Source: Amycolatopsis alkalitolerans
Lineage (GTDB): Bacteria > Actinomycetota > Actinomycetes > Mycobacteriales > Pseudonocardiaceae
Length of the DNA: 64,000 nucleotides
Reading direction: 5' to 3'
Assembly (NCBI RefSeq): GCF_006152065.1
Contig: NZ_VDFW01000001.1
Span: forward strand, 310,001-374,000
The notes beneath the pieces are model-generated. The model saw only the letters and a list, made by a program, of their open reading frames with translations, was not told where the DNA came from and ran no database searches. Shown piece by piece: positions 1 through 64,000 of this stretch (the first letter of the stretch is position 1; every line of letters starts with the position of its first letter). The position numbers and the translations under genes were made by a program.

Positions 1-1
1 C

Positions 2-349
2 GAGGAGTCCGTCCGCGAGCTGCTGGAGTCCGTCGGCCAGCCCGAGCCCGGGCTGTACGCGCTGGCACGCGCCGGGTTCCACACGCTTGGCCTCCAGACC
101 TACCTCACGGCGGGCCCGAAGGAGGCGCGCGCGTGGACGATCCCGCAGGGCGCGACGGCGCCGCAGGCGGCTGGCGTGATCCACACCGACTTCGAGCGCG
201 GGTTCATCAAAGCCGAGGTGGTCTCGTTCGACGACCTCATGGCCGCCGGCTCGATGGCGGCCGCCCGCGCCGCTGGCAAGGTCCGCATGGAGGGCAAGGA
301 CTACGTCATGGCGGACGGCGACGTGGTCGAGTTCCGCTTCAACGTGTAG
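2..349 (+). CDS. ychF: YchF/OLA1-type ribosome-binding ATPase, C-terminal part (5' end outside window)
   Basis: The frame is open from base 2 and encodes about 115 residues ending in [10 protein letters not shown] followed by TAG. The stretch [14 protein letters not shown], then [18 protein letters not shown] and the terminal VEFRFNV, is the TGS-like C-terminal domain of YchF, a conserved cytosolic Obg-family ATPase that binds ribosomes. The N-terminal G domain lies before the window. The last nine codons recur, slightly altered, further downstream (see the repeats at 330-372 and 1103-1132), which suggests something was inserted at this 3' end. Identification of the family is firm from the C-terminal motifs. 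Confidence 0.93.
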
Positions 350-372
350 TCGCGTTCCGGTTCAACGTCTGA
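330..372 (+). repeat. Imperfect tandem copy of the ychF 3' end
   Basis: The 3' end of ychF (AGTTCCGCTTCAACGTGTAG, 330-349) is followed at once by a second, slightly changed copy (CGTTCCGGTTCAACGTCTGA, 353-372). A third copy lies at 1113-1132. Together they look like a target-site duplication or old attachment site at the end of ychF. Confidence 0.6.
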
Positions 373-427
373 TTTCTGAAGCATTCCCTCGCCGGGTCTG
401 CTCGCCGCGTGGAGCAGCATAAGGCCC

Positions 428-1072
428 ATGGACGTGACGCTGATCGAGGCTGAGAGCCCCCGCGGAATCGTGTTGTTCGGACCCGGGGCGGGCGGTGCCC
501 CGGATCGCTACCGGCACGTTCTCGAGGCCGCTGCGGCGGACGGCTACACCGTCGCCGCCCCGATCCATGAGCGCTTCGACGGCCGAACGGTCACCGACGA
601 CCAGATGCTTGAGCGTGCCGACGGTCTGCAGACCGCTCTCGCAGCGGTCGACCGTCCAGACCTTCCCGTGGTCGCAGCGGGACACTCGGCAGGGGCGTGG
701 GCGGCCCTTTGCCTGGCGGGCGCTCTGCCCTGTGGCCGTGATCGGCAGCCGCTCGAGGTGCCGGCTGAGCCTCGGGTGAGCAGGCTGGTGCTTCTCGCCC
801 CGACGGTGGGCTGGTTCCAGGGCTCGGGTGCGCTGGATCGGGTGACTGTTCCGACGACCGTCTTCGTCGGTTCGTCCGACGTCGTGACGCCGCCGTCGAG
901 CGCAGAGTTGCTCCGGGCGGTGCGCGGGAGTGTCGAGATCCGCTCGTACGACGGGGTCGGGCATCTCGACTTCATGTGTGATCTGCCGCCTGGCGTGCAG
1001 CCGACCGCGGGGCTTGATCACAATGCCTTCCTGGATCGGCTGGCTGCTGACTTCGTCCGGGCGCTTTCGTAG
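428..1072 (+). CDS. Small alpha/beta-hydrolase fold protein
   Basis: A 214-residue cytosolic protein with no signal peptide. The nucleophile elbow GHSAG (about residues 83-87), the late strand followed by VGSSDVVTPP (acid loop) and GVGHLDFM (catalytic His) give the Ser-Asp-His order of alpha/beta hydrolases. FGPGAGGAP near residue 17 fits the oxyanion-hole loop. The length is short for the fold but includes all catalytic elements. Substrate is unknown. The gene stands alone and is bracketed by copies of the ychF 3' end, so it may have arrived by insertion. Confidence 0.75.
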   Translation: MDVTLIEAESPRGIVLFGPGAGGAPDRYRHVLEAAAADGYTVAAPIHERFDGRTVTDDQMLERADGLQTALAAVDRPDLPVVAAGHSAGAWAALCLAGALPCGRDRQPLEVPAEPRVSRLVLLAPTVGWFQGSGALDRVTVPTTVFVGSSDVVTPPSSAELLRAVRGSVEIRSYDGVGHLDFMCDLPPGVQPTAGLDHNAFLDRLAADFVRALS

Positions 1073-1102
1073 CTCCTCGGGACAGATGTGTTTTCGTGAC
1101 GC

Positions 1103-1132
1103 AACTCGGTGGAGTTCCGTTTCAACGTGTGA
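1103..1132 (+). repeat. Remnant of ychF last nine codons
   Basis: The triplets here read N-S-V-E-F-R-F-N-V-stop, matching the ychF C-terminus (VVEFRFNV-stop) with only synonymous or minor changes. It is a displaced direct repeat of 330-349. The 750 bp between the copies hold the hydrolase gene. Confidence 0.65.
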
Positions 1133-1184
1133 CCAACCGCGCCGTGGCTCAGGACCTCGCGCGGCTGAAGACACGTGGAGAGGT

Positions 1185-1301
1185 TCAGCCGGTGAAACCG
1201 GCGAATCCGAGGGCGATCACGACGAGCAACGTGGTCGTCGTGGAGATGGCGGCGACCCAAGCGCGCTGAGCGGCGGTCAGGGCGGAGGCGGTGCGGTTCA
1301 T
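1185..1301 (-). CDS. 38-residue single-span membrane protein
   Basis: This short frame encodes MNRTASALTAAQRAWVAA, then a hydrophobic stretch rich in Thr, Leu, Val and Ile (about residues 17-36), ending in GFTG. It is preceded by GAGGGA about six bases before the ATG, a good ribosome binding site, and has strongly GC-biased third positions. One transmembrane helix is likely. Function is unknown. The size makes this call tentative, but the binding site and composition favour a real gene. Confidence 0.5.
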   Translation of the reverse strand: MNRTASALTAAQRAWVAAISTTTTLLVVIALGFAGFTG

Positions 1302-1385
1302 GGCGTTCCCTCAGGGGACGAGAATGGCATTTGCGCGCGTGAAACCGCCTTGATCACGGCTCACGTTACCGTGGTGTGGGGTAAA

Positions 1386-1928
1386 TCACTTCGTGGAATG
1401 GCGGCTTCGGGCCGTGTACCAGAGCACCGCACCCGCCGCGCCGATCATCAGCACGAACGCCATCGCGCCTACGACGACTGCTCGCGTCTCGCTGGGCGGC
1501 TGGGCCGGCGCGCTGTCCGGCTGTTCGGACGCCGCCGCGCTGTCACGCGGGCCAGATGTCGCTGCGGCATCGCGTGGGCCGGATGTCGCCGGGTCATCGG
1601 GCGTTGCCGCACCGCCGGACGTCGCGGCGCCGTCGGGCAGGCCGGACGGCGCTGTGCCGCCGGTCGTCGCCGCGGCGTCGGATGCCGCCGCGCGGTCGCG
1701 CAGACCTGACGTCGCTGTGCCGCCGGACGGCGCTGTGCCGCCGGTCGTAGCTGCGGCGGCGTGTGGACCGGAGGTGGCCGCATTGTCACCCGGGCCGGAC
1801 GCCGCCACCTGATGAGCGGTCGCCCCCGTGCTCACCGGGCCGATGCTCTCGGCCGCCTGCGCGACTCCCCCGAACGACAATGCGCACACCGCCGCCACCG
1901 CGGCGGCCCCGATCATGATTTTCGACAT
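1386..1928 (-). CDS. Secreted Ala/Thr/Ser-rich surface protein with C-terminal membrane anchor
   Basis: The start chosen is the ATG at 1928, seven bases after a perfect GGAGGGG. The 180-residue product begins with a Sec signal peptide (MSKIMIGAAAVAAVCALSF, cleavage near AQA-AE). About 100 residues of low-complexity Ala/Thr/Ser/Gly/Pro follow, with repeated AATSG and TTGGTAPSG units. A transmembrane helix (about residues 147-168) and a short basic tail end it. This is the layout of a wall-spanning stalk anchored in the membrane. No LPXTG sorting signal is visible. There is no recognisable catalytic domain; function is unknown. Confidence 0.72.
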   Translation of the reverse strand: MSKIMIGAAAVAAVCALSFGGVAQAAESIGPVSTGATAHQVAASGPGDNAATSGPHAAAATTGGTAPSGGTATSGLRDRAAASDAAATTGGTAPSGLPDGAATSGGAATPDDPATSGPRDAAATSGPRDSAAASEQPDSAPAQPPSETRAVVVGAMAFVLMIGAAGAVLWYTARSRHSTK

Positions 1929-1991
1929 CGTGCATCCCCTCCGTTGAGGCGACGCATCGCACACCGCGGGATGTTGCCGCGGTTGCCGAGA

Positions 1992-2282
1992 TCACAACTG
2001 GTCGACGACCCCGTCGATCTCGGTCGCCATCGACACGTCCATCTCGGTCAGCCCGCCCGCGGAATGGGTGCTCAGCCGGAACGTCAGGTTCCGCCACCGG
2101 ATGTCGATATCCGGATGGTGGTCCTCACTTTCCGCGATCTCCGCGACCCGGTTCACCACCTGGATCGCCTGCGGGAAACTCGCCAGTTCCACCGTGCGCG
2201 CCAGCGCGTCTCCCTCGCGTTTCCAGTGCGGCAGCCTGGTCAGGGCCTCGGCAACCTCTTCGTCGCTCAGTAGCTTCGCCAT
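1992..2282 (-). CDS. 4a-hydroxytetrahydrobiopterin (pterin-4a-carbinolamine) dehydratase family protein
   Basis: A 96-residue protein covering the whole PCD fold: MAKLLSDEEVAEAL, then HWKREGDALART and the signature EDHHPDIDIRWRNL, with the paired histidines and aspartates that form the pterin site. The enzyme dehydrates 4a-hydroxytetrahydropterin. Many actinobacteria carry stand-alone copies without an aromatic amino acid hydroxylase nearby, as here, and the physiological role is then unclear. GGAGGA lies unusually close to the chosen ATG. The gene is divergent from the thiamine transport operon. Confidence 0.9.
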   Translation of the reverse strand: MAKLLSDEEVAEALTRLPHWKREGDALARTVELASFPQAIQVVNRVAEIAESEDHHPDIDIRWRNLTFRLSTHSAGGLTEMDVSMATEIDGVVDQL

Positions 2283-2311
2283 TCCTCCATCGTGACGGGT
2301 ACGCTGCTCGG

Positions 2312-2408
2312 TTGCCACGGGAGTCCGGTCCTCAAACCGGGCTGAGAGGCGGGCCGCCGGCCCGCGACCGTTCGCACCTGATCCGGATAATGCCGGCGCA
2401 GGGAGGCC
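2312..2408 (+). promoter_or_regulatory. TPP riboswitch (THI element)
   Basis: The conserved THI-box blocks are visible in order: GGGAGTCCGGT, CTGAGAGG (2342-2349), a GC-rich variable helix, and ACCTGATCCGGATAATGCCG (2376-2395), followed by GCGCAGGGA. This aptamer binds thiamine pyrophosphate. It lies directly before thiB, about 37 bases from the ATG, with the thiB binding site AAGGAGGGG just beyond. In GC-rich actinobacteria these elements usually block translation initiation; the CCCTTCCT stretch near 2411 could mask that site (inference). Confidence 0.95.
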
Positions 2409-2444
2409 GAATCCCTTCCTGCCGGCGAGCGCAAGGAGGGGTCC

Positions 2445-3494
2445 ATGAGAGCCAAGTGGAGCACGGCGGCCGTGCTCGGCCTCACCGCCGTGCTGACCGC
2501 GGGCTGCACCCTGGTCGGCAGCGGCTCGGACGAGCACTCCGCGGCGACGGTCACCCTGGTCACGCACGATTCCTGGGCCGCACCGCAGCAGGTGCTCGAC
2601 GCCTTCCAGCAGCAGACCGGCATCAAGATCGTGATCCTCAAGAAGGGCGACGCGGGCGCGCTGACCAACACGCTCGTGCTCACCAAGGCCAACCCGATCG
2701 GCGACGCGGCCTACGGGGTCGATTCGACGTTCGCCTCGCGTGCGCTCAGCGAAGGCGTCTTCGAGTCCTATACCAGCCCCGAGGCCGACCGAGGCCCGCA
2801 GCGCTACGCCGTCGACACCGACCACCGCCTTTCCGCCGTCGATCTCGGTGACGTGTGCCTGAACGTCGACACCACCTGGTTCGCGCGGACCGGTATTCCG
2901 GCTCCCACGAGCTACGAAGACCTCACCGACCCGCGGTACAAGGACCTGCTCGTCGTCGAGAACCCGGCGACCTCTTCGCCCGGGCTCGCGTTCCTGCTCG
3001 GCACCGTCGCGAAGTACGGCGAGCAGGGCTGGCAGGACTACTGGCGGAAACTGAAGGACAACGGCGTGAAATCCGACGCCGGCTGGGAAGAGGCCTACAG
3101 CCAGGACTTCTCCGGCTCCTCCGGCAAGGGCCCGCGGCCGATCGTCGTCTCCTACGCGTCCTCGCCGGCCGCCGAGGTCGGCGCCGACGGCAAGCCGCGC
3201 ACGAAGGCGCTGCTCGACACCTGCTACCGCCAGGTCGAGTACGCCGGGGTGCTCGCCGGCACGAAGCAGCCCGCCAGGGCCCAAAAGGTGATCGACTTCC
3301 TGCTGTCGCAGCAGTTCCAGACCACCGTGGCGGACAACATGTACGTCTACCCGACGCGTGAGGGCGTCCAGTTGCCGAAGGGTTGGGCGGACGTGGCGCC
3401 GCTCCCGCCGGACCCCGCGACGTTGCCCGGCGACCAGGTGCAGGCCGGGCGTGAACGATGGATCGGCCAGTGGCGCTCGTTGCTCGGCCAGTAA
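2445..3494 (+). CDS. thiB: Thiamine ABC transporter substrate-binding lipoprotein
   Basis: A 349-residue protein with a lipoprotein signal peptide whose lipobox LTAGC places the lipidated cysteine at residue 21. The mature part is a type II periplasmic-binding fold: TLVTHDSWAAP, FQQQTGIKIVILKKGDAGA, GVDSTFASRAL and DLGDVCLNVD resemble ThiB and its TbpA relatives. It captures thiamine or its phosphates at the outer face of the membrane. It lies under a TPP riboswitch and overlaps thiP by 37 bases, supporting one operon. The ATG follows AAGGAGGGG. Confidence 0.93.
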   Translation: MRAKWSTAAVLGLTAVLTAGCTLVGSGSDEHSAATVTLVTHDSWAAPQQVLDAFQQQTGIKIVILKKGDAGALTNTLVLTKANPIGDAAYGVDSTFASRALSEGVFESYTSPEADRGPQRYAVDTDHRLSAVDLGDVCLNVDTTWFARTGIPAPTSYEDLTDPRYKDLLVVENPATSSPGLAFLLGTVAKYGEQGWQDYWRKLKDNGVKSDAGWEEAYSQDFSGSSGKGPRPIVVSYASSPAAEVGADGKPRTKALLDTCYRQVEYAGVLAGTKQPARAQKVIDFLLSQQFQTTVADNMYVYPTREGVQLPKGWADVAPLPPDPATLPGDQVQAGRERWIGQWRSLLGQ

Positions 3495-5086
3495 GCCGCG
3501 CCGGCCTGGGCCTGCTGGCCCTGATCCCGCTCGGGTTCCTGGTCGTCTTCTTCGCCTGGCCGGTGCTCGCGATCCTCCGGCGAGGGTTCGTGGGCGGCGG
3601 CGTGCTGACCGTGCTCGGGCAGGGCGAGACCTGGCGCCTGGCCTGGTTCACGGTCGCGCAGGCCGGCGGCTCGACGATCGTCGCGGTGGTCGCCGGGATG
3701 CCACTGGCCTTCGTGCTGGCGCGTCTCCGGCTGCCCGGCGCCGGTCTCCTGCGCATCCTCGTCCTGGTGCCGTTCGTCCTGCCGACCATCGTGGTGGGGC
3801 TCGCGTTCCGCGCGCTGTGGCCGGACGGCGGGGTGGCCTCGATCGTGTTCGCCAACGCGTTCTTCAACGTCGCGGTGGTCGCCAGGACCGTCGCGGGGTT
3901 GTGGTCGCATCTCGATTCGAGGGCGGAGGACGCCGCGAGGGCGCTCGGTGCCTCGCGGTGGCGGGCGTTCCGTTCGGTGACGCTCCCCGCCCTGCTGCCC
4001 GCGATCACCTCGGCCGCCGCCGTCGTGTTCCTGTTCTGTGCCACCAGTTTCGGGGTCGTGCTGGTGCTGGGCGGCGCCCGCTTCCGCACTCTGGAGACCG
4101 AGATCTACCTGCGCACCGAGTACCTGCTCGACCTCACCGGCGCCGCCGCGCTCTCGCTCGTGCAGATCGCCGCCGTACTCGCGGTGCTGCTGATCGGTGC
4201 GGCGGCGCGGCGGCGGCGGGAGACAGCGCTGAAACTTCGCGCCCGGAAGGAGACCGCCAGGCGGCCGGTGAGGGGCGAGTGGTGGGTTGTCGTGGCAGCG
4301 GCCGCCGTCGTAGGCCTGCTGCTCACCCCCATCGTCGCGCTGCTGGTCCGGTCGGTGTCCACGGAGGACGGTTGGAGCCTCGCCGGATACGCCGCGCTCG
4401 CCGGCACCGGCAACGACGGCACGTTGCAGATCTCCGGTTGGGGCGCGGCGGTGAACTCGTTGATCACGGCGACCGACGCCACCGTGCTCGCCTTGGCGAT
4501 CGGGGTCTCCGCGGCTGTCCTGGTCGTCACCTTGCGCCGCGCGCCAGGCCGGGCCTCGCACGGGCTCGCCGAGAGCCTCGACGCGGCACTGATGCTCCCG
4601 CTCGGCGTCTCCGCCGTGACCGTCGGTTTCGGTTACCTGGTAACGCTCGACGCCCTGCCCGGCGACCTGCGGACCTCACCGCTGCTGGTGCCGCTCGCGC
4701 AGGCACTGGTGATCATCCCGCTCATCGTGCGCATGGTGCTGCCCGTGCTCCGGTCGATCGACGACCGGCTGCGCCAGGCCGCCGCGACGATGGGCGCGGG
4801 GCCGCTCCGGGTGTGGCGGGAGATCGACGTGCCGCTCGCGACGCGGTCGGTGATCGCCGCAGCGGGTTTCGGGTACGTGGTCGCGCTCGGTGAGTTCGGT
4901 GCGACGAGTTTCCTGGCGCGGCCGCAGACTCCGACGCTCCCGGTCGCCATCGCTTCGCTCATCGCGCGGCCCGGTCAGCTGAACAACCAGATGGCCTACG
5001 CGGCGTCCGCACTGCTGATGTTGGTGACGGCGGCCACCGTGGTCGTGATCGACCGGTTCGGCTCCGGCCGGGTGGGCGAGTTCTGA
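3458..5086 (+). CDS. thiP: Thiamine ABC transporter permease
   Basis: A 542-residue protein with two homologous permease halves, as in ThiP and ferric-iron FbpB transporters. Each half has about six membrane helices and an EAA loop: EDAARALGASRWRAF in the first half and RQAAATMGAGPLRVW in the second, which dock on the ATPase. It forms the membrane channel for ThiB-delivered thiamine. The start overlaps the end of thiB; its stop TGA overlaps the ATG of thiQ, so translation is coupled. The gene is complete, unlike its ATPase partner. Confidence 0.93.
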   Translation: MDRPVALVARPVSRAGLGLLALIPLGFLVVFFAWPVLAILRRGFVGGGVLTVLGQGETWRLAWFTVAQAGGSTIVAVVAGMPLAFVLARLRLPGAGLLRILVLVPFVLPTIVVGLAFRALWPDGGVASIVFANAFFNVAVVARTVAGLWSHLDSRAEDAARALGASRWRAFRSVTLPALLPAITSAAAVVFLFCATSFGVVLVLGGARFRTLETEIYLRTEYLLDLTGAAALSLVQIAAVLAVLLIGAAARRRRETALKLRARKETARRPVRGEWWVVVAAAAVVGLLLTPIVALLVRSVSTEDGWSLAGYAALAGTGNDGTLQISGWGAAVNSLITATDATVLALAIGVSAAVLVVTLRRAPGRASHGLAESLDAALMLPLGVSAVTVGFGYLVTLDALPGDLRTSPLLVPLAQALVIIPLIVRMVLPVLRSIDDRLRQAAATMGAGPLRVWREIDVPLATRSVIAAAGFGYVVALGEFGATSFLARPQTPTLPVAIASLIARPGQLNNQMAYAASALLMLVTAATVVVIDRFGSGRVGEF

Positions 5087-5660
5087 TGTCTCTTTCCGTC
5101 CAAGGCCTGACTGTTCGCTACGGCTCGTTCACCGCCGTCCGGGACGCCGAACTCGACATCGCTGACGGCGAAGTCCTTGCGCTGCTGGGCCCGTCCGGCT
5201 CCGGCAAGTCCACGTTGCTGCGGGCGATCACGGGCCTCGAGCCCCTCGCCGCGGGCACGGTGCGCTGGGACGGCGAGGATCTCGCGAAGGTTCCGGTCCA
5301 TGAACGCGGTTTCGGGCTCGTGTTCCAGGACGGGCAGCTGTTCCCCCATCGCGACGTCGCGGGCAATATCGCGTTCGGGCTGCGGATGCGGCGGATGCCC
5401 GCGAAGGAGCGGGCGGATCGCGTCGAGCGGCTGCTCGAGCTGGTGGGGCTGCGGGGTTACGAGCGACGCCGGGTGATGGAGCTGTCCGGCGGTGAGGCGC
5501 AACGGGTCGCGCTCGCCCGGGCGCTCGCTCTTGAACCGCGGTTGCTGCTGCTGGACGAACCACTGTCCGGTTTGGACGCCGGGTTGCGCGAGCAGCTCGC
5601 GGTGGAACTCGCCGAGGTGCTGCGGAACGCGAAGATCACCACCCTGCTGGTGACCCACGG
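5086..5660 (+). pseudogene. thiQ: Thiamine ABC transporter ATPase, 3' end lost at a fusion junction
   Basis: About 191 codons of a normal ThiQ are present: Walker A GPSGSGKST (about residues 35-43), Q-loop FQDGQLFPH, signature LSGGEAQRV, Walker B LLLLDEPLSGLD and the H-loop TLLVTHG. ThiQ normally continues from VTH into a DEA-type stretch and about 20-40 more residues. Here the sequence passes straight into the antisense of the neighbouring phosphoesterase gene at about 5655-5661. The frame stays open to 7050, but everything after residue 191 is antisense. The ATPase is probably impaired unless the real genome differs from this assembly. Confidence 0.85.
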
Positions 5661-7638
5661 TGTCGAACTTCGGGAAGCCCGGCACCGACACGTTGTTCAG
5701 CGACGGGATCGGCGAGGAGGAGACCAGCGGGTAGGCCGTGGGCTGCCCGGTCGCCGCCATGGTCTTGGCGTCGCAGTACAGGTTCTGCCAGCTCGCCCCG
5801 GCCGGTTTGGTCAGGAACTGGTGGAACTCGCCGAAGTCGCGCACCGACTTCCCGGCCGCCTCGGCGCCGGTCCAGATGAAGCCGGAGCTCTGGTGGCCGA
5901 GCGCGTCGTCCTCGGTGTCGTAGCTGCGCTTGTACTCACCGGCCGAGGACTCCGTGTACTCCGGGTTGTCGGCCTGCATCAGCCAGTTGTGCCCCTCGGC
6001 GGAGTTCGTGCCGATGTCGTAGGTGTTGTCGTAGAGGCCGAACTGCTGCGCCATGGCGTGCTGGTTCGGCGTCACGTTCTCGCCGAACTGCGCGAGCGCC
6101 GGGTCGCCGTTGCCCTTCGCGATGTCGCCGTAGTCCTGGTCGTAGGTGCGGTTCTCCTTGACGATCAGGAAGACGTGCTTGATCGTCGACGGGTCACCGA
6201 GCCGCTGCGGGACCGGCACCGGGGCGGCCTTGCCGTTGTCCTGGGCCAGCTGGACGGAGTTCGGGGTCCACCCGTTCTGCTGGAAGACCTTGGCCGTGTA
6301 CCCGCGGATGGCGGCGTCGTCCGGCAGCTGGAACTTCTGCACGCTCGAGGTCGTGTCGTGCGTGCCGTGCCCGGCCTTGGTCGTCGGGCGCAGCGCGTCG
6401 ATACCGCGGGTGTTGGACACCACGACGTCCTTGCCGACCGTGGTGATCGCCGCCGGGAAGTAGTCGGTGGGCAGCAGGCCGAGGTAGCTGACCGGCTCCT
6501 GCGCCCTGGCGTAGCGGTAGACGGCGACCGCGTTCGCGCGGCCGAGCGTCACCAGCAGGTGGCCGTCGTCGGTGAGGGTGATCCCGTCCGGCTCGTACCC
6601 GACGGAGGCCTCGGGCCACGGCTGTGTCGCGATGGTCTGGACTACCTGGTCGAGGCGGGTGTCGACGACCGAGACGCTGTTGCTGTTGGTGTTGGCGACG
6701 AACAAGGCCCCGTTCTTCGCGTACAGGGCGGTCGGGTGCAGGCCGACGTCGATGCTCTTGGCGGCGGAGGCCGGGTTCGCCAGGTCGATGACGCTGACCG
6801 TGCCGGTGGTGGTGGCGCCGGTGAACGAGCTCGCGGGGACCTGGGTGTTGTACGAGTTCAGTGTGGTGTCGCCGGGACGCGCCGGGCGCCCGCCTTCGTT
6901 GCTGACATACAGCTTGTCGCCGACGCGCGCCAGGTCACGCGGGGCGTTGCCGACGGCCCAGCTCTGCTCGATGGCGCCGGTCGCCGCGTTGATGGCGACG
7001 ACGCGGTTCTGGCCGTTGACCGCGGAGTACACCGTCGAGCCGTCGGGTGAGAAGATCGCCTGAGCCACCAGCGCGTGCTTCGGCCCGTCCACGGGGATCT
7101 TGACCGCCGTCGGGCTGGCGACGGTGCCGTCTGGGTTGACCGTGAACCGGGTGTAGCCGTCGGTCTGGCCCATCCACAGCGTCTTGCCGTCGGGGGAGTA
7201 GGTCGGCCCTTCCTGGCCCACGTCGTTCCCGGCGATCTTCAGGTTCGCCGTCGCCGAGTTGCCGACGAGCTGCTGCACCTTCCAGTTCTTGAGATCGACG
7301 ATGGTGAGCGCGATCCCGCCGTCGGTGGTCAGCGCCGCGAGGTGGCTGCCGTCCGGGCTGACCGTGGACGCCATGATCTTGCCGTTGTTGACGACGAGGT
7401 GGTCACCGATCGGCTTGAGGTACTGGTCGCTGGAAATGACCTCGCCCTTGTCGGTCTGCTGGCCGACGTGCTGGGTGCCGAACTGCTGCGTCGAGGCGAG
7501 ACCGACGCCGGCGCCCGTGCCGACGAGAGCGAGCGTGACGCTCCCGGCCGTCGCGAGGCGCAGCCGGCGGCCGCTGCGTTGACGGAGAAGGCCGATGCCG
7601 GCCTTCTCGGCACGCCGTCTACGGCGCGTTACCTGCAT
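5656..7638 (-). pseudogene. Secreted beta-propeller / phosphoesterase (phospholipase C-like) protein, 3' end lost
   Basis: About 660 residues are recognisable. They start with an Arg-rich N-terminus and signal/anchor helix (LRLATAGSVTLALVGTGAG). A seven-bladed YVTN/lactonase-type propeller follows, with repeated SPDG, NRVVAINAATG and NSNSVSVVDT motifs. The phosphoesterase domain then starts at KHVFLIVKENRTYDQDYG, the metal-binding N-terminal motif of the PF04185 family. The true reading ends near GFPKFDTV, where the frame runs into antisense thiQ, so the second half of the catalytic domain is missing. It starts 13 bases after the ABC permease gene in the same operon. An intact form would act outside the cell. 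Confidence 0.83.
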
Positions 7639-7651
7639 TGGGTCATCCCTT

Positions 7652-8995
7652 TCAGTGGGTGGGGAGCAGTTCGACGTTGCCGTCGAACTGCCAGAGCGGG
7701 TTCGGCTGGTCCCCGGTGGGGGTCCGCACCTGGAAGTAGCCGTTCACTTCCTTCGGTCCGTCGCCGTCGGCGACGTACCTCCCGTCCGCGGTGACGTCGA
7801 GCTGGTAGATCGCCGATCCGGTGATCTCGACGCCGGGGATATGCCACGAGACGACGCATCGCCAGTCGTTGCCGGGGCCGTCCGGTGCGACCAGGCCGCC
7901 GCCCTTGGTGCACGCCGCCATGGCCGCCAACTGTGCCTCCGTGACGTCGGGGCGGTGCAGTTGCGCGGCCTGCATGCGGTAGAGGTGGGCGAACTCCGTG
8001 GCGAGTGAGTTCTGCACCTTGTCCTGCTCGATCCCGGAGCCCGTGGCGGACGTCGACACGGCGACGATCCCGGCGGTGAGGGCGAGCAGTGCGACCAGCG
8101 GCAGCGCTCCGGCGGCGAGCGCGCGCCGCGCGGAGCCGTCGTAGCTGAGGTTGGTGAAGTCACGCCGGCGGAAGAGCAGGTAGGCCAGCGCCGTCGCGAC
8201 CACGGCCCAGACCAGGCTCACCACGATGCTGATCAGCAGGGGGCCGAGCTGCGCCGGGCTGGTGAACAGGCCGGTCCAGGCGATGAACGCGTAGCTGGGC
8301 AGTGCCAGCCGGACGGCCACGGGCAGCGGCAGCATCTGGGCGAACTCCATCGCCAGCGCGACCACCACGGGCAGCAGCAGTCCCATCGGCGACCGTCCGA
8401 ACGCGACGGATCCGAGCAGCCCGATCGCGGCGAGGGTCAGCGTCGGGGCGACGACGCAGACCCACGCGAGCAGGACCTTGCCCGCGGCGGCCCCAGGCGC
8501 CAGCAGATGGCCGTCGAGACCGACCAGAGGCCGGTTCCCGATGGCGGCCAGGCCGCCGACCACCCCCGACACGGCCAGCCCGGCCACGAGCAGCAGGATG
8601 ACCGTGAGGCTGGCGAGCGCCTTGGCCGCGAAGACCCGCCGGTACGACCGGACCGCCACCAGCAGATGGCGCCAGGTGCCGAGCCGGTCCTCGGCGGCGA
8701 AAACGTCGCCGGCGACCAGCGAGGTCAGCAGCGGGAGCGCGTAGGTGCCCGCGAAACCGAGCATCACCAGCGGACCGGCCCACCCGGTCGCGTGCATCCA
8801 GCGGCCGAAGGTGGTGTCCGTCGGCAGCGAACTCTGCTCGCTGACCGCCGCGACGAAGAGCGCGGGCGCGAGCCAGCAGGCGAGGATCAGCAGCCGTACC
8901 CGCCATTGGGACACCAGCTTGACCAGTTCGAAGCGGTAGCCGCGTGCCAGGGGTACCGGGCGGGCGGCCGTGGGCTCGGCGACGGTCGCGGTCAT
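7652..8995 (-). CDS. ABC-2 type exporter permease with extracytoplasmic C-terminal domain
   Basis: A 447-residue membrane protein. Six or so hydrophobic helices fill residues 30-280 (for example LLILACWLAPALFVAAV and VVSLVWAVVATALAYLLF). A further helix near residue 300 is followed by about 130 soluble residues, probably outside the cell. The ABC-2 pattern and the four-base overlap with the upstream ATPase gene show it is that ATPase's membrane partner. Substrate is unknown. The soluble tail and the following secreted phosphoesterase suggest an envelope-related role. Confidence 0.85.
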   Translation of the reverse strand: MTATVAEPTAARPVPLARGYRFELVKLVSQWRVRLLILACWLAPALFVAAVSEQSSLPTDTTFGRWMHATGWAGPLVMLGFAGTYALPLLTSLVAGDVFAAEDRLGTWRHLLVAVRSYRRVFAAKALASLTVILLLVAGLAVSGVVGGLAAIGNRPLVGLDGHLLAPGAAAGKVLLAWVCVVAPTLTLAAIGLLGSVAFGRSPMGLLLPVVVALAMEFAQMLPLPVAVRLALPSYAFIAWTGLFTSPAQLGPLLISIVVSLVWAVVATALAYLLFRRRDFTNLSYDGSARRALAAGALPLVALLALTAGIVAVSTSATGSGIEQDKVQNSLATEFAHLYRMQAAQLHRPDVTEAQLAAMAACTKGGGLVAPDGPGNDWRCVVSWHIPGVEITGSAIYQLDVTADGRYVADGDGPKEVNGYFQVRTPTGDQPNPLWQFDGNVELLPTH

Positions 8996-9927
8996 CGGCC
9001 GGCCTCCTGCTGTTCGGTGAGGGCCAGGAACGCCGCCTCGAGCGGCGACACGACGGGCGCGAGTTCGCGCACCGCGACGCCCGCGCGGACGAGCCGCCCG
9101 ACCAGTTCGTCGAGGGCGGGCACCAGGGCGCGCACCACGAGCACCTCGGTGTCCTGGCGCGGTCCGGTCTGGTCGACGATGCGAATGCCCGGGGTGTCGA
9201 GAGCCAGCTTGCGGGCGGCTTCCGCATCGGAGGCGCGGAGCCGGTAGTCGAGCTCACGGTTCTCGGCGGACAGCTTGCCCAGCGGACCGGAGAACACGAC
9301 GCGTCCGGTCGCGAGGATGGTGACCTCGGAGCACAGCGCTTCGAGATCCTCCATCCGGTGGCTGGAGAGCACGACCGTGGTGCCGCCCGCCGCGAGGCGG
9401 TTGAGCACGCTGTGCACGTGGTTCTTACCGGCCGGGTCGAGGCCGTTGGACGGCTCGTCGAGCACCAGCAGCCGGGGCCCGGTGAGCACCGCCGCGGCGA
9501 GCCCGAGCCGCTGGCGCATGCCGAGCGAGAAGCCGCGGACCCGATCGCCCGCGACGTCGGTGAGCCCGACCTCGTCGAGGACTTCGTCGACGTCCGCCTG
9601 GCCCTCGTCGCGGAGTGCGGCCAGCGCGGCGAGGTTCTGCCTGGCGGTGAGTGAGGGGTAAAGGCCGGGGCCGTCCACGAAACCCGCGACGCCGTCGGGA
9701 GCGGCGAGCGCCCGCCCGACCGGCGCGCCGAGGATCTCGAGACGGCCTTCGTCGGCGACGGCGAGGCCCAGCAGGAGGCCGAGCAGCGTCGTCTTCCCCG
9801 CGCCGTTCGGGCCGACCAGCCCGTGGATCTGCCCTTGTGCCACATCCACGTCGATGCCGTCGAGCGCGACGACGTCGCCGAAACACTTGGTGATCCCGCG
9901 AGCCCGAACCCCGAGCGTTGCGTCCAT
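8992..9927 (-). CDS. ABC exporter ATPase
   Basis: A 311-residue nucleotide-binding subunit: Walker A GPNGAGKTT, signature FSLGMRQRLGLA, Walker B LLVLDEPSNGLDP and the switch histidine in LSSHRMEDL. About 80 extra residues at the C-terminus are common in drug or antimicrobial-peptide exporters of the CcmA/DrrA type. Its stop overlaps the permease start (ATGA), so the pair is co-translated. It is first in a three-gene minus-strand operon ending with the broken phosphoesterase. The 140 bp upstream region is shared with the 3' end of the kinase gene. Confidence 0.92.
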   Translation of the reverse strand: MDATLGVRARGITKCFGDVVALDGIDVDVAQGQIHGLVGPNGAGKTTLLGLLLGLAVADEGRLEILGAPVGRALAAPDGVAGFVDGPGLYPSLTARQNLAALAALRDEGQADVDEVLDEVGLTDVAGDRVRGFSLGMRQRLGLAAAVLTGPRLLVLDEPSNGLDPAGKNHVHSVLNRLAAGGTTVVLSSHRMEDLEALCSEVTILATGRVVFSGPLGKLSAENRELDYRLRASDAEAARKLALDTPGIRIVDQTGPRQDTEVLVVRALVPALDELVGRLVRAGVAVRELAPVVSPLEAAFLALTEQQEAGR

Positions 9928-10067
9928 GGGCCCCCTCTTTCCGTGCGCTCACCGGAACTTAGGTAGCGCACATGACGCATGCGGAGGCCCAGAGTTGAAC
10001 GTTCCTCAAACGGGAGACGAAACCGGCAGATCGGGCGGGAAATTTGTCCCTTTCGCGGTGGTGCTGC

Positions 10068-12798
<2,731 letters not shown>

Positions 12799-13251
12799 CA
12801 GCCCGGTTCGCCTCTTCGGCGAACTCGTCGATCGCGCCGATGAGTTCGCGCAGCGCGGGGAGCGCGGCCGAAAGGACATGCTGCCAGCCGGGATGCAGAC
12901 CGGCGAGCGCGGTGCGGAGGATCTCGGCGTTGGTGGCCTGCCAGTGGCGGACCATGTCCTCACCGGCCTCGGTCAGGGTGAGCCGGACAGTGCGGCGGTC
13001 GCCCACACCGCTGGCGCGGGTGACCAGATCGCGGGCACGCAGGCCGTTGACGAGCGTGGTCACCGAGTTGGGTGCGAGGCGCAGTGCGCGGGCGAGCTGA
13101 CCGGGCTGGGCACCGGGGTTGTCGGCCAGGCTGGAGAGCAGTTCGAGCTGTGCCACCGAGAGCGGGTTGCCGGGGTCGGCGCCGCGAGCGGCGCGGCGCA
13201 TCGCGCGGCGCAGGCGCGCGACGACATCCGCGAGTTCCGCCTCGGTCCCGG

Positions 13252-14637
13252 TCATTGCGGGCTGCTCCGCGAACTGGGGACGGACAGGCCCGTCGCACCC
13301 GCGATCAGCGCCACCGCCGCCATCACGTACAGGGCCATGTCGTCCCCGAACGCGCTGACCCCGCCGCCGACGTGCAGGGACAGGGTCACCAGCGCGACAC
13401 CCAGCGCGGTCCCGAACCCGCGTGCCATGTTCACCAGCCCGCCTCCCGTCGCCGAAACGCGCTCCGGGATCGCGCCCATGATCGACGAGTTGTTCGCCGG
13501 GATGAACACGCCAAGCCCGAAGCCGACCAGCAACAGTAGCGGACCGACCAGACCGGGCGAGCCGGGAGATACCGGAAGCACGGCCAGGCCCCCCACGCAC
13601 ATCACCGAGCCGAGCACCGCGCGCCCCCGGGAGCCGAGGCCGCGCGGCAACAGCCGGCTCGCGCCGACGGCCGCCAGCCCGAACCCCGCCGGCAGGCTGG
13701 TCAGCACGAGCCCGGCCATCCCATGAGCGCCCAGGACCTGCGGGAACAAGGCCAGCGGGCCGAACAGCACGAGGTAGCCGCACAGTGCCCCGACCAGGCC
13801 GAGGGACACGGCCGCCGGCCGCAGCACGTCCAGGTCCACCAACGGGCTCGCCGCGCGCCGCTCCCGCCAGCGGAAGGCCACGACCGAGGCGACCGCGAAC
13901 AGCGCGAGCGCGGCGATCATCCAGCCGGGCAAGTGCAGGCCGGAGACCGCGGACAGGGTGAGCAGGAGTGCGGTGGAACCCACCGCGAGCAGGGTGAGAC
14001 CGGCCGTGTCGAACCGGCCGAGCGCGGTGCGCTGGCGCGTCCTCGGCAGCAGGAACCGCCCGGAGATCAGGCCGATCACCCCGACCGGGACGTTGACCAG
14101 GAACACCCAGCGCCAGCCGACCGAACTCACCAGCAGACCGCCGATCGCGGGACCGAGCGCCAGCCCGAGCGCCTGCGCCGCGGCCTGCACGCCGAGCGCG
14201 GAGCGCATCTTCGCGCGGGGCACGCTGTTGACCACCAGCGCGACGCTGTTGGCCTGCAGCATCGCCGCGCCCACCGCCTGCAGAACGCGGAAGCCGATCA
14301 GCCAGCCGAGCCCGGGGGCGAGACCGCAGGCGACCGAGGCCACGGTGAACACCGCGAACCCCCAGATGTACATGAGCTTGCGCCCCGCCGCGTCCGCGAG
14401 CCGCCCGGCCGCGGCGAGCAATCCGACCAGCCCGAGCAGGTAGGCCAGCGAGACCCACTCGACCGCCGCGAGCGGCTGACCGAACTCGTGCTGCAGCGCG
14501 GGAAAGGTCAACGTCACGATGCTGGCGTCCAGTTGGCCCATGAAGGCGCCGAAGCACACCGTCGCGACCGCGAACCACCCCGCGTGCGGATGTTCCCGGA
14601 TCACCCTCGGCCGTGGCCGCTCGGTCATTATCGCCAT
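13252..14637 (-). CDS. DHA2-type MFS drug efflux transporter
   Basis: A 461-residue polytopic protein with 12-14 predicted helices. FMGQLDASIVTLTFPALQ in helix 1 is the motif D1 region of DHA2 (EmrB/QacA) proton-driven exporters. GRLADAAGRKLMY is the MFS motif A loop, and LGLALGPAIGGLLV fits the antiporter motif C. Substrate is unknown. It is the first gene of a two-gene operon with marR. Confidence 0.9.
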   Translation of the reverse strand: MAIMTERPRPRVIREHPHAGWFAVATVCFGAFMGQLDASIVTLTFPALQHEFGQPLAAVEWVSLAYLLGLVGLLAAAGRLADAAGRKLMYIWGFAVFTVASVACGLAPGLGWLIGFRVLQAVGAAMLQANSVALVVNSVPRAKMRSALGVQAAAQALGLALGPAIGGLLVSSVGWRWVFLVNVPVGVIGLISGRFLLPRTRQRTALGRFDTAGLTLLAVGSTALLLTLSAVSGLHLPGWMIAALALFAVASVVAFRWRERRAASPLVDLDVLRPAAVSLGLVGALCGYLVLFGPLALFPQVLGAHGMAGLVLTSLPAGFGLAAVGASRLLPRGLGSRGRAVLGSVMCVGGLAVLPVSPGSPGLVGPLLLLVGFGLGVFIPANNSSIMGAIPERVSATGGGLVNMARGFGTALGVALVTLSLHVGGGVSAFGDDMALYVMAAVALIAGATGLSVPSSRSSPQ

Positions 14638-14667
14638 CTGCCCTCCCCGTCCGTGTCCTCAATTTCA

Positions 14668-14734
14668 TTCTGACACAGAACTATCTCTCGTCAAGAAAGC
14701 GACAGATTGGCACAAAATTCGTTCTGTCGCAGAG
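14668..14734. promoter_or_regulatory. Candidate MarR operators upstream of the MFS/marR operon
   Basis: Two copies of a 13-bp inverted repeat occur: TTCTGACACAGAA (14668-14680) and TTCTGTCGCAGAG (14722-14734). Between them GCGACAG (14699-14705) pairs with CTGTCGC (14724-14730). This locally AT-richer stretch lies directly before the MFS start and fits autoregulation by the marR product (inference). Confidence 0.55.
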
Positions 14735-14791
14735 AGATATGGGAGGTTTGGGGCACTCGGGGGACGCGGCCGCGCGTCCCCCGAGTTCGGC

Positions 14792-16171
14792 TCACGCGAG
14801 GGCGAACGCCTGCTGCCAGGCGGTGTAGCCGCCGATCAGATCGGACACGTCGGACTGGCCGGCGGCGCGCAGCAGGCTGGCGGCGATCGACGAGCGCGTC
14901 CCGTGCGCGCAGTAGACGACGACCGGTTCGCCGGGCACCTCGTCGAGCCGCCGGGGCAGTTCGGCGAGGGGGATGTGCAGGGCGCCTTCGATCGCGCCGT
15001 CCGCGATCTCACCGGGGTTGCGCACGTCGAGCACGACCGGTGCGGGCGACTCGTCGAGCCGGGCGCGCAGGTCGTCCACGGTCAGGCGGGGCGCCTGGCC
15101 GATTTCGTCCGCCATGGTGAGGAAGGCGCCTTCGGGTTCGCGCAGGTACCCCGGGACGCTGTCCAGGCCGATGCGGGCCAGGCGGACGACGATCTCCTCC
15201 TCGCGGTCCTGGGGTGCGACCACGAGGATGTCCTGCCCCGGGCGCACGACCGTGCCCGCGCGTTCGGCGAACCTGCCGTCCGCGGGCACGTTGAGCGCGC
15301 CCCGCACGTGCCCGGCCGCGAACTCCTGCGGATCACGTGTGTCGAGCACCACCGCGCCCGCCGCGCGCCGCTCCAGGAACTCCGCCACGTCGAGCGGTCG
15401 CAGGTGCGCGGCCACGTCGAGCAGTTCGTGGTCTTTGCGGTTGAGCACTGCGTCGTAGCCGAAGTAGCCCGGAGCGGCCGGCTGGCCCTCGGTGACCAGC
15501 GCGACGAACTCGTCCTGGGCCATCGGCCGGCATGCGTAGTTCGTGAGGCGCTGCATGCCGATCGTGGACTGCCGCTCGGTCGACAGGTTCTTGCCGCAGG
15601 CGGACCCGGCCCCGTGGGCGGGGAACACGCGGACCTCGTCCGGCAGCGACATCAGCTTGTGCTGGATGCTGTCGTAGAGCAGGCGGCCGAGTTCGTCCGC
15701 GCCGACACCGAGCGAGGACAGCAGGTCGGGGCGCCCGACGTCGCCGATGAACAGGGCGTCGCCGGTCAGTACCCCGTAGGGCACGTCGTCGGCGCGGTGC
15801 TCGTAGACGAGGACACTGATGGATTCCGGCGTGTGGCCGGGCGTTTCCATGATCTCCAGCGCCACGTCGCCCAGTTCGATGCGGTCGCCCTCGGCCAGCG
15901 GCCGGAACGGGTACTCGGCGCCCGACGCGGCGCGGCCCAACCCGATCCAGGCGCCGGTCCGGTCGGCGAGTTCGAGATGACCGGAGATGAAATCGGCGTG
16001 GAAGTGGGTGTTGATGACACCCTCGATCGTGAGCCCGTGGGCGCGGGCGTCGGTGAGGTACTCCGACACGTCGCGGCGCGGGTCGATGACGACGGCACGG
16101 CCGGTGCGCTCGTCGGCCACGAGATAGGACGCCTGGGAGAGGCAGTCCAAATAGTACTGAGTGAACAACAT
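14792..16171 (-). CDS. Persulfide dioxygenase-rhodanese fusion protein
   Basis: A 459-residue protein. Residues 1-245 are a metallo-beta-lactamase fold with THFHADFISGH (His56, His58, Asp60) and METPGHTPES, as in ETHE1/CstB non-haem iron persulfide dioxygenases. A degenerate rhodanese domain without a catalytic cysteine follows (about 255-345). A second rhodanese domain (about 360-450) has the active loop YCAHGTRSS. It would oxidise glutathione- or mycothiol-type persulfides to sulfite and transfer sulfane sulfur. It starts 12 bases after the sqr stop, so the two form an operon. Confidence 0.9.
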   Translation of the reverse strand: MLFTQYYLDCLSQASYLVADERTGRAVVIDPRRDVSEYLTDARAHGLTIEGVINTHFHADFISGHLELADRTGAWIGLGRAASGAEYPFRPLAEGDRIELGDVALEIMETPGHTPESISVLVYEHRADDVPYGVLTGDALFIGDVGRPDLLSSLGVGADELGRLLYDSIQHKLMSLPDEVRVFPAHGAGSACGKNLSTERQSTIGMQRLTNYACRPMAQDEFVALVTEGQPAAPGYFGYDAVLNRKDHELLDVAAHLRPLDVAEFLERRAAGAVVLDTRDPQEFAAGHVRGALNVPADGRFAERAGTVVRPGQDILVVAPQDREEEIVVRLARIGLDSVPGYLREPEGAFLTMADEIGQAPRLTVDDLRARLDESPAPVVLDVRNPGEIADGAIEGALHIPLAELPRRLDEVPGEPVVVYCAHGTRSSIAASLLRAAGQSDVSDLIGGYTAWQQAFALA

Positions 16172-16183
16172 GATGATCCTTCT

Positions 16184-17389
16184 CTAGAACCGGCCCGTGA
16201 GCATGCCGTGCCAGTAGAGGGCGGGCAGGCCGTAGCGCTTGAGCAGCCACATGTCGCGGCGCTCCTTCGTCGTGTCCACGAACGGGATCGTGGGCGTGGG
16301 GTTGAGCTGGTAGTCGAACTCCGCGAGCAGCATCTTGTCCCTGGCGGTGACCAGCGGGCAGGACGTGTAGCCGTCGTACCGGGCCTCCGGCGGCTTGCCG
16401 GACAGGACGGCACGCAGGTTCTCCACGACCACCGGCGCCTGCTTGCGGATGGCGGCACCGGTCTTCGAGGTGGGCAGGTCCGCCACGTCGCCGAGCGCGA
16501 AGACGTTCGGGAACCGCTTGTGCCGCAAGGAGTACTGGTCGACGTCGACATAGCCGAAGGCGTTGTCCGGGCCGGCCAGCCTGCTGTTCTTGATGACGTC
16601 GGGAGCGCTCTGCGGCGGCACGGCGTGCACCAGATCGAAGGACAGGCTTTCCTTGGTGCCGCTGGTGTTGTCGACGATCTCCGCGGTCCTCGCCGAACCG
16701 TCGACGGTCGCCAGCTCACTGCGCAGCCGAACCTCGATCCCGTACCGCGCCGCGATCTTTTCCAGCTGCGCGGCCCAGACCGGCACCTTGAACATGGCCG
16801 GATCCGGGATGGCGAGCACGATCCGGATGTCGTCGAGCACCCCTTGCTTGCGCCAGTAGTCGGCGGCAAGGTAGGCGATCTTCTGCGGGGCGCCCGCGCA
16901 TTTGATCGGCCCGGACGGCTGGCTGAACACGGCCGTGCCGGAGCGCAGGTTGCGGATCAGTTCCCAGGTGCGCGGCGCGAGGTCGGCCCGGTAGTTCGAG
17001 CTGACCGGCGCCATCGCCAGTGCCTCGGTGAGCCCGGGCACGCGGCCGAAATCCAGTTGCAGACCGGGCGCGACGACGAGTGCGTCATAGCTCACCGCAC
17101 GCCCGCTTTCGGTGGTGAGCGCACCGGCTTCGGGGTCGAAGCCGGTCGCGGCCTCGCGAATCCATTCGACGCCACGGGGGATCAGATCCTGCTCGCGACG
17201 GGCGGTGCTGCGCTGATCGGCCTGGCCGCCGCCCACGAGTGTCCACAATGGCTGGTAGTAGTGCGTGGTCGCCGGATCGATCAGGGTCACGTCGGGCGCG
17301 CCTGCCCGGCGCAGCCGCGCCGCTACGGTCAGCCCGGCGGAACCGCCGCCGACGATCACGATTCGTTGCTGGGGAAAGGAGTGGGCCAC
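16184..17389 (-). CDS. sqr: Sulfide:quinone oxidoreductase-type FAD protein
   Basis: A GTG start at 17389 is chosen: GAGGAGG lies eight bases upstream and the FAD motif IVIVGGGSAGL then begins at residue 10. The 401-residue protein is a two-dinucleotide-fold flavoprotein. Cys164 in PIKCAGAPQ and Cys344 in YTSCPLVTA match the redox pair of type II SQRs. NVFALGDVADLP is the second FAD motif. It would oxidise sulfide to persulfide or polysulfide and reduce quinone at the membrane, feeding the downstream dioxygenase. A CsoR/CstR-like palindrome lies 28 bases before the start. Confidence 0.88.
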   Translation of the reverse strand: MAHSFPQQRIVIVGGGSAGLTVAARLRRAGAPDVTLIDPATTHYYQPLWTLVGGGQADQRSTARREQDLIPRGVEWIREAATGFDPEAGALTTESGRAVSYDALVVAPGLQLDFGRVPGLTEALAMAPVSSNYRADLAPRTWELIRNLRSGTAVFSQPSGPIKCAGAPQKIAYLAADYWRKQGVLDDIRIVLAIPDPAMFKVPVWAAQLEKIAARYGIEVRLRSELATVDGSARTAEIVDNTSGTKESLSFDLVHAVPPQSAPDVIKNSRLAGPDNAFGYVDVDQYSLRHKRFPNVFALGDVADLPTSKTGAAIRKQAPVVVENLRAVLSGKPPEARYDGYTSCPLVTARDKMLLAEFDYQLNPTPTIPFVDTTKERRDMWLLKRYGLPALYWHGMLTGRF

Positions 17390-17416
17390 CCTGGCCTCCT
17401 CATCTAGCTTACTTCT

Positions 17417-17432
17417 ATGCCCCCGGGGGTAT
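17417..17432. promoter_or_regulatory. CsoR/CstR-like operator before sqr
   Basis: ATGCCCCCGGGGGTAT is a near-perfect inverted repeat of the AT-CCCC/GGGG-TAT type recognised by CsoR-family repressors, including persulfide-sensing CstR. It sits just upstream of the sqr binding site. Confidence 0.65.
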
Positions 17433-17494
17433 CCACCAAAGTACGCAGAACGGTCAGCGCGTGCAACCGCCCGGTTTCCGGAGGTTTGACCTGG

Positions 17495-17508
17495 TACCCC
17501 GCAGGGTA
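17495..17508. promoter_or_regulatory. CsoR/CstR-like operator, weaker copy
   Basis: TACCCCGCAGGGTA has the same inverted half-sites (TACCC/GGGTA) and lies in the middle of the divergent sqr-rhodanese promoter region. Confidence 0.5.
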
Positions 17509-17551
17509 GTTGCACGAAAGCCTCCGACCTGGCTAATCTGGGCTGTATTGG

Positions 17552-17567
17552 ATACCCCTATGGGTAT
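17552..17567. promoter_or_regulatory. CsoR/CstR-like operator before rhodanese gene
   Basis: ATACCCCTATGGGTAT carries perfect ATACCC/GGGTAT arms and ends 13 bases before the rhodanese ATG. A bound repressor would block the promoter or ribosome access. Confidence 0.7.
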
Positions 17568-17580
17568 AGGAGAGGTGTAC

Positions 17581-17907
17581 ATGGTCAAGGAAGTCGACGT
17601 GCGGGAACTGGCCGCGGCCCACCGTGGCGGCGCGCTGGTGGTGGACGTGCGTGAGCCCGGCGAATACCTGGGCGGGCACGTCCCCGGCGCCCGGTTGATC
17701 CCACTGAGGAGCCTGCCGGCCCGGATCCCGGAACTGCCCCGTGGCGAGCGCATCTACGTGATCTGCGCGAGCGGGAACCGGAGCCGTACGGCGGCGACCT
17801 GGCTCGCCTCCGCCGGGCTCGACGCTCGCACGGTCAACGGTGGCACGAGTGCGTGGATCGCAGGCGGAGGACCGGTTGTGCGCGGCCCCCACGAGAATGC
17901 GGCGTGA
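17581..17907 (+). CDS. Single-domain rhodanese
   Basis: A 108-residue cytosolic protein that is one rhodanese domain. VVDVREPGEYLGGHVPGA is the N-terminal signature, and the active-site loop is ICASGNRSRTAA with the catalytic cysteine. It would accept and pass sulfane sulfur. The ATG follows GGAGAGG. It is the first gene of the plus-strand arm of the sulfur island, immediately after a CsoR/CstR-like operator. Fourteen bases separate its stop from the next gene. Confidence 0.92.
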   Translation: MVKEVDVRELAAAHRGGALVVDVREPGEYLGGHVPGARLIPLRSLPARIPELPRGERIYVICASGNRSRTAATWLASAGLDARTVNGGTSAWIAGGGPVVRGPHENAA

Positions 17908-17920
17908 AGGAGGAGGACTG

Positions 17921-19288
17921 ATGGTGGAAATCATCCCGATCGACACAGCGACCCTGGGCGACCGCAGCTATGTGGTGCACGACGGCAAGGTCGCCTTCGT
18001 GGTGGACCCGCAGCGTGACATCGACCGCGTGCTCGCGGTCCTCGAGGATCGCGGAGTCCGCCTGACGGACGTGTTCGAGACCCATATCCACAACGACTAC
18101 GTGACCGGCGGGCTCGCGCTGGCGCAGCTCACCGGCGCGGCTTACCACGTCAACGCCGCGGACGAGGTCTCGTTCGAGCGGAGCCCCATCCAGCCCGGGC
18201 ACACGATCCTCGTCGGCGCGATGAAGGTGCGGGCGGTGGCCACCCCGGGCCACACGTTCACCCACCTCGCCTACGCGCTCGACGCGCCGGACGAAACGCC
18301 CGCGGTGTTCACCGGTGGTTCGCTGCTGTTCGGCTCGACCGGCCGTCCGGACCTGCTCGGGCCGGCGAACACCGGCGAGCTGGTACACGCTCAGTACGCG
18401 TCCGCGCACCGGCTGGCCGAGGAGCTTCCCGACGAGACGAGGGTGTTCCCGACACACGGTTTCGGCAGCTTCTGCTCGGCCACCCAGGCCGAGGGCGACT
18501 CGTCGACCATCGGTCACGAGAAGCAGGCCAATCCGGTGCTGACCCAGCCGGAGCAGGAGTACGTCGACGCGTTGCTCGCGGGCCTGGACGTGTACCCGGC
18601 GTACTACGCCCACATGGGGCCGGCCAATGCCGCGGGCCCCGAGGAGCCGGATCTGTCCGAGCCAAGCCGGGCGGACGCCGCCGAACTGCGCCGCCGGATC
18701 GAGGCGGGGGAGTGGGTGGTCGATCTCCGGAACCGCACGGCGTTCGCCGCCGGGCATGTCGGTGGCACGCTGAACTTCGGTCTGGACGGCGGCTTCGCGA
18801 CCTATCTCGGGTGGCTCATTCCGTGGGGCACGCCGTTGACCGTGCTGGGCGCCACGGCGGATGATGTCGCGACGGCCCAGCGAGAGCTGATCCGGATCGG
18901 CATCGACCGGCTCGAAGCCGCCGCGACCGGCTCGCCCGGCGAGTGGACCGACCGTGAGCTGCAGTCGTATATGACGGCGGACTTCACGGATCTGGCTCAG
19001 GTGCGGCATCACCGGCCGGTGGTCGTGCTCGACGTCCGGCGCACCCAGGAGTGGGCCGAAGGACATCTCGAGGGCGCGGTCCACGTTCCGCTGCACGAGC
19101 TGCTGGACCGGATCGGTGACGTGCCCGACGGCGAGGTGTGGGTGCACTGCGCCGCCGGTTACCGCGCCTCCATCGCCGCGTCCCTGCTCGCGGCCGCGGG
19201 GCGGCAGGTCGTGCCCATCGATGACGACTACGCCAAGGCAGCACCCGCCGGCCTGCCGATCGTCACGCCGGAGATGACGGCCTCGTGA
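17921..19288 (+). CDS. Metallo-beta-lactamase fold / rhodanese fusion (persulfide dioxygenase-like)
   Basis: A 455-residue protein starting at an ATG after GGAGGAGG. The MBL domain has THIHNDYVTGG (His55, His57, Asp59, with Tyr60 where many relatives have His), VATPGHTFTHLAY and HGFGSFC. A rhodanese-like region without a cysteine (about 245-330) and a final rhodanese domain with HCAAGYRAS follow. It is a paralogue of the 14792-16171 protein, so the island has two such fusions on divergent arms. They may differ in persulfide substrate. The following gene overlaps it by four bases. Confidence 0.88.
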   Translation: MVEIIPIDTATLGDRSYVVHDGKVAFVVDPQRDIDRVLAVLEDRGVRLTDVFETHIHNDYVTGGLALAQLTGAAYHVNAADEVSFERSPIQPGHTILVGAMKVRAVATPGHTFTHLAYALDAPDETPAVFTGGSLLFGSTGRPDLLGPANTGELVHAQYASAHRLAEELPDETRVFPTHGFGSFCSATQAEGDSSTIGHEKQANPVLTQPEQEYVDALLAGLDVYPAYYAHMGPANAAGPEEPDLSEPSRADAAELRRRIEAGEWVVDLRNRTAFAAGHVGGTLNFGLDGGFATYLGWLIPWGTPLTVLGATADDVATAQRELIRIGIDRLEAAATGSPGEWTDRELQSYMTADFTDLAQVRHHRPVVVLDVRRTQEWAEGHLEGAVHVPLHELLDRIGDVPDGEVWVHCAAGYRASIAASLLAAAGRQVVPIDDDYAKAAPAGLPIVTPEMTAS

Positions 19289-20091
19289 TCCTGCTGCTCG
19301 GGCTCCCGGCGGGGCTGCTGATCGGGATGAGCCTGGGCGCGCTCGGCGCGGGAGGATCGATCCTCACCGTGCCCGCCCTCGTCTACCTGCTCGGCCAGAC
19401 GCCCCACCAGGCGACCTCCGCGTCGTTGCTGGTGGTCGGCGCCGCCGCGCTGGCGGGAGTCGGAGCACATTGGCGAGCCGGCCGCGTGCGGCTCGGACCG
19501 GGCCTGGTCTTCGGGGCGGTGGGCGCGGCCGGCTCCGTCCTGGGCTCCAAGGCCAGTGCCCTGGCCGACCCGAACGTGCTGCTGCTCGGATTCGCGGGCC
19601 TGATGGTCGCGGCGGGTGTGGGGATGCTGGCACGGGGGCGCAACCGCCAGCACGAGCCCGACGAGGACGGCGCGGGAGGAGGAGGCGGCGTCGCCACCAA
19701 GCGGCGCGTCGATACTGCACGAGCCGTCAAGGTGCTCGTCGCGGCGACCGTGGTCGGGCTGCTTACCGGCTTCTTCGGGGTCGGCGGCGGTTTCGTCGTC
19801 GTGCCCGCGCTGGTGCTGGCCCTGGGCTACGACACGGCGACCGCAGTGGGCACCTCGCTGGTCGTGATCGTGATCAACAGCGCCGTGGCGCTGGCCACGC
19901 GCGTGGCCGGGCACGGGGTCAGTTTCGACTGGCCCCTGCTCGGCGTGTTCCTGGTGGCCGCGGTGGCCGGCGTCCTGCTGGGCAACCGGATCGCTTCCCG
20001 TGTGGCGCCACAGAAACTCACCACGGCCTTCGCGGTCATGCTGCTCGTGGTCGCGTTCTACACCGCCGTGCGGAGTGCGCTCCAGCTGTGA
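19285..20091 (+). CDS. TauE/SafE family sulfite/organosulfonate exporter
   Basis: A 268-residue membrane protein with about eight helices in two repeated halves. MSLGALGAGGSILTVPAL and GLLTGFFGVGGGFVVVPAL are the paired Gly-rich motifs of TauE/SafE. The loop between the halves (about residues 112-150) is charged. GTG start overlaps the previous TGA, so it is translationally coupled. In this setting it probably removes sulfite made by the persulfide dioxygenases (inference). Confidence 0.9.
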   Translation: MILLLGLPAGLLIGMSLGALGAGGSILTVPALVYLLGQTPHQATSASLLVVGAAALAGVGAHWRAGRVRLGPGLVFGAVGAAGSVLGSKASALADPNVLLLGFAGLMVAAGVGMLARGRNRQHEPDEDGAGGGGGVATKRRVDTARAVKVLVAATVVGLLTGFFGVGGGFVVVPALVLALGYDTATAVGTSLVVIVINSAVALATRVAGHGVSFDWPLLGVFLVAAVAGVLLGNRIASRVAPQKLTTAFAVMLLVVAFYTAVRSALQL

Positions 20092-20119
20092 TCGACGCCC
20101 CTTGTCACGGGCGGGGCGG

Positions 20120-20871
20120 TCATTGGGTGGTGTAGGTGCGGCTGGTGGGTGTGGTGACGCTGCCGGTTCCGGTGGCCGGGTCGTAATCCACGGTCCATCC
20201 GGGTTCGTCACGCAGATGGTGGTGGCGGGCGCATTTCGGCCCGCCGTTGAGGTGGCTCGCCGGACCGCCCCGGGCGAACGGCGTGAGATGGTCGAAGTCG
20301 CAGCGGCGGGCGGGCCGGTGACATTGCGGGGCCGTACATTCCCGGTCCCGGGCGGCGATCAGGTCACGCAGGGCGTGGTTGGGGCGGTACTTGCGGGCGC
20401 CGATCCCGGTGACCACCCGACCGGCATCGGTGATGACCTTCCGCCCGATGCTGTCCGGGTCGGCCATGATGTCGCGGGCGATGGGCGCGGGGACCGGTCC
20501 GTAGCCCTCGAGCTCGCAGCCGTGGTCGGTGATGGTCAACGCCGTACTGGCCGGCATGCGCAGATGCGCCATCGCCGCCGCCGCGGGGACGGTTACCCCG
20601 GGATCGCGGCCGAGGAGCAGGTCCGCCCGCAGCTGCTCTACGGTGCGCTCGTCGCCACGATACCGGAGGTGGCGAGCCAACGCGTCGATGCGGGCATAGG
20701 CGGCTGAGGCCACCTCGGTAGGGAGGTCCGCGAGCAGGGTGGCATTTCCATGGCGACCTCATCGGCCAGGTAGCGGCTATCCCCGCGCCGGGTGCACAAC
20801 CGCTCCACCGCACGGGTTTCCAACGCATCCGCGGCCGCCCGCGCTCGCCGCGCCACCGCGACAGCCTCCAC
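20120..20871 (-). pseudogene. DUF222/13E12-type HNH endonuclease, frameshifted and N-terminally short
   Basis: The 3' frame (20120 to about 20743) ends in an HNH domain: CTAPQCHRPARRCDFDHL and GGPASHLNGGPKCARHHH, with the paired cysteines and histidines. The 5' part (to 20871, GTG) reads AVARRARAAADALETRAVERL and SRYLADEVAMEM. It joins the 3' frame only if one base is restored near 20743: ATGCCACC is seen where ATGGCCACC would read on. Family members are usually 350-500 residues, so the N-terminus is also missing. These multicopy proteins are widespread in actinobacteria and often decay. It sits inside the sulfur island, between the exporter and the zinc-ribbon pair. Confidence 0.8.
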
Positions 20872-21078
20872 TCACTGCCCGATCGTCGGAGAACTCCGCG
20901 ATCACAGTGGGGGAGATGTCCAGCCAGAAATGGCCCGGCAGCACGGTGGTGATCAATGAAGGCGCCCTGACCCGCTTACCATGTCACCGCCGATCGGCCC
21001 TTCTGTGCCATCCCGCGGTTCTTCAGTGAGCTGCCCGGCATCGCGTCACGCGACGCCGGGCTGATCGCCCCGGAAATG

Positions 21079-21438
21079 TCAGCGGGCGCCGGGGATCTCG
21101 CATGCGTTCGGCGACAGGATCCGTTGCACCAGGCCGAATCCGAGCACGGCGAAGGACACCACGGCCGCGGTCAGGCTGCCGTGCGCCAGTAGCGCGATCG
21201 ACACCGGGACGGCGACGATGGCGACCTGACTGCACTGCGAGCAGCCCCGGTTCAGCCCGCCTTCCGGTGTCACATAAGTGGAAACGAGCCAGCCGGCGAG
21301 CGCGGCCATGCCAAGCCACACCGGGTACCACCACCACGCCAGCCCCTGGGTGAACCCACCAAGGACCAGACCGTATCCGGCCAGGGCCACGATTCCGGTG
21401 ACCAAGCCGACCGGCAGCCGGCGAAGACGCGTCGTCAA
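21079..21438 (-). CDS. Small four-helix membrane protein of the sulfur regulon
   Basis: A TTG start at 21438 is chosen because GGAG lies six bases upstream; longer readings have no binding site. The 119-residue protein has four hydrophobic helices and a conserved-looking loop LNRGCSQCSQ with two cysteines between helices 2 and 3. I do not recognise the family. It follows the zinc-ribbon gene by 75 bases on the same strand and probably shares its operator-controlled promoter. The CxxC-like loop could bind sulfur or metal. Confidence 0.62.
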   Translation of the reverse strand: MTTRLRRLPVGLVTGIVALAGYGLVLGGFTQGLAWWWYPVWLGMAALAGWLVSTYVTPEGGLNRGCSQCSQVAIVAVPVSIALLAHGSLTAAVVSFAVLGFGLVQRILSPNACEIPGAR

Positions 21439-21513
21439 TTGTTTCTCCGTTTCGGGGAAAGCGTGGCCCGCGCGGGGACGGGGTAAGGGGTTCGCGCGGG
21501 CCACGCCGGTCGG

Positions 21514-21675
21514 TCAGCGCCGGCCGAACGGCCACCACGAACGTGGCTCGCGCGGTTCCGACGCGCACGAGCAGCGCTGCGAAACGGGAACGCCCGCGAG
21601 CACCTGCTCGACATGCTGGCCACAGCCCCGATACGTGGGCTTCTTACACCGTGGGCACGTCACTCTCTGGCACAT
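21514..21675 (-). CDS. 53-residue zinc-ribbon-like protein
   Basis: The frame reads MCQRVTCPRCKKPTYRGCGQ, HVEQVLAGVPVSQRCSC and a basic tail ending WWPFGRR. The cysteine spacing (CPRC, then CGQHVEQV, then CSC) and the GCGQHV motif match a widespread but uncharacterised actinobacterial small protein that probably binds one zinc. AGGAGG lies six bases before the ATG. A CsoR/CstR-like palindrome sits 30 bases further upstream, placing it in the same regulon as sqr and the rhodanese gene. Its role is unknown. Confidence 0.82.
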   Translation of the reverse strand: MCQRVTCPRCKKPTYRGCGQHVEQVLAGVPVSQRCSCASEPREPRSWWPFGRR

Positions 21676-21705
21676 ACACACCTCCTGCGAACTACCCTAC
21701 CAAAG

Positions 21706-21720
21706 TACCCTGGGGGGTAT
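21706..21720. promoter_or_regulatory. CsoR/CstR-like operator before the zinc-ribbon gene
   Basis: TACCCTGGGGGGTAT shares the TACCC/GGGTA half-sites of the palindromes at 17417-17567. It is correctly placed to control the minus-strand zinc-ribbon and membrane-protein pair. Confidence 0.6.
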
Positions 21721-21760
21721 CCAGAAGGCTAGCCGGGAAGATGGTGCCGCCGCAAACAGG

Positions 21761-21792
21761 CCCCCCGTCCCGCGACGTTCCGGGACGGGGGG
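21761..21792. terminator. 12-bp stem hairpin
   Basis: CCCCCCGTCCCG (21761-21772) pairs perfectly with CGGGACGGGGGG (21781-21792) around an eight-base loop. There is no U-tract, as is usual for actinobacterial terminators. Confidence 0.6.
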
Positions 21793-21881
21793 ACGAGGCC
21801 GGCCGCCAGGAGCTGTCGAGACGTACCCGCAGGCCTTACCTGGGGCGGCACGGCGCTCGCGCTATGGGCCCCCGAAGGCGA

Positions 21882-21918
21882 GTGGGGCCCGCGTGGCTGC
21901 TCGCCACGCGGGCCCCAC
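21882..21918. terminator. 16-bp stem hairpin after the DUF4342 gene
   Basis: GTGGGGCCCGCGTGGC (21882-21897) pairs perfectly with 21903-21918 around a five-base loop. It begins six bases past the DUF4342 stop and is a strong intrinsic terminator candidate. Confidence 0.75.
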
Positions 21919-21924
21919 CGCCGT

Positions 21925-22218
21925 TCACGGGGTTTCGCCGTCGTCCTGGCCTGGTTCCTCCGGGACGCGGCGTTCGACCTCGATCTTCCACTCGTTGGCG
22001 AACGCGGCGATGGCGCCGACGGCGGTGACCACGGGCGCCGCGATCGCGGCCACGACGCCGGCCGTCACCGGGATCTCGATGACGGTCTGGCCCTGCTCGT
22101 TCTTCACCACGATGCGACGGACGTTGCCCTCGTGGATGAGCTCCTTCACCTTGGCCACGAACTCTTCGCCGCGGGCCTGGAAGGCCTGCTTCCGGTCGAG
22201 TGTCTTTTCTTCGGTCAT
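21925..22218 (-). CDS. DUF4342 small membrane-associated protein
   Basis: A 97-residue protein: a charged N-terminal half (FVAKVKELIHEGNVRRIVVKNEQG) followed by IEIPVTAGVVAAIAAPVVTAVGAIAA, a hydrophobic segment, then WKIEVER. This matches DUF4342, whose members pair a small alpha/beta N-terminus with a membrane-interacting segment. GGAG precedes the ATG. Function is unknown. It ends at a strong hairpin, so it is its own transcription unit or the last gene after the one at 22340-23032. Confidence 0.75.
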   Translation of the reverse strand: MTEEKTLDRKQAFQARGEEFVAKVKELIHEGNVRRIVVKNEQGQTVIEIPVTAGVVAAIAAPVVTAVGAIAAFANEWKIEVERRVPEEPGQDDGETP

Positions 22219-22339
22219 GTGCACACTCCTTCCCCTTGTCTGCACCCCGAGCCTGCACGGGCCGGGGCCGGCGCACCGGGGCCGAAGCTCCCCGCTTCGC
22301 GGGACCGACGTCACGAGACGATGGCGAAGGGGCTGCCGC

Positions 22340-23032
22340 TCACTCGCCCTGGGGGAAGTCGTAGCTGCCCGGCACGGACTCACCGGCCTGCGGGGCGCCG
22401 TAGACGAGCGCGATCTCGTCGTGCGCGTTGAGCTGGATGGCGGCGGGGTTCCCGGTCTGCGGTTTGCCGTTGATGTAGGCACGCAGGGTCTTGCCGCCGG
22501 TCGCGCGCAGTGAGCCGATGTTGTCCGCGGACAGGCTCACGTTCCACTCGGTGAAGAACTCGCCCAGCGTGAATGCGCGCTGCACGGGCGACTCGATGTG
22601 GATGACGCCCGTCGCGTCGTGCGTGTGCATCGGGCTGATGCTGCCGCGGGTCGCGTCGATGCCGATGTCGGCGGGGACGCCGACCGGTTTCCCGTCCACC
22701 AGCACGTCGAGATGGGCGTGGATGTGCTCGACGGTGCCTTCCTCGGTCAGCATGGGCAGCCCGGCCGCCGCGACCGCCGCGGTCGCGTCCTGCGGGGCAG
22801 GCCACGGGGGCGCGCTGTCCTGACCGGCGGCCGTGGTCGCGGGCGGGTTGTTGATGCCGGTCGAGGGTGGCGCGGCCCCCGGCTTCGTACCGGACGACCG
22901 GGTGGTGACGACGATCACGACCACGAGCAGCGCGACGACGGCCACTGCGGCGCCGCCCCACAACCAGCCGGAGCGGCCACCCGACCGCGCCCGCGCGACC
23001 GCTTTCGCCGAAGATTTCCGTTTCGCCGCCAT
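22340..23032 (-). CDS. Membrane-anchored His-rich extracytoplasmic protein
   Basis: The ATG at 23032 is chosen because GGAG lies six bases upstream. The 230-residue protein has a basic N-terminus (MAAKRKSSAKAVARARSGG), one membrane helix (about 25-48), a Pro/Ala/Thr linker and a soluble domain. That domain carries VEHIHAHLDV and ISPMHTHDATGVIHIESP, five or more conserved histidines that could bind a metal. LGEFFTEWNVSLS and AYINGKPQTGNP are typical of a conserved actinobacterial family of unknown function. It probably faces the cell exterior. Confidence 0.72.
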   Translation of the reverse strand: MAAKRKSSAKAVARARSGGRSGWLWGGAAVAVVALLVVVIVVTTRSSGTKPGAAPPSTGINNPPATTAAGQDSAPPWPAPQDATAAVAAAGLPMLTEEGTVEHIHAHLDVLVDGKPVGVPADIGIDATRGSISPMHTHDATGVIHIESPVQRAFTLGEFFTEWNVSLSADNIGSLRATGGKTLRAYINGKPQTGNPAAIQLNAHDEIALVYGAPQAGESVPGSYDFPQGE

Positions 23033-23108
23033 GGTTTGCTCCATAGTCCCGGATCCGCTGCCGTGCCCATCATCCGCCTGCCGGGAAAGGCCGCGCACGG
23101 ACGGGTCG

Positions 23109-24191
23109 TCAGTACCGCACGTCGCTCGCCAGCAGCGGCGGATACACCGAAGACTCCTCACCGTCCACAGTGGTCCCGGCGAACTGGAGCATCGCGCGTA
23201 CCTCGCCGTTCACCGCCGCCGGGTAGCCGAGTGCCGGAGCGGAAACCTCGTCCAGCACCCGGAGCTGCTCGCGGGTCAGGTGCACCTCCAGCGCGGCGAG
23301 GTTGTTCTCCAGATGTGCCACGCGCCGGGCGCCGACGATGGGCACGACCGTGCCCCGGCGGTGGCGCAGCCAGGCCAGTGACACCGCGGCGGACGTGGTG
23401 CCGCGCTCCTCGGCGATCGCCGCGACGGCTTCGATGACCTTGAACTCCTCGTCGCTGGGACCGCCGACGAAGGCGGCGCGGGCGGAATCGGTGATCTCCG
23501 TGCCACGCCGGTACTTGCCGGACAGGAAACCGTTCTTCAGCGGGCTCCACGGCACCAGCGCCATGCCCTGGTCCAGCGCGAACGGCGCGACCTCGCCTTC
23601 GACGGTGCGGGCGAGCAGCGAGTACTCGACCTGCAGCGCGATCAGCGGGGTCCAGCCGTTCAACTGGGCGAGGGTCTGGGCCCGCGCGGTCAGCCACGCG
23701 GGCGTGTTGGAGAACCCGACGTAGCGGATCTTCCCGGCGTGCACCAGATCGTCGAGGGTCCGCATGGTCTCTTCGATCGGCGTGTTGCGATCCCAGTTGT
23801 GCAGCCAGTACAGGTCGAGGTAGTCGGTCCGCAGGCGGCGCAGGGTCTCGTCGAGTTGGGCGCGGATCGAGGTGCGGCCCGCGCCACCGCCGTTGGGGTC
23901 GCCGGGGAAGAGGTTGGCGAAGAACTTCGAGGCCAGCACGACGTGCTCCCGGCGCCCGGGGCGCGCGGCGAAGAAGTCGCCGAGGATCTTTTCGGAGTGG
24001 GTGTTGGTGTAGAAGTTCGCGGTGTCGATGAAGTTTCCGCCCAGATCCAGGTAGGTCGCCAGGATCTTCTCGGATTCTTCGACGCTGCAGCCGGCGCCGC
24101 CGGGGTCTTCCCCGAAGGTCATCGCGCCGAGTGCGAACGGGCTGACCCGGAGCCCGGAGCGGCCGAGCGTGACGTAGTGGTCGAGCGGCAT
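23109..24191 (-). CDS. Aldo/keto reductase
   Basis: A 360-residue TIM-barrel NADPH-dependent oxidoreductase. The catalytic tetrad is visible: Asp in NFIDTANFY, Tyr in the same motif (FYTN), Lys in LASKFF and His in YWLHNWD. IPIVGAR-like VPIVGARRVAHLENN near the C-terminus binds the cofactor phosphate. Physiological substrate is unknown. It is divergent from an AraC-family regulator, the usual arrangement for inducible aldo/keto reductases. Confidence 0.93.
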   Translation of the reverse strand: MPLDHYVTLGRSGLRVSPFALGAMTFGEDPGGAGCSVEESEKILATYLDLGGNFIDTANFYTNTHSEKILGDFFAARPGRREHVVLASKFFANLFPGDPNGGGAGRTSIRAQLDETLRRLRTDYLDLYWLHNWDRNTPIEETMRTLDDLVHAGKIRYVGFSNTPAWLTARAQTLAQLNGWTPLIALQVEYSLLARTVEGEVAPFALDQGMALVPWSPLKNGFLSGKYRRGTEITDSARAAFVGGPSDEEFKVIEAVAAIAEERGTTSAAVSLAWLRHRRGTVVPIVGARRVAHLENNLAALEVHLTREQLRVLDEVSAPALGYPAAVNGEVRAMLQFAGTTVDGEESSVYPPLLASDVRY

Positions 24192-24331
24192 GAGCTGTCC
24201 TTTCGCGGTGTCTCGGACTGTCCCTTCCAGGCAACCGCGCGCCGCGCCACGGCGGTAGACCGATCCTCGCCAGCTCTTGCACGATCCTGCCGATCGGGGT
24301 TGCCGCGTGGCACTCGGCGTGCTTCGGTGGG

Positions 24332-25240
24332 GTGATGGGAGTCCTGGCGGAGATCCGGCGCGATATCGCCGTGCACGCGCGGCCGGACCTGCACACGCCG
24401 ATCGACGGGCTGCTGTTGTCCAAAGTGGAGAACGAGGAGCCCGGCTACTCGCTGACCGAGCCCCTGCTGGTCGTCATGGCGCAGGGTGGCAAGCGGCTCC
24501 TGCTCGGTGACCAGGTTTACGAGTACCGCGCGGGGCAGTGTCTCGTCGTCGCCGCCGATCTGCCCGTGACGGGCCATTTCCTGGACTCCAGCCCGCGACA
24601 CCCGGCACTGTCGCTGGGCCTGGTCCTTCGCCCGGCCGTCATCGCTCCGCTGGTGCTGCGGGCTCCGGCGGGGCGCCGGCCCCGGCAGGCGGACCGGCTC
24701 CCCGCGATCGCGACCAGCGAAGCGAGTCCCGAGTTGCTCGACGCCGTGGCCCGGCTGCTGCGGCTGCTCGATCATCCCGAGGACGCCCGCGTACTCGCCC
24801 CGCTGCTCGAACAGGAGATCCTGTGGCGGCTGCTGACCGGGCCGTCCGGTGGCGTGCTCAGGCAGATCGGTCTTGCCGAAAGCAGCCTGTCCTATGTCAA
24901 TCGGGCAATCCGCTGGATCCGCGACCACTACGCGGAGCCGATCCGGATCGGCGAACTCGCCGGGCTGGCCGGGATGAGCCCTTCGGCCTTTCACCGGCAT
25001 TTCCGCGCGGTCACGGCGATGAGCCCGGTGCAGTTCCAGAAGCGGATCCGGCTCCAGGAGGCGCGGTCGCTGCTGGTCGCCGACCCCGGTGACGTCGCGG
25101 GCATCGGTCACCTCGTCGGCTACGACAGCCCTTCGCAGTTCAGCCGTGAGTACCGTCGCCTGTTCGGCGCGCCGCCCGGGCAGGACGCGGCCCGGCTGCG
25201 TGCGGACGCCGCTCGGCGGCCGGCCGGGCAACTGCCGTGA
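24332..25240 (+). CDS. AraC-family regulator with AraC_N ligand domain
   Basis: A 302-residue protein. The N-terminal cupin-like AraC_N domain (PF06719 type) contains LLVVMAQGGKRLLLGDQVYEY and GQCLVVAADLPVTG. The C-terminal double helix-turn-helix contains IRIGELAGLAGMSPSAFHRHF and GHLVGYDSPSQFSREYRRLFG. The first codons are GTG-ATG, and either could start translation. It probably activates the divergent aldo/keto reductase gene across the 140-bp shared region. Confidence 0.92.
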   Translation: MMGVLAEIRRDIAVHARPDLHTPIDGLLLSKVENEEPGYSLTEPLLVVMAQGGKRLLLGDQVYEYRAGQCLVVAADLPVTGHFLDSSPRHPALSLGLVLRPAVIAPLVLRAPAGRRPRQADRLPAIATSEASPELLDAVARLLRLLDHPEDARVLAPLLEQEILWRLLTGPSGGVLRQIGLAESSLSYVNRAIRWIRDHYAEPIRIGELAGLAGMSPSAFHRHFRAVTAMSPVQFQKRIRLQEARSLLVADPGDVAGIGHLVGYDSPSQFSREYRRLFGAPPGQDAARLRADAARRPAGQLP

Positions 25241-25680
25241 TCACCTCCCGAGCAGGCGGTACTGCCGCAGCGCCAGGGGAACGAAGATGAGCGTCAGCAC
25301 GGCGGGCCACGATGCGGCCAGCAGGACGGAATGATCCACCGCCCAGCCCGCATCCGTCCACGCCGGACCGCCGAGCAGGTGCCGGACGGCGGGGGCCGTC
25401 GACGAGACCGGGTTCCAGGTGGCGATCGCGCCGAGCCAGCCCGGCATCGTGTCCGGCGAGACGAAGACGCTCAAGAGGAACCCGGCCGGCCACACCAGGA
25501 TCTGCACGCTCACCGCCGATTCCGGGGTCTTCAGCAGGAGCCCCAGATAGATCCCGGCCCAGCCGAGCGCGAATCGCAGCCACAGCAACAGGACCAGCGC
25601 CGGGACCGGACCGTGCTCGGGCCGCCACCCGATCGCCAGCCCGGCGGCCACCATCACGGCGAGGCCCGCGGCACGGCCTG
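25241..25680 (-). pseudogene. C-terminal part of a DrrB-like ABC-2 permease
   Basis: About 146 codons at the 3' end are genuine: GLAVMVAAGLAIGWRPEHG, WLRFALGWAGIYLGLLL, LVWPAGFLLSVFVSPDTMPGW and NPVSSTAPAVRHLLGG are typical of the last three helices of DrrB-type drug exporter permeases. Upstream of about 25680 the frame passes into the antisense of the TetR gene. The N-terminal helices and any partner ATPase are missing. There is no start codon with a binding site. It is best read as a deletion remnant. Confidence 0.83.
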
Positions 25681-26346
25681 ACCAGCGAGCAGGTGGTCGC
25701 CGCCGCGATCGGGATCGCCGACGCCGACCGGGACCTGACCCCGCTGTCGATGCGGCGCGTCGCCGAGTCGCTCGACGTGGGCACGATGTCGCTCTACACC
25801 TACGTGGCCTCACGCGCCGAACTGGTCGAGGCGATGCTGGACTCGGTCAGCCGGGAAGCGGTCGCGGAACTGGAGAAGATCGGCACGGACGGCTGGCAGG
25901 AGGGGCTGCGACGGGTCGCGGCCGGCAACTGGCACCTATACCTGCGCCATCCGTGGCTGCTGCAGGTCTTCACCGGCCGCCCGGGGCTCGGGCCGAACGT
26001 GATCGCCCGGTACGACCTCGAGTTGCGCGTCGTCGACGGCATCGGGCTCACCGACGTGGAGATGGACGCCGCGATCACCCTGGTGCACACGCATGTCGAG
26101 GGCGTCGCCCGGCGCAAGATCGAGGCCGAGCGCGTCGTGCGGCGCACCGGGATGACCGACGCGCAGTGGTGGGAGAAGACCGCGCCGGCGCTGGCGAAGG
26201 TGTTCGACGCCGCGCGCTTCCCGGTCGCCGCGCGCGTCGGCCAGGCAGCGGGGGAGGAGCACCAGGCGGCCCACCGTCCCGAGCACGAGTACGCGTTCGG
26301 CGTGGAACGGCTGATCGAAGGGATCGCGGCACTCGTGCGGCGCTGA
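25672..26346 (+). pseudogene. TetR-family regulator lacking its start
   Basis: The reading is convincing from HGLTSEQVVAAAIGIADAD onwards. The helix-turn-helix is LSMRRVAESLDVGTMSLYTYV, followed by the TetR_C ligand domain of the type found next to drrAB-like exporters. No ATG, GTG or TTG in frame lies within a sensible distance upstream, where the strand is antisense to the truncated permease. Both genes lost their 5' ends at about 25672-25680, as expected if one deletion removed the divergent promoter region and the exporter's front half. Confidence 0.78.
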
Positions 26347-26374
26347 AGCCGGTGGTTGCGCTACCTTGCACGGC

Positions 26375-27664
26375 ATGCAGCGACGCGTGATCGGAGCTCT
26401 GCTCGGGGTGCTGCTCGCGGTACCGGTCGTCTTCTCCGGTGCGACAGCCGAGGCCGCGCCGGTGAAAAGCTGCGCGCTCCCCGCGTCGGGTTCGGCCTTC
26501 GAGACGGCCTCGCCCGGGCAGGAGGCGATCGACCCGGCGGCGGTCGACGCCGCAGTCACCTACGCGCAAACACAGCTGCGCGCGTCCGTGCAGATCTTCC
26601 GCGACAACTGCAAGATCGGGCAGGGCCTCGCCGATCCGGTGACCGATCAGCTGCCGATGGAGATCTTCAGCGCCACGAAGTCCGTCGTGTCCATCCTGAC
26701 CGGGATCGCCTACGACCAGCACAAGATCGGGCTGGACGACCCGATCGGGAAGTACCTGCCCCCGGGCCTCGGGGACGCCGCGCACCGGGCCATCACGGTC
26801 CGCCAGTTGCTCACCGAGACGTCCGGTTTGGACGAAGCCATCCTGTCGGAGTTCGCCACCGTCGGCACCGATCCCGACGTCGTCCAGGAAGCGCTCGCCC
26901 AGCCGCTGACACACCGGCCGGGCACCCACTTCGAGTACAGCCAGCGCACGCCCGACCTGCTCGCCGCGGTGGTGCAGAGCGCGGTGGGAGAAGACCTCCA
27001 GGACTTCGCGCAGACCTACCTGTTCGGGCCGCTCGGCATCGACCGGCACAGTTACGTCTGGCTGCGCGACCGCGCGGGCAACACCTACGGCTACGCGAAC
27101 CTGTTCATCCCGCCGGCGCAGTTCGCCAAGCTCGGGCTGCTGACGCAGAACGGCGGGACCTGGCGCGGAAAGCGCATCGTCTCCGCCGGCTACCTCACGC
27201 GGGCGCGGGCGAACACGCCGACCAACCCGTGCTACGGCTTCCTCTTCTGGCACAACGGCGGCGACTCGTGCACCTCGGCCAACATCCCGGCCGCGCAGAC
27301 CGTGCGCGGACCGCTCATCGGCAGCGCGCCCAGTGACCTGTTCGCGATGGTCGGCGCCTTGCAGCAGAACAACTTCATGATCCCGAGCCTGCACATGACG
27401 GTCACCTGGACCGGCGCCTTCGGCGACACCGCGCCGAACCTGGCCGGCCTGCTCAGCGCGGCGCCCGGCGCGGACCTGTACTACAACTTCTTCCGCATCC
27501 TGCTCCGCGGGGTCCGCGACGTCCACGTGCCCGATCCGGGCCCGTACCGCACACCGCCGCTCGATCTGGACGTCAACCCGGTCAACTACCTCGACCCGGC
27601 GGTGCTGCTGCGGGACGTCGCACCGAACTCGCACTGCACCATCCTGGTCTGCACCAGGCCATGA
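26375..27664 (+). CDS. Secreted beta-lactamase-family serine hydrolase
   Basis: A 429-residue protein with a Sec signal peptide (RRVIGALLGVLLAVPVVFSG, cleavage near AEA-AP). SATKSVVSILTGIAYDQ holds the SxxK catalytic Ser/Lys. FEYSQRTPDLLAAVVQ is in the place of the second Tyr-containing motif. The fold is that of class C beta-lactamases and related esterases or peptidases, and the true substrate is unknown. The ATG at 26366 is an alternative start. Its stop overlaps the start of the WYL regulator (ATGA), linking the two. Confidence 0.85.
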   Translation: MQRRVIGALLGVLLAVPVVFSGATAEAAPVKSCALPASGSAFETASPGQEAIDPAAVDAAVTYAQTQLRASVQIFRDNCKIGQGLADPVTDQLPMEIFSATKSVVSILTGIAYDQHKIGLDDPIGKYLPPGLGDAAHRAITVRQLLTETSGLDEAILSEFATVGTDPDVVQEALAQPLTHRPGTHFEYSQRTPDLLAAVVQSAVGEDLQDFAQTYLFGPLGIDRHSYVWLRDRAGNTYGYANLFIPPAQFAKLGLLTQNGGTWRGKRIVSAGYLTRARANTPTNPCYGFLFWHNGGDSCTSANIPAAQTVRGPLIGSAPSDLFAMVGALQQNNFMIPSLHMTVTWTGAFGDTAPNLAGLLSAAPGADLYYNFFRILLRGVRDVHVPDPGPYRTPPLDLDVNPVNYLDPAVLLRDVAPNSHCTILVCTRP

Positions 27665-28611
27665 GAGCGGAACGCCTGGTGGCGCTGCTGTTCACGTTGC
27701 AGAGCCGCCGCAGCGCGACGATCGCCGAACTGGCCGGGGCGCTGGGCGTGTCGGAGCGGACGATGCACCGCGACATCGCCGCGCTGCAGGCCTCCGGTGT
27801 TCCACTGTGGACGGAGCCGGGGCGGCACGGCGGGGTGCGGCTCGTCGAAGGCTGGCGCACCAGGCTCGACGGGCTCACGTCGCGGGAAGCGGTCGCGATC
27901 TTCGCGATGGGCGTGCCGCGGGCGCTGGCCGAGCTGGGCCTGGGCACGGCGGTCTCCGCGGCGCACGCGAAGGTTTCGGCGACCCTGCCCGCGCCGCTGC
28001 GCGAGCAGGCGCAGCATCTCGCGCAGCGGTTCCACCTCGACGCGCCCGCGTGGTTCCGCCGCGAGGACGAGACGGAGCATCTGGCCGCGGTGGCACAGGC
28101 GGTGTGGGAGCAGCGGCGGCTGCGGATCGGCTATCGCGGTGCCGAACGGGTGCTCGACCCGCTCGGGCTCGTGCTCAAGGCCGGGGTCTGGTACCTGGTC
28201 GCCCGCGTCGGCGAGAGCCTGCGCACGTACCGGGTCGGCCGCATCGACGAGGTCGAGCAGCTGGACGAGAAGTTCGAGCGCCCGGCGGACTTCGACCTCG
28301 CGAGCTGGTGGGAGCGCTCGTCGGCGGAGTTCGAGCGGTCGCTGCGGCGCACGCTGGTGCGGGTCCGGCTCAGCCCCACCGGAGTCCGCGCGCTGCCCTC
28401 GGTCATCGACGCCGACCTCGCGGTCAGCGCGCTCGACGCCGGCACGCGCGGGCCCGACGGCTGGACGGAGGTCGAACTGGCGCTGGAGGAGCCCGAGATC
28501 GCGGCCGGGCAACTGCTCGGGCTCGGCGCCGAGGTCGAGATCCTCGAACCGGCCGCCGTGCGGGCCGCGTTCGCCGACACCGCACGGCGGATGGCCGAAC
28601 GTCACCGGTAA
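27661..28611 (+). CDS. HTH-WYL transcriptional regulator
   Basis: A 316-residue protein: N-terminal winged HTH (ATIAELAGALGVSERTMHRDIAAL), central WYL ligand domain (GVWYLVARVGESLRTYRVGRI) and a C-terminal WCX-type extension. The family senses nucleotides or small ligands and controls stress, repair or metabolic genes. It is translationally coupled to the hydrolase gene upstream, and its 3' end overlaps the convergent SDR gene by ten bases. Confidence 0.92.
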   Translation: MRAERLVALLFTLQSRRSATIAELAGALGVSERTMHRDIAALQASGVPLWTEPGRHGGVRLVEGWRTRLDGLTSREAVAIFAMGVPRALAELGLGTAVSAAHAKVSATLPAPLREQAQHLAQRFHLDAPAWFRREDETEHLAAVAQAVWEQRRLRIGYRGAERVLDPLGLVLKAGVWYLVARVGESLRTYRVGRIDEVEQLDEKFERPADFDLASWWERSSAEFERSLRRTLVRVRLSPTGVRALPSVIDADLAVSALDAGTRGPDGWTEVELALEEPEIAAGQLLGLGAEVEILEPAAVRAAFADTARRMAERHR

Positions 28612-29507
28612 CCGGTCGCGTCGGCCGGCCTGCCCGCTTCGAGATAGCGCCACGCGTCGGGCGCGCTGCCGTCGGTGTCGGTGAACCCGTAGACCTTGGC
28701 GAGCTGCCCGCTGCTGAGCGTCTGCCCGGAGAAGCGGGCCCTTTCCGGGTCGGCGGCCAGCGCGGCGACCGCGCGCCCGACGAAGGCGGGTGACTCCGAA
28801 ATGACGAAATCCGGTCGCCCGGCCACCGCGTCCCGCCAGGATTCCTCGGTGACGCCGAAAGCCTCCAGCATGGCCTCCGAACGCAGCCAGCCCGGGGTCA
28901 CCGCCACCGCGGTGCACCCGTGCTCCCGCAGCTCGTCCGCCTGCGCGAGTGCCAGGTGGTGTGCGGCGGCTTTGGCCAGGTAGTAGGAAAGCGAGGTGCC
29001 CTCGCGGAACTTCGCGTTGTGCTCGGCGGTGCCGTCGGTCATGTCCACCACGAGCCCGCCGGGGCGGCGGATCACCAGTGGCAGCAGGTGATGGCTCGTG
29101 ATGATGTGCGCGTCGATGCCGAGGCGGATCATGCGCAGGCTCTTCTCGAGCGAGTGCTCCCACACCGGCTTGCCCCATTCGAGATGACGATCGCCGCCCC
29201 AGATGCCGTCGATCAGGATGTCGAGCCGGCCCTGCTCCCGGTCGATACGGTCGGCCAGCTCGCGGACCTCTCGCGGTTCGAGATGGTCGACGCGCAGCGC
29301 GATGCCGCTACCGCCCGCCTTCTCGATGAGTTCCACCGTCCCCTCGATGGTCTCCGGACGGTCCACTTCGGACCTTCGGGCCCCCGAACTGCGTCCCGTG
29401 ACGTACACCGTCGCGCCGCACCGGCCGAGCTCGACCGCGATCGCCCTGCTCGCGCCCCGGGTTCCCCCGGCCACCAGCGCCACCCTGCCGTTCAGTTCTG
29501 TGCTCAT
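28602..29507 (-). CDS. Short-chain dehydrogenase/reductase
   Basis: A 301-residue Rossmann-fold enzyme. The cofactor motif is ALVAGGTRGASRAIA, close to TGxxxGxG but with Ala replacing the first Thr/Gly. VYVTGRSSG favours NADP. SLSYYLAKAAAH carries the catalytic Tyr and Lys. The family is the 'SDR family NAD(P)-dependent' group with a long insertion after the cofactor motif. Substrate is unknown. The ATG at 29507 is used; a codon at 29516 is an alternative. Confidence 0.88.
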   Translation of the reverse strand: MSTELNGRVALVAGGTRGASRAIAVELGRCGATVYVTGRSSGARRSEVDRPETIEGTVELIEKAGGSGIALRVDHLEPREVRELADRIDREQGRLDILIDGIWGGDRHLEWGKPVWEHSLEKSLRMIRLGIDAHIITSHHLLPLVIRRPGGLVVDMTDGTAEHNAKFREGTSLSYYLAKAAAHHLALAQADELREHGCTAVAVTPGWLRSEAMLEAFGVTEESWRDAVAGRPDFVISESPAFVGRAVAALAADPERARFSGQTLSSGQLAKVYGFTDTDGSAPDAWRYLEAGRPADATGYR

Positions 29508-29553
29508 ACCCGCCACGATCGCGGTGAACCCTGCCAGCTCATGACATGGTTTG

Positions 29554-30429
29554 TCAGCCGAGTTGCGTCCTGAGGAAGGCGAGCTTGTCGGGGTTGAAGA
29601 TCGCGTGGATGGTCGCGATCCGTCCCTCGTGGGTCTCGGGCACGAGCACCCCGGTCAGCATGCCGTTCTCCCACACCAGGATGGCGGGCTCCCCGTTGAC
29701 CTCCGCGATGGTCGTCTTCGCGTCCTTCGCCCTGCTCGTCGAGGCGAATCCACCGAGGAAACGGGCGGTGGCGGCCCGGCCGGAGATCGGGCGGCGCGCC
29801 GCGGTCGCCTTGCCGCCGCCGTCGGACCAGACGGCGGCATCACCGGTCAGCAACCGCTCGAGTCCGGCGACATCGCCTTCGAGAGCGGCGGCCAGGAACC
29901 GCTCGACGAGCTTCGCTTCCTCCCCAGGAGACGCGGTGAACCGCCGGCGGGGCTCGCCGACGCGAGCCCGCGCCCGGTGGTAGAGCTGCCGGGCGTGCGC
30001 CTCGCTGGTACGCAGGACGCCGGCGATCTCCCGGTGGCTGTACTCGAAGGCCGCGCGGAGCACGAACGCGGCCCGTTCCGGCGGGGTGAGTTTTTCCAGC
30101 AATACCAGGAAACCCACCGACAGCATGTCCCGCTGCTCAGCCAGCTCCTGCGGATCCGGGCCGCCGGTGAGCACCGGTTCGGGCAGCCACGGGCCGACAT
30201 ACCGCTCGCGCCGCGCGCGAGCCGAGGTGAGGCGGGTCAGGCACAGGTTCGTGACGATCTTCGTCAGCCACGCCGCCGGGCTCGCCGGCTCCGGCCCGGA
30301 TCGCCAGCGCAGGTACGCGTCCTGGACGACGTCCTCGGCTTCACCCGCCTCGCCGAGCATCCGGTAGGCAAGGCCGAACAACCGCGGCCGGTTGTCTTCG
30401 AACTCCGCGAGCCTGGTCTCGTCGTCCAC
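29554..30429 (-). CDS. ECF41-group (SigJ-like) RNA polymerase sigma factor
   Basis: A GTG start at 30429 gives 291 residues beginning VDDETRLAEFEDNRPRLFGLAYRMLG, the usual sigma-2 start. AEDVVQDAYLRW (region 2) and FEYSHREIAGVLRTSEAHARQLYHRAR (region 4; seen over about residues 135-162) are clear. The linker WLPEP and the C-terminal SnoaL-like domain with NPDKL are hallmarks of ECF41 sigma factors, which lack a normal anti-sigma factor and use this fused domain for control. It is divergent from a flavin oxidoreductase, the standard ECF41 partner type. Confidence 0.93.
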   Translation of the reverse strand: MDDETRLAEFEDNRPRLFGLAYRMLGEAGEAEDVVQDAYLRWRSGPEPASPAAWLTKIVTNLCLTRLTSARARRERYVGPWLPEPVLTGGPDPQELAEQRDMLSVGFLVLLEKLTPPERAAFVLRAAFEYSHREIAGVLRTSEAHARQLYHRARARVGEPRRRFTASPGEEAKLVERFLAAALEGDVAGLERLLTGDAAVWSDGGGKATAARRPISGRAATARFLGGFASTSRAKDAKTTIAEVNGEPAILVWENGMLTGVLVPETHEGRIATIHAIFNPDKLAFLRTQLG

Positions 30430-30514
30430 AACCCCGATTGTGCCCGCGAACTCGCTCCGGGAACCGTGGTAGTGCGGCGGCGCGCCGTCCTCGCCCAAGG
30501 TGTGATGACCGTCA

Positions 30515-30541
30515 CGTCACAACGCGGTCGGCCGTTCCGTC
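30515..30541 (+). promoter_or_regulatory. Candidate ECF41-dependent promoter
   Basis: CGTCACA (30515-30521), 16 bases, then CGTC (30538-30541) matches the published ECF41 promoter form TGTCACA-N16-CGTC except for the first base. It points at the oxidoreductase gene, whose ATG is 38 bases downstream. Confidence 0.72.
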
Positions 30542-30579
30542 ATGTGCGTGAAGCCCTTTCGCAGAAAGGAACGCGACCG

Positions 30580-31692
30580 ATGGCCCCACAAATCGTCGTG
30601 CTGGGCGCCGGCTATTCCGGTCTGCTCGCCGCGAAGCTCGCCGCCCGCCGGACCGGTGCGCCGGTCACCCTGATCAACGACCGCGAACGGTTCGTGGAAC
30701 GCGTCCGGATGCACCAGCTGGCCTGCGGGCAGCCGCTGGCGGAGCTGCCCATCCGCGAGCTGCTCACCGGGACGGGCGTCGAGTTCGTCGCCGGCCGGGC
30801 CGTCCGGATCGACGCCGGGAACCGGGAGATCACGCTGGCCGGCCGGGCGGAGCAATTGTCCTATGATTTGTTGATCTACGCACTCGGCAGCCACGCCGAA
30901 CTGGATTCGGTGCCGGGAGCGCGCGAGTACGCCCACACCGTCGCGGGCTTCGAGCAGGCCCGCCGGCTGCGGGATCGGCTGCGTGCCGGCGGTTCGGTCG
31001 CGGTGGTCGGCGGCGGCCTGACCGGCATCGAGGCGGCGGCCGAACTGGCGGAGAGTCACCCGGACCGCCAGGTCCGGCTGGTGACGGGCGGCGAGCTGGG
31101 CGCCGGACTGTCCGCGCGCGGTGGCCGGTACCTGCGGCGCGCGCTCGGACGGCTCGGTGTCGAGTGCCACGAGGGGCTTCAAGTGTCCCAAGTGGACGCG
31201 ACCGGTCTGCGGGCGGCCGATGACGAGAAGGTGCTGGCGGATACCGTGGTGTGGACCGCGGGCTTCCGGGTACCCGGGCTGGCGGCGGACGCGGGTTTCG
31301 CCGTCGACGGCCGCGGGCGGATGATCGTGGACCCGACGCTGCGCTCCGTCTCGCATCCGGAGGTCTACGGCGTCGGTGACGCGGTCGCGGCCCACCGGGC
31401 GGCCGGTCAGGAACTGCGGATGGCCTGCGCGACGGCGATACCGTCGGCCCAGCACGCGACCAGGGCGATCGCCGCCCGGCTCGCCGGGCGCACGCCGGCG
31501 CCACTGCGCTTCCGGTATTTCAACCAGTGCATCAGCCTCGGGCGCCGCGACGGGCTCGTCCAGTTCGTTCGCGCGGACGATTCGCCGGTGGAGGCGATCC
31601 TCACCGGCCGGGCGGCCGCGCGGTACAAGGAGGCGATCGTGCGGGGGACGGTGTTCGCCCAGCGGCATCCCGGTGTCACCGCCCTGGTGTGA
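30580..31692 (+). CDS. FAD-dependent pyridine nucleotide-disulfide/NDH-2-like oxidoreductase
   Basis: A 370-residue flavoprotein with two dinucleotide folds: IVVLGAGYSGLLAA for FAD at the N-terminus and VAVVGGGLTGIEAA for NAD(P)H. VYGVGDAVAAHR is the second FAD motif. It resembles type II NADH dehydrogenases and the oxidoreductase partners of ECF41 sigma factors. AAAGGA precedes the ATG. The ECF41-like promoter just upstream makes it the likely main target of the divergent sigma factor. Electron acceptor is unknown. Confidence 0.88.
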   Translation: MAPQIVVLGAGYSGLLAAKLAARRTGAPVTLINDRERFVERVRMHQLACGQPLAELPIRELLTGTGVEFVAGRAVRIDAGNREITLAGRAEQLSYDLLIYALGSHAELDSVPGAREYAHTVAGFEQARRLRDRLRAGGSVAVVGGGLTGIEAAAELAESHPDRQVRLVTGGELGAGLSARGGRYLRRALGRLGVECHEGLQVSQVDATGLRAADDEKVLADTVVWTAGFRVPGLAADAGFAVDGRGRMIVDPTLRSVSHPEVYGVGDAVAAHRAAGQELRMACATAIPSAQHATRAIAARLAGRTPAPLRFRYFNQCISLGRRDGLVQFVRADDSPVEAILTGRAAARYKEAIVRGTVFAQRHPGVTALV

Positions 31693-31952
31693 CGACGCCG
31701 AAGCCCGCGACATCGAGCCGAGGCAGGCGTCACGCAGTTCGGCGCGCGAGTACGCCAGGGTCACCAGCCATTCCACGCAGATGGTCCGGACGAACACGAG
31801 CCAGCTCATCAGCACCGACGACGCCTTTTCACCGTCGAAGGCCGCGACATCGAGCACGCGCACCCGCCCGGCCTCTCGTCGCGCCCGCACCTTACTTGAC
31901 AGTGTCCAACAGTAGTTCGCTTCTCCGGCCGGCTTCGAGCGCACAATGCGGT
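31693..31952. other. Unassigned 260-bp stretch, possible gene remnant on minus strand
   Basis: No closed gene is visible. On the minus strand, 31893 down to about 31700 reads as protein-like sequence (FDGEKASSVLMSWLVFVRT and YSRAELRDACLGSMSR) with GC-biased codons, but then runs into the antisense of the oxidoreductase without a stop. It may be a truncated gene or chance. Confidence 0.3.
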
Positions 31953-32684
31953 ATGGCGACGAATCTGGAGCTGCGGACCCCGCACGGCGTCATGCCCGCC
32001 TGCTACGCGGTGCCGGAGTCGCCGCCGCCATGGCCGGGCGTGGTGGTGATCCACGATTTCACCGGGATGAGCCACGATCTGCGCGCGCAGGCGGACTGGC
32101 TGGCGAGTGAAGGATTCCTCGCGGTCGCACCTGATCTCTATTACTGGGGCGGCCGCTTCCGGTGCCTGCGCACCATCATGCGGGACCTGGGCCGCCGCCA
32201 CGGCCGGTCGTTCGAAGACGTCGAAACGGCCCGGGCGTGGCTGGTGGGGCGCGCCGACTGCACCGGAAAGGTCGGTGTGATCGGGTTCTGCATGGGCGGC
32301 GCCTACGCGCTGGCCCTCGCGGCGGACCGGGGTTTCGGCGCGTCGAGCGTGAATTACGGTGGCTGCCCAGGAGATGCCGGGGACTGGCTGCCCGCCGCGT
32401 GCCCGATCGTCGGGAGCTTCGGCGGCGCCGACCGCTCACCTCTCGGGCGCAGGGCGGGGCTTCGGCTGGAGGGCCTGCTGACCCGGTTCGGCATCCCCCA
32501 TGACGTGAAGATCTATCCCGGCGCCGGACACGGGTTCATGAACGACCATTCCCGCGAGGACACCACACTCACGCTGCGGTTCCTGACCCGGATCTCCGGA
32601 ACGCGGTACGACGAGCGGGCCACCGAGGACGCGCGCCGGCGCATCGTCGCGTTCTTCGGTCGCCACCTGGGGAACGGGGCTTGA
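31953..32684 (+). CDS. Dienelactone hydrolase family protein
   Basis: A 243-residue alpha/beta hydrolase. VGVIGFCMGGAYALALA carries the Cys nucleophile elbow typical of dienelactone hydrolases, and YPGAGHGFMND carries the catalytic His. The N-terminus GVMPACYAVPE and VVVIHDFTGMSHDLR also fit the family. Members open dienelactone rings or hydrolyse other esters. No catabolic operon surrounds it, so the substrate is unknown. Confidence 0.9.
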   Translation: MATNLELRTPHGVMPACYAVPESPPPWPGVVVIHDFTGMSHDLRAQADWLASEGFLAVAPDLYYWGGRFRCLRTIMRDLGRRHGRSFEDVETARAWLVGRADCTGKVGVIGFCMGGAYALALAADRGFGASSVNYGGCPGDAGDWLPAACPIVGSFGGADRSPLGRRAGLRLEGLLTRFGIPHDVKIYPGAGHGFMNDHSREDTTLTLRFLTRISGTRYDERATEDARRRIVAFFGRHLGNGA

Positions 32685-32807
32685 CGGCGGCCGACGTCCG
32701 CGTGAAAGGTTCAGCGGTCTCGTTCCGGCCGGCGGGGAGCTCCCTTGTCCTGTGGCCTTCGCTGGGAAAGGATGCCAGCGACACTTCCCGGACCAGAATG
32801 AAGGACT

Positions 32808-33704
32808 GTGGACGCTCCCGCGGTGGCCCGTACGCCGACCGGCCGCAAGTTACAGCTGGCTGCGCTGCTGAGGCATCTGCGGGAGAAACGGCACCTCACG
32901 CAGCACGAAGCCGGTCGGGCGGTCTGGTCGCGCGCGAGCGCGGCGAGCGTGCAGAACAAGATCGCCCGGCTCGAGAGCGCGGACACCGGTATCACGATCG
33001 AGGACCTCGACGCACTGCTGCGTGTCTACGCCGCCTCCGATGATCACCGCAGGCTCGCGACCACGCTCAACAGCGAGCTGTCCCAGCGCGGGCGCTGGCA
33101 GGGCTACCGCTCGGTCTACTCCGAGTCGTACCGGCGCTATGTCGACCTCGAGGAGGACGCCGAGCTGATCCGGTTCGTGGCGAACGAGCGGATTCCCGAG
33201 GTGCTCCAGTGCGAGGCGTACGCGCGCGCGGAGCGCCCTTCGGGCCAGATGGCGGACCTGGCCGTCCAGGCCCAGCAGGCGAGGCAGCAGGTGCTGTTGC
33301 GGGATGCCGCGCCGTGGTTCTACGCCGTGCTCAGCGAGTCTTCGGTGCGCGGAGTGCAGGGTGACGAGCACGTGATGGCCGGGCAGGTGGAGCACCTGAT
33401 CACGCTGTCGCGGCGGCCCAACGTCACGGTGCAGGTCGTGCCGTTCAACACCGGACGCGGGCCGCGGGTCATCACGCAGAAGGGGATCCTGGAACGGTTC
33501 GCGCTCATCCGGCTGGCTTCTCCCGGCGTGCTCGGCGAGCTGCCGCGGCATCTGGACTACGCGTTCACCAGGGTCGGCGACGAGCTCAACTGGAGCGACG
33601 ACGTGCAGCATTATGAGGACCTGTGGAGCAGGGCCAGCAGCGCCGCACTCTCCCCGCACGAAACGAGGGCGTTCCTGCGGTGCGTGGCCAAGGACTTTCG
33701 CTGA
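32808..33704 (+). CDS. XRE-family regulator with DUF5753
   Basis: A GTG start gives a 298-residue protein. The N-terminal HTH (LRHLREKRHLTQHEAGRAV, about residues 20-75) and the DUF5753 C-terminal domain (VVPFNTGRGPRV and LGELPRHLDYAF) define a family expanded in filamentous actinobacteria. These are often paired with small DUF397-like proteins and linked to development. Here the next gene, 12 bases on, is a PF04672 methyltransferase, a recurrent neighbour of the family. Confidence 0.9.
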   Translation: MDAPAVARTPTGRKLQLAALLRHLREKRHLTQHEAGRAVWSRASAASVQNKIARLESADTGITIEDLDALLRVYAASDDHRRLATTLNSELSQRGRWQGYRSVYSESYRRYVDLEEDAELIRFVANERIPEVLQCEAYARAERPSGQMADLAVQAQQARQQVLLRDAAPWFYAVLSESSVRGVQGDEHVMAGQVEHLITLSRRPNVTVQVVPFNTGRGPRVITQKGILERFALIRLASPGVLGELPRHLDYAFTRVGDELNWSDDVQHYEDLWSRASSAALSPHETRAFLRCVAKDFR

Positions 33705-33716
33705 TCGAGGTGGGAT

Positions 33717-34508
33717 ATGCAGGAGCCCGAGCGGACGGCGGCGACCGCGGCCGGGGTGTGGGACTGGTTTCTCGGCGGGCGGCATCATGTGGCGGCCGAC
33801 CGTGAGGCCGCGATCAACAGCCAGCGGTCGTTCCCGCTGGCCTCGCGGGTGGCGAAGTACAACCGGGAGTTCCTCCACCGGACGGTGCGGTACCTGACGT
33901 CGGTGGGCGTCGCGCAGTTCCTGGACATCGGGTCCGGCTACCCGGTGGCGGGGAGCGTGCACGAGGTCGCGCCGGGCAGCCGTGTCGTATATGTCGACTA
34001 CGAGCAGGACACCGTGGACGTGAGCCGGCAGATCCTCTCGGACAGTCCGGACGCGACCTCGGTCCACGGCGATCTCCGGGATCCAGAAGGCATCCTGGGC
34101 CATCCGGAGGTGACGGGGCTGCTGGACTTCGAACGGCCCGTCGGGCTGCTCCTGATGTCGGTGCTGCACTTCATCCCGGACGAACTGGACCCACGGGGCA
34201 TCGTTCGGCGGTGCACGGCGCCGCTGGCACCGGGCAGTCACCTGGCGATCAGTCACGGCACGCGGCCATCGGACGAGCGGAGCCGCCGGTTCCAGCAGGA
34301 CTGGGAGCGGGTCTACAACCACACCGTCGTGGAGAACTTCCACAGTCGGAGTGCCGGCGAGGTGACGAGCTTCTTCGACGGGACGACGATGGTGCCGCCC
34401 GGACTGGTGCTCGCGCAGGACTGGCATCCGGACGATCCGGACTACGTCGCCGACGCCGAGGACGAGGCGCGGCAGGTCCTGCTGGGCGGGATCGGCCGGA
34501 TGGGCTGA
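33717..34508 (+). CDS. SAM-dependent methyltransferase (PF04672/DUF574 type)
   Basis: A 263-residue protein. The N-terminal motif VWDWFLGGRHHVAADREAA and VAQFLDIGSGYPVAGSVHEVA are diagnostic of the PF04672 family, with a SAM-binding glycine loop in DIGSG. These proteins are abundant in Streptomyces and Pseudonocardiales; their substrates are not known. It probably forms an operon with the XRE regulator. A paralogue broken by a stop codon lies at 36631-37494. Confidence 0.9.
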   Translation: MQEPERTAATAAGVWDWFLGGRHHVAADREAAINSQRSFPLASRVAKYNREFLHRTVRYLTSVGVAQFLDIGSGYPVAGSVHEVAPGSRVVYVDYEQDTVDVSRQILSDSPDATSVHGDLRDPEGILGHPEVTGLLDFERPVGLLLMSVLHFIPDELDPRGIVRRCTAPLAPGSHLAISHGTRPSDERSRRFQQDWERVYNHTVVENFHSRSAGEVTSFFDGTTMVPPGLVLAQDWHPDDPDYVADAEDEARQVLLGGIGRMG

Positions 34509-34607
34509 GTTTTCCCTGGTACAGCAAGGAAAAACACCCCCGAGTTGCCGCCATCGAACGCCTGTTCTAGGGTGTGGATGAGGGTTGGAGTCGCAGGGGA
34601 GTCGAGT

Positions 34608-34778
34608 ATGGCCTACAAGATCACTCATCGTTCGCGCGCGCAGGAGATCCGGTTCCCGACGCAGGCGGCCGCCGAGCGGTACGCCGAGCAGCTGGCCGGT
34701 GGCCTGGGCAAATGGACGGTCGTGGAGGCGGGTCAGGACCCGCGGCCGGGCGAGCACGACGAGGAGGCGCGTTACTGA
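34608..34778 (+). CDS. 56-residue conserved-looking small protein
   Basis: The frame reads MAYKITHRSRAQEIRF, then AAERYAEQLAGGLGKWTVVEAG, and ends EEARY. It starts seven bases after CAGGGGA and has clear GC3 bias. It is soluble, probably a small beta-alpha-beta unit. I do not recognise the family. Its place after the XRE/methyltransferase pair resembles the small accessory genes found there in relatives. Confidence 0.6.
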   Translation: MAYKITHRSRAQEIRFPTQAAAERYAEQLAGGLGKWTVVEAGQDPRPGEHDEEARY

Positions 34779-34854
34779 TCCGACCACCAGGACGCAGACC
34801 CCGAGTAGGGTCTGGTGCCTTTGTCGGCCCATGGGTGATCCTCCTGGGGTGACC

Positions 34855-35559
34855 ATGCGCATGGAATGGGTCGGCCTGCTCCGTCACGGCGAGAGCACCG
34901 GCAACGTCGCGCGCGAGGAGGCCGAAGCCCAAGGGCATCAGGTCATCGACATCGCCGAGCGTGACGCCGACGTGCCGTTGACCAGCGTGGGGCAGGAGCA
35001 GGCCGCCGCGGTCGGCGGCTGGCTCGCCCGTAAGCCCGTCGATCTCGTCGTCGCCTCGCCGTATGTGCGGGCGGCCGAGACCGCGCGGATAGCGGTCGCC
35101 GCCGCGGCGGCGAAGGGAGCGGCGGCCATGCTGGTCGTCGACGAGCGCCTGCGTGACCGCGAGCTGGGCGTGCTGGATTTGTTGACCCGCAAGGGAGTCC
35201 GTGAGCGGTGGCCCGAGGAGCAGCGCCGTAAGGACCGCCACGGCAAGTTCTACTACCGGCCACCGGGCGGCGAGTCGTGGGCCGACGTCGTCCTGCGCAC
35301 CCGGTCCCTGCTCCGCGATCTGCACCACGAGGCGGCCGGCCTGCGAGTGCTGCTCGTTGCCCACGAGATGACCGTGTTCGCGCTGCGGTACCTGCTCGAG
35401 GGCGTAGCCGAGCCCGAACTGCTCCACGTCGCCGCACGCACGACAGTCGCGAACGGCTCGATCACCGGCTGGCAGCACGTCGCCGACGGCCGGTATCGGC
35501 TCACCGAGGCCCAGGAGATCCCGGTCGGCGGCGACGATGCGGCGTCGTCGGTGGGGTGA
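34855..35559 (+). CDS. Histidine phosphatase superfamily protein
   Basis: A 234-residue protein with the phosphoglycerate mutase-like catalytic motif LLRHGEST at residues 8-15, the internal VVASPYVRAAETARIA and the second catalytic histidine in LLVAHEMTVFAL. RYLLEG and the C-terminal strand complete the fold. It is probably a small-molecule or protein phosphatase; the substrate is not evident. A GTG six bases upstream is an alternative start. It is convergent with the universal stress gene. Confidence 0.9.
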   Translation: MRMEWVGLLRHGESTGNVAREEAEAQGHQVIDIAERDADVPLTSVGQEQAAAVGGWLARKPVDLVVASPYVRAAETARIAVAAAAAKGAAAMLVVDERLRDRELGVLDLLTRKGVRERWPEEQRRKDRHGKFYYRPPGGESWADVVLRTRSLLRDLHHEAAGLRVLLVAHEMTVFALRYLLEGVAEPELLHVAARTTVANGSITGWQHVADGRYRLTEAQEIPVGGDDAASSVG

Positions 35560-35574
35560 GTCCGGAGCGGCAGG

Positions 35575-36081
35575 TCAGGGCACCACCGTCACGGGCCACA
35601 GCCCGGCCCGCACCAGGCGGTTCGCGACGGAGCCGACCAGCCGGTGCCCGGTGCTCTCCGAAGCCCCGACCACGACCAGATCCGCCCGCCGGTCGATCGC
35701 CACCCGCTTGAGTTCGGTGAACGCGTCGCCCCTGCGGACCTCGAACGTGACGTTGACGTGCGCTTCCTTGACCCAGTCCGCGATCGGCCGGCGCAGTTCG
35801 GCGATCATGTCCCCGTACGCCTCCTCCTGCGCGGCGCCGATCAGGCTGGGCGACATCCCGGTCCACACCGACGGGGACAGCACGTACACGACCACCAGCC
35901 GCGATCGTTGCCGCCGCGCGAGGCCCGCCGCGTACGCGCCCGCTCGCAGTGCGCTCGGTGAGCCGTCGACGCCGGCCAGGATCAGCTGCGGGCCGTCCTT
36001 GCCCCGCTCGAAGGGGCCTGGCCGCCAAGCCGGACCGTACTCCTCGACGATCGGCAGGGACGTGGTGTCGTCGGTGCTCAC
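35575..36081 (-). CDS. Universal stress protein family
   Basis: A 168-residue UspA-fold protein with a GTG start. LILAGVDGSPSALRAGAYAAGLARR is the N-terminal strand-helix (about residues 32-55) and DLVVVGASESTGHRLVGSVANRLV the ATP-loop region. That loop deviates from the canonical G-2x-G-9x-G(S/T) pattern, so nucleotide binding is uncertain. In actinobacteria such genes often belong to hypoxia or stress regulons; no DosR box was recognised upstream. Confidence 0.87.
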   Translation of the reverse strand: MSTDDTTSLPIVEEYGPAWRPGPFERGKDGPQLILAGVDGSPSALRAGAYAAGLARRQRSRLVVVYVLSPSVWTGMSPSLIGAAQEEAYGDMIAELRRPIADWVKEAHVNVTFEVRRGDAFTELKRVAIDRRADLVVVGASESTGHRLVGSVANRLVRAGLWPVTVVP

Positions 36082-36212
36082 GCGATCATTATCACCCGCG
36101 GGCCGCGGCGCCCAGCGGCGGCCGCTGTTCGTCCACAATAGACCGCTACAGGTCGCACGGCCGGGACGGCGGGCAGCATCCCCGGCAAGTCCACTTCGGA
36201 CACCCTGCCTAG

Positions 36213-36634
36213 CATGGGCCCGCACGACGGGGCCAGGCCGAGTACCTGCGGGCGCCGTACGCCGACTTCAATCTGCTGGAACTGTCGGCGTCGTCCGGTC
36301 GACCGGCGGTATCGGCGTGGTTCGCCGACCTCGGTGGCGCGTTCGCCGGTGTCGTCACCGGAAACCCGGTGCCCACCGGTTCGGGCTGGGCACCGCGGAC
36401 GCGTCCCGGACCGAGCCCTCGGTGACCGCGGTCGGGCCGTTTCGTGCCGTTGCCCGGATTCGCGGCGGGCTCGCGATGGGTGGGCAGAGCGTCGCGGCAC
36501 CGCGCTTCGGGGCGGCGACGACCTGCCTGACCGGCGCGCTCACGGCGTTGCGCGATCTGGTCCGTGGCCGGGCGGTGCCGCTGGTGCCCGTGCTGGCCGT
36601 CGCGATCGCGGGCGTGCTCGCCAAAAGACGCTAG
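36213..36634 (+). pseudogene. Truncated and frameshifted unknown gene
   Basis: Two adjoining frames have strong coding codon bias. The first (about 36234-36380) reads QAEYLRAPYADFNLLELSA and AVSAWFADLGGAFAGVVTGN, has no start codon and is closed upstream by TAG at 36210. The second reads FGLGTADASRTEPSVTAVGP and ends in a hydrophobic tail (RAVPLVPVLAVAIAGVLAKRR) at TAG 36632. They fit one gene that lost its 5' end and took an indel near 36380. Alternatively, a GTG at 36422 could start a 70-residue protein. Family not recognised. Confidence 0.45.
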
Positions 36635-37494
36635 GGTTTGCGCCCGACGCCGGCCCAGATCACCGACTCCTCGGGGCTGGCGAACTCCAGTTCCGGCGCG
36701 TTCGGGCCGCTTTCCTCGGGATGCCACAGCGGGGTCCAGGTCATCCCCGGGGGCACGAGTTCGAAATCGCCCAGCAGCGCGCGGATTTCGCTCTGCTCGC
36801 GCCAGACGACCGGGTTCGACGAAACGTCGTAGAGATCCTTGACCTCGAGGAGTTTCTCGCGGAAGGCCGGGGGGACGCCCTCGGTGGTGACATGCGAGAT
36901 CGCCAGGTACGAACCGGAACGGAGCAGCTCGCGGTACCGCGCGACGGCCCGCGGGCCGATGTCGGTGCCGTCCCGGCCGGGTTGCTGGATGTGCAGCACC
37001 GCCACCAGCAGCACCGCGACCGGCCGCGCGAAGTCGATCACGCCGGCGTCGCGGGCGCGATCCCACAGGCCGTCCGGATCGCGCATATCGGCCTGGATCA
37101 CCGCATGGCGCGCCGGATCGCCGTGCTTGTCCAGCAGGTATCGCGAATGCGCGACCGCGACCGGCTCGTTGTCGACGTAGACGACCTTGGCGCCCGATGC
37201 GACCTCGTCGGCGACCTGGTGCGTGTTGCCCATCGTCGGGATGCCGGAACCGATGTCGATGAACTGCTCGACGCCCAGCCCCACCAGGTGCCGCACCGCG
37301 CGATGGAGGAACAGGCGATTGGCGACCGCGACCGATTTCAGCACCGGGAACCCGCCCACCACCTTCTCGCCGAAGGCGCGGTCAATCGTTCAATTGGTCG
37401 AACCGCCGAGGAGAAAGTCGTAAACCCTGGCCACGCTCGGGTGCTCGAGGTCGACACCTTCGGGCGGAAACGGCTCAGGACCGAGCTGGCTCAC
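36631..37494 (-). pseudogene. PF04672-type methyltransferase interrupted by an in-frame TGA
   Basis: From a GTG at 37494, six bases after AGAGGA, the product reads VSQLGPEPFPPEGVDLEHPS and VARVYDFLLGGSTN. It then meets TGA at 37392-37390 and continues in the same frame TIDRAFGEKVVGGFPVL and FIDIGSGIPTMGNTHQVA to 36631. The stop stands where a Trp (TGG) would fit the family's GGxxNW/F motif, so a single G-to-A change explains it. The rest is intact (287 codons in all). Internal initiation at 37362 would lose the N-terminal motif. Confidence 0.85.
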
Positions 37495-37808
37495 CGCGGT
37501 TCCTCTCGATCGCTTTTGACGCAATGGTAGCGGTCGGGGCGGTTCTTGTGGCGACGACCGGAACTGTCCATTGTGGATCAGGAAACGACCTGGTGGCGAG
37601 CGCGCTGCGTGGCTAGTTCGGGCTCCGGTCACCCGTTGGGCCGGTCGTATCGCCCGGCTTCGTGACGGCGCTCGCTGTCGGTGACGGCCCTTTCCGCCGA
37701 TCGGGGGCGCGTATCAACCGCGTATCCCGGGCAACAAGTGGAAGGATTCAGGATGCAACGGACAAGCCTCCGGTCCCCGCCGAACCAGCGTCCGTCCCCC
37801 GGCGGATT

Positions 37809-37844
37809 GGGGGCCGGCCTTGAGCCCCGACAAGGCCGGCCCCC
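37809..37844. terminator. 14-bp stem hairpin
   Basis: GGGGGCCGGCCTTG (37809-37822) pairs perfectly with CAAGGCCGGCCCCC (37831-37844) around an eight-base loop. It lies about 205 bases past the last gene of the type VII operon and is a good intrinsic terminator candidate for it. Confidence 0.7.
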
Positions 37845-38029
37845 GCTCCTCGCGAGTGGTACGCAGCCGTTGCCACCCAAGCCGGATAACCGTGACCGTG
37901 GTCGGATCGGCAACGGTCGGCCCGTGCCGATTCGGCCGGAGGCAGGTGGGTACGGTTCGCGGCCGACCTGCCGTGGAAGCCCCGCCTCCGCCGTGGCTGC
38001 CGTGGGATCGGTAACCATCGACCCAGCGA

Positions 38030-38041
38030 GAAAGCGCTTTC
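38030..38041. promoter_or_regulatory. GAAAGCGCTTTC palindrome, copy 1
   Basis: A perfect 12-bp palindrome of the LacI-family operator type, eight bases from the end of the YbaB-like gene. An identical copy occurs at 48217-48228. Confidence 0.4.
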
Positions 38042-38048
38042 ACGCCGC

Positions 38049-38546
38049 TCACCACGGGTTGTTCTCGTCCTCGTCCCCCTCGGACGGGTCCGCCCGGTGC
38101 TTCGGCTCGTCCGGAACCGGCGCGGCGCCGTCGGTTTCCTCGTCCTCGTCCGGGCTGGGGAAGCGATCGCGCAGGTTGTCCACCAGCAGCGACCGCGTCT
38201 GCGGATCCTCTTCGCCGATCTCCTCGGTCATCACCTCGGCCACCCGCTCCGCGATCCCCGACTGCGCGCGCCGCATCGTCGTCAGGATCTGCGCGGACAG
38301 CTCGTCGAGCGGCATGCTCCGGGCCCGGCCGGACAGGTTCAGATCCGTGACGCTGCCGTCGGCCCGGACCGTGACCTGCACCGAACCGTCCCGGTTGGTG
38401 GAGCTCAGCCGGATCTCTTCGGTGCGCTCCTGCGCCGCCTTGTAGCGCTCGGCCTTCCGCGCGAAGCCTTCGGCCCACGCGTCGATCCGTGCGGCCGCTT
38501 CCTCGGGGTTGCCCATCAGGTCGCCGAGCCCGTTCGCGGCGGTCAT
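38049..38546 (-). CDS. YbaB/EbfC-family protein of a type VII secretion locus
   Basis: A 165-residue protein. RLSSTNRDGSVQVTVRADGSVTDLNLSGRA (about residues 46-75) is the core of the YbaB/EbfC fold, a small DNA-binding dimer. Coiled-coil sequence lies on both sides, with a long acidic C-terminus (EDEETDG and EGDEDENNP). In ESX loci the related EspL-like proteins stabilise or regulate other components. It is last in the operon and its start overlaps the previous stop by four bases. Confidence 0.85.
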   Translation of the reverse strand: MTAANGLGDLMGNPEEAAARIDAWAEGFARKAERYKAAQERTEEIRLSSTNRDGSVQVTVRADGSVTDLNLSGRARSMPLDELSAQILTTMRRAQSGIAERVAEVMTEEIGEEDPQTRSLLVDNLRDRFPSPDEDEETDGAAPVPDEPKHRADPSEGDEDENNPW

Positions 38547-38902
38547 TCGGCCACCGCCGTCCCGATCCGGCGCGCCATCCTGGTGGCGGTGGCGTCGGAC
38601 CGCAGTTGAGCCTCGAACGGCCGCGCGTTGCCCTTGTCCCGCTCGTCGTAGCTCGATGCCGCCGTACGCACGTTGCCCGCGGTGGTGCTCATCCCCTCGA
38701 CCGCCGACTTGAGTGTGTCCGTGGCGTCCTGCTGTGTCGTCGCGTTGACGATCGGCGGCAGGAACGAGCACAGCAGGCCGTAGGCCTCGCTGTCCATGAC
38801 GACCGTGCCGGCCGCGTTGACCGCGGTGTTCAGCCGGTCGCTCAACCCGTCGAGATGGCTCGCGTGCGTGCGGAGCTCGTCCGGCACCACTTCGAAGGAC
38901 AT
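38543..38902 (-). CDS. EspC-like/WXG100-related type VII secretion target
   Basis: A 119-residue helical protein: FEVVPDELRTHASHLDGLSDRLNTAVNAAG opens the first helix (about residues 3-33), a hydrophobic turn follows, then TDTLKSAVEGMSTTAGNVRTAA. Size and pattern fit the ESX-1 secretion-associated EspC family (PF10824). A canonical WxG is not present. The C-terminal 30 residues are basic. It probably heterodimerises with the PPE-like partner encoded just upstream and is exported by an ESX machine encoded elsewhere. Confidence 0.82.
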   Translation of the reverse strand: MSFEVVPDELRTHASHLDGLSDRLNTAVNAAGTVVMDSEAYGLLCSFLPPIVNATTQQDATDTLKSAVEGMSTTAGNVRTAASSYDERDKGNARPFEAQLRSDATATRMARRIGTAVAE

Positions 38903-38910
38903 GACGCCCC

Positions 38911-40596
38911 CTACTTCTTCTTGGCCTGCTTGTTCTTCCAGTCACCGATGACCGGCGGGGCGACGACCTGCTCGGGCTCGAACAGGTCGGGTTCGCCTTC
39001 GAGGTAGTCGGCGTGCTTGTGTTCCTTGTCCTCGCCGCCCTTGCCGCCGCGGCCGGCACCCATGCCCGAGGCGCCCGGAGTACCGGCCTTGCCGGCCGTG
39101 CCCGCGGCACCACCACGTGCCCCGGCCGCCTCTTCCGCGGCAGCCGCCGACGCGCCGGAGCTTGTCCCGCCACCGAGCTTGCTGCCACCCCCGGCGCCGC
39201 CGCCGATCCCCTTCACGCCACCGGCTCCGCCGACGCCTTTGAGGCCGCTGGAACCGCCGAGCCCGCCCGCGCCGCCGAGGCCGGCGGCGGAGATCGGGTT
39301 GCCGGTGATCGGGTCTATCCCGGTGAGCGGCGGACCGCCACCGAGCCGGCTCGCGATGCTGTCGCCGTTGACCCCGCCGGAATAGCCGATCGTCGGCAGG
39401 TTCGGGGTGCCGCCGCCGGGGGCGGAGCTGATGCCGGTGCCGGTGTACGACGAAGGCAGAGTGCTGTCCGGCAGTGACGGGATCGAGCCCCCGCCGCCGG
39501 AGCCACCGGTCGTCGAGCCGGAGCCGGGTAGGTTCGGTATGTCCACGTTTCCGCCCGGAGAGCCGCTGGGCGAACCGTTCGGTGAGAACCCGCCACCGCC
39601 CAGGCCGGGCGCGCCCGCGCCGGCCGGCGTGTTGCCGGGGCTGCCCGCGCCACCCTGAGCCGGGATCTCGCCGGCGCCACCCGCCGCGGCGCCACTGCCG
39701 GCCATGAGCGGTCGCCTGCCGGTCCCGGATCCGGGGCCCGCCGAGCCGGTCGGCAGCGACGACGTACGCGCAGTGTCGCCCGCGAGCTTCGGCGGGGGCG
39801 GGAACGCCGGGGTGCCGGTCGCCTGCCCGATCGTCTGGTCGTACTGCGTCATGATCCGCGCGGCCTGCTGCCGTGCCGCCTGCTGCTGCCGCAGCGTGGT
39901 CTGATCGGCCTGCGCCTGCTGCGCGTACGTCATCGGGTCGGTGATCGTCTGCAGCCGGGCGTTCGCGGCCTGCGCGTCGAACTGCACGGGCGGGTTGGCC
40001 GCCATGTGGATCTGTGCCTCGTTGAGCGCCTGCGAGTGGATCTCCTGCTGGCGCCCGGTCAGCGTCGCGCCCGTGGCCGTGGTGCCGAGCCATTGCCCGA
40101 CGTCGGCCAGGTGCTTGCGGGCCGCGTCGCCACCGGCACCCTGCCAGTTCGACATGCTGTCGTTGATCGCCCCGGCGAGGTTTCGCTGATGCTCGGTGAG
40201 CTCGTTGCCCAGCCGGACCCATTCCTCGGAGGTGACGGCGACCGCGGCGGAGTCGGCGTCGTCGGTGATCGCGGACATCATCTGCGGATGGGTGGCGTTC
40301 TCCCACAGGGTGTGCGGCGCCGTCCCGTGGTCGCGCATCTCCAGCTCGTCGTGCAAGCCTTGGCGGGCGCTGGAGATCTTCTGCTCGTAGAGCCGCTGGA
40401 TCGCCTGGTTGCGTTCCTGCGGCGTGACCGCCTTGCCGAGCCAGCCCTTGGCGATCTCGTCGTCGATCTCCTTTGTCGCGTCGGCGCGGATCTCGTCACC
40501 CGAGGCGGCGGTGGAATCGACGGTGCCGATGTAGTAGGGCGAGTTCGGATCCTGCGTGACGTCGTCGACGGCGCTCCCCGGCGCGGACAGGTCCAC
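38911..40596 (-). CDS. Large PPE/WXG-like protein with Gly/Pro-rich C-terminus
   Basis: A GTG at 40596, after GGAGGAG, gives 561 residues. Residues 1-300 are helical and polar, with NWQGAGGDAARKHLADVGQW supplying a WxG-type hairpin. Residues 310-520 are low-complexity Gly/Pro/Ser/Ala (for example GGSGGGGSIPSLPDSTLP). A charged tail (GGKGGEDKEHKHADYLEGE then KNKQAKKK) ends it. The layout matches the large PPE-like proteins of Pseudonocardiales ESX accessory loci. It is probably surface-exposed or secreted. Confidence 0.8.
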   Translation of the reverse strand: MDLSAPGSAVDDVTQDPNSPYYIGTVDSTAASGDEIRADATKEIDDEIAKGWLGKAVTPQERNQAIQRLYEQKISSARQGLHDELEMRDHGTAPHTLWENATHPQMMSAITDDADSAAVAVTSEEWVRLGNELTEHQRNLAGAINDSMSNWQGAGGDAARKHLADVGQWLGTTATGATLTGRQQEIHSQALNEAQIHMAANPPVQFDAQAANARLQTITDPMTYAQQAQADQTTLRQQQAARQQAARIMTQYDQTIGQATGTPAFPPPPKLAGDTARTSSLPTGSAGPGSGTGRRPLMAGSGAAAGGAGEIPAQGGAGSPGNTPAGAGAPGLGGGGFSPNGSPSGSPGGNVDIPNLPGSGSTTGGSGGGGSIPSLPDSTLPSSYTGTGISSAPGGGTPNLPTIGYSGGVNGDSIASRLGGGPPLTGIDPITGNPISAAGLGGAGGLGGSSGLKGVGGAGGVKGIGGGAGGGSKLGGGTSSGASAAAAEEAAGARGGAAGTAGKAGTPGASGMGAGRGGKGGEDKEHKHADYLEGEPDLFEPEQVVAPPVIGDWKNKQAKKK

Positions 40597-40616
40597 GGTC
40601 GTTCTCCTCCGTATGC

Positions 40617-41039
40617 TCAGGGCTGCTCGACGGTGCCGGCCCGGCGCAGCGCGGTGCCCGAGTCGCCGTCCTGGGTCCGGTAGTTCGACTTGGCGAGGTT
40701 GATCGCCTCGATGTAGGTGGGCAGCTCGGCCTTCGCCTGCTGTAGCTGCGTGAGCAGCCCGCGCTCGTCGGTGGCGGTGTTGACCATCAGGTTCGACACC
40801 CACTTCGAGGTGGCCGTGGTGCTCATCTTGGGCGACTGCTGGAACTGCTGCAGCGCCGACCAGCGCGCCTCGAGCGAGTCGATGATGCCCTGCAGGGCCT
40901 GGATCATCCGGTCGCCGGTGGTCTCGTCCACGGCGAACCCGCGGTTGGCGGCCATTGTCTTCAGCTCGACCCCGCTGAGCAGGCGCTGGGCCGGCTGCGG
41001 CGCCTGGTCCACCTGGCGCGCCGATTCCTCTTCGCTCAT
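40617..41039 (-). CDS. ESX-locus helical protein
   Basis: A 140-residue, mostly helical protein: ETTGDRMIQALQGIIDSLEA, RWSALQQFQQSPKMSTT and KWVSNLMVNTATDERGLLTQ. It has no signal peptide. It lies between the EspG-like and PPE-like genes and is conserved in position in related loci, but has no firm family name. Its length and helical hairpin suggest a PE/WXG-like partner for the PPE-like protein (inference). Confidence 0.75.
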   Translation of the reverse strand: MSEEESARQVDQAPQPAQRLLSGVELKTMAANRGFAVDETTGDRMIQALQGIIDSLEARWSALQQFQQSPKMSTTATSKWVSNLMVNTATDERGLLTQLQQAKAELPTYIEAINLAKSNYRTQDGDSGTALRRAGTVEQP

Positions 41040-41058
41040 CCTGCGGTGCCTCCCGAAC

Positions 41059-41901
41059 TCAGTAGACGGCGGAAATCAAGCCGCGGAGGGCCTCGGCGAC
41101 GTCGGCGAACCCGGCTGGAACATACCGGGCGGTGATCGTGCCGGAACCCTCGGTCGTGGTCTGGACCAGGTAGCGGCCGGACTCGGTGTCGAGCCAGGTC
41201 ACCGGCGGCACCGGCCGGCGCTCGCCGTGGCGGCCGGTGCCGGTCGCGGTGAAGTAGCCGCCGCCGAGCCGCGGCTCGGCGAAGATCTCCTCGAGTCGTT
41301 CCTCGTCGGATTCGAGGCGGCGCGGCGCCGGACTGCGCGCCCGCACCAGGCTGCCGACTTCGAGGCTCTCGAAGGCCTCGGTCTCCTCCTCGTCGAACTC
41401 CTTCTCGGCCTGGCGCAGTGCGGCCATCGCCGAACGCGGCCGGTCCTCGCGGTGTGAAATGCTCAGTGGGCCACCGGGCGCGGCGTTCGTGCCCGGCAGC
41501 GCACCGGCGACCGTGCGGACGAGTTCCTCGTCGGGCATGAGCGAGAACCGCAGCGTGTCCTCACCGCCGGCCTGGCTGATCACGACCGCTTGCGCGCCGT
41601 CGGTCGCGGCGAACACGGCGAGTTCGCCGAACTCGACGTCCGTGCCGGTCGCCGTCACCGAAACCCGGTGCACGCCCCAGAGTTCGAACGCAAGCCGCAC
41701 GTTGCGGTTCAGTTCGCCGTGGACGGACAGCCGCCGCTCCTCGAGGTCGTGGTAGACCCGCCGCGCCAGCTTGGCGAAGCGGACCGGGTCCACGGTCGTA
41801 TTGCCGATGCGCAGCGGGAAGACGCGGACATCCACGTCCATCGCGCGCCCGACGACGACGGCCTCCACGCTGCCGAGCGTGAAGTCGAACCGAGACACCA
41901 T
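41059..41901 (-). CDS. EspG-family ESX secretion chaperone
   Basis: A 280-residue protein. FTLGSVEAVVVGRAMDVDVRVFPLRI, a central beta-rich region with LAFELWGVHRVSVTATG, and the C-terminal FADVAEALRGLISAVY fit PF14011 (EspG), the cytosolic chaperone that binds PE-PPE pairs and keeps them soluble. It is the first gene of the five-gene minus-strand operon. It implies the PPE-like product is a type VII substrate. No ecc core genes occur in this window. Confidence 0.87.
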   Translation of the reverse strand: MVSRFDFTLGSVEAVVVGRAMDVDVRVFPLRIGNTTVDPVRFAKLARRVYHDLEERRLSVHGELNRNVRLAFELWGVHRVSVTATGTDVEFGELAVFAATDGAQAVVISQAGGEDTLRFSLMPDEELVRTVAGALPGTNAAPGGPLSISHREDRPRSAMAALRQAEKEFDEEETEAFESLEVGSLVRARSPAPRRLESDEERLEEIFAEPRLGGGYFTATGTGRHGERRPVPPVTWLDTESGRYLVQTTTEGSGTITARYVPAGFADVAEALRGLISAVY

Positions 41902-42306
41902 CGACGCTTACGCCACCTTTCCTGGCCGGCCTGGACAGAACACCGGCCCACTCCGGGAAGTGAACCGGTGACGATGAGTGTGGACTGTTCGTTGTTCAGT
42001 CTCCGCGCGTGGGTGACCGATGTCGAGTGGTCCCCGGTCCCGGAGACGGTGATCACAACGCGGCATCGGTCGTGCACACCGCAGATTTTGACGGGACAGC
42101 ACGGTTCCGGGTTCACACCTGCCGGTGAGGTTGCCCGAAGGTCGCCGGGATCCGGGGCGAACGGGCAGTAAGTCAACTGGTCAATCTGTGAATCATCTTG
42201 TCTTCTTGATCAACTAGTTTTCGGGACAAGCGACCGAAAGTCCTCACTTGCTTCCAACCGATGTAGTTAATACATTGACTAAATCGACTGCGAGGAGGCG
42301 AGAGCC
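41902..42306. promoter_or_regulatory. Divergent promoter region of espG-like and hmgA genes with candidate operators
   Basis: No gene is seen in these 405 bp. The part next to hmgA is AT-richer and holds TTGATCAA (42206-42213) and the near-palindrome TAGTTAATACATTGACTA (42264-42281, eight of nine pairs match). The latter is 25 bases before the hmgA start and is a good candidate site for an HmgR/MarR/IclR-type regulator. Confidence 0.5.
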
Positions 42307-43491
42307 ATGGCGTACTACCGCCAGGTGGGGCAGGTGCCGCCGAAACGGCACACGCAGCACCGCGCGCCCGAGGGCGCCTTGTACTACGAGGAACTGATGG
42401 GCGAGGAAGGCTTCTCCAGCGACTCGTCCCTGCTCTACCACCGCCACATCCCGTCGGCGATCCTGGACTCGGCGCCGTGGCGGCTGCCGGACCAGACCAC
42501 TGCCGTCAACCATCCGCTCAAGCCCCGGCATCTGAAGCTGCACGAGCTGTTCTCCGGTGAGGAATGGAAGCGACACGACATCGTGACCGGCCGGCGGCTC
42601 GTGCTCGGCAACGGTGACGTCCGGATTTCCTATGTCGCGGCAGGCGAAGCGTCGGCGCTGTACCGGAACGCGGTCGGTGACGAGTGCGTGTACGTCGAGG
42701 AGGGCGAGGGCGTCGTCGAGACGGTGTTCGGCGCGCTCCCGTTTCGCCAGGGCGACTACGTGATCCTGCCGCGCGCCACCACGCACCGATGGGTGCCGCA
42801 CGGGCTGGTGCGCGCGTACGCGATCGAGGCCAACTCGCACGTCACTCCCGCGCGCCGGTACCTGTCGAGGTTCGGGCAACTGCTGGAGCATTCGCCGTTC
42901 TGCGAACGCGACCTGCACGGGCCGGCCGAACCGCTGGCGACCGAGGGCGCGGACGTCGAGGTGCTGGTCAAACACCGTGGCCGCACGGGCATCGTGGGCA
43001 CCCGGTTCGTCTGCCCGCGGCACCCGTTCGACGTCGTGGGCTGGGACGGCTGCCTGTACCCGTACACGTTCAACATCGCCGACTTCGAGCCGATCACCGG
43101 GCGCGTGCACCAGCCGCCGCCCGCGCACCAGGTGTTCGAGGGCGAGGGCTTCGTCATCTGCAATTTCGTGCCCCGCAAGGTGGACTACCACCCGCTGGCC
43201 GTGCCGGTGCCCTACTACCACTCCAATGTGGACTCCGACGAGGTGATGTTCTACTGCGGCGGGGACTACGCGGCGCGCAAGGGATCCGGGATCGGGCCGG
43301 GCTCGGTCTCCCTGCACCCGGGCGGGCACGCGCACGGGCCGCAGCCGGGGGCGTACGAGCGCAGCATCGGGGCCGAGTTCTTCGACGAACTGGCCGTCAT
43401 GGTCGACACCTTCCGCCCGCTGGAAGTGGGCGAGGGCGGCGCCGCGGCCGAGGATCCCGGCTACGCCTGGACGTGGGCCCGCGAAGGGTGA
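42307..43491 (+). CDS. hmgA: Homogentisate 1,2-dioxygenase
   Basis: A 394-residue cupin-fold iron enzyme that opens the ring of homogentisate to maleylacetoacetate in tyrosine and phenylalanine breakdown. Diagnostic stretches are GDYVILPRATTHRWVPHG, RHPFDVVGWDGCLYPYTFNI, VPYYHSNVDSDEVMFYCGGDY (about residues 305-325) and SVSLHPGGHAHGPQPGAYE, supplying the His/Glu iron ligands. GAGGAGG precedes the ATG. The rest of the pathway (fumarylacetoacetase, isomerase) is not in the window, so it is a single-gene unit ending at a hairpin. Confidence 0.95.
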   Translation: MAYYRQVGQVPPKRHTQHRAPEGALYYEELMGEEGFSSDSSLLYHRHIPSAILDSAPWRLPDQTTAVNHPLKPRHLKLHELFSGEEWKRHDIVTGRRLVLGNGDVRISYVAAGEASALYRNAVGDECVYVEEGEGVVETVFGALPFRQGDYVILPRATTHRWVPHGLVRAYAIEANSHVTPARRYLSRFGQLLEHSPFCERDLHGPAEPLATEGADVEVLVKHRGRTGIVGTRFVCPRHPFDVVGWDGCLYPYTFNIADFEPITGRVHQPPPAHQVFEGEGFVICNFVPRKVDYHPLAVPVPYYHSNVDSDEVMFYCGGDYAARKGSGIGPGSVSLHPGGHAHGPQPGAYERSIGAEFFDELAVMVDTFRPLEVGEGGAAAEDPGYAWTWAREG

Positions 43492-43499
43492 CCGGGCCA

Positions 43500-43521
43500 C
43501 CGCGGCGAGGCATCGCCGCGG
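43500..43521 (+). terminator. Hairpin after hmgA
   Basis: CCGCGGCGA (43500-43508) pairs perfectly with TCGCCGCGG (43513-43521) around GGCA, nine bases beyond the hmgA stop. Confidence 0.6.
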
Positions 43522-43579
43522 GAACCCAGGCTGCCTTGTGGATCCGCTGAACGCCTAGTGTGTCGTGATCTCGTTGTTG

Positions 43580-43745
43580 TTACGCGCGGGTGTGTTTGCT
43601 TGCCAGGGCACTGAGTTGGCCCCTAGCGTCACCGAGTTGGCCGACCGCCCTCGCCGAGAGCAAACTCAGCAACCGGACCAGCCAACTCGGCGCCGCAGCG
43701 GGCAAACTCACCGACGCTGCGGGCAAACACGGCAACGTAAACCGG
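43580..43745. repeat. Degenerate repeats built on GAGTTGGC / GCAAACTC
   Basis: Short related units recur every 15-30 bases: GTTTGCTTG, ACTGAGTTGGC, ACCGAGTTGGC, GCAAACTCAGC, GCCAACTCGG, GGGCAAACTCACC and GGGCAAACACGG. They appear in both orientations with GC spacers. It looks like an intergenic repetitive (REP-like) element, with no coding bias. Confidence 0.55.
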
Positions 43746-43761
43746 ACAGGATCACCCGACA

Positions 43762-44538
43762 CTAGCCCTGGGGAACGGCCACCCGCTCGTCCCGCGGACG
43801 CCGACCCGGTGCCGGGGCCAGCAGGACCGCGCAGATGGGCACCGCGAGCGCCACCGCGGCCAGGACGAACACCGGGAACAGGAAGGAGAACACCTCGACG
43901 CCGGACGGGTCGGGCGCTGAGATGTCCAGATGCACCCGCATGGCCGCCATCCCGGTGTAGTGCATGCCCGTCACGGCGACCCCGGCGACCAGGCCCGCCG
44001 CGAGCCGGTGCAGCGGTTTGTCGGCCGCGACGGTGAACCACAGCGCGGCCGTCGCGGCGACGACGGCGATCGCGACCGACAGCGCGACCAGCCCGGCGTC
44101 GTATCCGATCGTGCCCTTGATCTCCAGCGCCCACATGCCGGTGTAGTGCATGAGGTTCACCGCGCCGCCGGTGACGAGCCCGCTCGCGAACAGCCGCCAC
44201 CAGCTGAACCGCGCCCCCACGCCGAACAGCAGCAGCCCCCCGAACGCCGCCGCCACCGCCAGCACCGCCGACAGGACCGTCCACCGCACGTCGTAGCGCA
44301 CCGGCAGGCCCGGAGTTTCGAAACCGAGCATCGCGACGAAGTGCATGAGCCAGATACCGACCCCGCCGAGCGACAGGGAAGCCAGGCCGAGCCAGCCGAG
44401 CCGGCTGCGCGTGTCCGCCGCGTGGCGCGCGTGCAGCGTGCACGCGAGGCCGAGGGTGCAGCCCACCGCCGAGGTGAGGTAGGCGAGCACCACGAGCCAG
44501 CCACCCAGCGCGAAGTGCTCGACCTGATTCATGTTCAC
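43762..44538 (-). CDS. MHYT-domain integral membrane sensor
   Basis: A 258-residue protein with seven hydrophobic helices. The MHYT motif occurs three times at helix ends: LMHFVAM, LMHYTGM and GMHYTGMAAM. The family is thought to bind copper through Met/His and to sense O2, CO or NO. Usual fusions to GGDEF or kinase domains are absent, so this is a stand-alone sensor with a short cytosolic tail (PAPGRRPRDERV). It starts 15 bases after cvnD, so it is probably the fifth gene of that operon and may feed the conservon. Confidence 0.88.
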   Translation of the reverse strand: MNMNQVEHFALGGWLVVLAYLTSAVGCTLGLACTLHARHAADTRSRLGWLGLASLSLGGVGIWLMHFVAMLGFETPGLPVRYDVRWTVLSAVLAVAAAFGGLLLFGVGARFSWWRLFASGLVTGGAVNLMHYTGMWALEIKGTIGYDAGLVALSVAIAVVAATAALWFTVAADKPLHRLAAGLVAGVAVTGMHYTGMAAMRVHLDISAPDPSGVEVFSFLFPVFVLAAVALAVPICAVLLAPAPGRRPRDERVAVPQG

Positions 44539-44553
44539 CGGGCCTCCCAGCGC

Positions 44554-45135
44554 CTATCTCGCGGCACTCAACCGCGCCATCGCGTGTTCCGTGGCCGCGA
44601 TGAGCGCGTGCTTGGTCGATTCAGTCGAGCGCGCGTCACACGTGATGACCGGGACGGCCTGGCTCACCGCGAGCGCGGTCCGCACGTCCTGGGTCGAGTG
44701 CCGCTGCACGTTGTCGAACTTGTTGATCGCGATGACGAACGGCAGCCGGCGCGATTCGAAGAAGTCGATCGCCGCGAAGCTGTCCGCGAGCCGGCGGGTG
44801 TCGACCAGCACCACGGCCCCGATCGCGCCGCGCACCAGGTCGTCCCACATGAACCAGAACCGGTGCTGACCTGGCGTGCCGAACAGGTACAGCACCAGGT
44901 CCTCGGCGAGGGTGATCCGGCCGAAGTCCATCGCGACCGTGGTGGAGGTCTTGTCGGGCACCTCGGTCAGCTCGTCGATCCCGGTCGAGGCGACGGTCAT
45001 CACGGCCTCGGTGCGCAGCGGGTCGATCTCCGAAAGCGCACCGACGAAGGTGGTCTTGCCGACGCCGAAGCCGCCCGCGACGATGATCTTCGCCGAGGTG
45101 ACCCCCGAAGCCTGGTCATAGTGTGCGTAGTCCAC
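44554..45135 (-). CDS. cvnD: Conservon small GTPase
   Basis: A GTG start gives a 193-residue protein. GGFGVGKTTFVG (about residues 21-32) is the P-loop. DFGRITLAEDLVLYLFGTPGQHRF covers switch II (about residues 70-93), and INKFDN is the base-specificity motif (NKxD). These match CvnD, a Rab/MglA-like GTPase that completes the GPCR-like conservon complex at the membrane. The start lies inside the end of cvnC (20-base overlap). Confidence 0.93.
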   Translation of the reverse strand: MDYAHYDQASGVTSAKIIVAGGFGVGKTTFVGALSEIDPLRTEAVMTVASTGIDELTEVPDKTSTTVAMDFGRITLAEDLVLYLFGTPGQHRFWFMWDDLVRGAIGAVVLVDTRRLADSFAAIDFFESRRLPFVIAINKFDNVQRHSTQDVRTALAVSQAVPVITCDARSTESTKHALIAATEHAMARLSAAR

Positions 45136-45472
45136 TGAGGACCCTTTCCAGCAGGTCGTGTCGTTCGTCCCAGGACGCGTTGTCGGAAAGAGTGTCCCGC
45201 ACGACGACCCAGCCGGAACCCACCAGATCCGCCACAAGCACCCGCGCCACCTGGAGCGGCACCTGAAGATACGCCGCGACCTCGGCCAATGACAGTGGGT
45301 GCAGGCACAGTTGCGTCACCATGGACTGCGGGCTCGCCCGGTTGAACGGCACCGACCGGCCCTCGAGCGTCGTCTCGACGAGGGCTTCGATGGCGAGCTC
45401 GACGGCGGGCCGGGTCCGGCCCTCGGTCCACGCGTAGGGGCGCGCCAGCGATGGCGGCCCCGGGTCATGCAC
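45116..45472 (-). CDS. cvnC: Conservon DUF742 protein
   Basis: A 118-residue protein of the DUF742 family: [20 protein letters not shown], then a winged-helix-like region [24 protein letters not shown] and a basic tail. CvnC proteins bridge the roadblock and GTPase subunits. It overlaps cvnB by eight bases and cvnD by 20, so all are coupled. Confidence 0.92.
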
Positions 45473-45881
45473 GGTCCGCCCCGCCGGGTGCCCGCGGCGG
45501 GGTGTCCACCATCTTGCCGACCCGGTCGACCAGCAGCGTCATCTCGTAGCCGACCAGTCCGATGTCGCAGCCGGGGCTCGCGAGCACCACGAGGTTCGAG
45601 CCGTCGCCGACGCTCATCAGGAGCAGGAACCCGTCCTCCATCTCGATCACCGACTGGACGACCCGGCCCGCGGTGAACAGCTCCGCGGTGCCCAGCGCGA
45701 GACTCGAGAGGCCCGAAGCGATCGCGGACAACTGGTCGGCGCGGTCTCGCGGCAGGCTCTGCGAAGCGGCCACGAGCAGCCCGTCGGCGGAAACCAGCGC
45801 GGCGTGCGCGACCCCGGCGACCTCCTCGGTGAACGCGGAGACCAGCCAGTTCCGGGAGGGGGCGGTCGATGAATGCGTCAC
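45465..45881 (-). CDS. cvnB: Conservon roadblock/LC7 protein
   Basis: A 138-residue roadblock/LC7 domain: [49 protein letters not shown] and [20 protein letters not shown] (quoted in part). Such proteins act as GTPase-activating or scaffold partners, here for CvnD. The start overlaps the end of cvnA by four bases (ATGA). Confidence 0.93.
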
Positions 45882-48071
45882 GATCTCTCCTCGTTCGCGG
45901 TGCGCTGCCTGGCCGCCCGCATCCCGTTGTAATGCCTGGACAGGTTGTTGCGGACCGCGGCCGGGTCGCGGAAGCCGGCCTGCGCCCGCGCGGGGCGGGG
46001 CAGCGCGGCACCGGGCGCGAGCTGAGCGCCTGGCTTGCGGGTCGGCAGGCCCGCAGGGGAGAGGGCGGTCGAGGCGGGGGCGTGCACGGCGCTCTCCGCG
46101 GCACGGCGGGCGTCGTCGGCGGGAGTCACCCAGTTCCGCGAGGCCGGCGCGAGTTCCGCCGGCTCGTCCCCGCTGTGCTCGGTGAACCAGTTCGACACGA
46201 CCCGGTCGAAGATCGGCGTCGGGCCCTGCGCCGGGACGACCGCCGGGCGCGGCGGCACGCGGCTGCCGTTCACCGGGCTCCCCTCCGCGATGATCAGCTC
46301 ACGCGGGAGGTGCACGCTCGCGGTGACGCCGGTGCGCCCGGCGCGGGTCATCGTCGGCCGCAGCCGGACCGTGACCCCGTGCAGCGACGCGAGCCGCCCG
46401 ACCACGAACAAGCCCATCCGCCGCGTGGTCTCCGGGCCCACCGTGTCCCCCGCGGCGAGCCGGTGGTTCGCGGTTTCGAGGTCCTCGGTCGTCATGCCCA
46501 GCCCGTTGTCCACGACCTCGACGAGCAGCCCGCCGTCGGCGCCGCGGTCCGCGGTCAGGTACACCTTCTCCTCGGGCGGGGAGAACCGGGTCGCGTTCTC
46601 CAGCAGTTCGGCCAGCATGTGCACGACGTCCGCCGCGGACTGCGCGCGCACCGCCCCGTTGGGCACGTTGACGAGCGAGACGCGCCGGTAGTCCTTGACC
46701 TCGGAAGTGGCGCCGCGCAACAGCTCCACCATCGAGACCGGCCCGGTGTCGTGGCGCACCGGGGTGCCGCCGGCGAGGACCTGCAGGTTCTCCCCGTTGC
46801 GGCGCAGGCGGGTCGCGAGGTGGTCGAGACGGAACAGCTCGTCGAGCCGCCGCGGGTCGCGTTCGTCGGATTCGAGTCCCTCGAGCACAGTCAGCTGCAG
46901 CTCGACCATCGACTGGCTGCGCCGGGCCAGGGTCATGAACATCTCGCTGACCTGCTTGCGCAACTCGGCCTGCTCACCGGCCAGGCGCACGGCCTGGCGC
47001 TGCATATCGTCGAACGCGTGCGCCAGCTGGCCGATCTCCTCGCCGGTGGCGATGCCGACGGGTTCGACCGGCGGCACCTGCTCGCCCGCCCGCACTCGTT
47101 CGATCGTCTCGGGCAGCCGCCGGTGGGCGGCGTCGAGCGCGGCCGCGTGCAGCCTCCGCACCGGAGAGACCACCGAACGCGCCATCAGCAGGGCGATCGC
47201 GAGCGCGGCCAGCAGCGCGCCGATCACCAGCGCCGTGTCGCGAAGCGCGCGGGAGCGGGTGTCGTCGGTCTGGGCGGAGATCATGTTGGACTGTCCCGCG
47301 AACGTCTCGGCGACCAGATCGCCCAGCCCCGCGCTTTCCGTCGCGATCGGCAGCAGCAGCGCGCTCAGCTCGGCCCGCCGGTCGCTCGCGAGCGAGGACT
47401 GGAGCACGGCGCGCCGGTCGATGGCGGACGCCGTCGCGGCTGTGAACCTCGCCACGGCGTCGGCGGTCAGCCCCCGCTGCACCTGGTTGCTGAGCACGGC
47501 CTCCTCGGCGGCGGCCTGACCGGCGGCCGCGAGCGTGGCCTGGTCCGCGGCGCCGGACCGGATCGAGCGCAGGAGCGCCTCCTGCACGGCGAGCGTGGTG
47601 CGCAACTGCACGAGTGCGGCCGCGGTGTTCGCGGTCGCGTCGAGGCCGCTGTCACCCGCCCGCGTTCGCCGTGCGCAGGCCGGCGAGCCTGCCCAGCGCC
47701 GTGTTGAGCGCGCGTTCGACGCCCGCGGGCAGATGCGCGAAATCGGCGTCGTGCTGCACGGTGGTGACCTTCGCGTCGACCGCGTCGATCTGCGCGGTCG
47801 GCGCGGCGCCCGGCTGCGCGGCCGCGGTGGCCACCATCTCCTGGTCCACGAGGTCGGCCAGCTCCGCCGCCCCCCGCACGACGCTCAGCTGATCGCGGAC
47901 CGCGCTGAACCTGCTCGCCTGGTCCAGCTCGGCCTTGACCCGCGCACCGGCCAGCGTGAGCGCGACGATCACCGGCACCAGCAGCACGGCGGAGATCTTG
48001 GTCCGCAGACTCCAGCCGCCCGGTGGCCAGACCACCCGCCGCCGGCGCGCGGCCCCCCCGGTTCGTTCCAT
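45878..48071 (-). pseudogene. cvnA: Conservon sensor histidine kinase-like protein, split by a frameshift
   Basis: The 5' frame (48071-47652) encodes a basic N-terminus, a membrane helix (LRTKISAVLLVPVIVALTLAG) and part of an extracytoplasmic nitrate-sensing-type domain, ending TANAGG-stop. The 3' frame continues that domain (DATANTAAALVQLRTT), then a second helix, HAMP (ARSVVSPVRRLHAAALDA) and HATPase (LAELLENATRFSPPEEKVYL and VDNGLGMTTEDLE). Removing one base from the GGG at about 47655-47657 joins them as AGGDSGLDATAN, giving about 730 residues. It is either a sequencing error or a real frameshift. CvnA is the sensor of the conservon. Confidence 0.87.
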
Positions 48072-48216
48072 TTTTCACGATTCCTGGACACGCGGAAAAC
48101 CGACAAGTTCGGAATAGATCCCCCGACAAGACAAGCGCGTAGGAGACAACCGCAGAACGCCCACCTTGTCAAGTGTTCAATCGGCGTAATGCTTTCCGGC
48201 GTGGAGAGCCGGTACC

Positions 48217-48228
48217 GAAAGCGCTTTC
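48217..48228. promoter_or_regulatory. GAAAGCGCTTTC palindrome, copy 2
   Basis: Identical to the palindrome at 38030-38041, here about 146 bases upstream of cvnA. Both are followed by ACG. It is a possible LacI-family operator for the conservon operon. Confidence 0.45.
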
Positions 48229-48264
48229 ACGACCACGGACCGTGCGCCACGATTATCCGGAAGT

Positions 48265-48286
48265 CCATTCGGACTAGTCCGAATGG
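48265..48286. other. Perfect 22-bp palindrome
   Basis: The half-site CCATTCGGACT is followed directly by its exact reverse complement. It lies between cvnA (start 48071) and the 3' end of the LigD-type gene (48342). It could be a regulator site for cvnA or a loopless terminator for the polymerase gene. Confidence 0.6.
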
Positions 48287-48341
48287 TGGCGGGAAAATCG
48301 GCAGTCGCCGAGGACATTTCGCGGCCGGGCGCGGCGGTTGT

Positions 48342-49271
48342 TCATTTTCCGGATGCGGCGGATATCCGGGGCAGGGCAACCCGCGTCTCGGGCAGGCCGT
48401 CGAAGAGGTCACCGTGCACCCTCACGCGGGCGAGCGTGTCTTCGCTGGTGAAGGTCATGTCCTCGACGCGACGGCACGCGCTCACCTCGGCCCAGGTGAC
48501 CGGGGTGGACACCGTCGGCAGTTGCCTGCCGCGCAGCGAATACGGCGCGACGGTGGTCTTCGCCTGGTTGTTCTGGCTCCAGTCGATGAACACCTTGTCC
48601 CGGCGTAGCGTCTTGGTCATCCTGGCGACGACGAGGTCCGGATGCTCGGCCGCGAGCCGGCGGGCGAGCGCCTCGGCGTACTCCGACGGGGCCTCGGGCC
48701 GCCGGGTGCGGATCGCGCAGTAGAGCTGAAGTCCCTTGCTGCCGCTGGTCTTCGCGAACGCCGTCAGCCCGTCGGCGGTCAGCGCCTCGTGCAGCCAGCG
48801 CGCGACCTGGCAGCATTCGACGACCGTGGCGGGCTCGCCCGGGTCGAGGTCGAACACCAGCAGATCCGGGTTGCGCCTGGCGTCCTTCGGCCCGACAGTC
48901 CACTGTGGAACGTGCAGCTCCAGTGCCGCGAGGTTCGCCGCCCAGACAAGCGTCGGCACGTCGTTGATCAGCGGGTAGCTGTTGACGCCCTCGCCGCGGT
49001 GGTGGCTTTCCAGCCGCGCGGTCCTGACCCAGCCCGGCGCGTGGCGGGCCACGTCCTTCTCGTAGAACGGTTCGTGATCGACACCGTCGGGATAGCGGCG
49101 GAACGTCGCCGGCCGCCGCTGGAGATGGGGCAGCATCGACGGGGCGATCTTGGCGTAGTAGTCGATCACGTCGCGCTTGGTGAACCCGGCCGCGGGGTAG
49201 AGCACCTTGTCCAGGTTGGACAGCGTCAGGCGGCGCCCGTCCACCTGTACCGCGATCCGTTCCCCTGCCAT
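48342..49271 (-). CDS. LigD-type polymerase-domain protein (stand-alone PolDom)
   Basis: A 309-residue archaeo-eukaryotic primase-like polymerase of the LigD family. LTNLDKV-like LTLSNLDKVLYPAAGFTKRDV opens it; LLVFDLDPGE gives the catalytic Asp pair and KTSGSKGLQLY the nucleotide-binding loop. In that loop Gln replaces the His seen in canonical LigD PolDom. RRDKVFIDWSQNN supplies the third Asp. Such enzymes fill gaps or add ribonucleotides in non-homologous end joining. No ku or ligase gene is nearby. Confidence 0.92.
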   Translation of the reverse strand: MAGERIAVQVDGRRLTLSNLDKVLYPAAGFTKRDVIDYYAKIAPSMLPHLQRRPATFRRYPDGVDHEPFYEKDVARHAPGWVRTARLESHHRGEGVNSYPLINDVPTLVWAANLAALELHVPQWTVGPKDARRNPDLLVFDLDPGEPATVVECCQVARWLHEALTADGLTAFAKTSGSKGLQLYCAIRTRRPEAPSEYAEALARRLAAEHPDLVVARMTKTLRRDKVFIDWSQNNQAKTTVAPYSLRGRQLPTVSTPVTWAEVSACRRVEDMTFTSEDTLARVRVHGDLFDGLPETRVALPRISAASGK

Positions 49272-49319
49272 GGGTCCACCTTGCCCCAGCGAGGCCGGGT
49301 TCGCACGGGAAGAGCCGGG

Positions 49320-49360
49320 GTGGTCCCCGGCGGGGCAGGGGGGAGCCCGCCAGGGACCAC
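49320..49360. other. Two-part hairpin in a gene-free stretch
   Basis: GTGGTCCC (49320-49327) pairs with GGGACCAC (49353-49360), and inside it GGCGGG (49329-49334) pairs with CCCGCC (49346-49351). It sits 49 bases upstream of the LigD-type start, within the 302-bp stretch 49272-49573 where no gene is seen. It may be an upstream regulatory structure rather than a terminator. Confidence 0.5.
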
Positions 49361-49573
49361 TCGGCGCCGGAGCGCCCCGAGGGGGGAGGTGGGCGCTACA
49401 CGGGGCCGGTGAGCGGACGGATGTCCGCCGACTCACGCTGCCAGTGTAGAACCGAATTCGGACACCGCACAGCGATCGCCGGAACCCGGAGAGTCATTTC
49501 CCGTTGACCAGGCCCGATGCGAAGGGTGAAATACGCTCTGTCATCCCGCGACTGCGCAAAGCCAAGGAGGAGC

Positions 49574-49804
49574 ATGGTGAAACGCGCGTTGGCGCACCCC
49601 GGTCCGGCCGGGCCCGTGATCGTGCTCGAGGCGCTGCACAACCTCGCCCGCGTCCAGCCGGAACTCGCCACCGTCACCGTCACGGTCACGGGACGGGGCT
49701 TGACGAAGAAGGTGCTGCTGGCTTCGCTCGCCGCGTGCGTCGAGGCCAACCCGGCGTCGATCGATCCCAACGCGATGCTGCGGGTGCTGACGTACACCCC
49801 ATGA
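49574..49804 (+). CDS. 76-residue unknown protein, coupled to next gene
   Basis: An ATG eight bases after AAGGAGGAG starts MVKRALAHPGPAGPVIVLEA. HNLARVQPELATVTVTVTGRG and a helix-forming LASLAACVEANPASIDPNAML follow. It looks like a compact alpha/beta protein without membrane segments. I do not recognise the family. Its stop overlaps the ATG of the next small gene. Confidence 0.6.
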   Translation: MVKRALAHPGPAGPVIVLEALHNLARVQPELATVTVTVTGRGLTKKVLLASLAACVEANPASIDPNAMLRVLTYTP

Positions 49805-49980
49805 ACTCCTTTGAAGATCTGCTGGCCGCGACCGAGTCCTGGCCGCCGAATCTCGCCGTTGCCGCGCGGAACCTGCGCCCGCTCGGGGCCCGGGTGGTCG
49901 GCGCGCTGCACGACCATATCCGGGAACACGGTTCGTTCGTCGCGCATTCACGACGTTTCCTCATCGAGGCGCGGGCGTGA
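49801..49980 (+). CDS. 59-residue unknown protein
   Basis: The start overlaps the previous stop (ATGA), so it is translated by coupling. It reads MNSFEDLLAATESWPPNLAV, then ARNLRPLGARVVGALHDHIR and ends RRFLIEARA. It is helical and soluble. The two tiny coupled genes probably act together, but no function can be inferred. The 3' end overlaps the convergent methyltransferase by 20 bases. Confidence 0.55.
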   Translation: MNSFEDLLAATESWPPNLAVAARNLRPLGARVVGALHDHIREHGSFVAHSRRFLIEARA

Positions 49981-50779
49981 CCTCCGCCAGCACGAGCCGC
50001 GAAAGCGTGCCGGGCGTCAGGCCGTCCGCACGCTGCCACAGCTCGCGGGCGACCGCTTCCCGCTGGCTCATGTCGGCGACCGCCTGAAGACCGTTTTCCT
50101 TGAGCAGCACGGAAATCTGCTCGGGAGAGAAGCAGCTTCGCCACGGTTCGCCGCGGTCCGCGGCCACGGCGGACACACCATCGGCGTACGCCTGGGCCGC
50201 AGCGTCCCGAAGCTCCGCCGGAACCAGGTAGTCGGCCGACAAGCGGCTGCCCGGCGCGAAGTTTCCCACCACCGCAAGCGTTCTGGCGATCGACTCGCGG
50301 CTCAGGTACATCGTGACGCCGAGCCAGCCGACGAAGGCCGGTTCGCCCGGATCGAATCCGGCTCCGGCGAGCGCTCGCGCGAGATCGCCGTTCTCGAAGT
50401 CGAACGGGACGTAGGAAGCCGCACCCGGCAGCCGGTCTCGCTTCCACTGCTGCATTTCCGGGTGGTCGACCTCGAACACCCGCACACCGAGGGTGTCGCG
50501 ATGCGCGAACGAGTCGAGACCGGCGCCGAGCAGCACGTACTGGCGGGCGCCCGAGGCGGCGAGCGCGTCCTCGGTGAACCGGCTGCGGACGGCCGTCTGG
50601 ATACGGGCGCTGCGCAGGATCGGGTGGTCGCCGTGAGATCGGTGGTATCGAACGAGCTCCTCGGCGCGGTCGCCGAGGAGCGTCATCGCGTGGACGTCCG
50701 CGAACAGGCGCGGCTCGGCATCGACGATCAGATGGGCGGCACGCGCGGCCGCGGCGGTGAAAGCGGTTTCACTGAGCAT
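49961..50779 (-). CDS. Class I SAM-dependent methyltransferase (PPM/LCM-like, PF04072)
   Basis: A 272-residue protein. RSRFTEDALAASGARQYVLLGAGLDSFAHR contains the family's SAM motif LGAGLDSFA (about residues 66-95), followed by VFEVDHPEMQQWKRDRL and GWLGVTMYLS. These motifs define the PF04072 O-methyltransferase family that includes S-adenosyl-methyltransferases of actinobacterial secondary metabolism. Substrate is unknown. The upstream region is AT-rich for this genome. Confidence 0.9.
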   Translation of the reverse strand: MLSETAFTAAAARAAHLIVDAEPRLFADVHAMTLLGDRAEELVRYHRSHGDHPILRSARIQTAVRSRFTEDALAASGARQYVLLGAGLDSFAHRDTLGVRVFEVDHPEMQQWKRDRLPGAASYVPFDFENGDLARALAGAGFDPGEPAFVGWLGVTMYLSRESIARTLAVVGNFAPGSRLSADYLVPAELRDAAAQAYADGVSAVAADRGEPWRSCFSPEQISVLLKENGLQAVADMSQREAVARELWQRADGLTPGTLSRLVLAEVTPAPR

Positions 50780-50840
50780 TCGCCCACGCTATCCGAACAA
50801 TTTCTAAGTATAGCACAAAAAAGAAAATTCCGGAAGATCG

Positions 50841-51770
50841 CTACGATTCCCATTCGGTCAAGGATTCCCATGCCCGCAGGGTTCGGCGGCTCTCGAAACG
50901 GCGAGGCTCACCGCTGAGCGGATCGGTGAACTCCAGCGTCTTCGCGAGCAGCTGCAAGGGCCGGCGGAAGTCGTGCAGCGGGGTTTCGGTGACCACGGGG
51001 TAGAACCGGTCGCCGAGGATCGGGATGCCCAGCCGGCTCAGGTGCACGCGCAGCTGGTGGGTGCGTCCCGTCGCGGGCACCAGCCGGTAGCGGCCGAGCC
51101 CGTTCGCGTGCTCGATCAGCTCGACGAAGGTCTCCGCGTTCGGCTCGCCCGAGACCTCTTGCGCGGTAACGGTTCCGCGTTCCTTCACGATCCGGCTCAC
51201 CACCGTGCGCGGCAGTTCGAGCGCCGGGTCGAACCGGGCGACGGCCTCGTACTCCTTGCGCACCCGCCGATCCCGGAACAGCGTCTGGTACGCGCCCCGG
51301 TGCTCGCGGTGGGTCACGAACATCAGCAGCCCGGCCGTGACCCGGTCCAGCCGGTGCGCCGGGCTGAGCTCGGGCAGGCCGAGGTCGCGCCGCAGCCGCA
51401 CGAGCGCCGTCTCGACCACGTGCCGCCCGCGTGGGATGGTCGCCAGGAAATGCGGTTTGTCGACCACGACGAGGGTGTCATCCGCGTACACGACCGAGAT
51501 CTCGAACGGCACCGGCGTCTCTTCGGGCAGATCGCGGTGGAACCAGATGTACGCGCCCGCCTTGAACGGCGTTTCGGCCGTCACCGGCCCGTCCAGCCCC
51601 ACGATCCGCTCTTCGGCGAGCATCTCGTCGAGCCGAGCCGGAGGCAGCCGGGGGATGCGTTCGACCAGGTGGTCGCGGATCGTCGCCCACGGCCCTTCCA
51701 GCGGCAGCCGCATGCGCGCGGGAGCCAGCCCGTTGCGCGGCGGGAGCGGGGCTTCGGGCCGGGTACGCAC
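50841..51770 (-). CDS. RluA-family RNA pseudouridine synthase
   Basis: A GTG start at 51770 gives 309 residues; a start at 51812 is possible. LSPAHRLDRVTAGLLMFV is the RluA catalytic motif with the active-site Asp (HRLDR). VVDKPHFLATIPRG and PATGRTHQLRVHLSRLGIPILGD are the other family signatures. The N-terminus lacks an obvious S4 domain. It isomerises uridine to pseudouridine in rRNA or tRNA; the target site cannot be told from sequence. Confidence 0.9.
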   Translation of the reverse strand: MRTRPEAPLPPRNGLAPARMRLPLEGPWATIRDHLVERIPRLPPARLDEMLAEERIVGLDGPVTAETPFKAGAYIWFHRDLPEETPVPFEISVVYADDTLVVVDKPHFLATIPRGRHVVETALVRLRRDLGLPELSPAHRLDRVTAGLLMFVTHREHRGAYQTLFRDRRVRKEYEAVARFDPALELPRTVVSRIVKERGTVTAQEVSGEPNAETFVELIEHANGLGRYRLVPATGRTHQLRVHLSRLGIPILGDRFYPVVTETPLHDFRRPLQLLAKTLEFTDPLSGEPRRFESRRTLRAWESLTEWES

Positions 51771-51899
51771 ACCCCGAGGATAACCGGGGTCGGCGCGCGC
51801 CCCGAGAAACACGGTTCTGTCGGTCGTGTCCGATACCCTGTCCTACCGTGGGTCGCCGGTTCGACGCCACATCACGCCACGACCTGGGAGAAAGACCCT

Positions 51900-54623
51900 G
51901 TGACCGCTTCTGCTGAGCCTCTGTACGGGGCCGATGACCTCACACATCTCGAGGGACTGGAAGCCGTTCGGAAGCGACCCGGTATGTACATCGGGTCCAC
52001 CGACAGCCGCGGGATCAACCACCTCTTCACCGAGATCGTGGACAACTCGACCGATGAAGGTGTCGCGGGTCACGCCGGCCGCGTCGTGGTGACGCTGCAC
52101 GCCGACGGCAGCGTCCAGGTCGATGACGACGGCCGCGGTATCCCCACCGACAAGCACGCCAAGTCCGGGCTGTCCGGGGTCGAACTGGTGCTCACCCGGC
52201 TGCACGCGGGCGGCAAGTTCGGCGGTTCCGGCTACAAGACTTCGGGCGGCCTGCACGGCGTCGGCGCGTCGGCGGTCAACGCGCTGTCGCACCGCTTCGA
52301 CGTTGCGGTCAGGCAGCGCGGCAAGGTGTACGAGATGTCCTTCGCGCACGGTGTGCCCGGTGTGTTCGACGGTCCGGGCCCGAAGGCGAAGTTCACGCCG
52401 CAGCCGGGCCTGCGCGTCGCGGGCCGGATGAAGCGCGGTGAGCGCACCGGCACGTCGATCCGGTACTGGTACGACTCCCGTTACTTCGAGACCGGCGCGA
52501 AGCTCGACACCGAGGCCGTGCGCGCCAAACTGCGGAACACCGCGTTCCTCGTGCCGGGTGTCACGTACGTGCTGCGCTCCGCGACCGAGGACACGATCAG
52601 CGAGGAGACCTTCTCGTACCCGAACGGCCTGCGGGACATGGTCGACTTCCTGACCCCGGACGGTGACAAACCGGTCTCCGGCACGCTGATGATCACCGGC
52701 GAGGGCACATACAAGGAGAACGCCGCCGACCAGAACGGCGTGATGAAGTCCAATGTGGAGCGCCGGGCCGAGGTCGAGGTCGCGCTGCGGTGGAGCACCG
52801 GTTACGAGCGCACGGTCGAGTGCTTCACCAACACCATCCGCAACGTGCACGGCGGCACGCACCGCCGCGGTTTCGACCGCGGCTCGCTGAAAGCCTTGCA
52901 GGAGGCCATCTCCAAGACCCGCGGGCTGCTCAAGCCCAAGGAGGAGCTGCCCACTGTGGACGATGTGCTGGAGGGGATGACCGCGGTCATCCACGTCCGC
53001 ATCCCGGAGCCGCAGTTCACCTCGCAGACCAAGGACGAGCTGTCCACGACCGGGATCACGCGGGTCATCCAGGGCGTCGTGGAGAAGCAGCTCAAGGCCT
53101 GGACGGAGGAGCGCAGGACCAAGGCGGAGGCCAAGGTCGTGCTGCAGAAGGTGGTCGACGCCGCGCGCGTGCGGCTCACCCAGAAGCAGCAGAAGGATGC
53201 CGCCCGCCGCAAGACGGCGCTCGAGGGCGCGGCGATGCCGCCCAAGCTGGTCGACTGCCGCACGACAGGCGTTTCGCGCAGTGAGATCTTTCTCGTGGAG
53301 GGGGATTCGGCCCTCGGGTGTTTCGTCGGTGACACGCGGGTCGCACTGGCTTTCGGGCAGAGCAAGTCGTTCGCCGAGCTTGCAGCGGATTGGGTGCAGG
53401 GCATCGGCCACTTCGGCTACGCGACCAGCAAGGCGGGCCGGGTCGTGGTGGTCCCGCTGGTCGCGCCCAGGCTGACGAAGCGCGGCGCACCGCTGGTGCG
53501 GGTGACTTTCGGCAACGGTGAGTCGGTCCGCTGCACCCCGGACCACCGGTTCCGGCTTCGCGACGGTTCCTACCGGCGAGCCGACGAGTTGGCCCCGGAC
53601 GATTCGCTGATGTCGCTCCACCGATCCGTCTCGGCGAAGGCCGGCGCCACGGCGAACGGCGAGTGGCACGGCTCCCTGAGCGATGGGGACCGCTCGAAGA
53701 GGCAGTGGCAGGGCGAGCGGCTCGCGACGGTGCTGGACGTCCCCGATGGCGAACTCGCTGAGGCATCCGGGACCTTGCGCTCGCGCACCGCAAGGACGGG
53801 GCCGGGGTTCGATCGCCTGCTGGTGCGCCACGGCGGAGACTTCGGGGGCTTTCGTGAGCCCACCGGCATGGTCGATCACCGGGTGGCCGCTGTGGACGCT
53901 CTGGCGGAAACGGCCGACGTCTACGACCTGACGGTGGAGGGCTACCACAATTTCGCGCTCGAAGCCGGCGTCTTCGTCCACAACAGCGCCCGGATGGCGC
54001 GAGTCTCGGAGTATCAGGCACTCCTGCCGTTGCGCGGCAAGATCCTCAATGTGCAGAAGGCATCACTGGGTGACACGTTGAAGAACGCGGAGATCGCCTC
54101 GATCGTGCAGGTGCTGGGCGCGGGCTCCGGCCGCACCTTCGACCTGTCGACGATGCGGTACGGCCGGGTCATCCTGATGGCCGACGCGGATGTCGACGGT
54201 TCGCATATCCGCACCCTGCTGATCACGCTGTTCGCCCGGTACATGCGCCCGGTCATCGAGGACGGGCGGCTGTACGCGGCGATGCCGCCGTTGCACAAGG
54301 TCACCGCCAAGGGCCGGAGCCCGGAGACGTACTTCACCTTCACCGAACGGGAGATGGAGGCGAAGGTCGCCGAGCTACGGGAGGCGGGCAAGCAGGTCGT
54401 CACGCCCGTGCCGCGCTTCAAGGGGCTCGGCGAGATGGACGCGGACGAGTTGTGGGAGACCACGATGAACCCGGCCACCCGCTCGGTCCGCCGCATCACC
54501 CTCGACGACGTGGAAGCCGCGGACGCCGCGCTCGAACTGCTCATGGGCGAGAAGGTCGAACCGCGGCGCAACTGGCTGGTCGAATCCTCCGCGCGGGTCG
54601 ACCAGGCCGCGATCGACATCTAG
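51900..54623 (+). CDS. parE: DNA topoisomerase IV subunit B-like, intein-containing precursor
   Basis: A GTG at 51900, after GGGAGAAAGA, gives a 907-residue precursor; without the intein the enzyme is 685 residues. The GHKL ATPase region shows EIVDNSTDEGVAG, DDDGRGIPTD and GLHGVGASAVNAL. The Toprim domain shows FLVEGDSALG, then MADADVDGSHIRTLL. SEYQALLPLRGKILNVQKAS follows the intein. The intein sits directly after EGDSALG, in the metal-binding heart of Toprim, so activity depends on splicing. The gene is 13 bases upstream of parC. It could also be called gyrB2, since actinobacteria usually carry a separate gyrBA near the origin. Confidence 0.93.
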   Translation: MTASAEPLYGADDLTHLEGLEAVRKRPGMYIGSTDSRGINHLFTEIVDNSTDEGVAGHAGRVVVTLHADGSVQVDDDGRGIPTDKHAKSGLSGVELVLTRLHAGGKFGGSGYKTSGGLHGVGASAVNALSHRFDVAVRQRGKVYEMSFAHGVPGVFDGPGPKAKFTPQPGLRVAGRMKRGERTGTSIRYWYDSRYFETGAKLDTEAVRAKLRNTAFLVPGVTYVLRSATEDTISEETFSYPNGLRDMVDFLTPDGDKPVSGTLMITGEGTYKENAADQNGVMKSNVERRAEVEVALRWSTGYERTVECFTNTIRNVHGGTHRRGFDRGSLKALQEAISKTRGLLKPKEELPTVDDVLEGMTAVIHVRIPEPQFTSQTKDELSTTGITRVIQGVVEKQLKAWTEERRTKAEAKVVLQKVVDAARVRLTQKQQKDAARRKTALEGAAMPPKLVDCRTTGVSRSEIFLVEGDSALGCFVGDTRVALAFGQSKSFAELAADWVQGIGHFGYATSKAGRVVVVPLVAPRLTKRGAPLVRVTFGNGESVRCTPDHRFRLRDGSYRRADELAPDDSLMSLHRSVSAKAGATANGEWHGSLSDGDRSKRQWQGERLATVLDVPDGELAEASGTLRSRTARTGPGFDRLLVRHGGDFGGFREPTGMVDHRVAAVDALAETADVYDLTVEGYHNFALEAGVFVHNSARMARVSEYQALLPLRGKILNVQKASLGDTLKNAEIASIVQVLGAGSGRTFDLSTMRYGRVILMADADVDGSHIRTLLITLFARYMRPVIEDGRLYAAMPPLHKVTAKGRSPETYFTFTEREMEAKVAELREAGKQVVTPVPRFKGLGEMDADELWETTMNPATRSVRRITLDDVEAADAALELLMGEKVEPRRNWLVESSARVDQAAIDI
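53319..53984 (+). mobile_element. Mini-intein in ParE (222 residues, no endonuclease domain)
   Basis: Precursor residues 474-695. Block A is CFVGDTRV (Cys1). Block B is VRCTPDHRFRL with the TxxH motif. Block F is DVYDLTVEGYHNFAL, and block G ends FVHN, followed by Ser+1. The length and lack of LAGLIDADG motifs show a mini-intein. Flanking host codons on both sides are atypical (ACA, GTT, AGT, TTT, GAT before; CGA, TAT, GCA after). Confidence 0.93.
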
Positions 54624-54636
54624 GAGTACCTGAACC

Positions 54637-57600
54637 ATGGCCAGGCGCAAGACCCCCACGACGCGCGTCGATCCCAGCGCGTTCGACAACGCGGGCGCGA
54701 ACGTCTTCGACAACCCGGTGAAGACCGAGATGGAGGACTCGTACCTGGAGTACGCGTACTCGGTCATCCACTCGCGGGCGCTGCCCGACGCGCGCGACGG
54801 TCTCAAGCCGGTGCACCGCCGGATCCTGTACTCGATGAGCGAAAGCGGTTACCGGCCGAACCACGCGTACGTGAAGTGCTCGCGCGTGGTCGGTGACGTG
54901 ATGGGCCGCTACCACCCGCACGGCGACAGCGCGATCTACGACGCGATGGTCCGCCTGGCGCAGGACTTCTCGATGAACGCCCCGCTGGTCGACGGGCATG
55001 GCAACTTCGGTAGCCCAGATGATGGACCGGCAGCATCGCGGTACTGCGTCATCGGAGACACGCGCATCCGGCTGGCTGACGGATCGAGCCCACGTATTGC
55101 CGATGTGGTGAACCTGCCTGCCGACTCCGAGGCCGACGCCGACTTCGAAGTCCTCGACAAGGACGGGAAGCCGGTCCATGTGTCGAAGGTGTTCAACTCG
55201 GGCGTCCATCCGACGATCCGCATGACCACCAAGTCGGGTTTCTCGTTGCGCGGCAGTCAGAACCACCTCGTCCTCTGCCTGGAGGCACCGCTCGGCGTGC
55301 CGCTCTTCCAATGGCGGCGGCTCGACGAGGTGAAGTCGGGTGCAGTGGTGTGCATCGCTCGTAACGCCTGGATGCAGGTCGTTCCGACCGCCCGGGAGTA
55401 CATGGTCGGCGTGCTCGCGGGCGCCGGGGTCTCCGAAGGCTTGGATGTCCAGGAGTTCAGCGGCGGCACGGATGCCCTCCGGGCGAGCCCGCTCGCCGAA
55501 TGTGCCGGCCATCAGGCCCGGGACAAAGTCGTGCCGGAGTTCATCTGGAACGGCACTTGGGGAGTCAAGCGCGCGTTCCTGATGGCTGCCTTCGAAGGTG
55601 ATGGCGGCTGCCGTGTCGCCCTTGACGGCTTCACGATCCAATACAGCAGCTACAGTGAACGGCTCGCCTGGGAACTCCAGGAACTGCTCGCCGAGTTCGG
55701 CGTGATCGCCACGCACCGGCAATACACCCGCCCCAACGGCTCGGTCGAGCATCGGCTCGTGGTGTCGGGGCTGCGTAACGTCCGCGCCTTCGCCGAGCGC
55801 GTCGGGTTCCTCAAGACCAAGCAGGCCAAGCTGCAGGAGTTGCTCAAGCGCTCCGGCCTGAGGCCGCACCGCCTCAGCGGTGACCGGGTGCCGTTCGTCG
55901 CCGACTACGTCCGCGGTGCGCTCGACTTCGACCGCCGGGGCAGCGGCCGGAAATGGTTGACCCAGCACAACTTCGATCGCATCGAGCGGTGGGAGACCGA
56001 GCGGCTGCGCATCATCGACCACATCGAGGACACCGAGGTGCTGGCGACGATCCTGCCGGTCATGGACTCGGGCTACCGGTTCGAGGAAGTGACCGAGGTC
56101 GCCGCGGCCGAACCTGCCGAGGTCTACTCGGTCCGGGTCGATTCCGACGATCACTCGTTCCTCGCCGGCGGTTTCGTCAACCACAACACCGAGGCGCGTA
56201 TGTCGCCCGAGGCGATGCTCCTCGTGGGCGAACTCGGCGAGGACACCGTCGACTTCCGGCCGAACTACGACGGTTCGCTGCAGGAGCCGTCGGTGCTGCC
56301 GGCGGCGTACCCGAACCTGCTGGTCAACGGCACGTCCGGGATCGCGGTCGGGATGGCGACCAACATGATCCCGCACAACATGGGCGAGGTCATCGGGGCC
56401 GCGCGGTGGCTCATCAACCACCCGGCCGCGAGCCTCGACAAGCTGATGGAGTTCGTGCCCGGTCCCGACCTGCCGACCGGCGGCCTGTTGCTGGGCCTCG
56501 ACGAGGTCCGCAAGGCGTACGAGACCGGCCGCGGCGTGGTCCGCATGCGCGCGAAGGTCGAGATCGGCCCGCTGGAGGGCAGCCGGGGCCGCCAGGCCAT
56601 CACGGTCACCGAACTGCCCTACGGCGTCGGGCCGGAGAAGGTGATCGAGAAGATCACCGACGAGGTCAACAAGTCCAAGCGGCTCACCGGGATCGCGGAC
56701 GTCAAGGACCTCACCGACCGCGAGAACGGCACCCGCCTGGTCATCGAGTGCAAGGTCGGGGTGAACCCGCAACCGCTGCTCGCGGACCTGTACCGGCTGA
56801 CGCCGCTGGAGCAGTCCTTCGGTATCAACAACCTGGTGCTCGTCGAAGGGCAGCCGCGGACGCTCGGGTTCAAGCAGTTGCTGGAGGTCTTCCTCTCGCA
56901 CCGCTACGAGGTCGTCACGCGGCGGACCCGGTACCGGCGGCGCAAACGCGAGGAGCGGTTGCACCTGGTCGAGGGTCTGCTGATCGCGCTGCTGGACATC
57001 GACAAGGTGATCCGGCTGATCCGCAACAGCGAGAACGCGCAGGAGGCCAAAGACGGCCTGATGAAGCGCTTCAAGCTGTCCGAGATCCAAGCGACGTACA
57101 TTTTGGACACCCCGCTGCGGCGGCTGACCAAGTACGACAAGCTGGAACTGGAAGAGGAACAGGACAGGCTGCGCGACGAGATCGCCGAGCTGACCAAGAT
57201 CCTCGAGGACGACCGGGAGCTCAAGCGGGTCGTCTCGGCCGAGCTGGCCAAGATCGCCAAGGAGTTCCGCACCGAACGGCGCACCGCGCTGATCGACGGG
57301 GATCTCAAAGAGGTGCTCGCGGCCTCGCAGCCGGCGGGCCCGCGCGAGGTCGCGGACGACCCGTGCCAGGTGATCCTCTCGGCCACCGGGCTGGTCGCGC
57401 GCTCGGCCGCCGAGTCCGAGGAGGCCCCGGAGGGCCGCCTTCGCCACGGGCGCGTCAAACACGACGCGGTCGCGGCCCTCGTGCACTCGACGGCACGAGG
57501 CCAGGTCCTGCTGATCTCGAACCGCGGGCGGGCGTTCAAGATCGACGTGCTCCCGTTGCCCGTGCTGCCGGAACAGGCGGGCACGGTGTCGATGCGCGGT

Positions 57601-58266
57601 GGGATGGCCGCGCGTGAACTGGCGCCGCTGGACAACGGCGAGAAGGTCATCGGGATCGCCCCGCTCGGCGAGCAGGCGGCCGATTCGCCCGGGGTCGCGC
57701 TGGGTACCCGCCAGGGCGTGGTGAAGGTGTGCGCGCCCGAATGGCCGGTGCGAGCGGACGAGTTCGAGATCATCAGCCTCAAGGACGGCGACGAGCTGGT
57801 CGGCGCCACCTGGCTGACCAACCGGAACGAGACGCTCGCGTTCGTCACGTCGGACGCGTCGCTGCTGAGGTTGTCCGTGTCGCTCGTGCGCCCGCAGGGG
57901 CTCAAGAGCGCCGGCATGGCGGGGATCAAGCTCGTGCCGGACTCGCACGTGGTGTTCTTCGGCGCGGTCCGCACGGACGATCAGGAACACGGTGAGCCGA
58001 TGGTCGTGACGGCGACCGGGCAGACGGTGAAGACGACCCCGTTCGCCGAATACCCGGCGAAGGGCCGCGCGACGTCAGGCGTGCGTGCGCACCGGTTCCT
58101 CAAGGGTGAGCACGCGGTGACGGTGGCGTGGATCGGTCCGCGACCGGCGGGTTCGGCTCGCAACGGGGATCCGGTGGAGCTGCCCGAGCCGACCGTCCGC
58201 CGCGACGGGTCCGGTGCCGCTCATCCGGGGCCGGATGTCGTCGGTCACCTCATCGAGCGCGGATGA
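54637..58266 (+). CDS. parC: DNA topoisomerase IV subunit A-like, intein-containing precursor
   Basis: A 1209-residue precursor; 828 residues remain after splicing. The breakage-reunion domain shows [41 protein letters not shown] and SRY with the catalytic Tyr at residue 136. TEARMSPEA resumes after the intein. A long coiled coil (for example [20 protein letters not shown]) and a beta-pinwheel C-terminal domain follow. A canonical gyrase GyrA-box was not seen, favouring topoisomerase IV over gyrase. The intein separates the catalytic Tyr from the next residue, so splicing is essential. Confidence 0.93.
55045..56187 (+). mobile_element. Large intein in ParC with degenerate LAGLIDADG endonuclease (381 residues)
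   Basis: Precursor residues 137-517, between Tyr136 and Thr518, the same site used by mycobacterial GyrA inteins. Block A is [13 protein letters not shown], block [11 protein letters not shown], block [16 protein letters not shown] and block G FVNHN. A DOD-type endonuclease core lies between: [10 protein letters not shown] and [10 protein letters not shown] are its two helices, but the first has GAG where catalytic GDG is expected. Splicing residues look intact; cutting activity is doubtful. Confidence 0.92.
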
Positions 58267-58400
58267 TCCACCCGGGGTAGCCGAGGGTATACGGAAAGCG
58301 AGGTATTTCCCGCTGGTTGGCGGCCGTGGGAGGACGGAGTTACCTTGGCCGAAGTCCCTACGTGAGTTTCCCGAGTTCCGAGGCTGGTTAACCACCGACT

Positions 58401-59954
58401 ATGGCAAGGACGGCGAGCGCGGAAGGCTGGCGTCGCCCGGTCAGTACGGTGACCGACACCCACGCCGACAGCGCGCTGCTGCATCGGGTCTGCCAGGAGC
58501 TACGGGTGGACACCGTCGTGGTCCTGCTGCTGGCACCTGGCGGGCGTGAGCTCGTCGCGTCCGCCGCCGTGGGCATCGAGCTCGAGGTCCGCCACGGCGT
58601 GCGCATCCCGGTCGGCCAGGGCTTCGCCGGGCGGGTCGCCGCCGAGCGGCGGCCGGTGACGCTGGATCGCGTCGACGGCACGACGGTGTTCAACAAGCTG
58701 TTGTGGGAAAAGGGAATCCAGAGCCTGCTGGGGGTCCCGATCCTGGCCGGCGGTGAGGTGGTGGGTGTGCTGCACGTCGGCAGCCTCACACCACGCGAGT
58801 TCACCCAGGAGGACGTCGAAGCCCTGCAGGCCGCGGCGCAAAGCTACGCGTTGTCGATCCGTCTGCAGCAGGCCCAGGCCGCGACGGCGCTGCAGCGCAG
58901 CCTGTTGCCCGCGAACCTGCCGGAGATCCCGTCGCTGGACTTCGCCGCCCGCTACGTGCCCGGCGGCCACTCGAACTTCGCGGGGGACTGGTACGACGTG
59001 TTCTCGCTGCCCAACGGTTGCCTGGGCATCGTGATCGGCGACGTGGTGGGTCACGATCTGCCGGCGGCCGTCGTGATGGGCCGGGTACGCAGCGCGTTGC
59101 GCGCGTACGCGCTCGAGACGACCGACCCGGCCGACGTGCTCACGCGGCTCGACCGCAAGTTGCAGCATTTCGAGCCGGGCATGATGGCCACCGTCCTCTA
59201 TGGCACGCTCGACCCCGGTTTCGACCGGCTTCACCTGTCTTCGGCCGGCCACCTCGCGCCCGTGCTGGCTCGCCGCGGCGCGCCGGCCGAGTTCGCCCAA
59301 CTGACGGTCGATCCGCCGATAGGTACGGTCCGCGAACCGCGGCGGCACACCACCTCGGTGGCGCTGCCGCCCGGCACCGTCGCCTGCTTCTACACCGACG
59401 GTCTCGTCGAGCGCCGCCACGCGCCGATCGAGGCCGGTCTGGAACTGCTTCGTTCGACGGTTGCCGAAGGCCCGGCCGAAGAGGTGTGCACCGGGGTGAT
59501 GTCGGCGCTCATCGGTGACCACGTGCCAGGAGACGACGTCGCACTGCTCGCCGTCCGGCGCGAGGCCGAGATCGGGGCGATGGAGATCGCGGTGTCCGCG
59601 GTACCCGAATCGCTCAAGGACATCCGCTCGGCGATGCGCCGGTGGCTTTCGTCCACGGGGATCGGCGGCGATGTCGGCGGCGATCTCCTGCTGGCGGCTG
59701 GTGAGGCGTGCACCAACTCGGTCGAGCACGCGTACGGCCCGGCCGGCGGTGACGTGCGCGTGCGGCTCGAACGGCTCCGCGGTGAGGTGGTGATCACCGT
59801 TCGGGACAGCGGGCGCTGGCGTCCGGCACGCGGGAAGAACCGCGGGCGCGGGCTGACCCTGATGGGCAAATGCGGTGACGTGCACGTGGAGCGCGGCACC
59901 GAAGGCACCACGGTCGTCATCCGGCGCCGGCTGTGGCCGGAGGGACCGGAATGA
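58401..59954 (+). CDS. GAF-SpoIIE phosphatase-HATPase regulator
   Basis: A 517-residue protein with three domains. A GAF sensor (about 15-155) contains GVRIPVGQGFAGRVAAE. A PP2C-SpoIIE phosphatase (about 165-390) contains GDWYDVFSLPNG, IGDVVGHDLPAAVVMG and YTDGLVERR with the metal-binding aspartates. An RsbW-like HATPase (about 395-510) contains LLAAGEACTNSVEHAYG and RGRGLTLM. Joining phosphatase and anti-sigma-kinase modules in one chain is typical of actinobacterial partner-switching hubs. Its stop overlaps the start of a STAS antagonist. Confidence 0.92.
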   Translation: MARTASAEGWRRPVSTVTDTHADSALLHRVCQELRVDTVVVLLLAPGGRELVASAAVGIELEVRHGVRIPVGQGFAGRVAAERRPVTLDRVDGTTVFNKLLWEKGIQSLLGVPILAGGEVVGVLHVGSLTPREFTQEDVEALQAAAQSYALSIRLQQAQAATALQRSLLPANLPEIPSLDFAARYVPGGHSNFAGDWYDVFSLPNGCLGIVIGDVVGHDLPAAVVMGRVRSALRAYALETTDPADVLTRLDRKLQHFEPGMMATVLYGTLDPGFDRLHLSSAGHLAPVLARRGAPAEFAQLTVDPPIGTVREPRRHTTSVALPPGTVACFYTDGLVERRHAPIEAGLELLRSTVAEGPAEEVCTGVMSALIGDHVPGDDVALLAVRREAEIGAMEIAVSAVPESLKDIRSAMRRWLSSTGIGGDVGGDLLLAAGEACTNSVEHAYGPAGGDVRVRLERLRGEVVITVRDSGRWRPARGKNRGRGLTLMGKCGDVHVERGTEGTTVVIRRRLWPEGPE

Positions 59955-60292
59955 CCACGGCGAACTTCAGCGCCAGCGTGGACGGGGGCGAGGTCCTGGT
60001 CCGGATCGCCGGCGAGATCGACCTCGCGAACGCCGCCGAGGTCCAGCAGCGGATCCACGCGGTGATCACCAACGACGCGATACGGGTCGTGCTCGACCTC
60101 GCGGGTCTGGACTATCTCGACAGCGCCGGGCTGCATGTGCTGTTCACGCTCGCGGAACGGTTGCGGCTACTGCAGATCGGGCTGGACCTGGTGGTGCCGC
60201 CGGGCGCCCCGGTGCGTCGCGTGGTGGAGTTGTCCGGTCTCGCGCCCGTGGCGCGCGTGCTCCCCGAGCAGGGGCAGCGCCGTTCGTCCTAA
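59951..60292 (+). CDS. STAS-domain anti-sigma factor antagonist
   Basis: A 113-residue STAS protein of the RsbV/SpoIIAA type. GEIDLANAAEVQQRI and LDYLDSAGLHVLF carry the phosphorylatable Ser58 in DSAG. It would be dephosphorylated by the SpoIIE domain and phosphorylated by the HATPase domain encoded just upstream; ATGA overlap couples the two genes. No matching sigma factor gene is adjacent. The 3' end overlaps the convergent dehydratase by four bases. Confidence 0.93.
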   Translation: MTTANFSASVDGGEVLVRIAGEIDLANAAEVQQRIHAVITNDAIRVVLDLAGLDYLDSAGLHVLFTLAERLRLLQIGLDLVVPPGAPVRRVVELSGLAPVARVLPEQGQRRSS

Positions 60293-62013
60293 TGGGAGTC
60301 GCGGGGCACCGCGTGGCCGCGGCGACCGTGCAGGAAGCCGAAGTCGGCCCCGGTGTCGGCCTGCTCGACGTGGTGGGTGTAGAGCCAGGTGTAGCCGCTG
60401 GTCTGGGGGTTGTCCGGGGCTTTCCAGGCTTCCTGCCGCCGGGCGAGTTCGGCTTCGTCGACCTGCAGGGTCAGCGACCGGTTGGGCACGTCGAGGGTGA
60501 TCTCGTCCCCGGTCTGGACCAGGGCGAGCGGCCCGCCGACGGCGGATTCGGGAGTGACGTGCAACACGACGGTGCCGTAGCCGGTGCCGGACATGCGCCC
60601 GTCGCAGATGCGCACCATGTCGGTCACCCCGGCCTTGAGCAGTTTGGCGGGCAGGGCGACGTTGGACACCTCGGGCATCCCCGGATACCCCTTGGGGCCG
60701 GCGCCCCTGATGACCAGGATCGTGTCGGGGGTGACGTCGAGATCCGGGTCGTCCGACACGGCGTGGTAGTCCTCCACGGTGTCGAACACGAGCGCCTGCC
60801 CGGTGTGGGTGAGCAGGTGCGGGGAGGCGGCGGACTGTTTGATCACCGCCCCGCCCGGGGCGAGGTTGCCGGTGAGGACGGCGGTGCCGGTGCCGGCCGG
60901 CTGGAACGGCTCGCCGGTCGAGGTGATCACCTCGGGGTTCCAGTTTTCGGCGCCGGCCACGGTGTCGGCGACGCCGAGGCCGGTGACGGTGACCGGGGCC
61001 GGGTTCAGCAGTCCCGCGTCGAGAAGCTGGCGTTGCACCACCGGCAGGCCCCCGGCGTAGCAGAAGTCCTCCATCAGGAACCGGCCCGAGGGCATCAGAT
61101 CGACCAGCGTGGGCACCTCACGCGCCAGCGCGTCGAAATCGCCGAGCCGCAGCGGAACCTCGGCCCGGCCGGCGATCGCCAGCAGGTGGATGATCGCGTT
61201 GGTCGATCCGCCGATTGCGGCGTTGACCCGGATCGCGTTCTCGAACGCCTCCCGCGTCAAGATCCGTGACGGGCGCAGGTCCTCCTCGACCATCTCCACG
61301 ATCCGGCCCCCGGCATCCTGGGCGATTTCGAACCGGCGCGCGTCCACCGCCGGCCACGTCGCCGACCCCGGCAGCTGCATGCCCAGCGCCTCGGCCATGC
61401 ACGCCATCGTGGAGGCGGTGCCCATCGTCATGCAGTGCCCGTTGGAGCGGGCCATGCAGCCTTCGGCGAAGTAGCACTCCTCCTGGGTCATCCGGCCCGC
61501 TTTGAGTTCCTCCTCGAACTTCCACACATGCGTGCCGGACCCGACGTCCTGGCCCCGGTACTTCCCGTTCAGCATCGGGCCGCCGGTCACCATCACCGCG
61601 GGCAGATCGACGCTCGCCGCGGCCATCAGCATCGCCGGGGTCGTCTTGTCGCACCCGGAGAGCAACACCACACCGTCGAGGGGGTTGGCGCGGATGAGCT
61701 CTTCGACCTCCATCGCCATCAGGTTCCGGTACAACATCGCCGTCGGCCGCATCAACGACTCACCCGTGGACATGGTCGGGAACACCAGCGGGAACCCGCC
61801 CGCGGCCCACACCCCGCGCCGCACCGCGTCCGCGACCCGGTCCAGGTGGGCGTTGCACGGCGCCAGTTCGGACGCGCTCGTCGCGATTCCGATCACCGGG
61901 CGTCCGTCGAACACCCCCGCGCCGAAACCCTGATTCCGCATCCACGAGCGGTAGATCATCCCCGCCCGGCCGGACGCACCGAACCACGCCGCACTACGCC
62001 TCACACCAGCCAC
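60289..62013 (-). CDS. IlvD/Edd-family sugar-acid (or dihydroxy-acid) dehydratase
   Basis: A GTG start after GAGAGGA gives 574 residues. VVLLSGCDKTTPAMLMA and AEGCMARSNGHCMTMGTAST carry the cluster-binding cysteines, and KGYPGMPEVSNV and CDGRMSGTGYGTVVLH complete the family signature. The N-terminal RRSAAWFGASGRAGMIYRSW resembles L-arabonate/D-xylonate-type dehydratases more than IlvD, so a sugar-acid substrate is likely (inference). It is divergent from an MFS transporter and a MarR regulator, consistent with inducible catabolism. Confidence 0.88.
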   Translation of the reverse strand: MAGVRRSAAWFGASGRAGMIYRSWMRNQGFGAGVFDGRPVIGIATSASELAPCNAHLDRVADAVRRGVWAAGGFPLVFPTMSTGESLMRPTAMLYRNLMAMEVEELIRANPLDGVVLLSGCDKTTPAMLMAAASVDLPAVMVTGGPMLNGKYRGQDVGSGTHVWKFEEELKAGRMTQEECYFAEGCMARSNGHCMTMGTASTMACMAEALGMQLPGSATWPAVDARRFEIAQDAGGRIVEMVEEDLRPSRILTREAFENAIRVNAAIGGSTNAIIHLLAIAGRAEVPLRLGDFDALAREVPTLVDLMPSGRFLMEDFCYAGGLPVVQRQLLDAGLLNPAPVTVTGLGVADTVAGAENWNPEVITSTGEPFQPAGTGTAVLTGNLAPGGAVIKQSAASPHLLTHTGQALVFDTVEDYHAVSDDPDLDVTPDTILVIRGAGPKGYPGMPEVSNVALPAKLLKAGVTDMVRICDGRMSGTGYGTVVLHVTPESAVGGPLALVQTGDEITLDVPNRSLTLQVDEAELARRQEAWKAPDNPQTSGYTWLYTHHVEQADTGADFGFLHGRRGHAVPRDSH

Positions 62014-62053
62014 AAGCTGTTCCTCTCTTCGACGACGGCCAGGACAAACATTA

Positions 62054-62068
62054 AATCATTGGATGATT
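62054..62068. promoter_or_regulatory. Inverted repeat AATCAT-TGG-ATGATT
   Basis: A perfect 6-bp inverted repeat with a three-base centre, 41 bases upstream of the dehydratase start. It has the look of a GntR/FadR-type operator. Confidence 0.55.
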
Positions 62069-62085
62069 ACCTGTCCAGAAATAGA

Positions 62086-62120
62086 AGTTGTACTATGCTA
62101 ACTGTTATAGGTGTACAACT
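62086..62120. promoter_or_regulatory. Inverted repeat AGTTGTAC-N19-GTACAACT
   Basis: Perfect 8-bp arms (62086-62093 and 62113-62120) flank an AT-rich centre just before the MFS gene, over its likely promoter. A good candidate site for the MarR regulator at the end of that operon. Confidence 0.6.
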
Positions 62121-62134
62121 ATTTGGGAGCGCTC

Positions 62135-63565
62135 TTGCCGGAGCTGACCTACCGCCGGAAGCTGCTGGTGCTGGCCATCTGCTGCACGAGCCTGTTCGTC
62201 GCGTCGCTGGACAACACGATCGTCAACCTGGCCCTGCCGTCGATCCAGCGTGAGTTCTCCACCCGGGTGTCGAGCCTGCAGTGGACCATCGACGCCTACT
62301 CGCTGGTCCTCGCCAGCCTGCTGATGCTTTCGGGCTCCACCGCTGACCGGCTCGGGCGGCGGCGCACGTTCCAGACCGGCCTCGCGGTGTTCACGCTCGG
62401 CTCGCTGCTGTGCAGCCTCGCCCCGAACGTGGGGCTGCTCATCGTGTTCCGCATGATCCAGGCCGTCGGCGGATCGATGCTCAACCCGGTGGCCATGTCG
62501 ATCGTCACGAACACGTTCACCGATCCGAAGCAGCGGGCGCGCGCGATCGGTATCTGGGGCGCGGTGTTCGGCGTCAGCATGGCGCTCGGGCCGGTCGTCG
62601 GGGGCGCGCTGGTCGACGCGATCGGCTGGCGGTCCATCTTCTGGATCAACGTGCCCATCGGGGTCGCGGCCTTCGTGCTGGCCGCGGTGTTCGTGCCCGA
62701 ATCGCGGGCGGCCCGCGCGCGCCGGGTGGATCCGGTCGGGCAGTCGCTGATCGTCGTGATCCTCGGCAGCCTGACCTACGGGATCATCGAGGCACCGCGC
62801 GCGGGCTGGAGTTCCGCGCAGACGATCGGCTGCTTCGCGCTGGCTGTGCTCGCGGTGGCGCTCCTCGTGCCGTACGAGAAGCGCCGCGAGGAGCCGCTGA
62901 TCGACCCCCGGTTCTTCTCCAGCGCACCGTTCTCGGGGGCGACGCTGATCGCGGTGTGCAGTTTCGCCTGCATGGGCGGGTTCCTGTTCCTCAACGCGAT
63001 CTACCTGCAGAACGTGCGCGGGTACTCGCCGCTGCACGCCGGGTTGCTGACCCTGCCGGCGGCCGCGATGATCCTCGCCCTTTCGCCGGTGTCCGGGCGG
63101 ATCGTCGGCGGCTGGGGGCCGCGCCTGCCGCTCGTGGTCGGTGGCGTGGGCATCGCCGCCTCGGCGCTGATGCTCACCTGGCTGACCGCGCATTCGTCGC
63201 TGGGATTCCTGGTGCTGACCTACTTCGTGTTCGGGGTCGGGTTCGGCATGGTCAACCCGCCGATCACGAACACCGCCGTCGCCGGGATGCCGAGGGAACA
63301 GGCCGGGGTCGCCGCCGCGGTCGCGTCGACGAGCCGGGTGGTCGGCGGTGCGCTGGGTGTCGCCGTGCTGGGCGCGGTGGTGACCTCACGCGTCAGTGGC
63401 CCGATCGAGACCGGATTCGCGGCCGCGAGCCATGCCGCATGGTGGATCATGGCTGGATGCGGAGTCGCGGTTCTCGTGCTCGGGTTCGTGACGACCGGCC
63501 CATGGGCGCGCCGGACGGCGGCGCGGTTCGTCGAAGCGGAGATGCTCGAGGCGGGCGCGCGGTGA
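62135..63565 (+). CDS. DHA2-type 14-helix MFS exporter
   Basis: A TTG at 62135, five bases after GGGAG, is the preferred start; a GTG at 62111 is possible but lies inside an inverted repeat and has no binding site. About 476 residues with 14 predicted helices. LFVASLDNTIVNLALPSIQ is motif D1, STADRLGRRRTFQ motif A and SMALGPVVGGALVDAIGWR the antiporter motif C. It is a drug or metabolite exporter. The following marR gene overlaps its stop. Confidence 0.9.
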   Translation: MPELTYRRKLLVLAICCTSLFVASLDNTIVNLALPSIQREFSTRVSSLQWTIDAYSLVLASLLMLSGSTADRLGRRRTFQTGLAVFTLGSLLCSLAPNVGLLIVFRMIQAVGGSMLNPVAMSIVTNTFTDPKQRARAIGIWGAVFGVSMALGPVVGGALVDAIGWRSIFWINVPIGVAAFVLAAVFVPESRAARARRVDPVGQSLIVVILGSLTYGIIEAPRAGWSSAQTIGCFALAVLAVALLVPYEKRREEPLIDPRFFSSAPFSGATLIAVCSFACMGGFLFLNAIYLQNVRGYSPLHAGLLTLPAAAMILALSPVSGRIVGGWGPRLPLVVGGVGIAASALMLTWLTAHSSLGFLVLTYFVFGVGFGMVNPPITNTAVAGMPREQAGVAAAVASTSRVVGGALGVAVLGAVVTSRVSGPIETGFAAASHAAWWIMAGCGVAVLVLGFVTTGPWARRTAARFVEAEMLEAGAR

Positions 63566-63969
63566 ACGATGTCGCGGCCCGCGCGTGGGGCCGCATGCTC
63601 GATCTCGTGCTGGAGCGCAACGACCGGCGCAAGGAGGTCGTGGACGCGCTCGGCATGAGTTTCGTGAAGACGAAAGCCCTGCGGCGCCTGGCCGCGCGCC
63701 CGATGACGATGCGGGAGCTGGCCGAGGAGCTGCTGACGGACCGGCCCTATGCGACCGTCCTGGTCGACGACCTCGAACGGCGCGGCCTGGTGCAGCGCGA
63801 AGTCCACCCCGAGGACCGCCGCTCGAAGATCGTCAGCGTGACACCGGCCGGCCGGGCGGTGTCCGACACGTCGGCGCAGATCCTCCAGCGGGCGCCGGCG
63901 TCGCTGCTCGCCCTGCCGGAAGAGGATCTGGCCGCACTGGACCGGATCCTGGCCAGGCTGGCCGAATGA
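63562..63969 (+). CDS. MarR-family transcriptional regulator
   Basis: A GTG overlapping the MFS stop gives 135 residues. TMRELAEELLTDRPYATVLVDDLERRGLV is the recognition helix region (about residues 49-77), and HPEDRRSKIVSVTPAGRA the wing. It probably represses the MFS operon through the repeat at 62086-62120. Bases 63970-64000 after it hold no clear gene. Confidence 0.9.
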   Translation: MNDVAARAWGRMLDLVLERNDRRKEVVDALGMSFVKTKALRRLAARPMTMRELAEELLTDRPYATVLVDDLERRGLVQREVHPEDRRSKIVSVTPAGRAVSDTSAQILQRAPASLLALPEEDLAALDRILARLAE

Positions 63970-64000
63970 GGTGGCTGCCTCAGCGGGATGCGATGAACAC

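Follow-up and report, generated by a model that had tools for sequence, protein, structure and literature searches.

The closest described counterparts of the two inteins treated here are the Mxe GyrA intein, a mycobacterial GyrA allele, the GyrB intein allele of the Ssp GyrB type, the HNH inteins of RtcB-like proteins, and the double inteins of M. smegmatis DnaB and haloarchaeal MCM (MCM-a/MCM-d), in which two neighbouring inteins must likewise both splice. The location of topoisomerase inteins at catalytic sites is already in print (PMC5874633), and a GyrB mini-intein has been reported in Desulfonema (PMC6390638). For the neighbouring MCM inteins, PMC10643990 describes that two active endonucleases hinder co-homing and that double alleles readily invade single-intein alleles, and it leaves the hitch-hiking of a mini-intein with its neighbour as a question. 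The parE-parC locus described here holds known intein kinds at known sites and is a two-subunit version of this double-intein situation. The DnaB and MCM pairs lie within one protein, whereas here each intein has its own gene, the two genes are neighbours that encode different subunits, and the inteins, unlike those doubles, represent two endonuclease types, HNH-like and LAGLIDADG.

The window, by which we mean the whole 64-kb stretch of DNA analysed, comes from the 6.78-Mb genome of Amycolatopsis alkalitolerans. Judged by ParE, the named strains closest to it belong to the same genus, among them Amycolatopsis sp. GM8, A. bartoniae and A. sacchari. The coordinates of its features are collected in Table 1. 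parE, presumed to start at a GTG codon, adjoins parC on the same strand, and each gene is a single open frame with an in-frame insert; in both proteins, Pfam and NCBIfam place topoisomerase domains on either side of the insert and intein domains within it. An earlier note on this DNA had ParE interrupted straight after EGDSALG and ParC straight after Tyr136, and both placements were confirmed, the interval it gave (53319-56187) starting with the first base of the 222-aa ParE intein and ending with the final one of the 381-aa ParC intein. In many relatives these genes run through precisely the codons in question without an insert, which makes the intein boundaries secure (EGDSALG/CFVGD...FVHN/SARM in ParE and AASRY136/CVIGD...VNHN/TEARM in ParC, slashes marking the junctions) and rules out chance open reading frames as inserts. 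Two GyrB-family matches were found in the genome, and the other GyrB/GyrA-type pair consists of adjacent genes on a different contig, whose frames of 660 and 849 aa are too short for inteins. As a second such pair beside gyrBA, parE-parC is predicted to encode an enzyme of the topoisomerase IV type. The genome also contains further inteins, one in RecA and one in a radical-SAM protein.

Table 1. Features of the parE-parC locus, in positions of the window (the slash marks the empty insertion point).
Feature	Position	Strand	Description
parE, encoding the GyrB-type subunit of a second type IIA topoisomerase in the genome	51900-54623	+	ORF of 907 aa, intein included
ParE intein	53319-53984	+	222 aa, after EGDSALG, +1 Ser; empty sites in relatives
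Cys72 of ParE intein	53532-53534	+	in 34/34 copies
Putative remnant of lost HNH-like endonuclease region, ParE intein residues 102-186	53622-53876	+	no HNH core
Stretch between the two occupied insertion points	53985-55044	+	1,060 nt: ParE C-extein, junction, ParC N-extein
parC, GyrA-type subunit	54637-58266	+	ORF of 1209 aa, intein included; Pfam/NCBIfam domains
Third intein site of the operon, empty here, VVGD87/V88MGRY	54886-54912	+	occupied in 40/154 loci
ParC intein	55045-56187	+	381 aa; follows the catalytic Tyr136; +1 Thr; homologous to the Mxe GyrA intein
Cys78 of ParC intein	55276-55278	+	in 34/34 copies
First LAGLIDADG motif of ParC intein (LAGAGVSEG)	55414-55440	+	48-aa deletion directly after
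Second LAGLIDADG motif of ParC intein	55576-55605	+	motif/domain match

By its position after EGDSAxG, the ParE intein would fall into the GyrB-site class. It matched the Pfam family Intein_splicing (E 2.7e-15), with intein_Nterm and intein_Cterm both above cut-off, as well as the NCBIfam model RtcB_rel_intein2 (E 2.4e-34). A profile of the ParE intein also matched an HNH-bearing intein in a protein named RtcB-like after that NCBIfam match, an intein with another host gene and another site. In the predicted structure, which matches solved inteins (Foldseek E 5e-8), residues 1-101 and 185-222 are mostly confident, with a Hint fold at each end, and pLDDT is mostly <50 across about residues 102-184. 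Of the 34 ParE inteins, 23 are full-length (480-486 aa) and resemble HNH inteins, although the HNH_3 (Pfam) matches in two full-length relatives are weak (E 0.003 and 0.015, below cut-off). The HNH core pattern (as RHHVDVDKRNNDPRNL) occurs in 22 of the 34 ParE inteins. By pattern search all nine of the shortest copies (158-303 aa) lack it, the window's copy among them.

The ParC intein, inserted after the catalytic Tyr and matching the solved Mxe GyrA intein (1am2, E 4.6e-26), would belong to the GyrA-site LAGLIDADG class. It has a domain match to LAGLIDADG_3 (E 5e-13); intein_Nterm scored above cut-off, and Intein_splicing (E 7.4e-6) stayed under the curated cut-off. The structural model is poor (mean pLDDT 64) and by fold matches inteins, LAGLIDADG inteins included. 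With the Mxe GyrA intein it shares a homologous splicing domain, the GyrA-type site and the +1 Thr; unlike that intein, it is hosted by parC, a gyrA paralogue, and a decayed LAGLIDADG domain is still there. Among full-length ParC inteins (428-429 aa, 25 of 34 copies), the second LAGLIDADG motif was found in all 25 and the first, by the pattern used, in 19. Measured against the 429-aa relatives, the window's copy lacks 48 aa after the first motif and falls short of a complete LAGLIDADG endonuclease; since both LAGLIDADG acids are kept, it may have some residual endonuclease activity.

Across the intein collection compared (34 ParE and 34 ParC copies), Cys1, the block B His, the final His-Asn and the +1 Ser/Thr are present in every copy at each site, and block B of the ParC inteins has Ser in place of Thr in all 34. 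These residues, together with the modelled Hint fold, would make both of them class 1 inteins. The splicing domains of both inteins are under purifying selection, with dN/dS between the window and three relatives (L033, L035, L036) of 0.15-0.31 in ParE and 0.05-0.10 in ParC, and the middle or endonuclease region lies above the splicing domain of the same intein in each comparison (0.17-0.34, with one value of 1.04 over 10 codons). Both inteins probably splice in this strain, and judging from their sequences we regard both endonucleases as degraded; homing would be dead for both, leaving them most likely immobile. The insertion points in both halves of the active site suggest that one enzyme depends on two independent splicing events, as the earlier note had proposed.

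Active-site placement is the rule for topoisomerase inteins, and comparison with known inteins put both insertions at the usual GyrB-type and GyrA-type sites. In a phylum sample of 396 genomes, regions were taken from 17 of the 42 other genomes with a ParC-intein match and from all six with a ParE-intein match, the hosts being named gyrA or gyrB by motifs and neighbouring gene. Of the 17, 16 had the GyrA-type site occupied, same-order genomes included, and the exception, L298, has a broken frame; at the GyrB-type site three of the six were occupied. Beyond the phylum, Staphylococcus phage AH12 has an intein at the GyrA-type site of its gyrA, and a Bernardetia plasmid has one at the GyrB-type site of its gyrB. 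The Bernardetia intein has the same insertion point as the ParE intein (after EGDSAGG, +1 Ser) and is 36% identical to a relative of the window's ParE intein across 80% of it; unlike the GyrB intein allele, the intein in the window has parE as its host and has apparently lost its endonuclease. A phage or plasmid carrier of the inteins was considered and rejected: among the matches listed, phage sequences were only 24-38% identical to the parE and parC inteins, no phage record reached at least 60% identity (0 of 39 for the parE intein, 0 of 75 for the parC intein), and plasmid matches amounted to one distant match for the parE intein and none for the parC intein.

A search at E <= 1e-100 found ParE of this kind in 186 of the family's 297 sampled genomes. 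Together with the window, 120 retrieved regions and 80 named loci gave 157 unique ParE loci; the 120 regions came mainly from the upper part of a list of 185 non-window ParE matches, chosen non-randomly and with frame lengths in view. parC adjoins in 156 of these loci, and L128, which ends before parC, was left out. Both sites are occupied in 16 loci, parE only in 17, the Tyr site of parC only in 18 and neither in 105; the 156 include five loci with an uninterrupted Tyr site (L055, L061, L124, L164 and L168). The double intein in parE-parC, which the earlier note called unusual, is uncommon yet recurrent. A distant family adds three of 39 genomes, found in the phylum sample as gyrB-gyrA doubles at the homologous codons with insert lengths of 435/420, 349/420 and 195/421 aa. 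Across the 39 genomes searched in that family, the GyrB-type site is occupied in three and the GyrA-type intein is found in the same three plus G437 (p 4e-4), several genomes behind this count being draft or incomplete; weak matches in three more genomes fell outside the host-gene scoring. Within the literature searched, which mostly excluded subscription papers and is weak evidence of absence, no description turned up of an intein in ParE together with one in ParC, nor of inteins in both subunits of one gyrase.

The operon has a third insertion site, 49 residues before the Tyr in ParC and after VVGD, where the window has Val88 and no insert. The inteins found there in other loci are 129-436 aa long, begin with Cys and end with His-Asn (40 of 40 copies), and one 432-aa copy matches LAGLIDADG_3 (E 1.9e-12); the gyrA of G437, in the distant family, likewise carries a second insert at this site. 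Over the 154 loci scored for all three sites (L061 and L124 left out), 80 have no intein, 23 the third site only, 14 the Tyr site only, 10 parE only, 10 parE and Tyr (the window among them), 7 parE and third, 4 third and Tyr, and 6 all three. The residue after the insert is Cys in 40 of 40 occupied loci, and in the 114 empty sites the corresponding position holds Val in 86, Thr in 17 and Cys in 11. For these 11 alleles with Cys at an empty site, the four closest relatives in ParE frequently include a locus with the third-site intein. The alleles are perhaps scars of lost inteins; it is equally possible that the Cys was there before the intein.

The parE and Tyr-site inteins occur together across the 156 loci with an odds ratio of 5.5 (p 1e-4), and MCM doubles are likewise above expectation (PMC10643990). 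On the extein tree of 154 loci, letting presence at one site alter the gain rate at the other gave a better model (AICc 308.7) than independence (318.0), and the likelihood ratio of 13.6 was reached in none of 80 simulations under independence. The observed odds ratio was reached in 0.05% of 2000 such simulations (P 0.0005), whereas at least 16 doubles arose in 8.9% of them (mean 9.8, sd 4.0; P 0.089). The association is thus supported, and the bare count of doubles is unexceptional. Pairwise dependence involving the third site is weak (AICc gain of 3.5 with parE and 2.7 with the Tyr site), and the direction of dependence disagrees between the 154- and 117-locus fits and is unreliable. Stepwise invasion is the best fit to the present data.

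Very probably, then, two selfish homing inteins accumulated in one operon and are kept there by the need to splice. A GyrB-site intein whose full-length relatives have an HNH-like endonuclease and a GyrA-site LAGLIDADG intein would each target the most conserved active-site codons of type IIA topoisomerases, and in this strain they occupy two neighbouring genes, parE and parC. Each precursor would remove its own intein through ordinary class 1 splicing, and with degraded endonucleases the immobile inteins would persist since a working topoisomerase needs them spliced out. The uneven occupancy among loci and the decay of the endonucleases agree with selfish elements retained in this way. As to the cause of the association, presence at one site appears to go with gain at the other, and the simplest account would be stepwise invasion of an already-exchanged locus.

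That association might instead be a by-product of lineages that take up more DNA or more inteins, a serious possibility against which we lean on balance. The models assumed equal rates across the tree, and inteins elsewhere in the genome give some reason for caution: over 117 genomes, the unlinked radical-SAM intein shows dependence with the third site (likelihood ratio 7.2), so that the dependence test is not fully specific, and the RecA and parE inteins have an odds ratio of 8.6 (p 0.06), although RecA inteins, present in 4 of 116 genomes, are too scarce for a judgement. The same radical-SAM control, however, gave likelihood ratios of only 2.7 with the parE site and 0.3 with the Tyr site of parC, compared with 12.3 for the parE-parC pair itself.

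A joint movement of the pair, in which the break-repair tract of one endonuclease carries the other intein along over about 1 kb and the parE intein can lose its endonuclease, is an unlikely explanation. The spacing of the two sites in the window (1,060 nt) and the statistical association would suit it. So would the larger share of shortened ParE inteins among doubles (8 of 16) than among parE-only loci (2 of 17; p 0.026, with a cut-off set post hoc, kinship uncorrected and the third site ignored), and the four doubles that pair a shortened ParE intein with a full ParC intein, where the reverse occurs in none; the ParC intein is shortened in 4 of 16 doubles and 5 of 18 parC-only loci. For ParE copies without HNH (<=303 aa), however, the contrast falls to 6 of 16 against 2 of 17 (p 0.12), and independence with one-step double gains and losses (AICc 315.3) improves on plain independence by just 2.7 and is 6.6 worse than the stepwise model. 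Intein distances correlate beyond the exteins over all 16 doubles (partial Mantel r 0.71, p 0.001), but not in the 8 full/full doubles (r 0.06, p 0.43) or in a set of 11 (r 0.27, p 0.15); the tree correlation was put down to a rate effect in the degraded copies, and co-transfer on this ground was rejected. Recent co-conversion of the segment between the sites was likewise rejected at the resolution used, its nearest neighbours being alike in occupancy in 4 of 16 cases against 3-6 of 16 elsewhere. Active neighbouring MCM endonucleases moreover hinder joint homing, as PMC10643990 describes.

Sequence divergence within the clade is consistent with separate intein histories in part of it. Compared with L035 or L036, the window shows more synonymous divergence in its splicing domains (0.66-0.92) than in its exteins (0.27-0.54), and against L033 the two are similar; these values call for caution, as they are near saturation and third-position GC is slightly lower in the inteins (0.86 versus 0.90-0.93). 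L034 (Amycolatopsis sp. GM8) has neither intein, yet it clusters with the window and L033 (support 0.97).

The stress switch suggested in the earlier note, a double lock in which oxidation, zinc or heat would block splicing and hold the topoisomerase off, is highly improbable, unproven and not favoured here: splicing of M. smegmatis DnaBi1 is conditional via a disulfide on its catalytic cysteine, and each intein at our locus has, besides Cys1, one other strictly conserved cysteine (in ParE Cys72, a possible redox partner of Cys1) that would permit a redox effect, but this extra cysteine, the sole point for a switch, is conserved alike in single and double alleles, ParC Cys78 also appears in the Mxe GyrA alignment, most of the loci (105 of 156) do without either intein, just one of the two M. 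smegmatis DnaB inteins is redox-sensitive (both DnaB statements from PMC6195587), and among the loci compared no feature specific to double alleles and no sign of selection for a redox effect in double strains was found.

The reading of two selfish inteins held in one operon by splicing can be extended, tentatively and with some doubt on our part, to type IIA topoisomerase operons at large as a recurrent intein trap with three sites that promote each other's acquisition. Such operons would offer one GyrB/ParE site to HNH-like inteins and two GyrA/ParC sites to LAGLIDADG inteins across two adjacent genes, and double and triple alleles would accumulate separately in parE-parC and in gyrB-gyrA, until both subunits of one enzyme come to rely on self-splicing. 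The third element would, on the same account, rewrite the host's next residue to Cys, a scar recording intein loss.

The insertion points imply that both subunits of a single enzyme depend on protein splicing. The Cys after the third site, including the 11 empty alleles, may mark intein loss visibly, which is rare. How often an endonuclease-less intein homes with its neighbour's help is a question posed in PMC10643990, and operons with empty, single, double and triple alleles provide a natural test series for help or hindrance between neighbouring inteins, with full-length and mini inteins, three fixed sites and distinguishable endonucleases.

The analysis of the parE-parC operon reveals a third intein site, located in ParC 49 residues before the catalytic tyrosine (VVGD/C...HN/CMGKYHPHGD, slashes marking the junctions), which is occupied in 40 relatives and empty in the window, at 54897/54898. 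The residue following the insert is Cys in every occupied copy among these 40 relatives, and this Cys is kept in 11 of the 114 empty copies. Two examples are listed in the table, together with other intein-related loci.

Coordinates of third-site inteins and other intein-related features
Feature	Locus	Coordinates	Strand
Third-site ParC intein	L084	3907-5202	-
Third-site ParC intein	L104	4300-4689	+
Broken GyrA-type gene	L298 (G410)	4574-8342	
ParE-intein relative in RtcB-like protein	L284 (G576)	1491-3905	
Staphylococcus phage AH12 gyrA with intein	L301	3650-7204	

Inteins in both GyrB-type and GyrA-type genes, each at active-site motifs, were found in a distant actinomycetote family at L281 (G566), L282 (G512) and L283 (G459), with GyrB-type inserts of 195 to 435 aa. 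At L288 (G437), a GyrA-type gene adjoining an uninterrupted gyrB is interrupted twice: a 420-aa insert occupies the tyrosine site, and another insert lies at the third site. In the broken GyrA-type gene, stops and frame changes scatter the intein region over several frames; the intein may have decayed, or the assembly may be faulty here, and masked bases are also present in the locus.

The window's own genome also holds a 364-aa RecA intein (L235), matched in 16 of 297 family genomes, and a 265-aa intein after HSCVY in a radical-SAM protein (L234), which, or a relative of which, is matched in 138/297. In gyrA of Staphylococcus phage AH12, the catalytic-tyrosine site used by the ParC intein is likewise occupied, by an intein with about 25% identity to a relative of the ParC intein. 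A relative of the ParE intein with an HNH-like motif lies inside an RtcB-like protein (L284), suggesting that this HNH intein lineage is present in more than one host gene.
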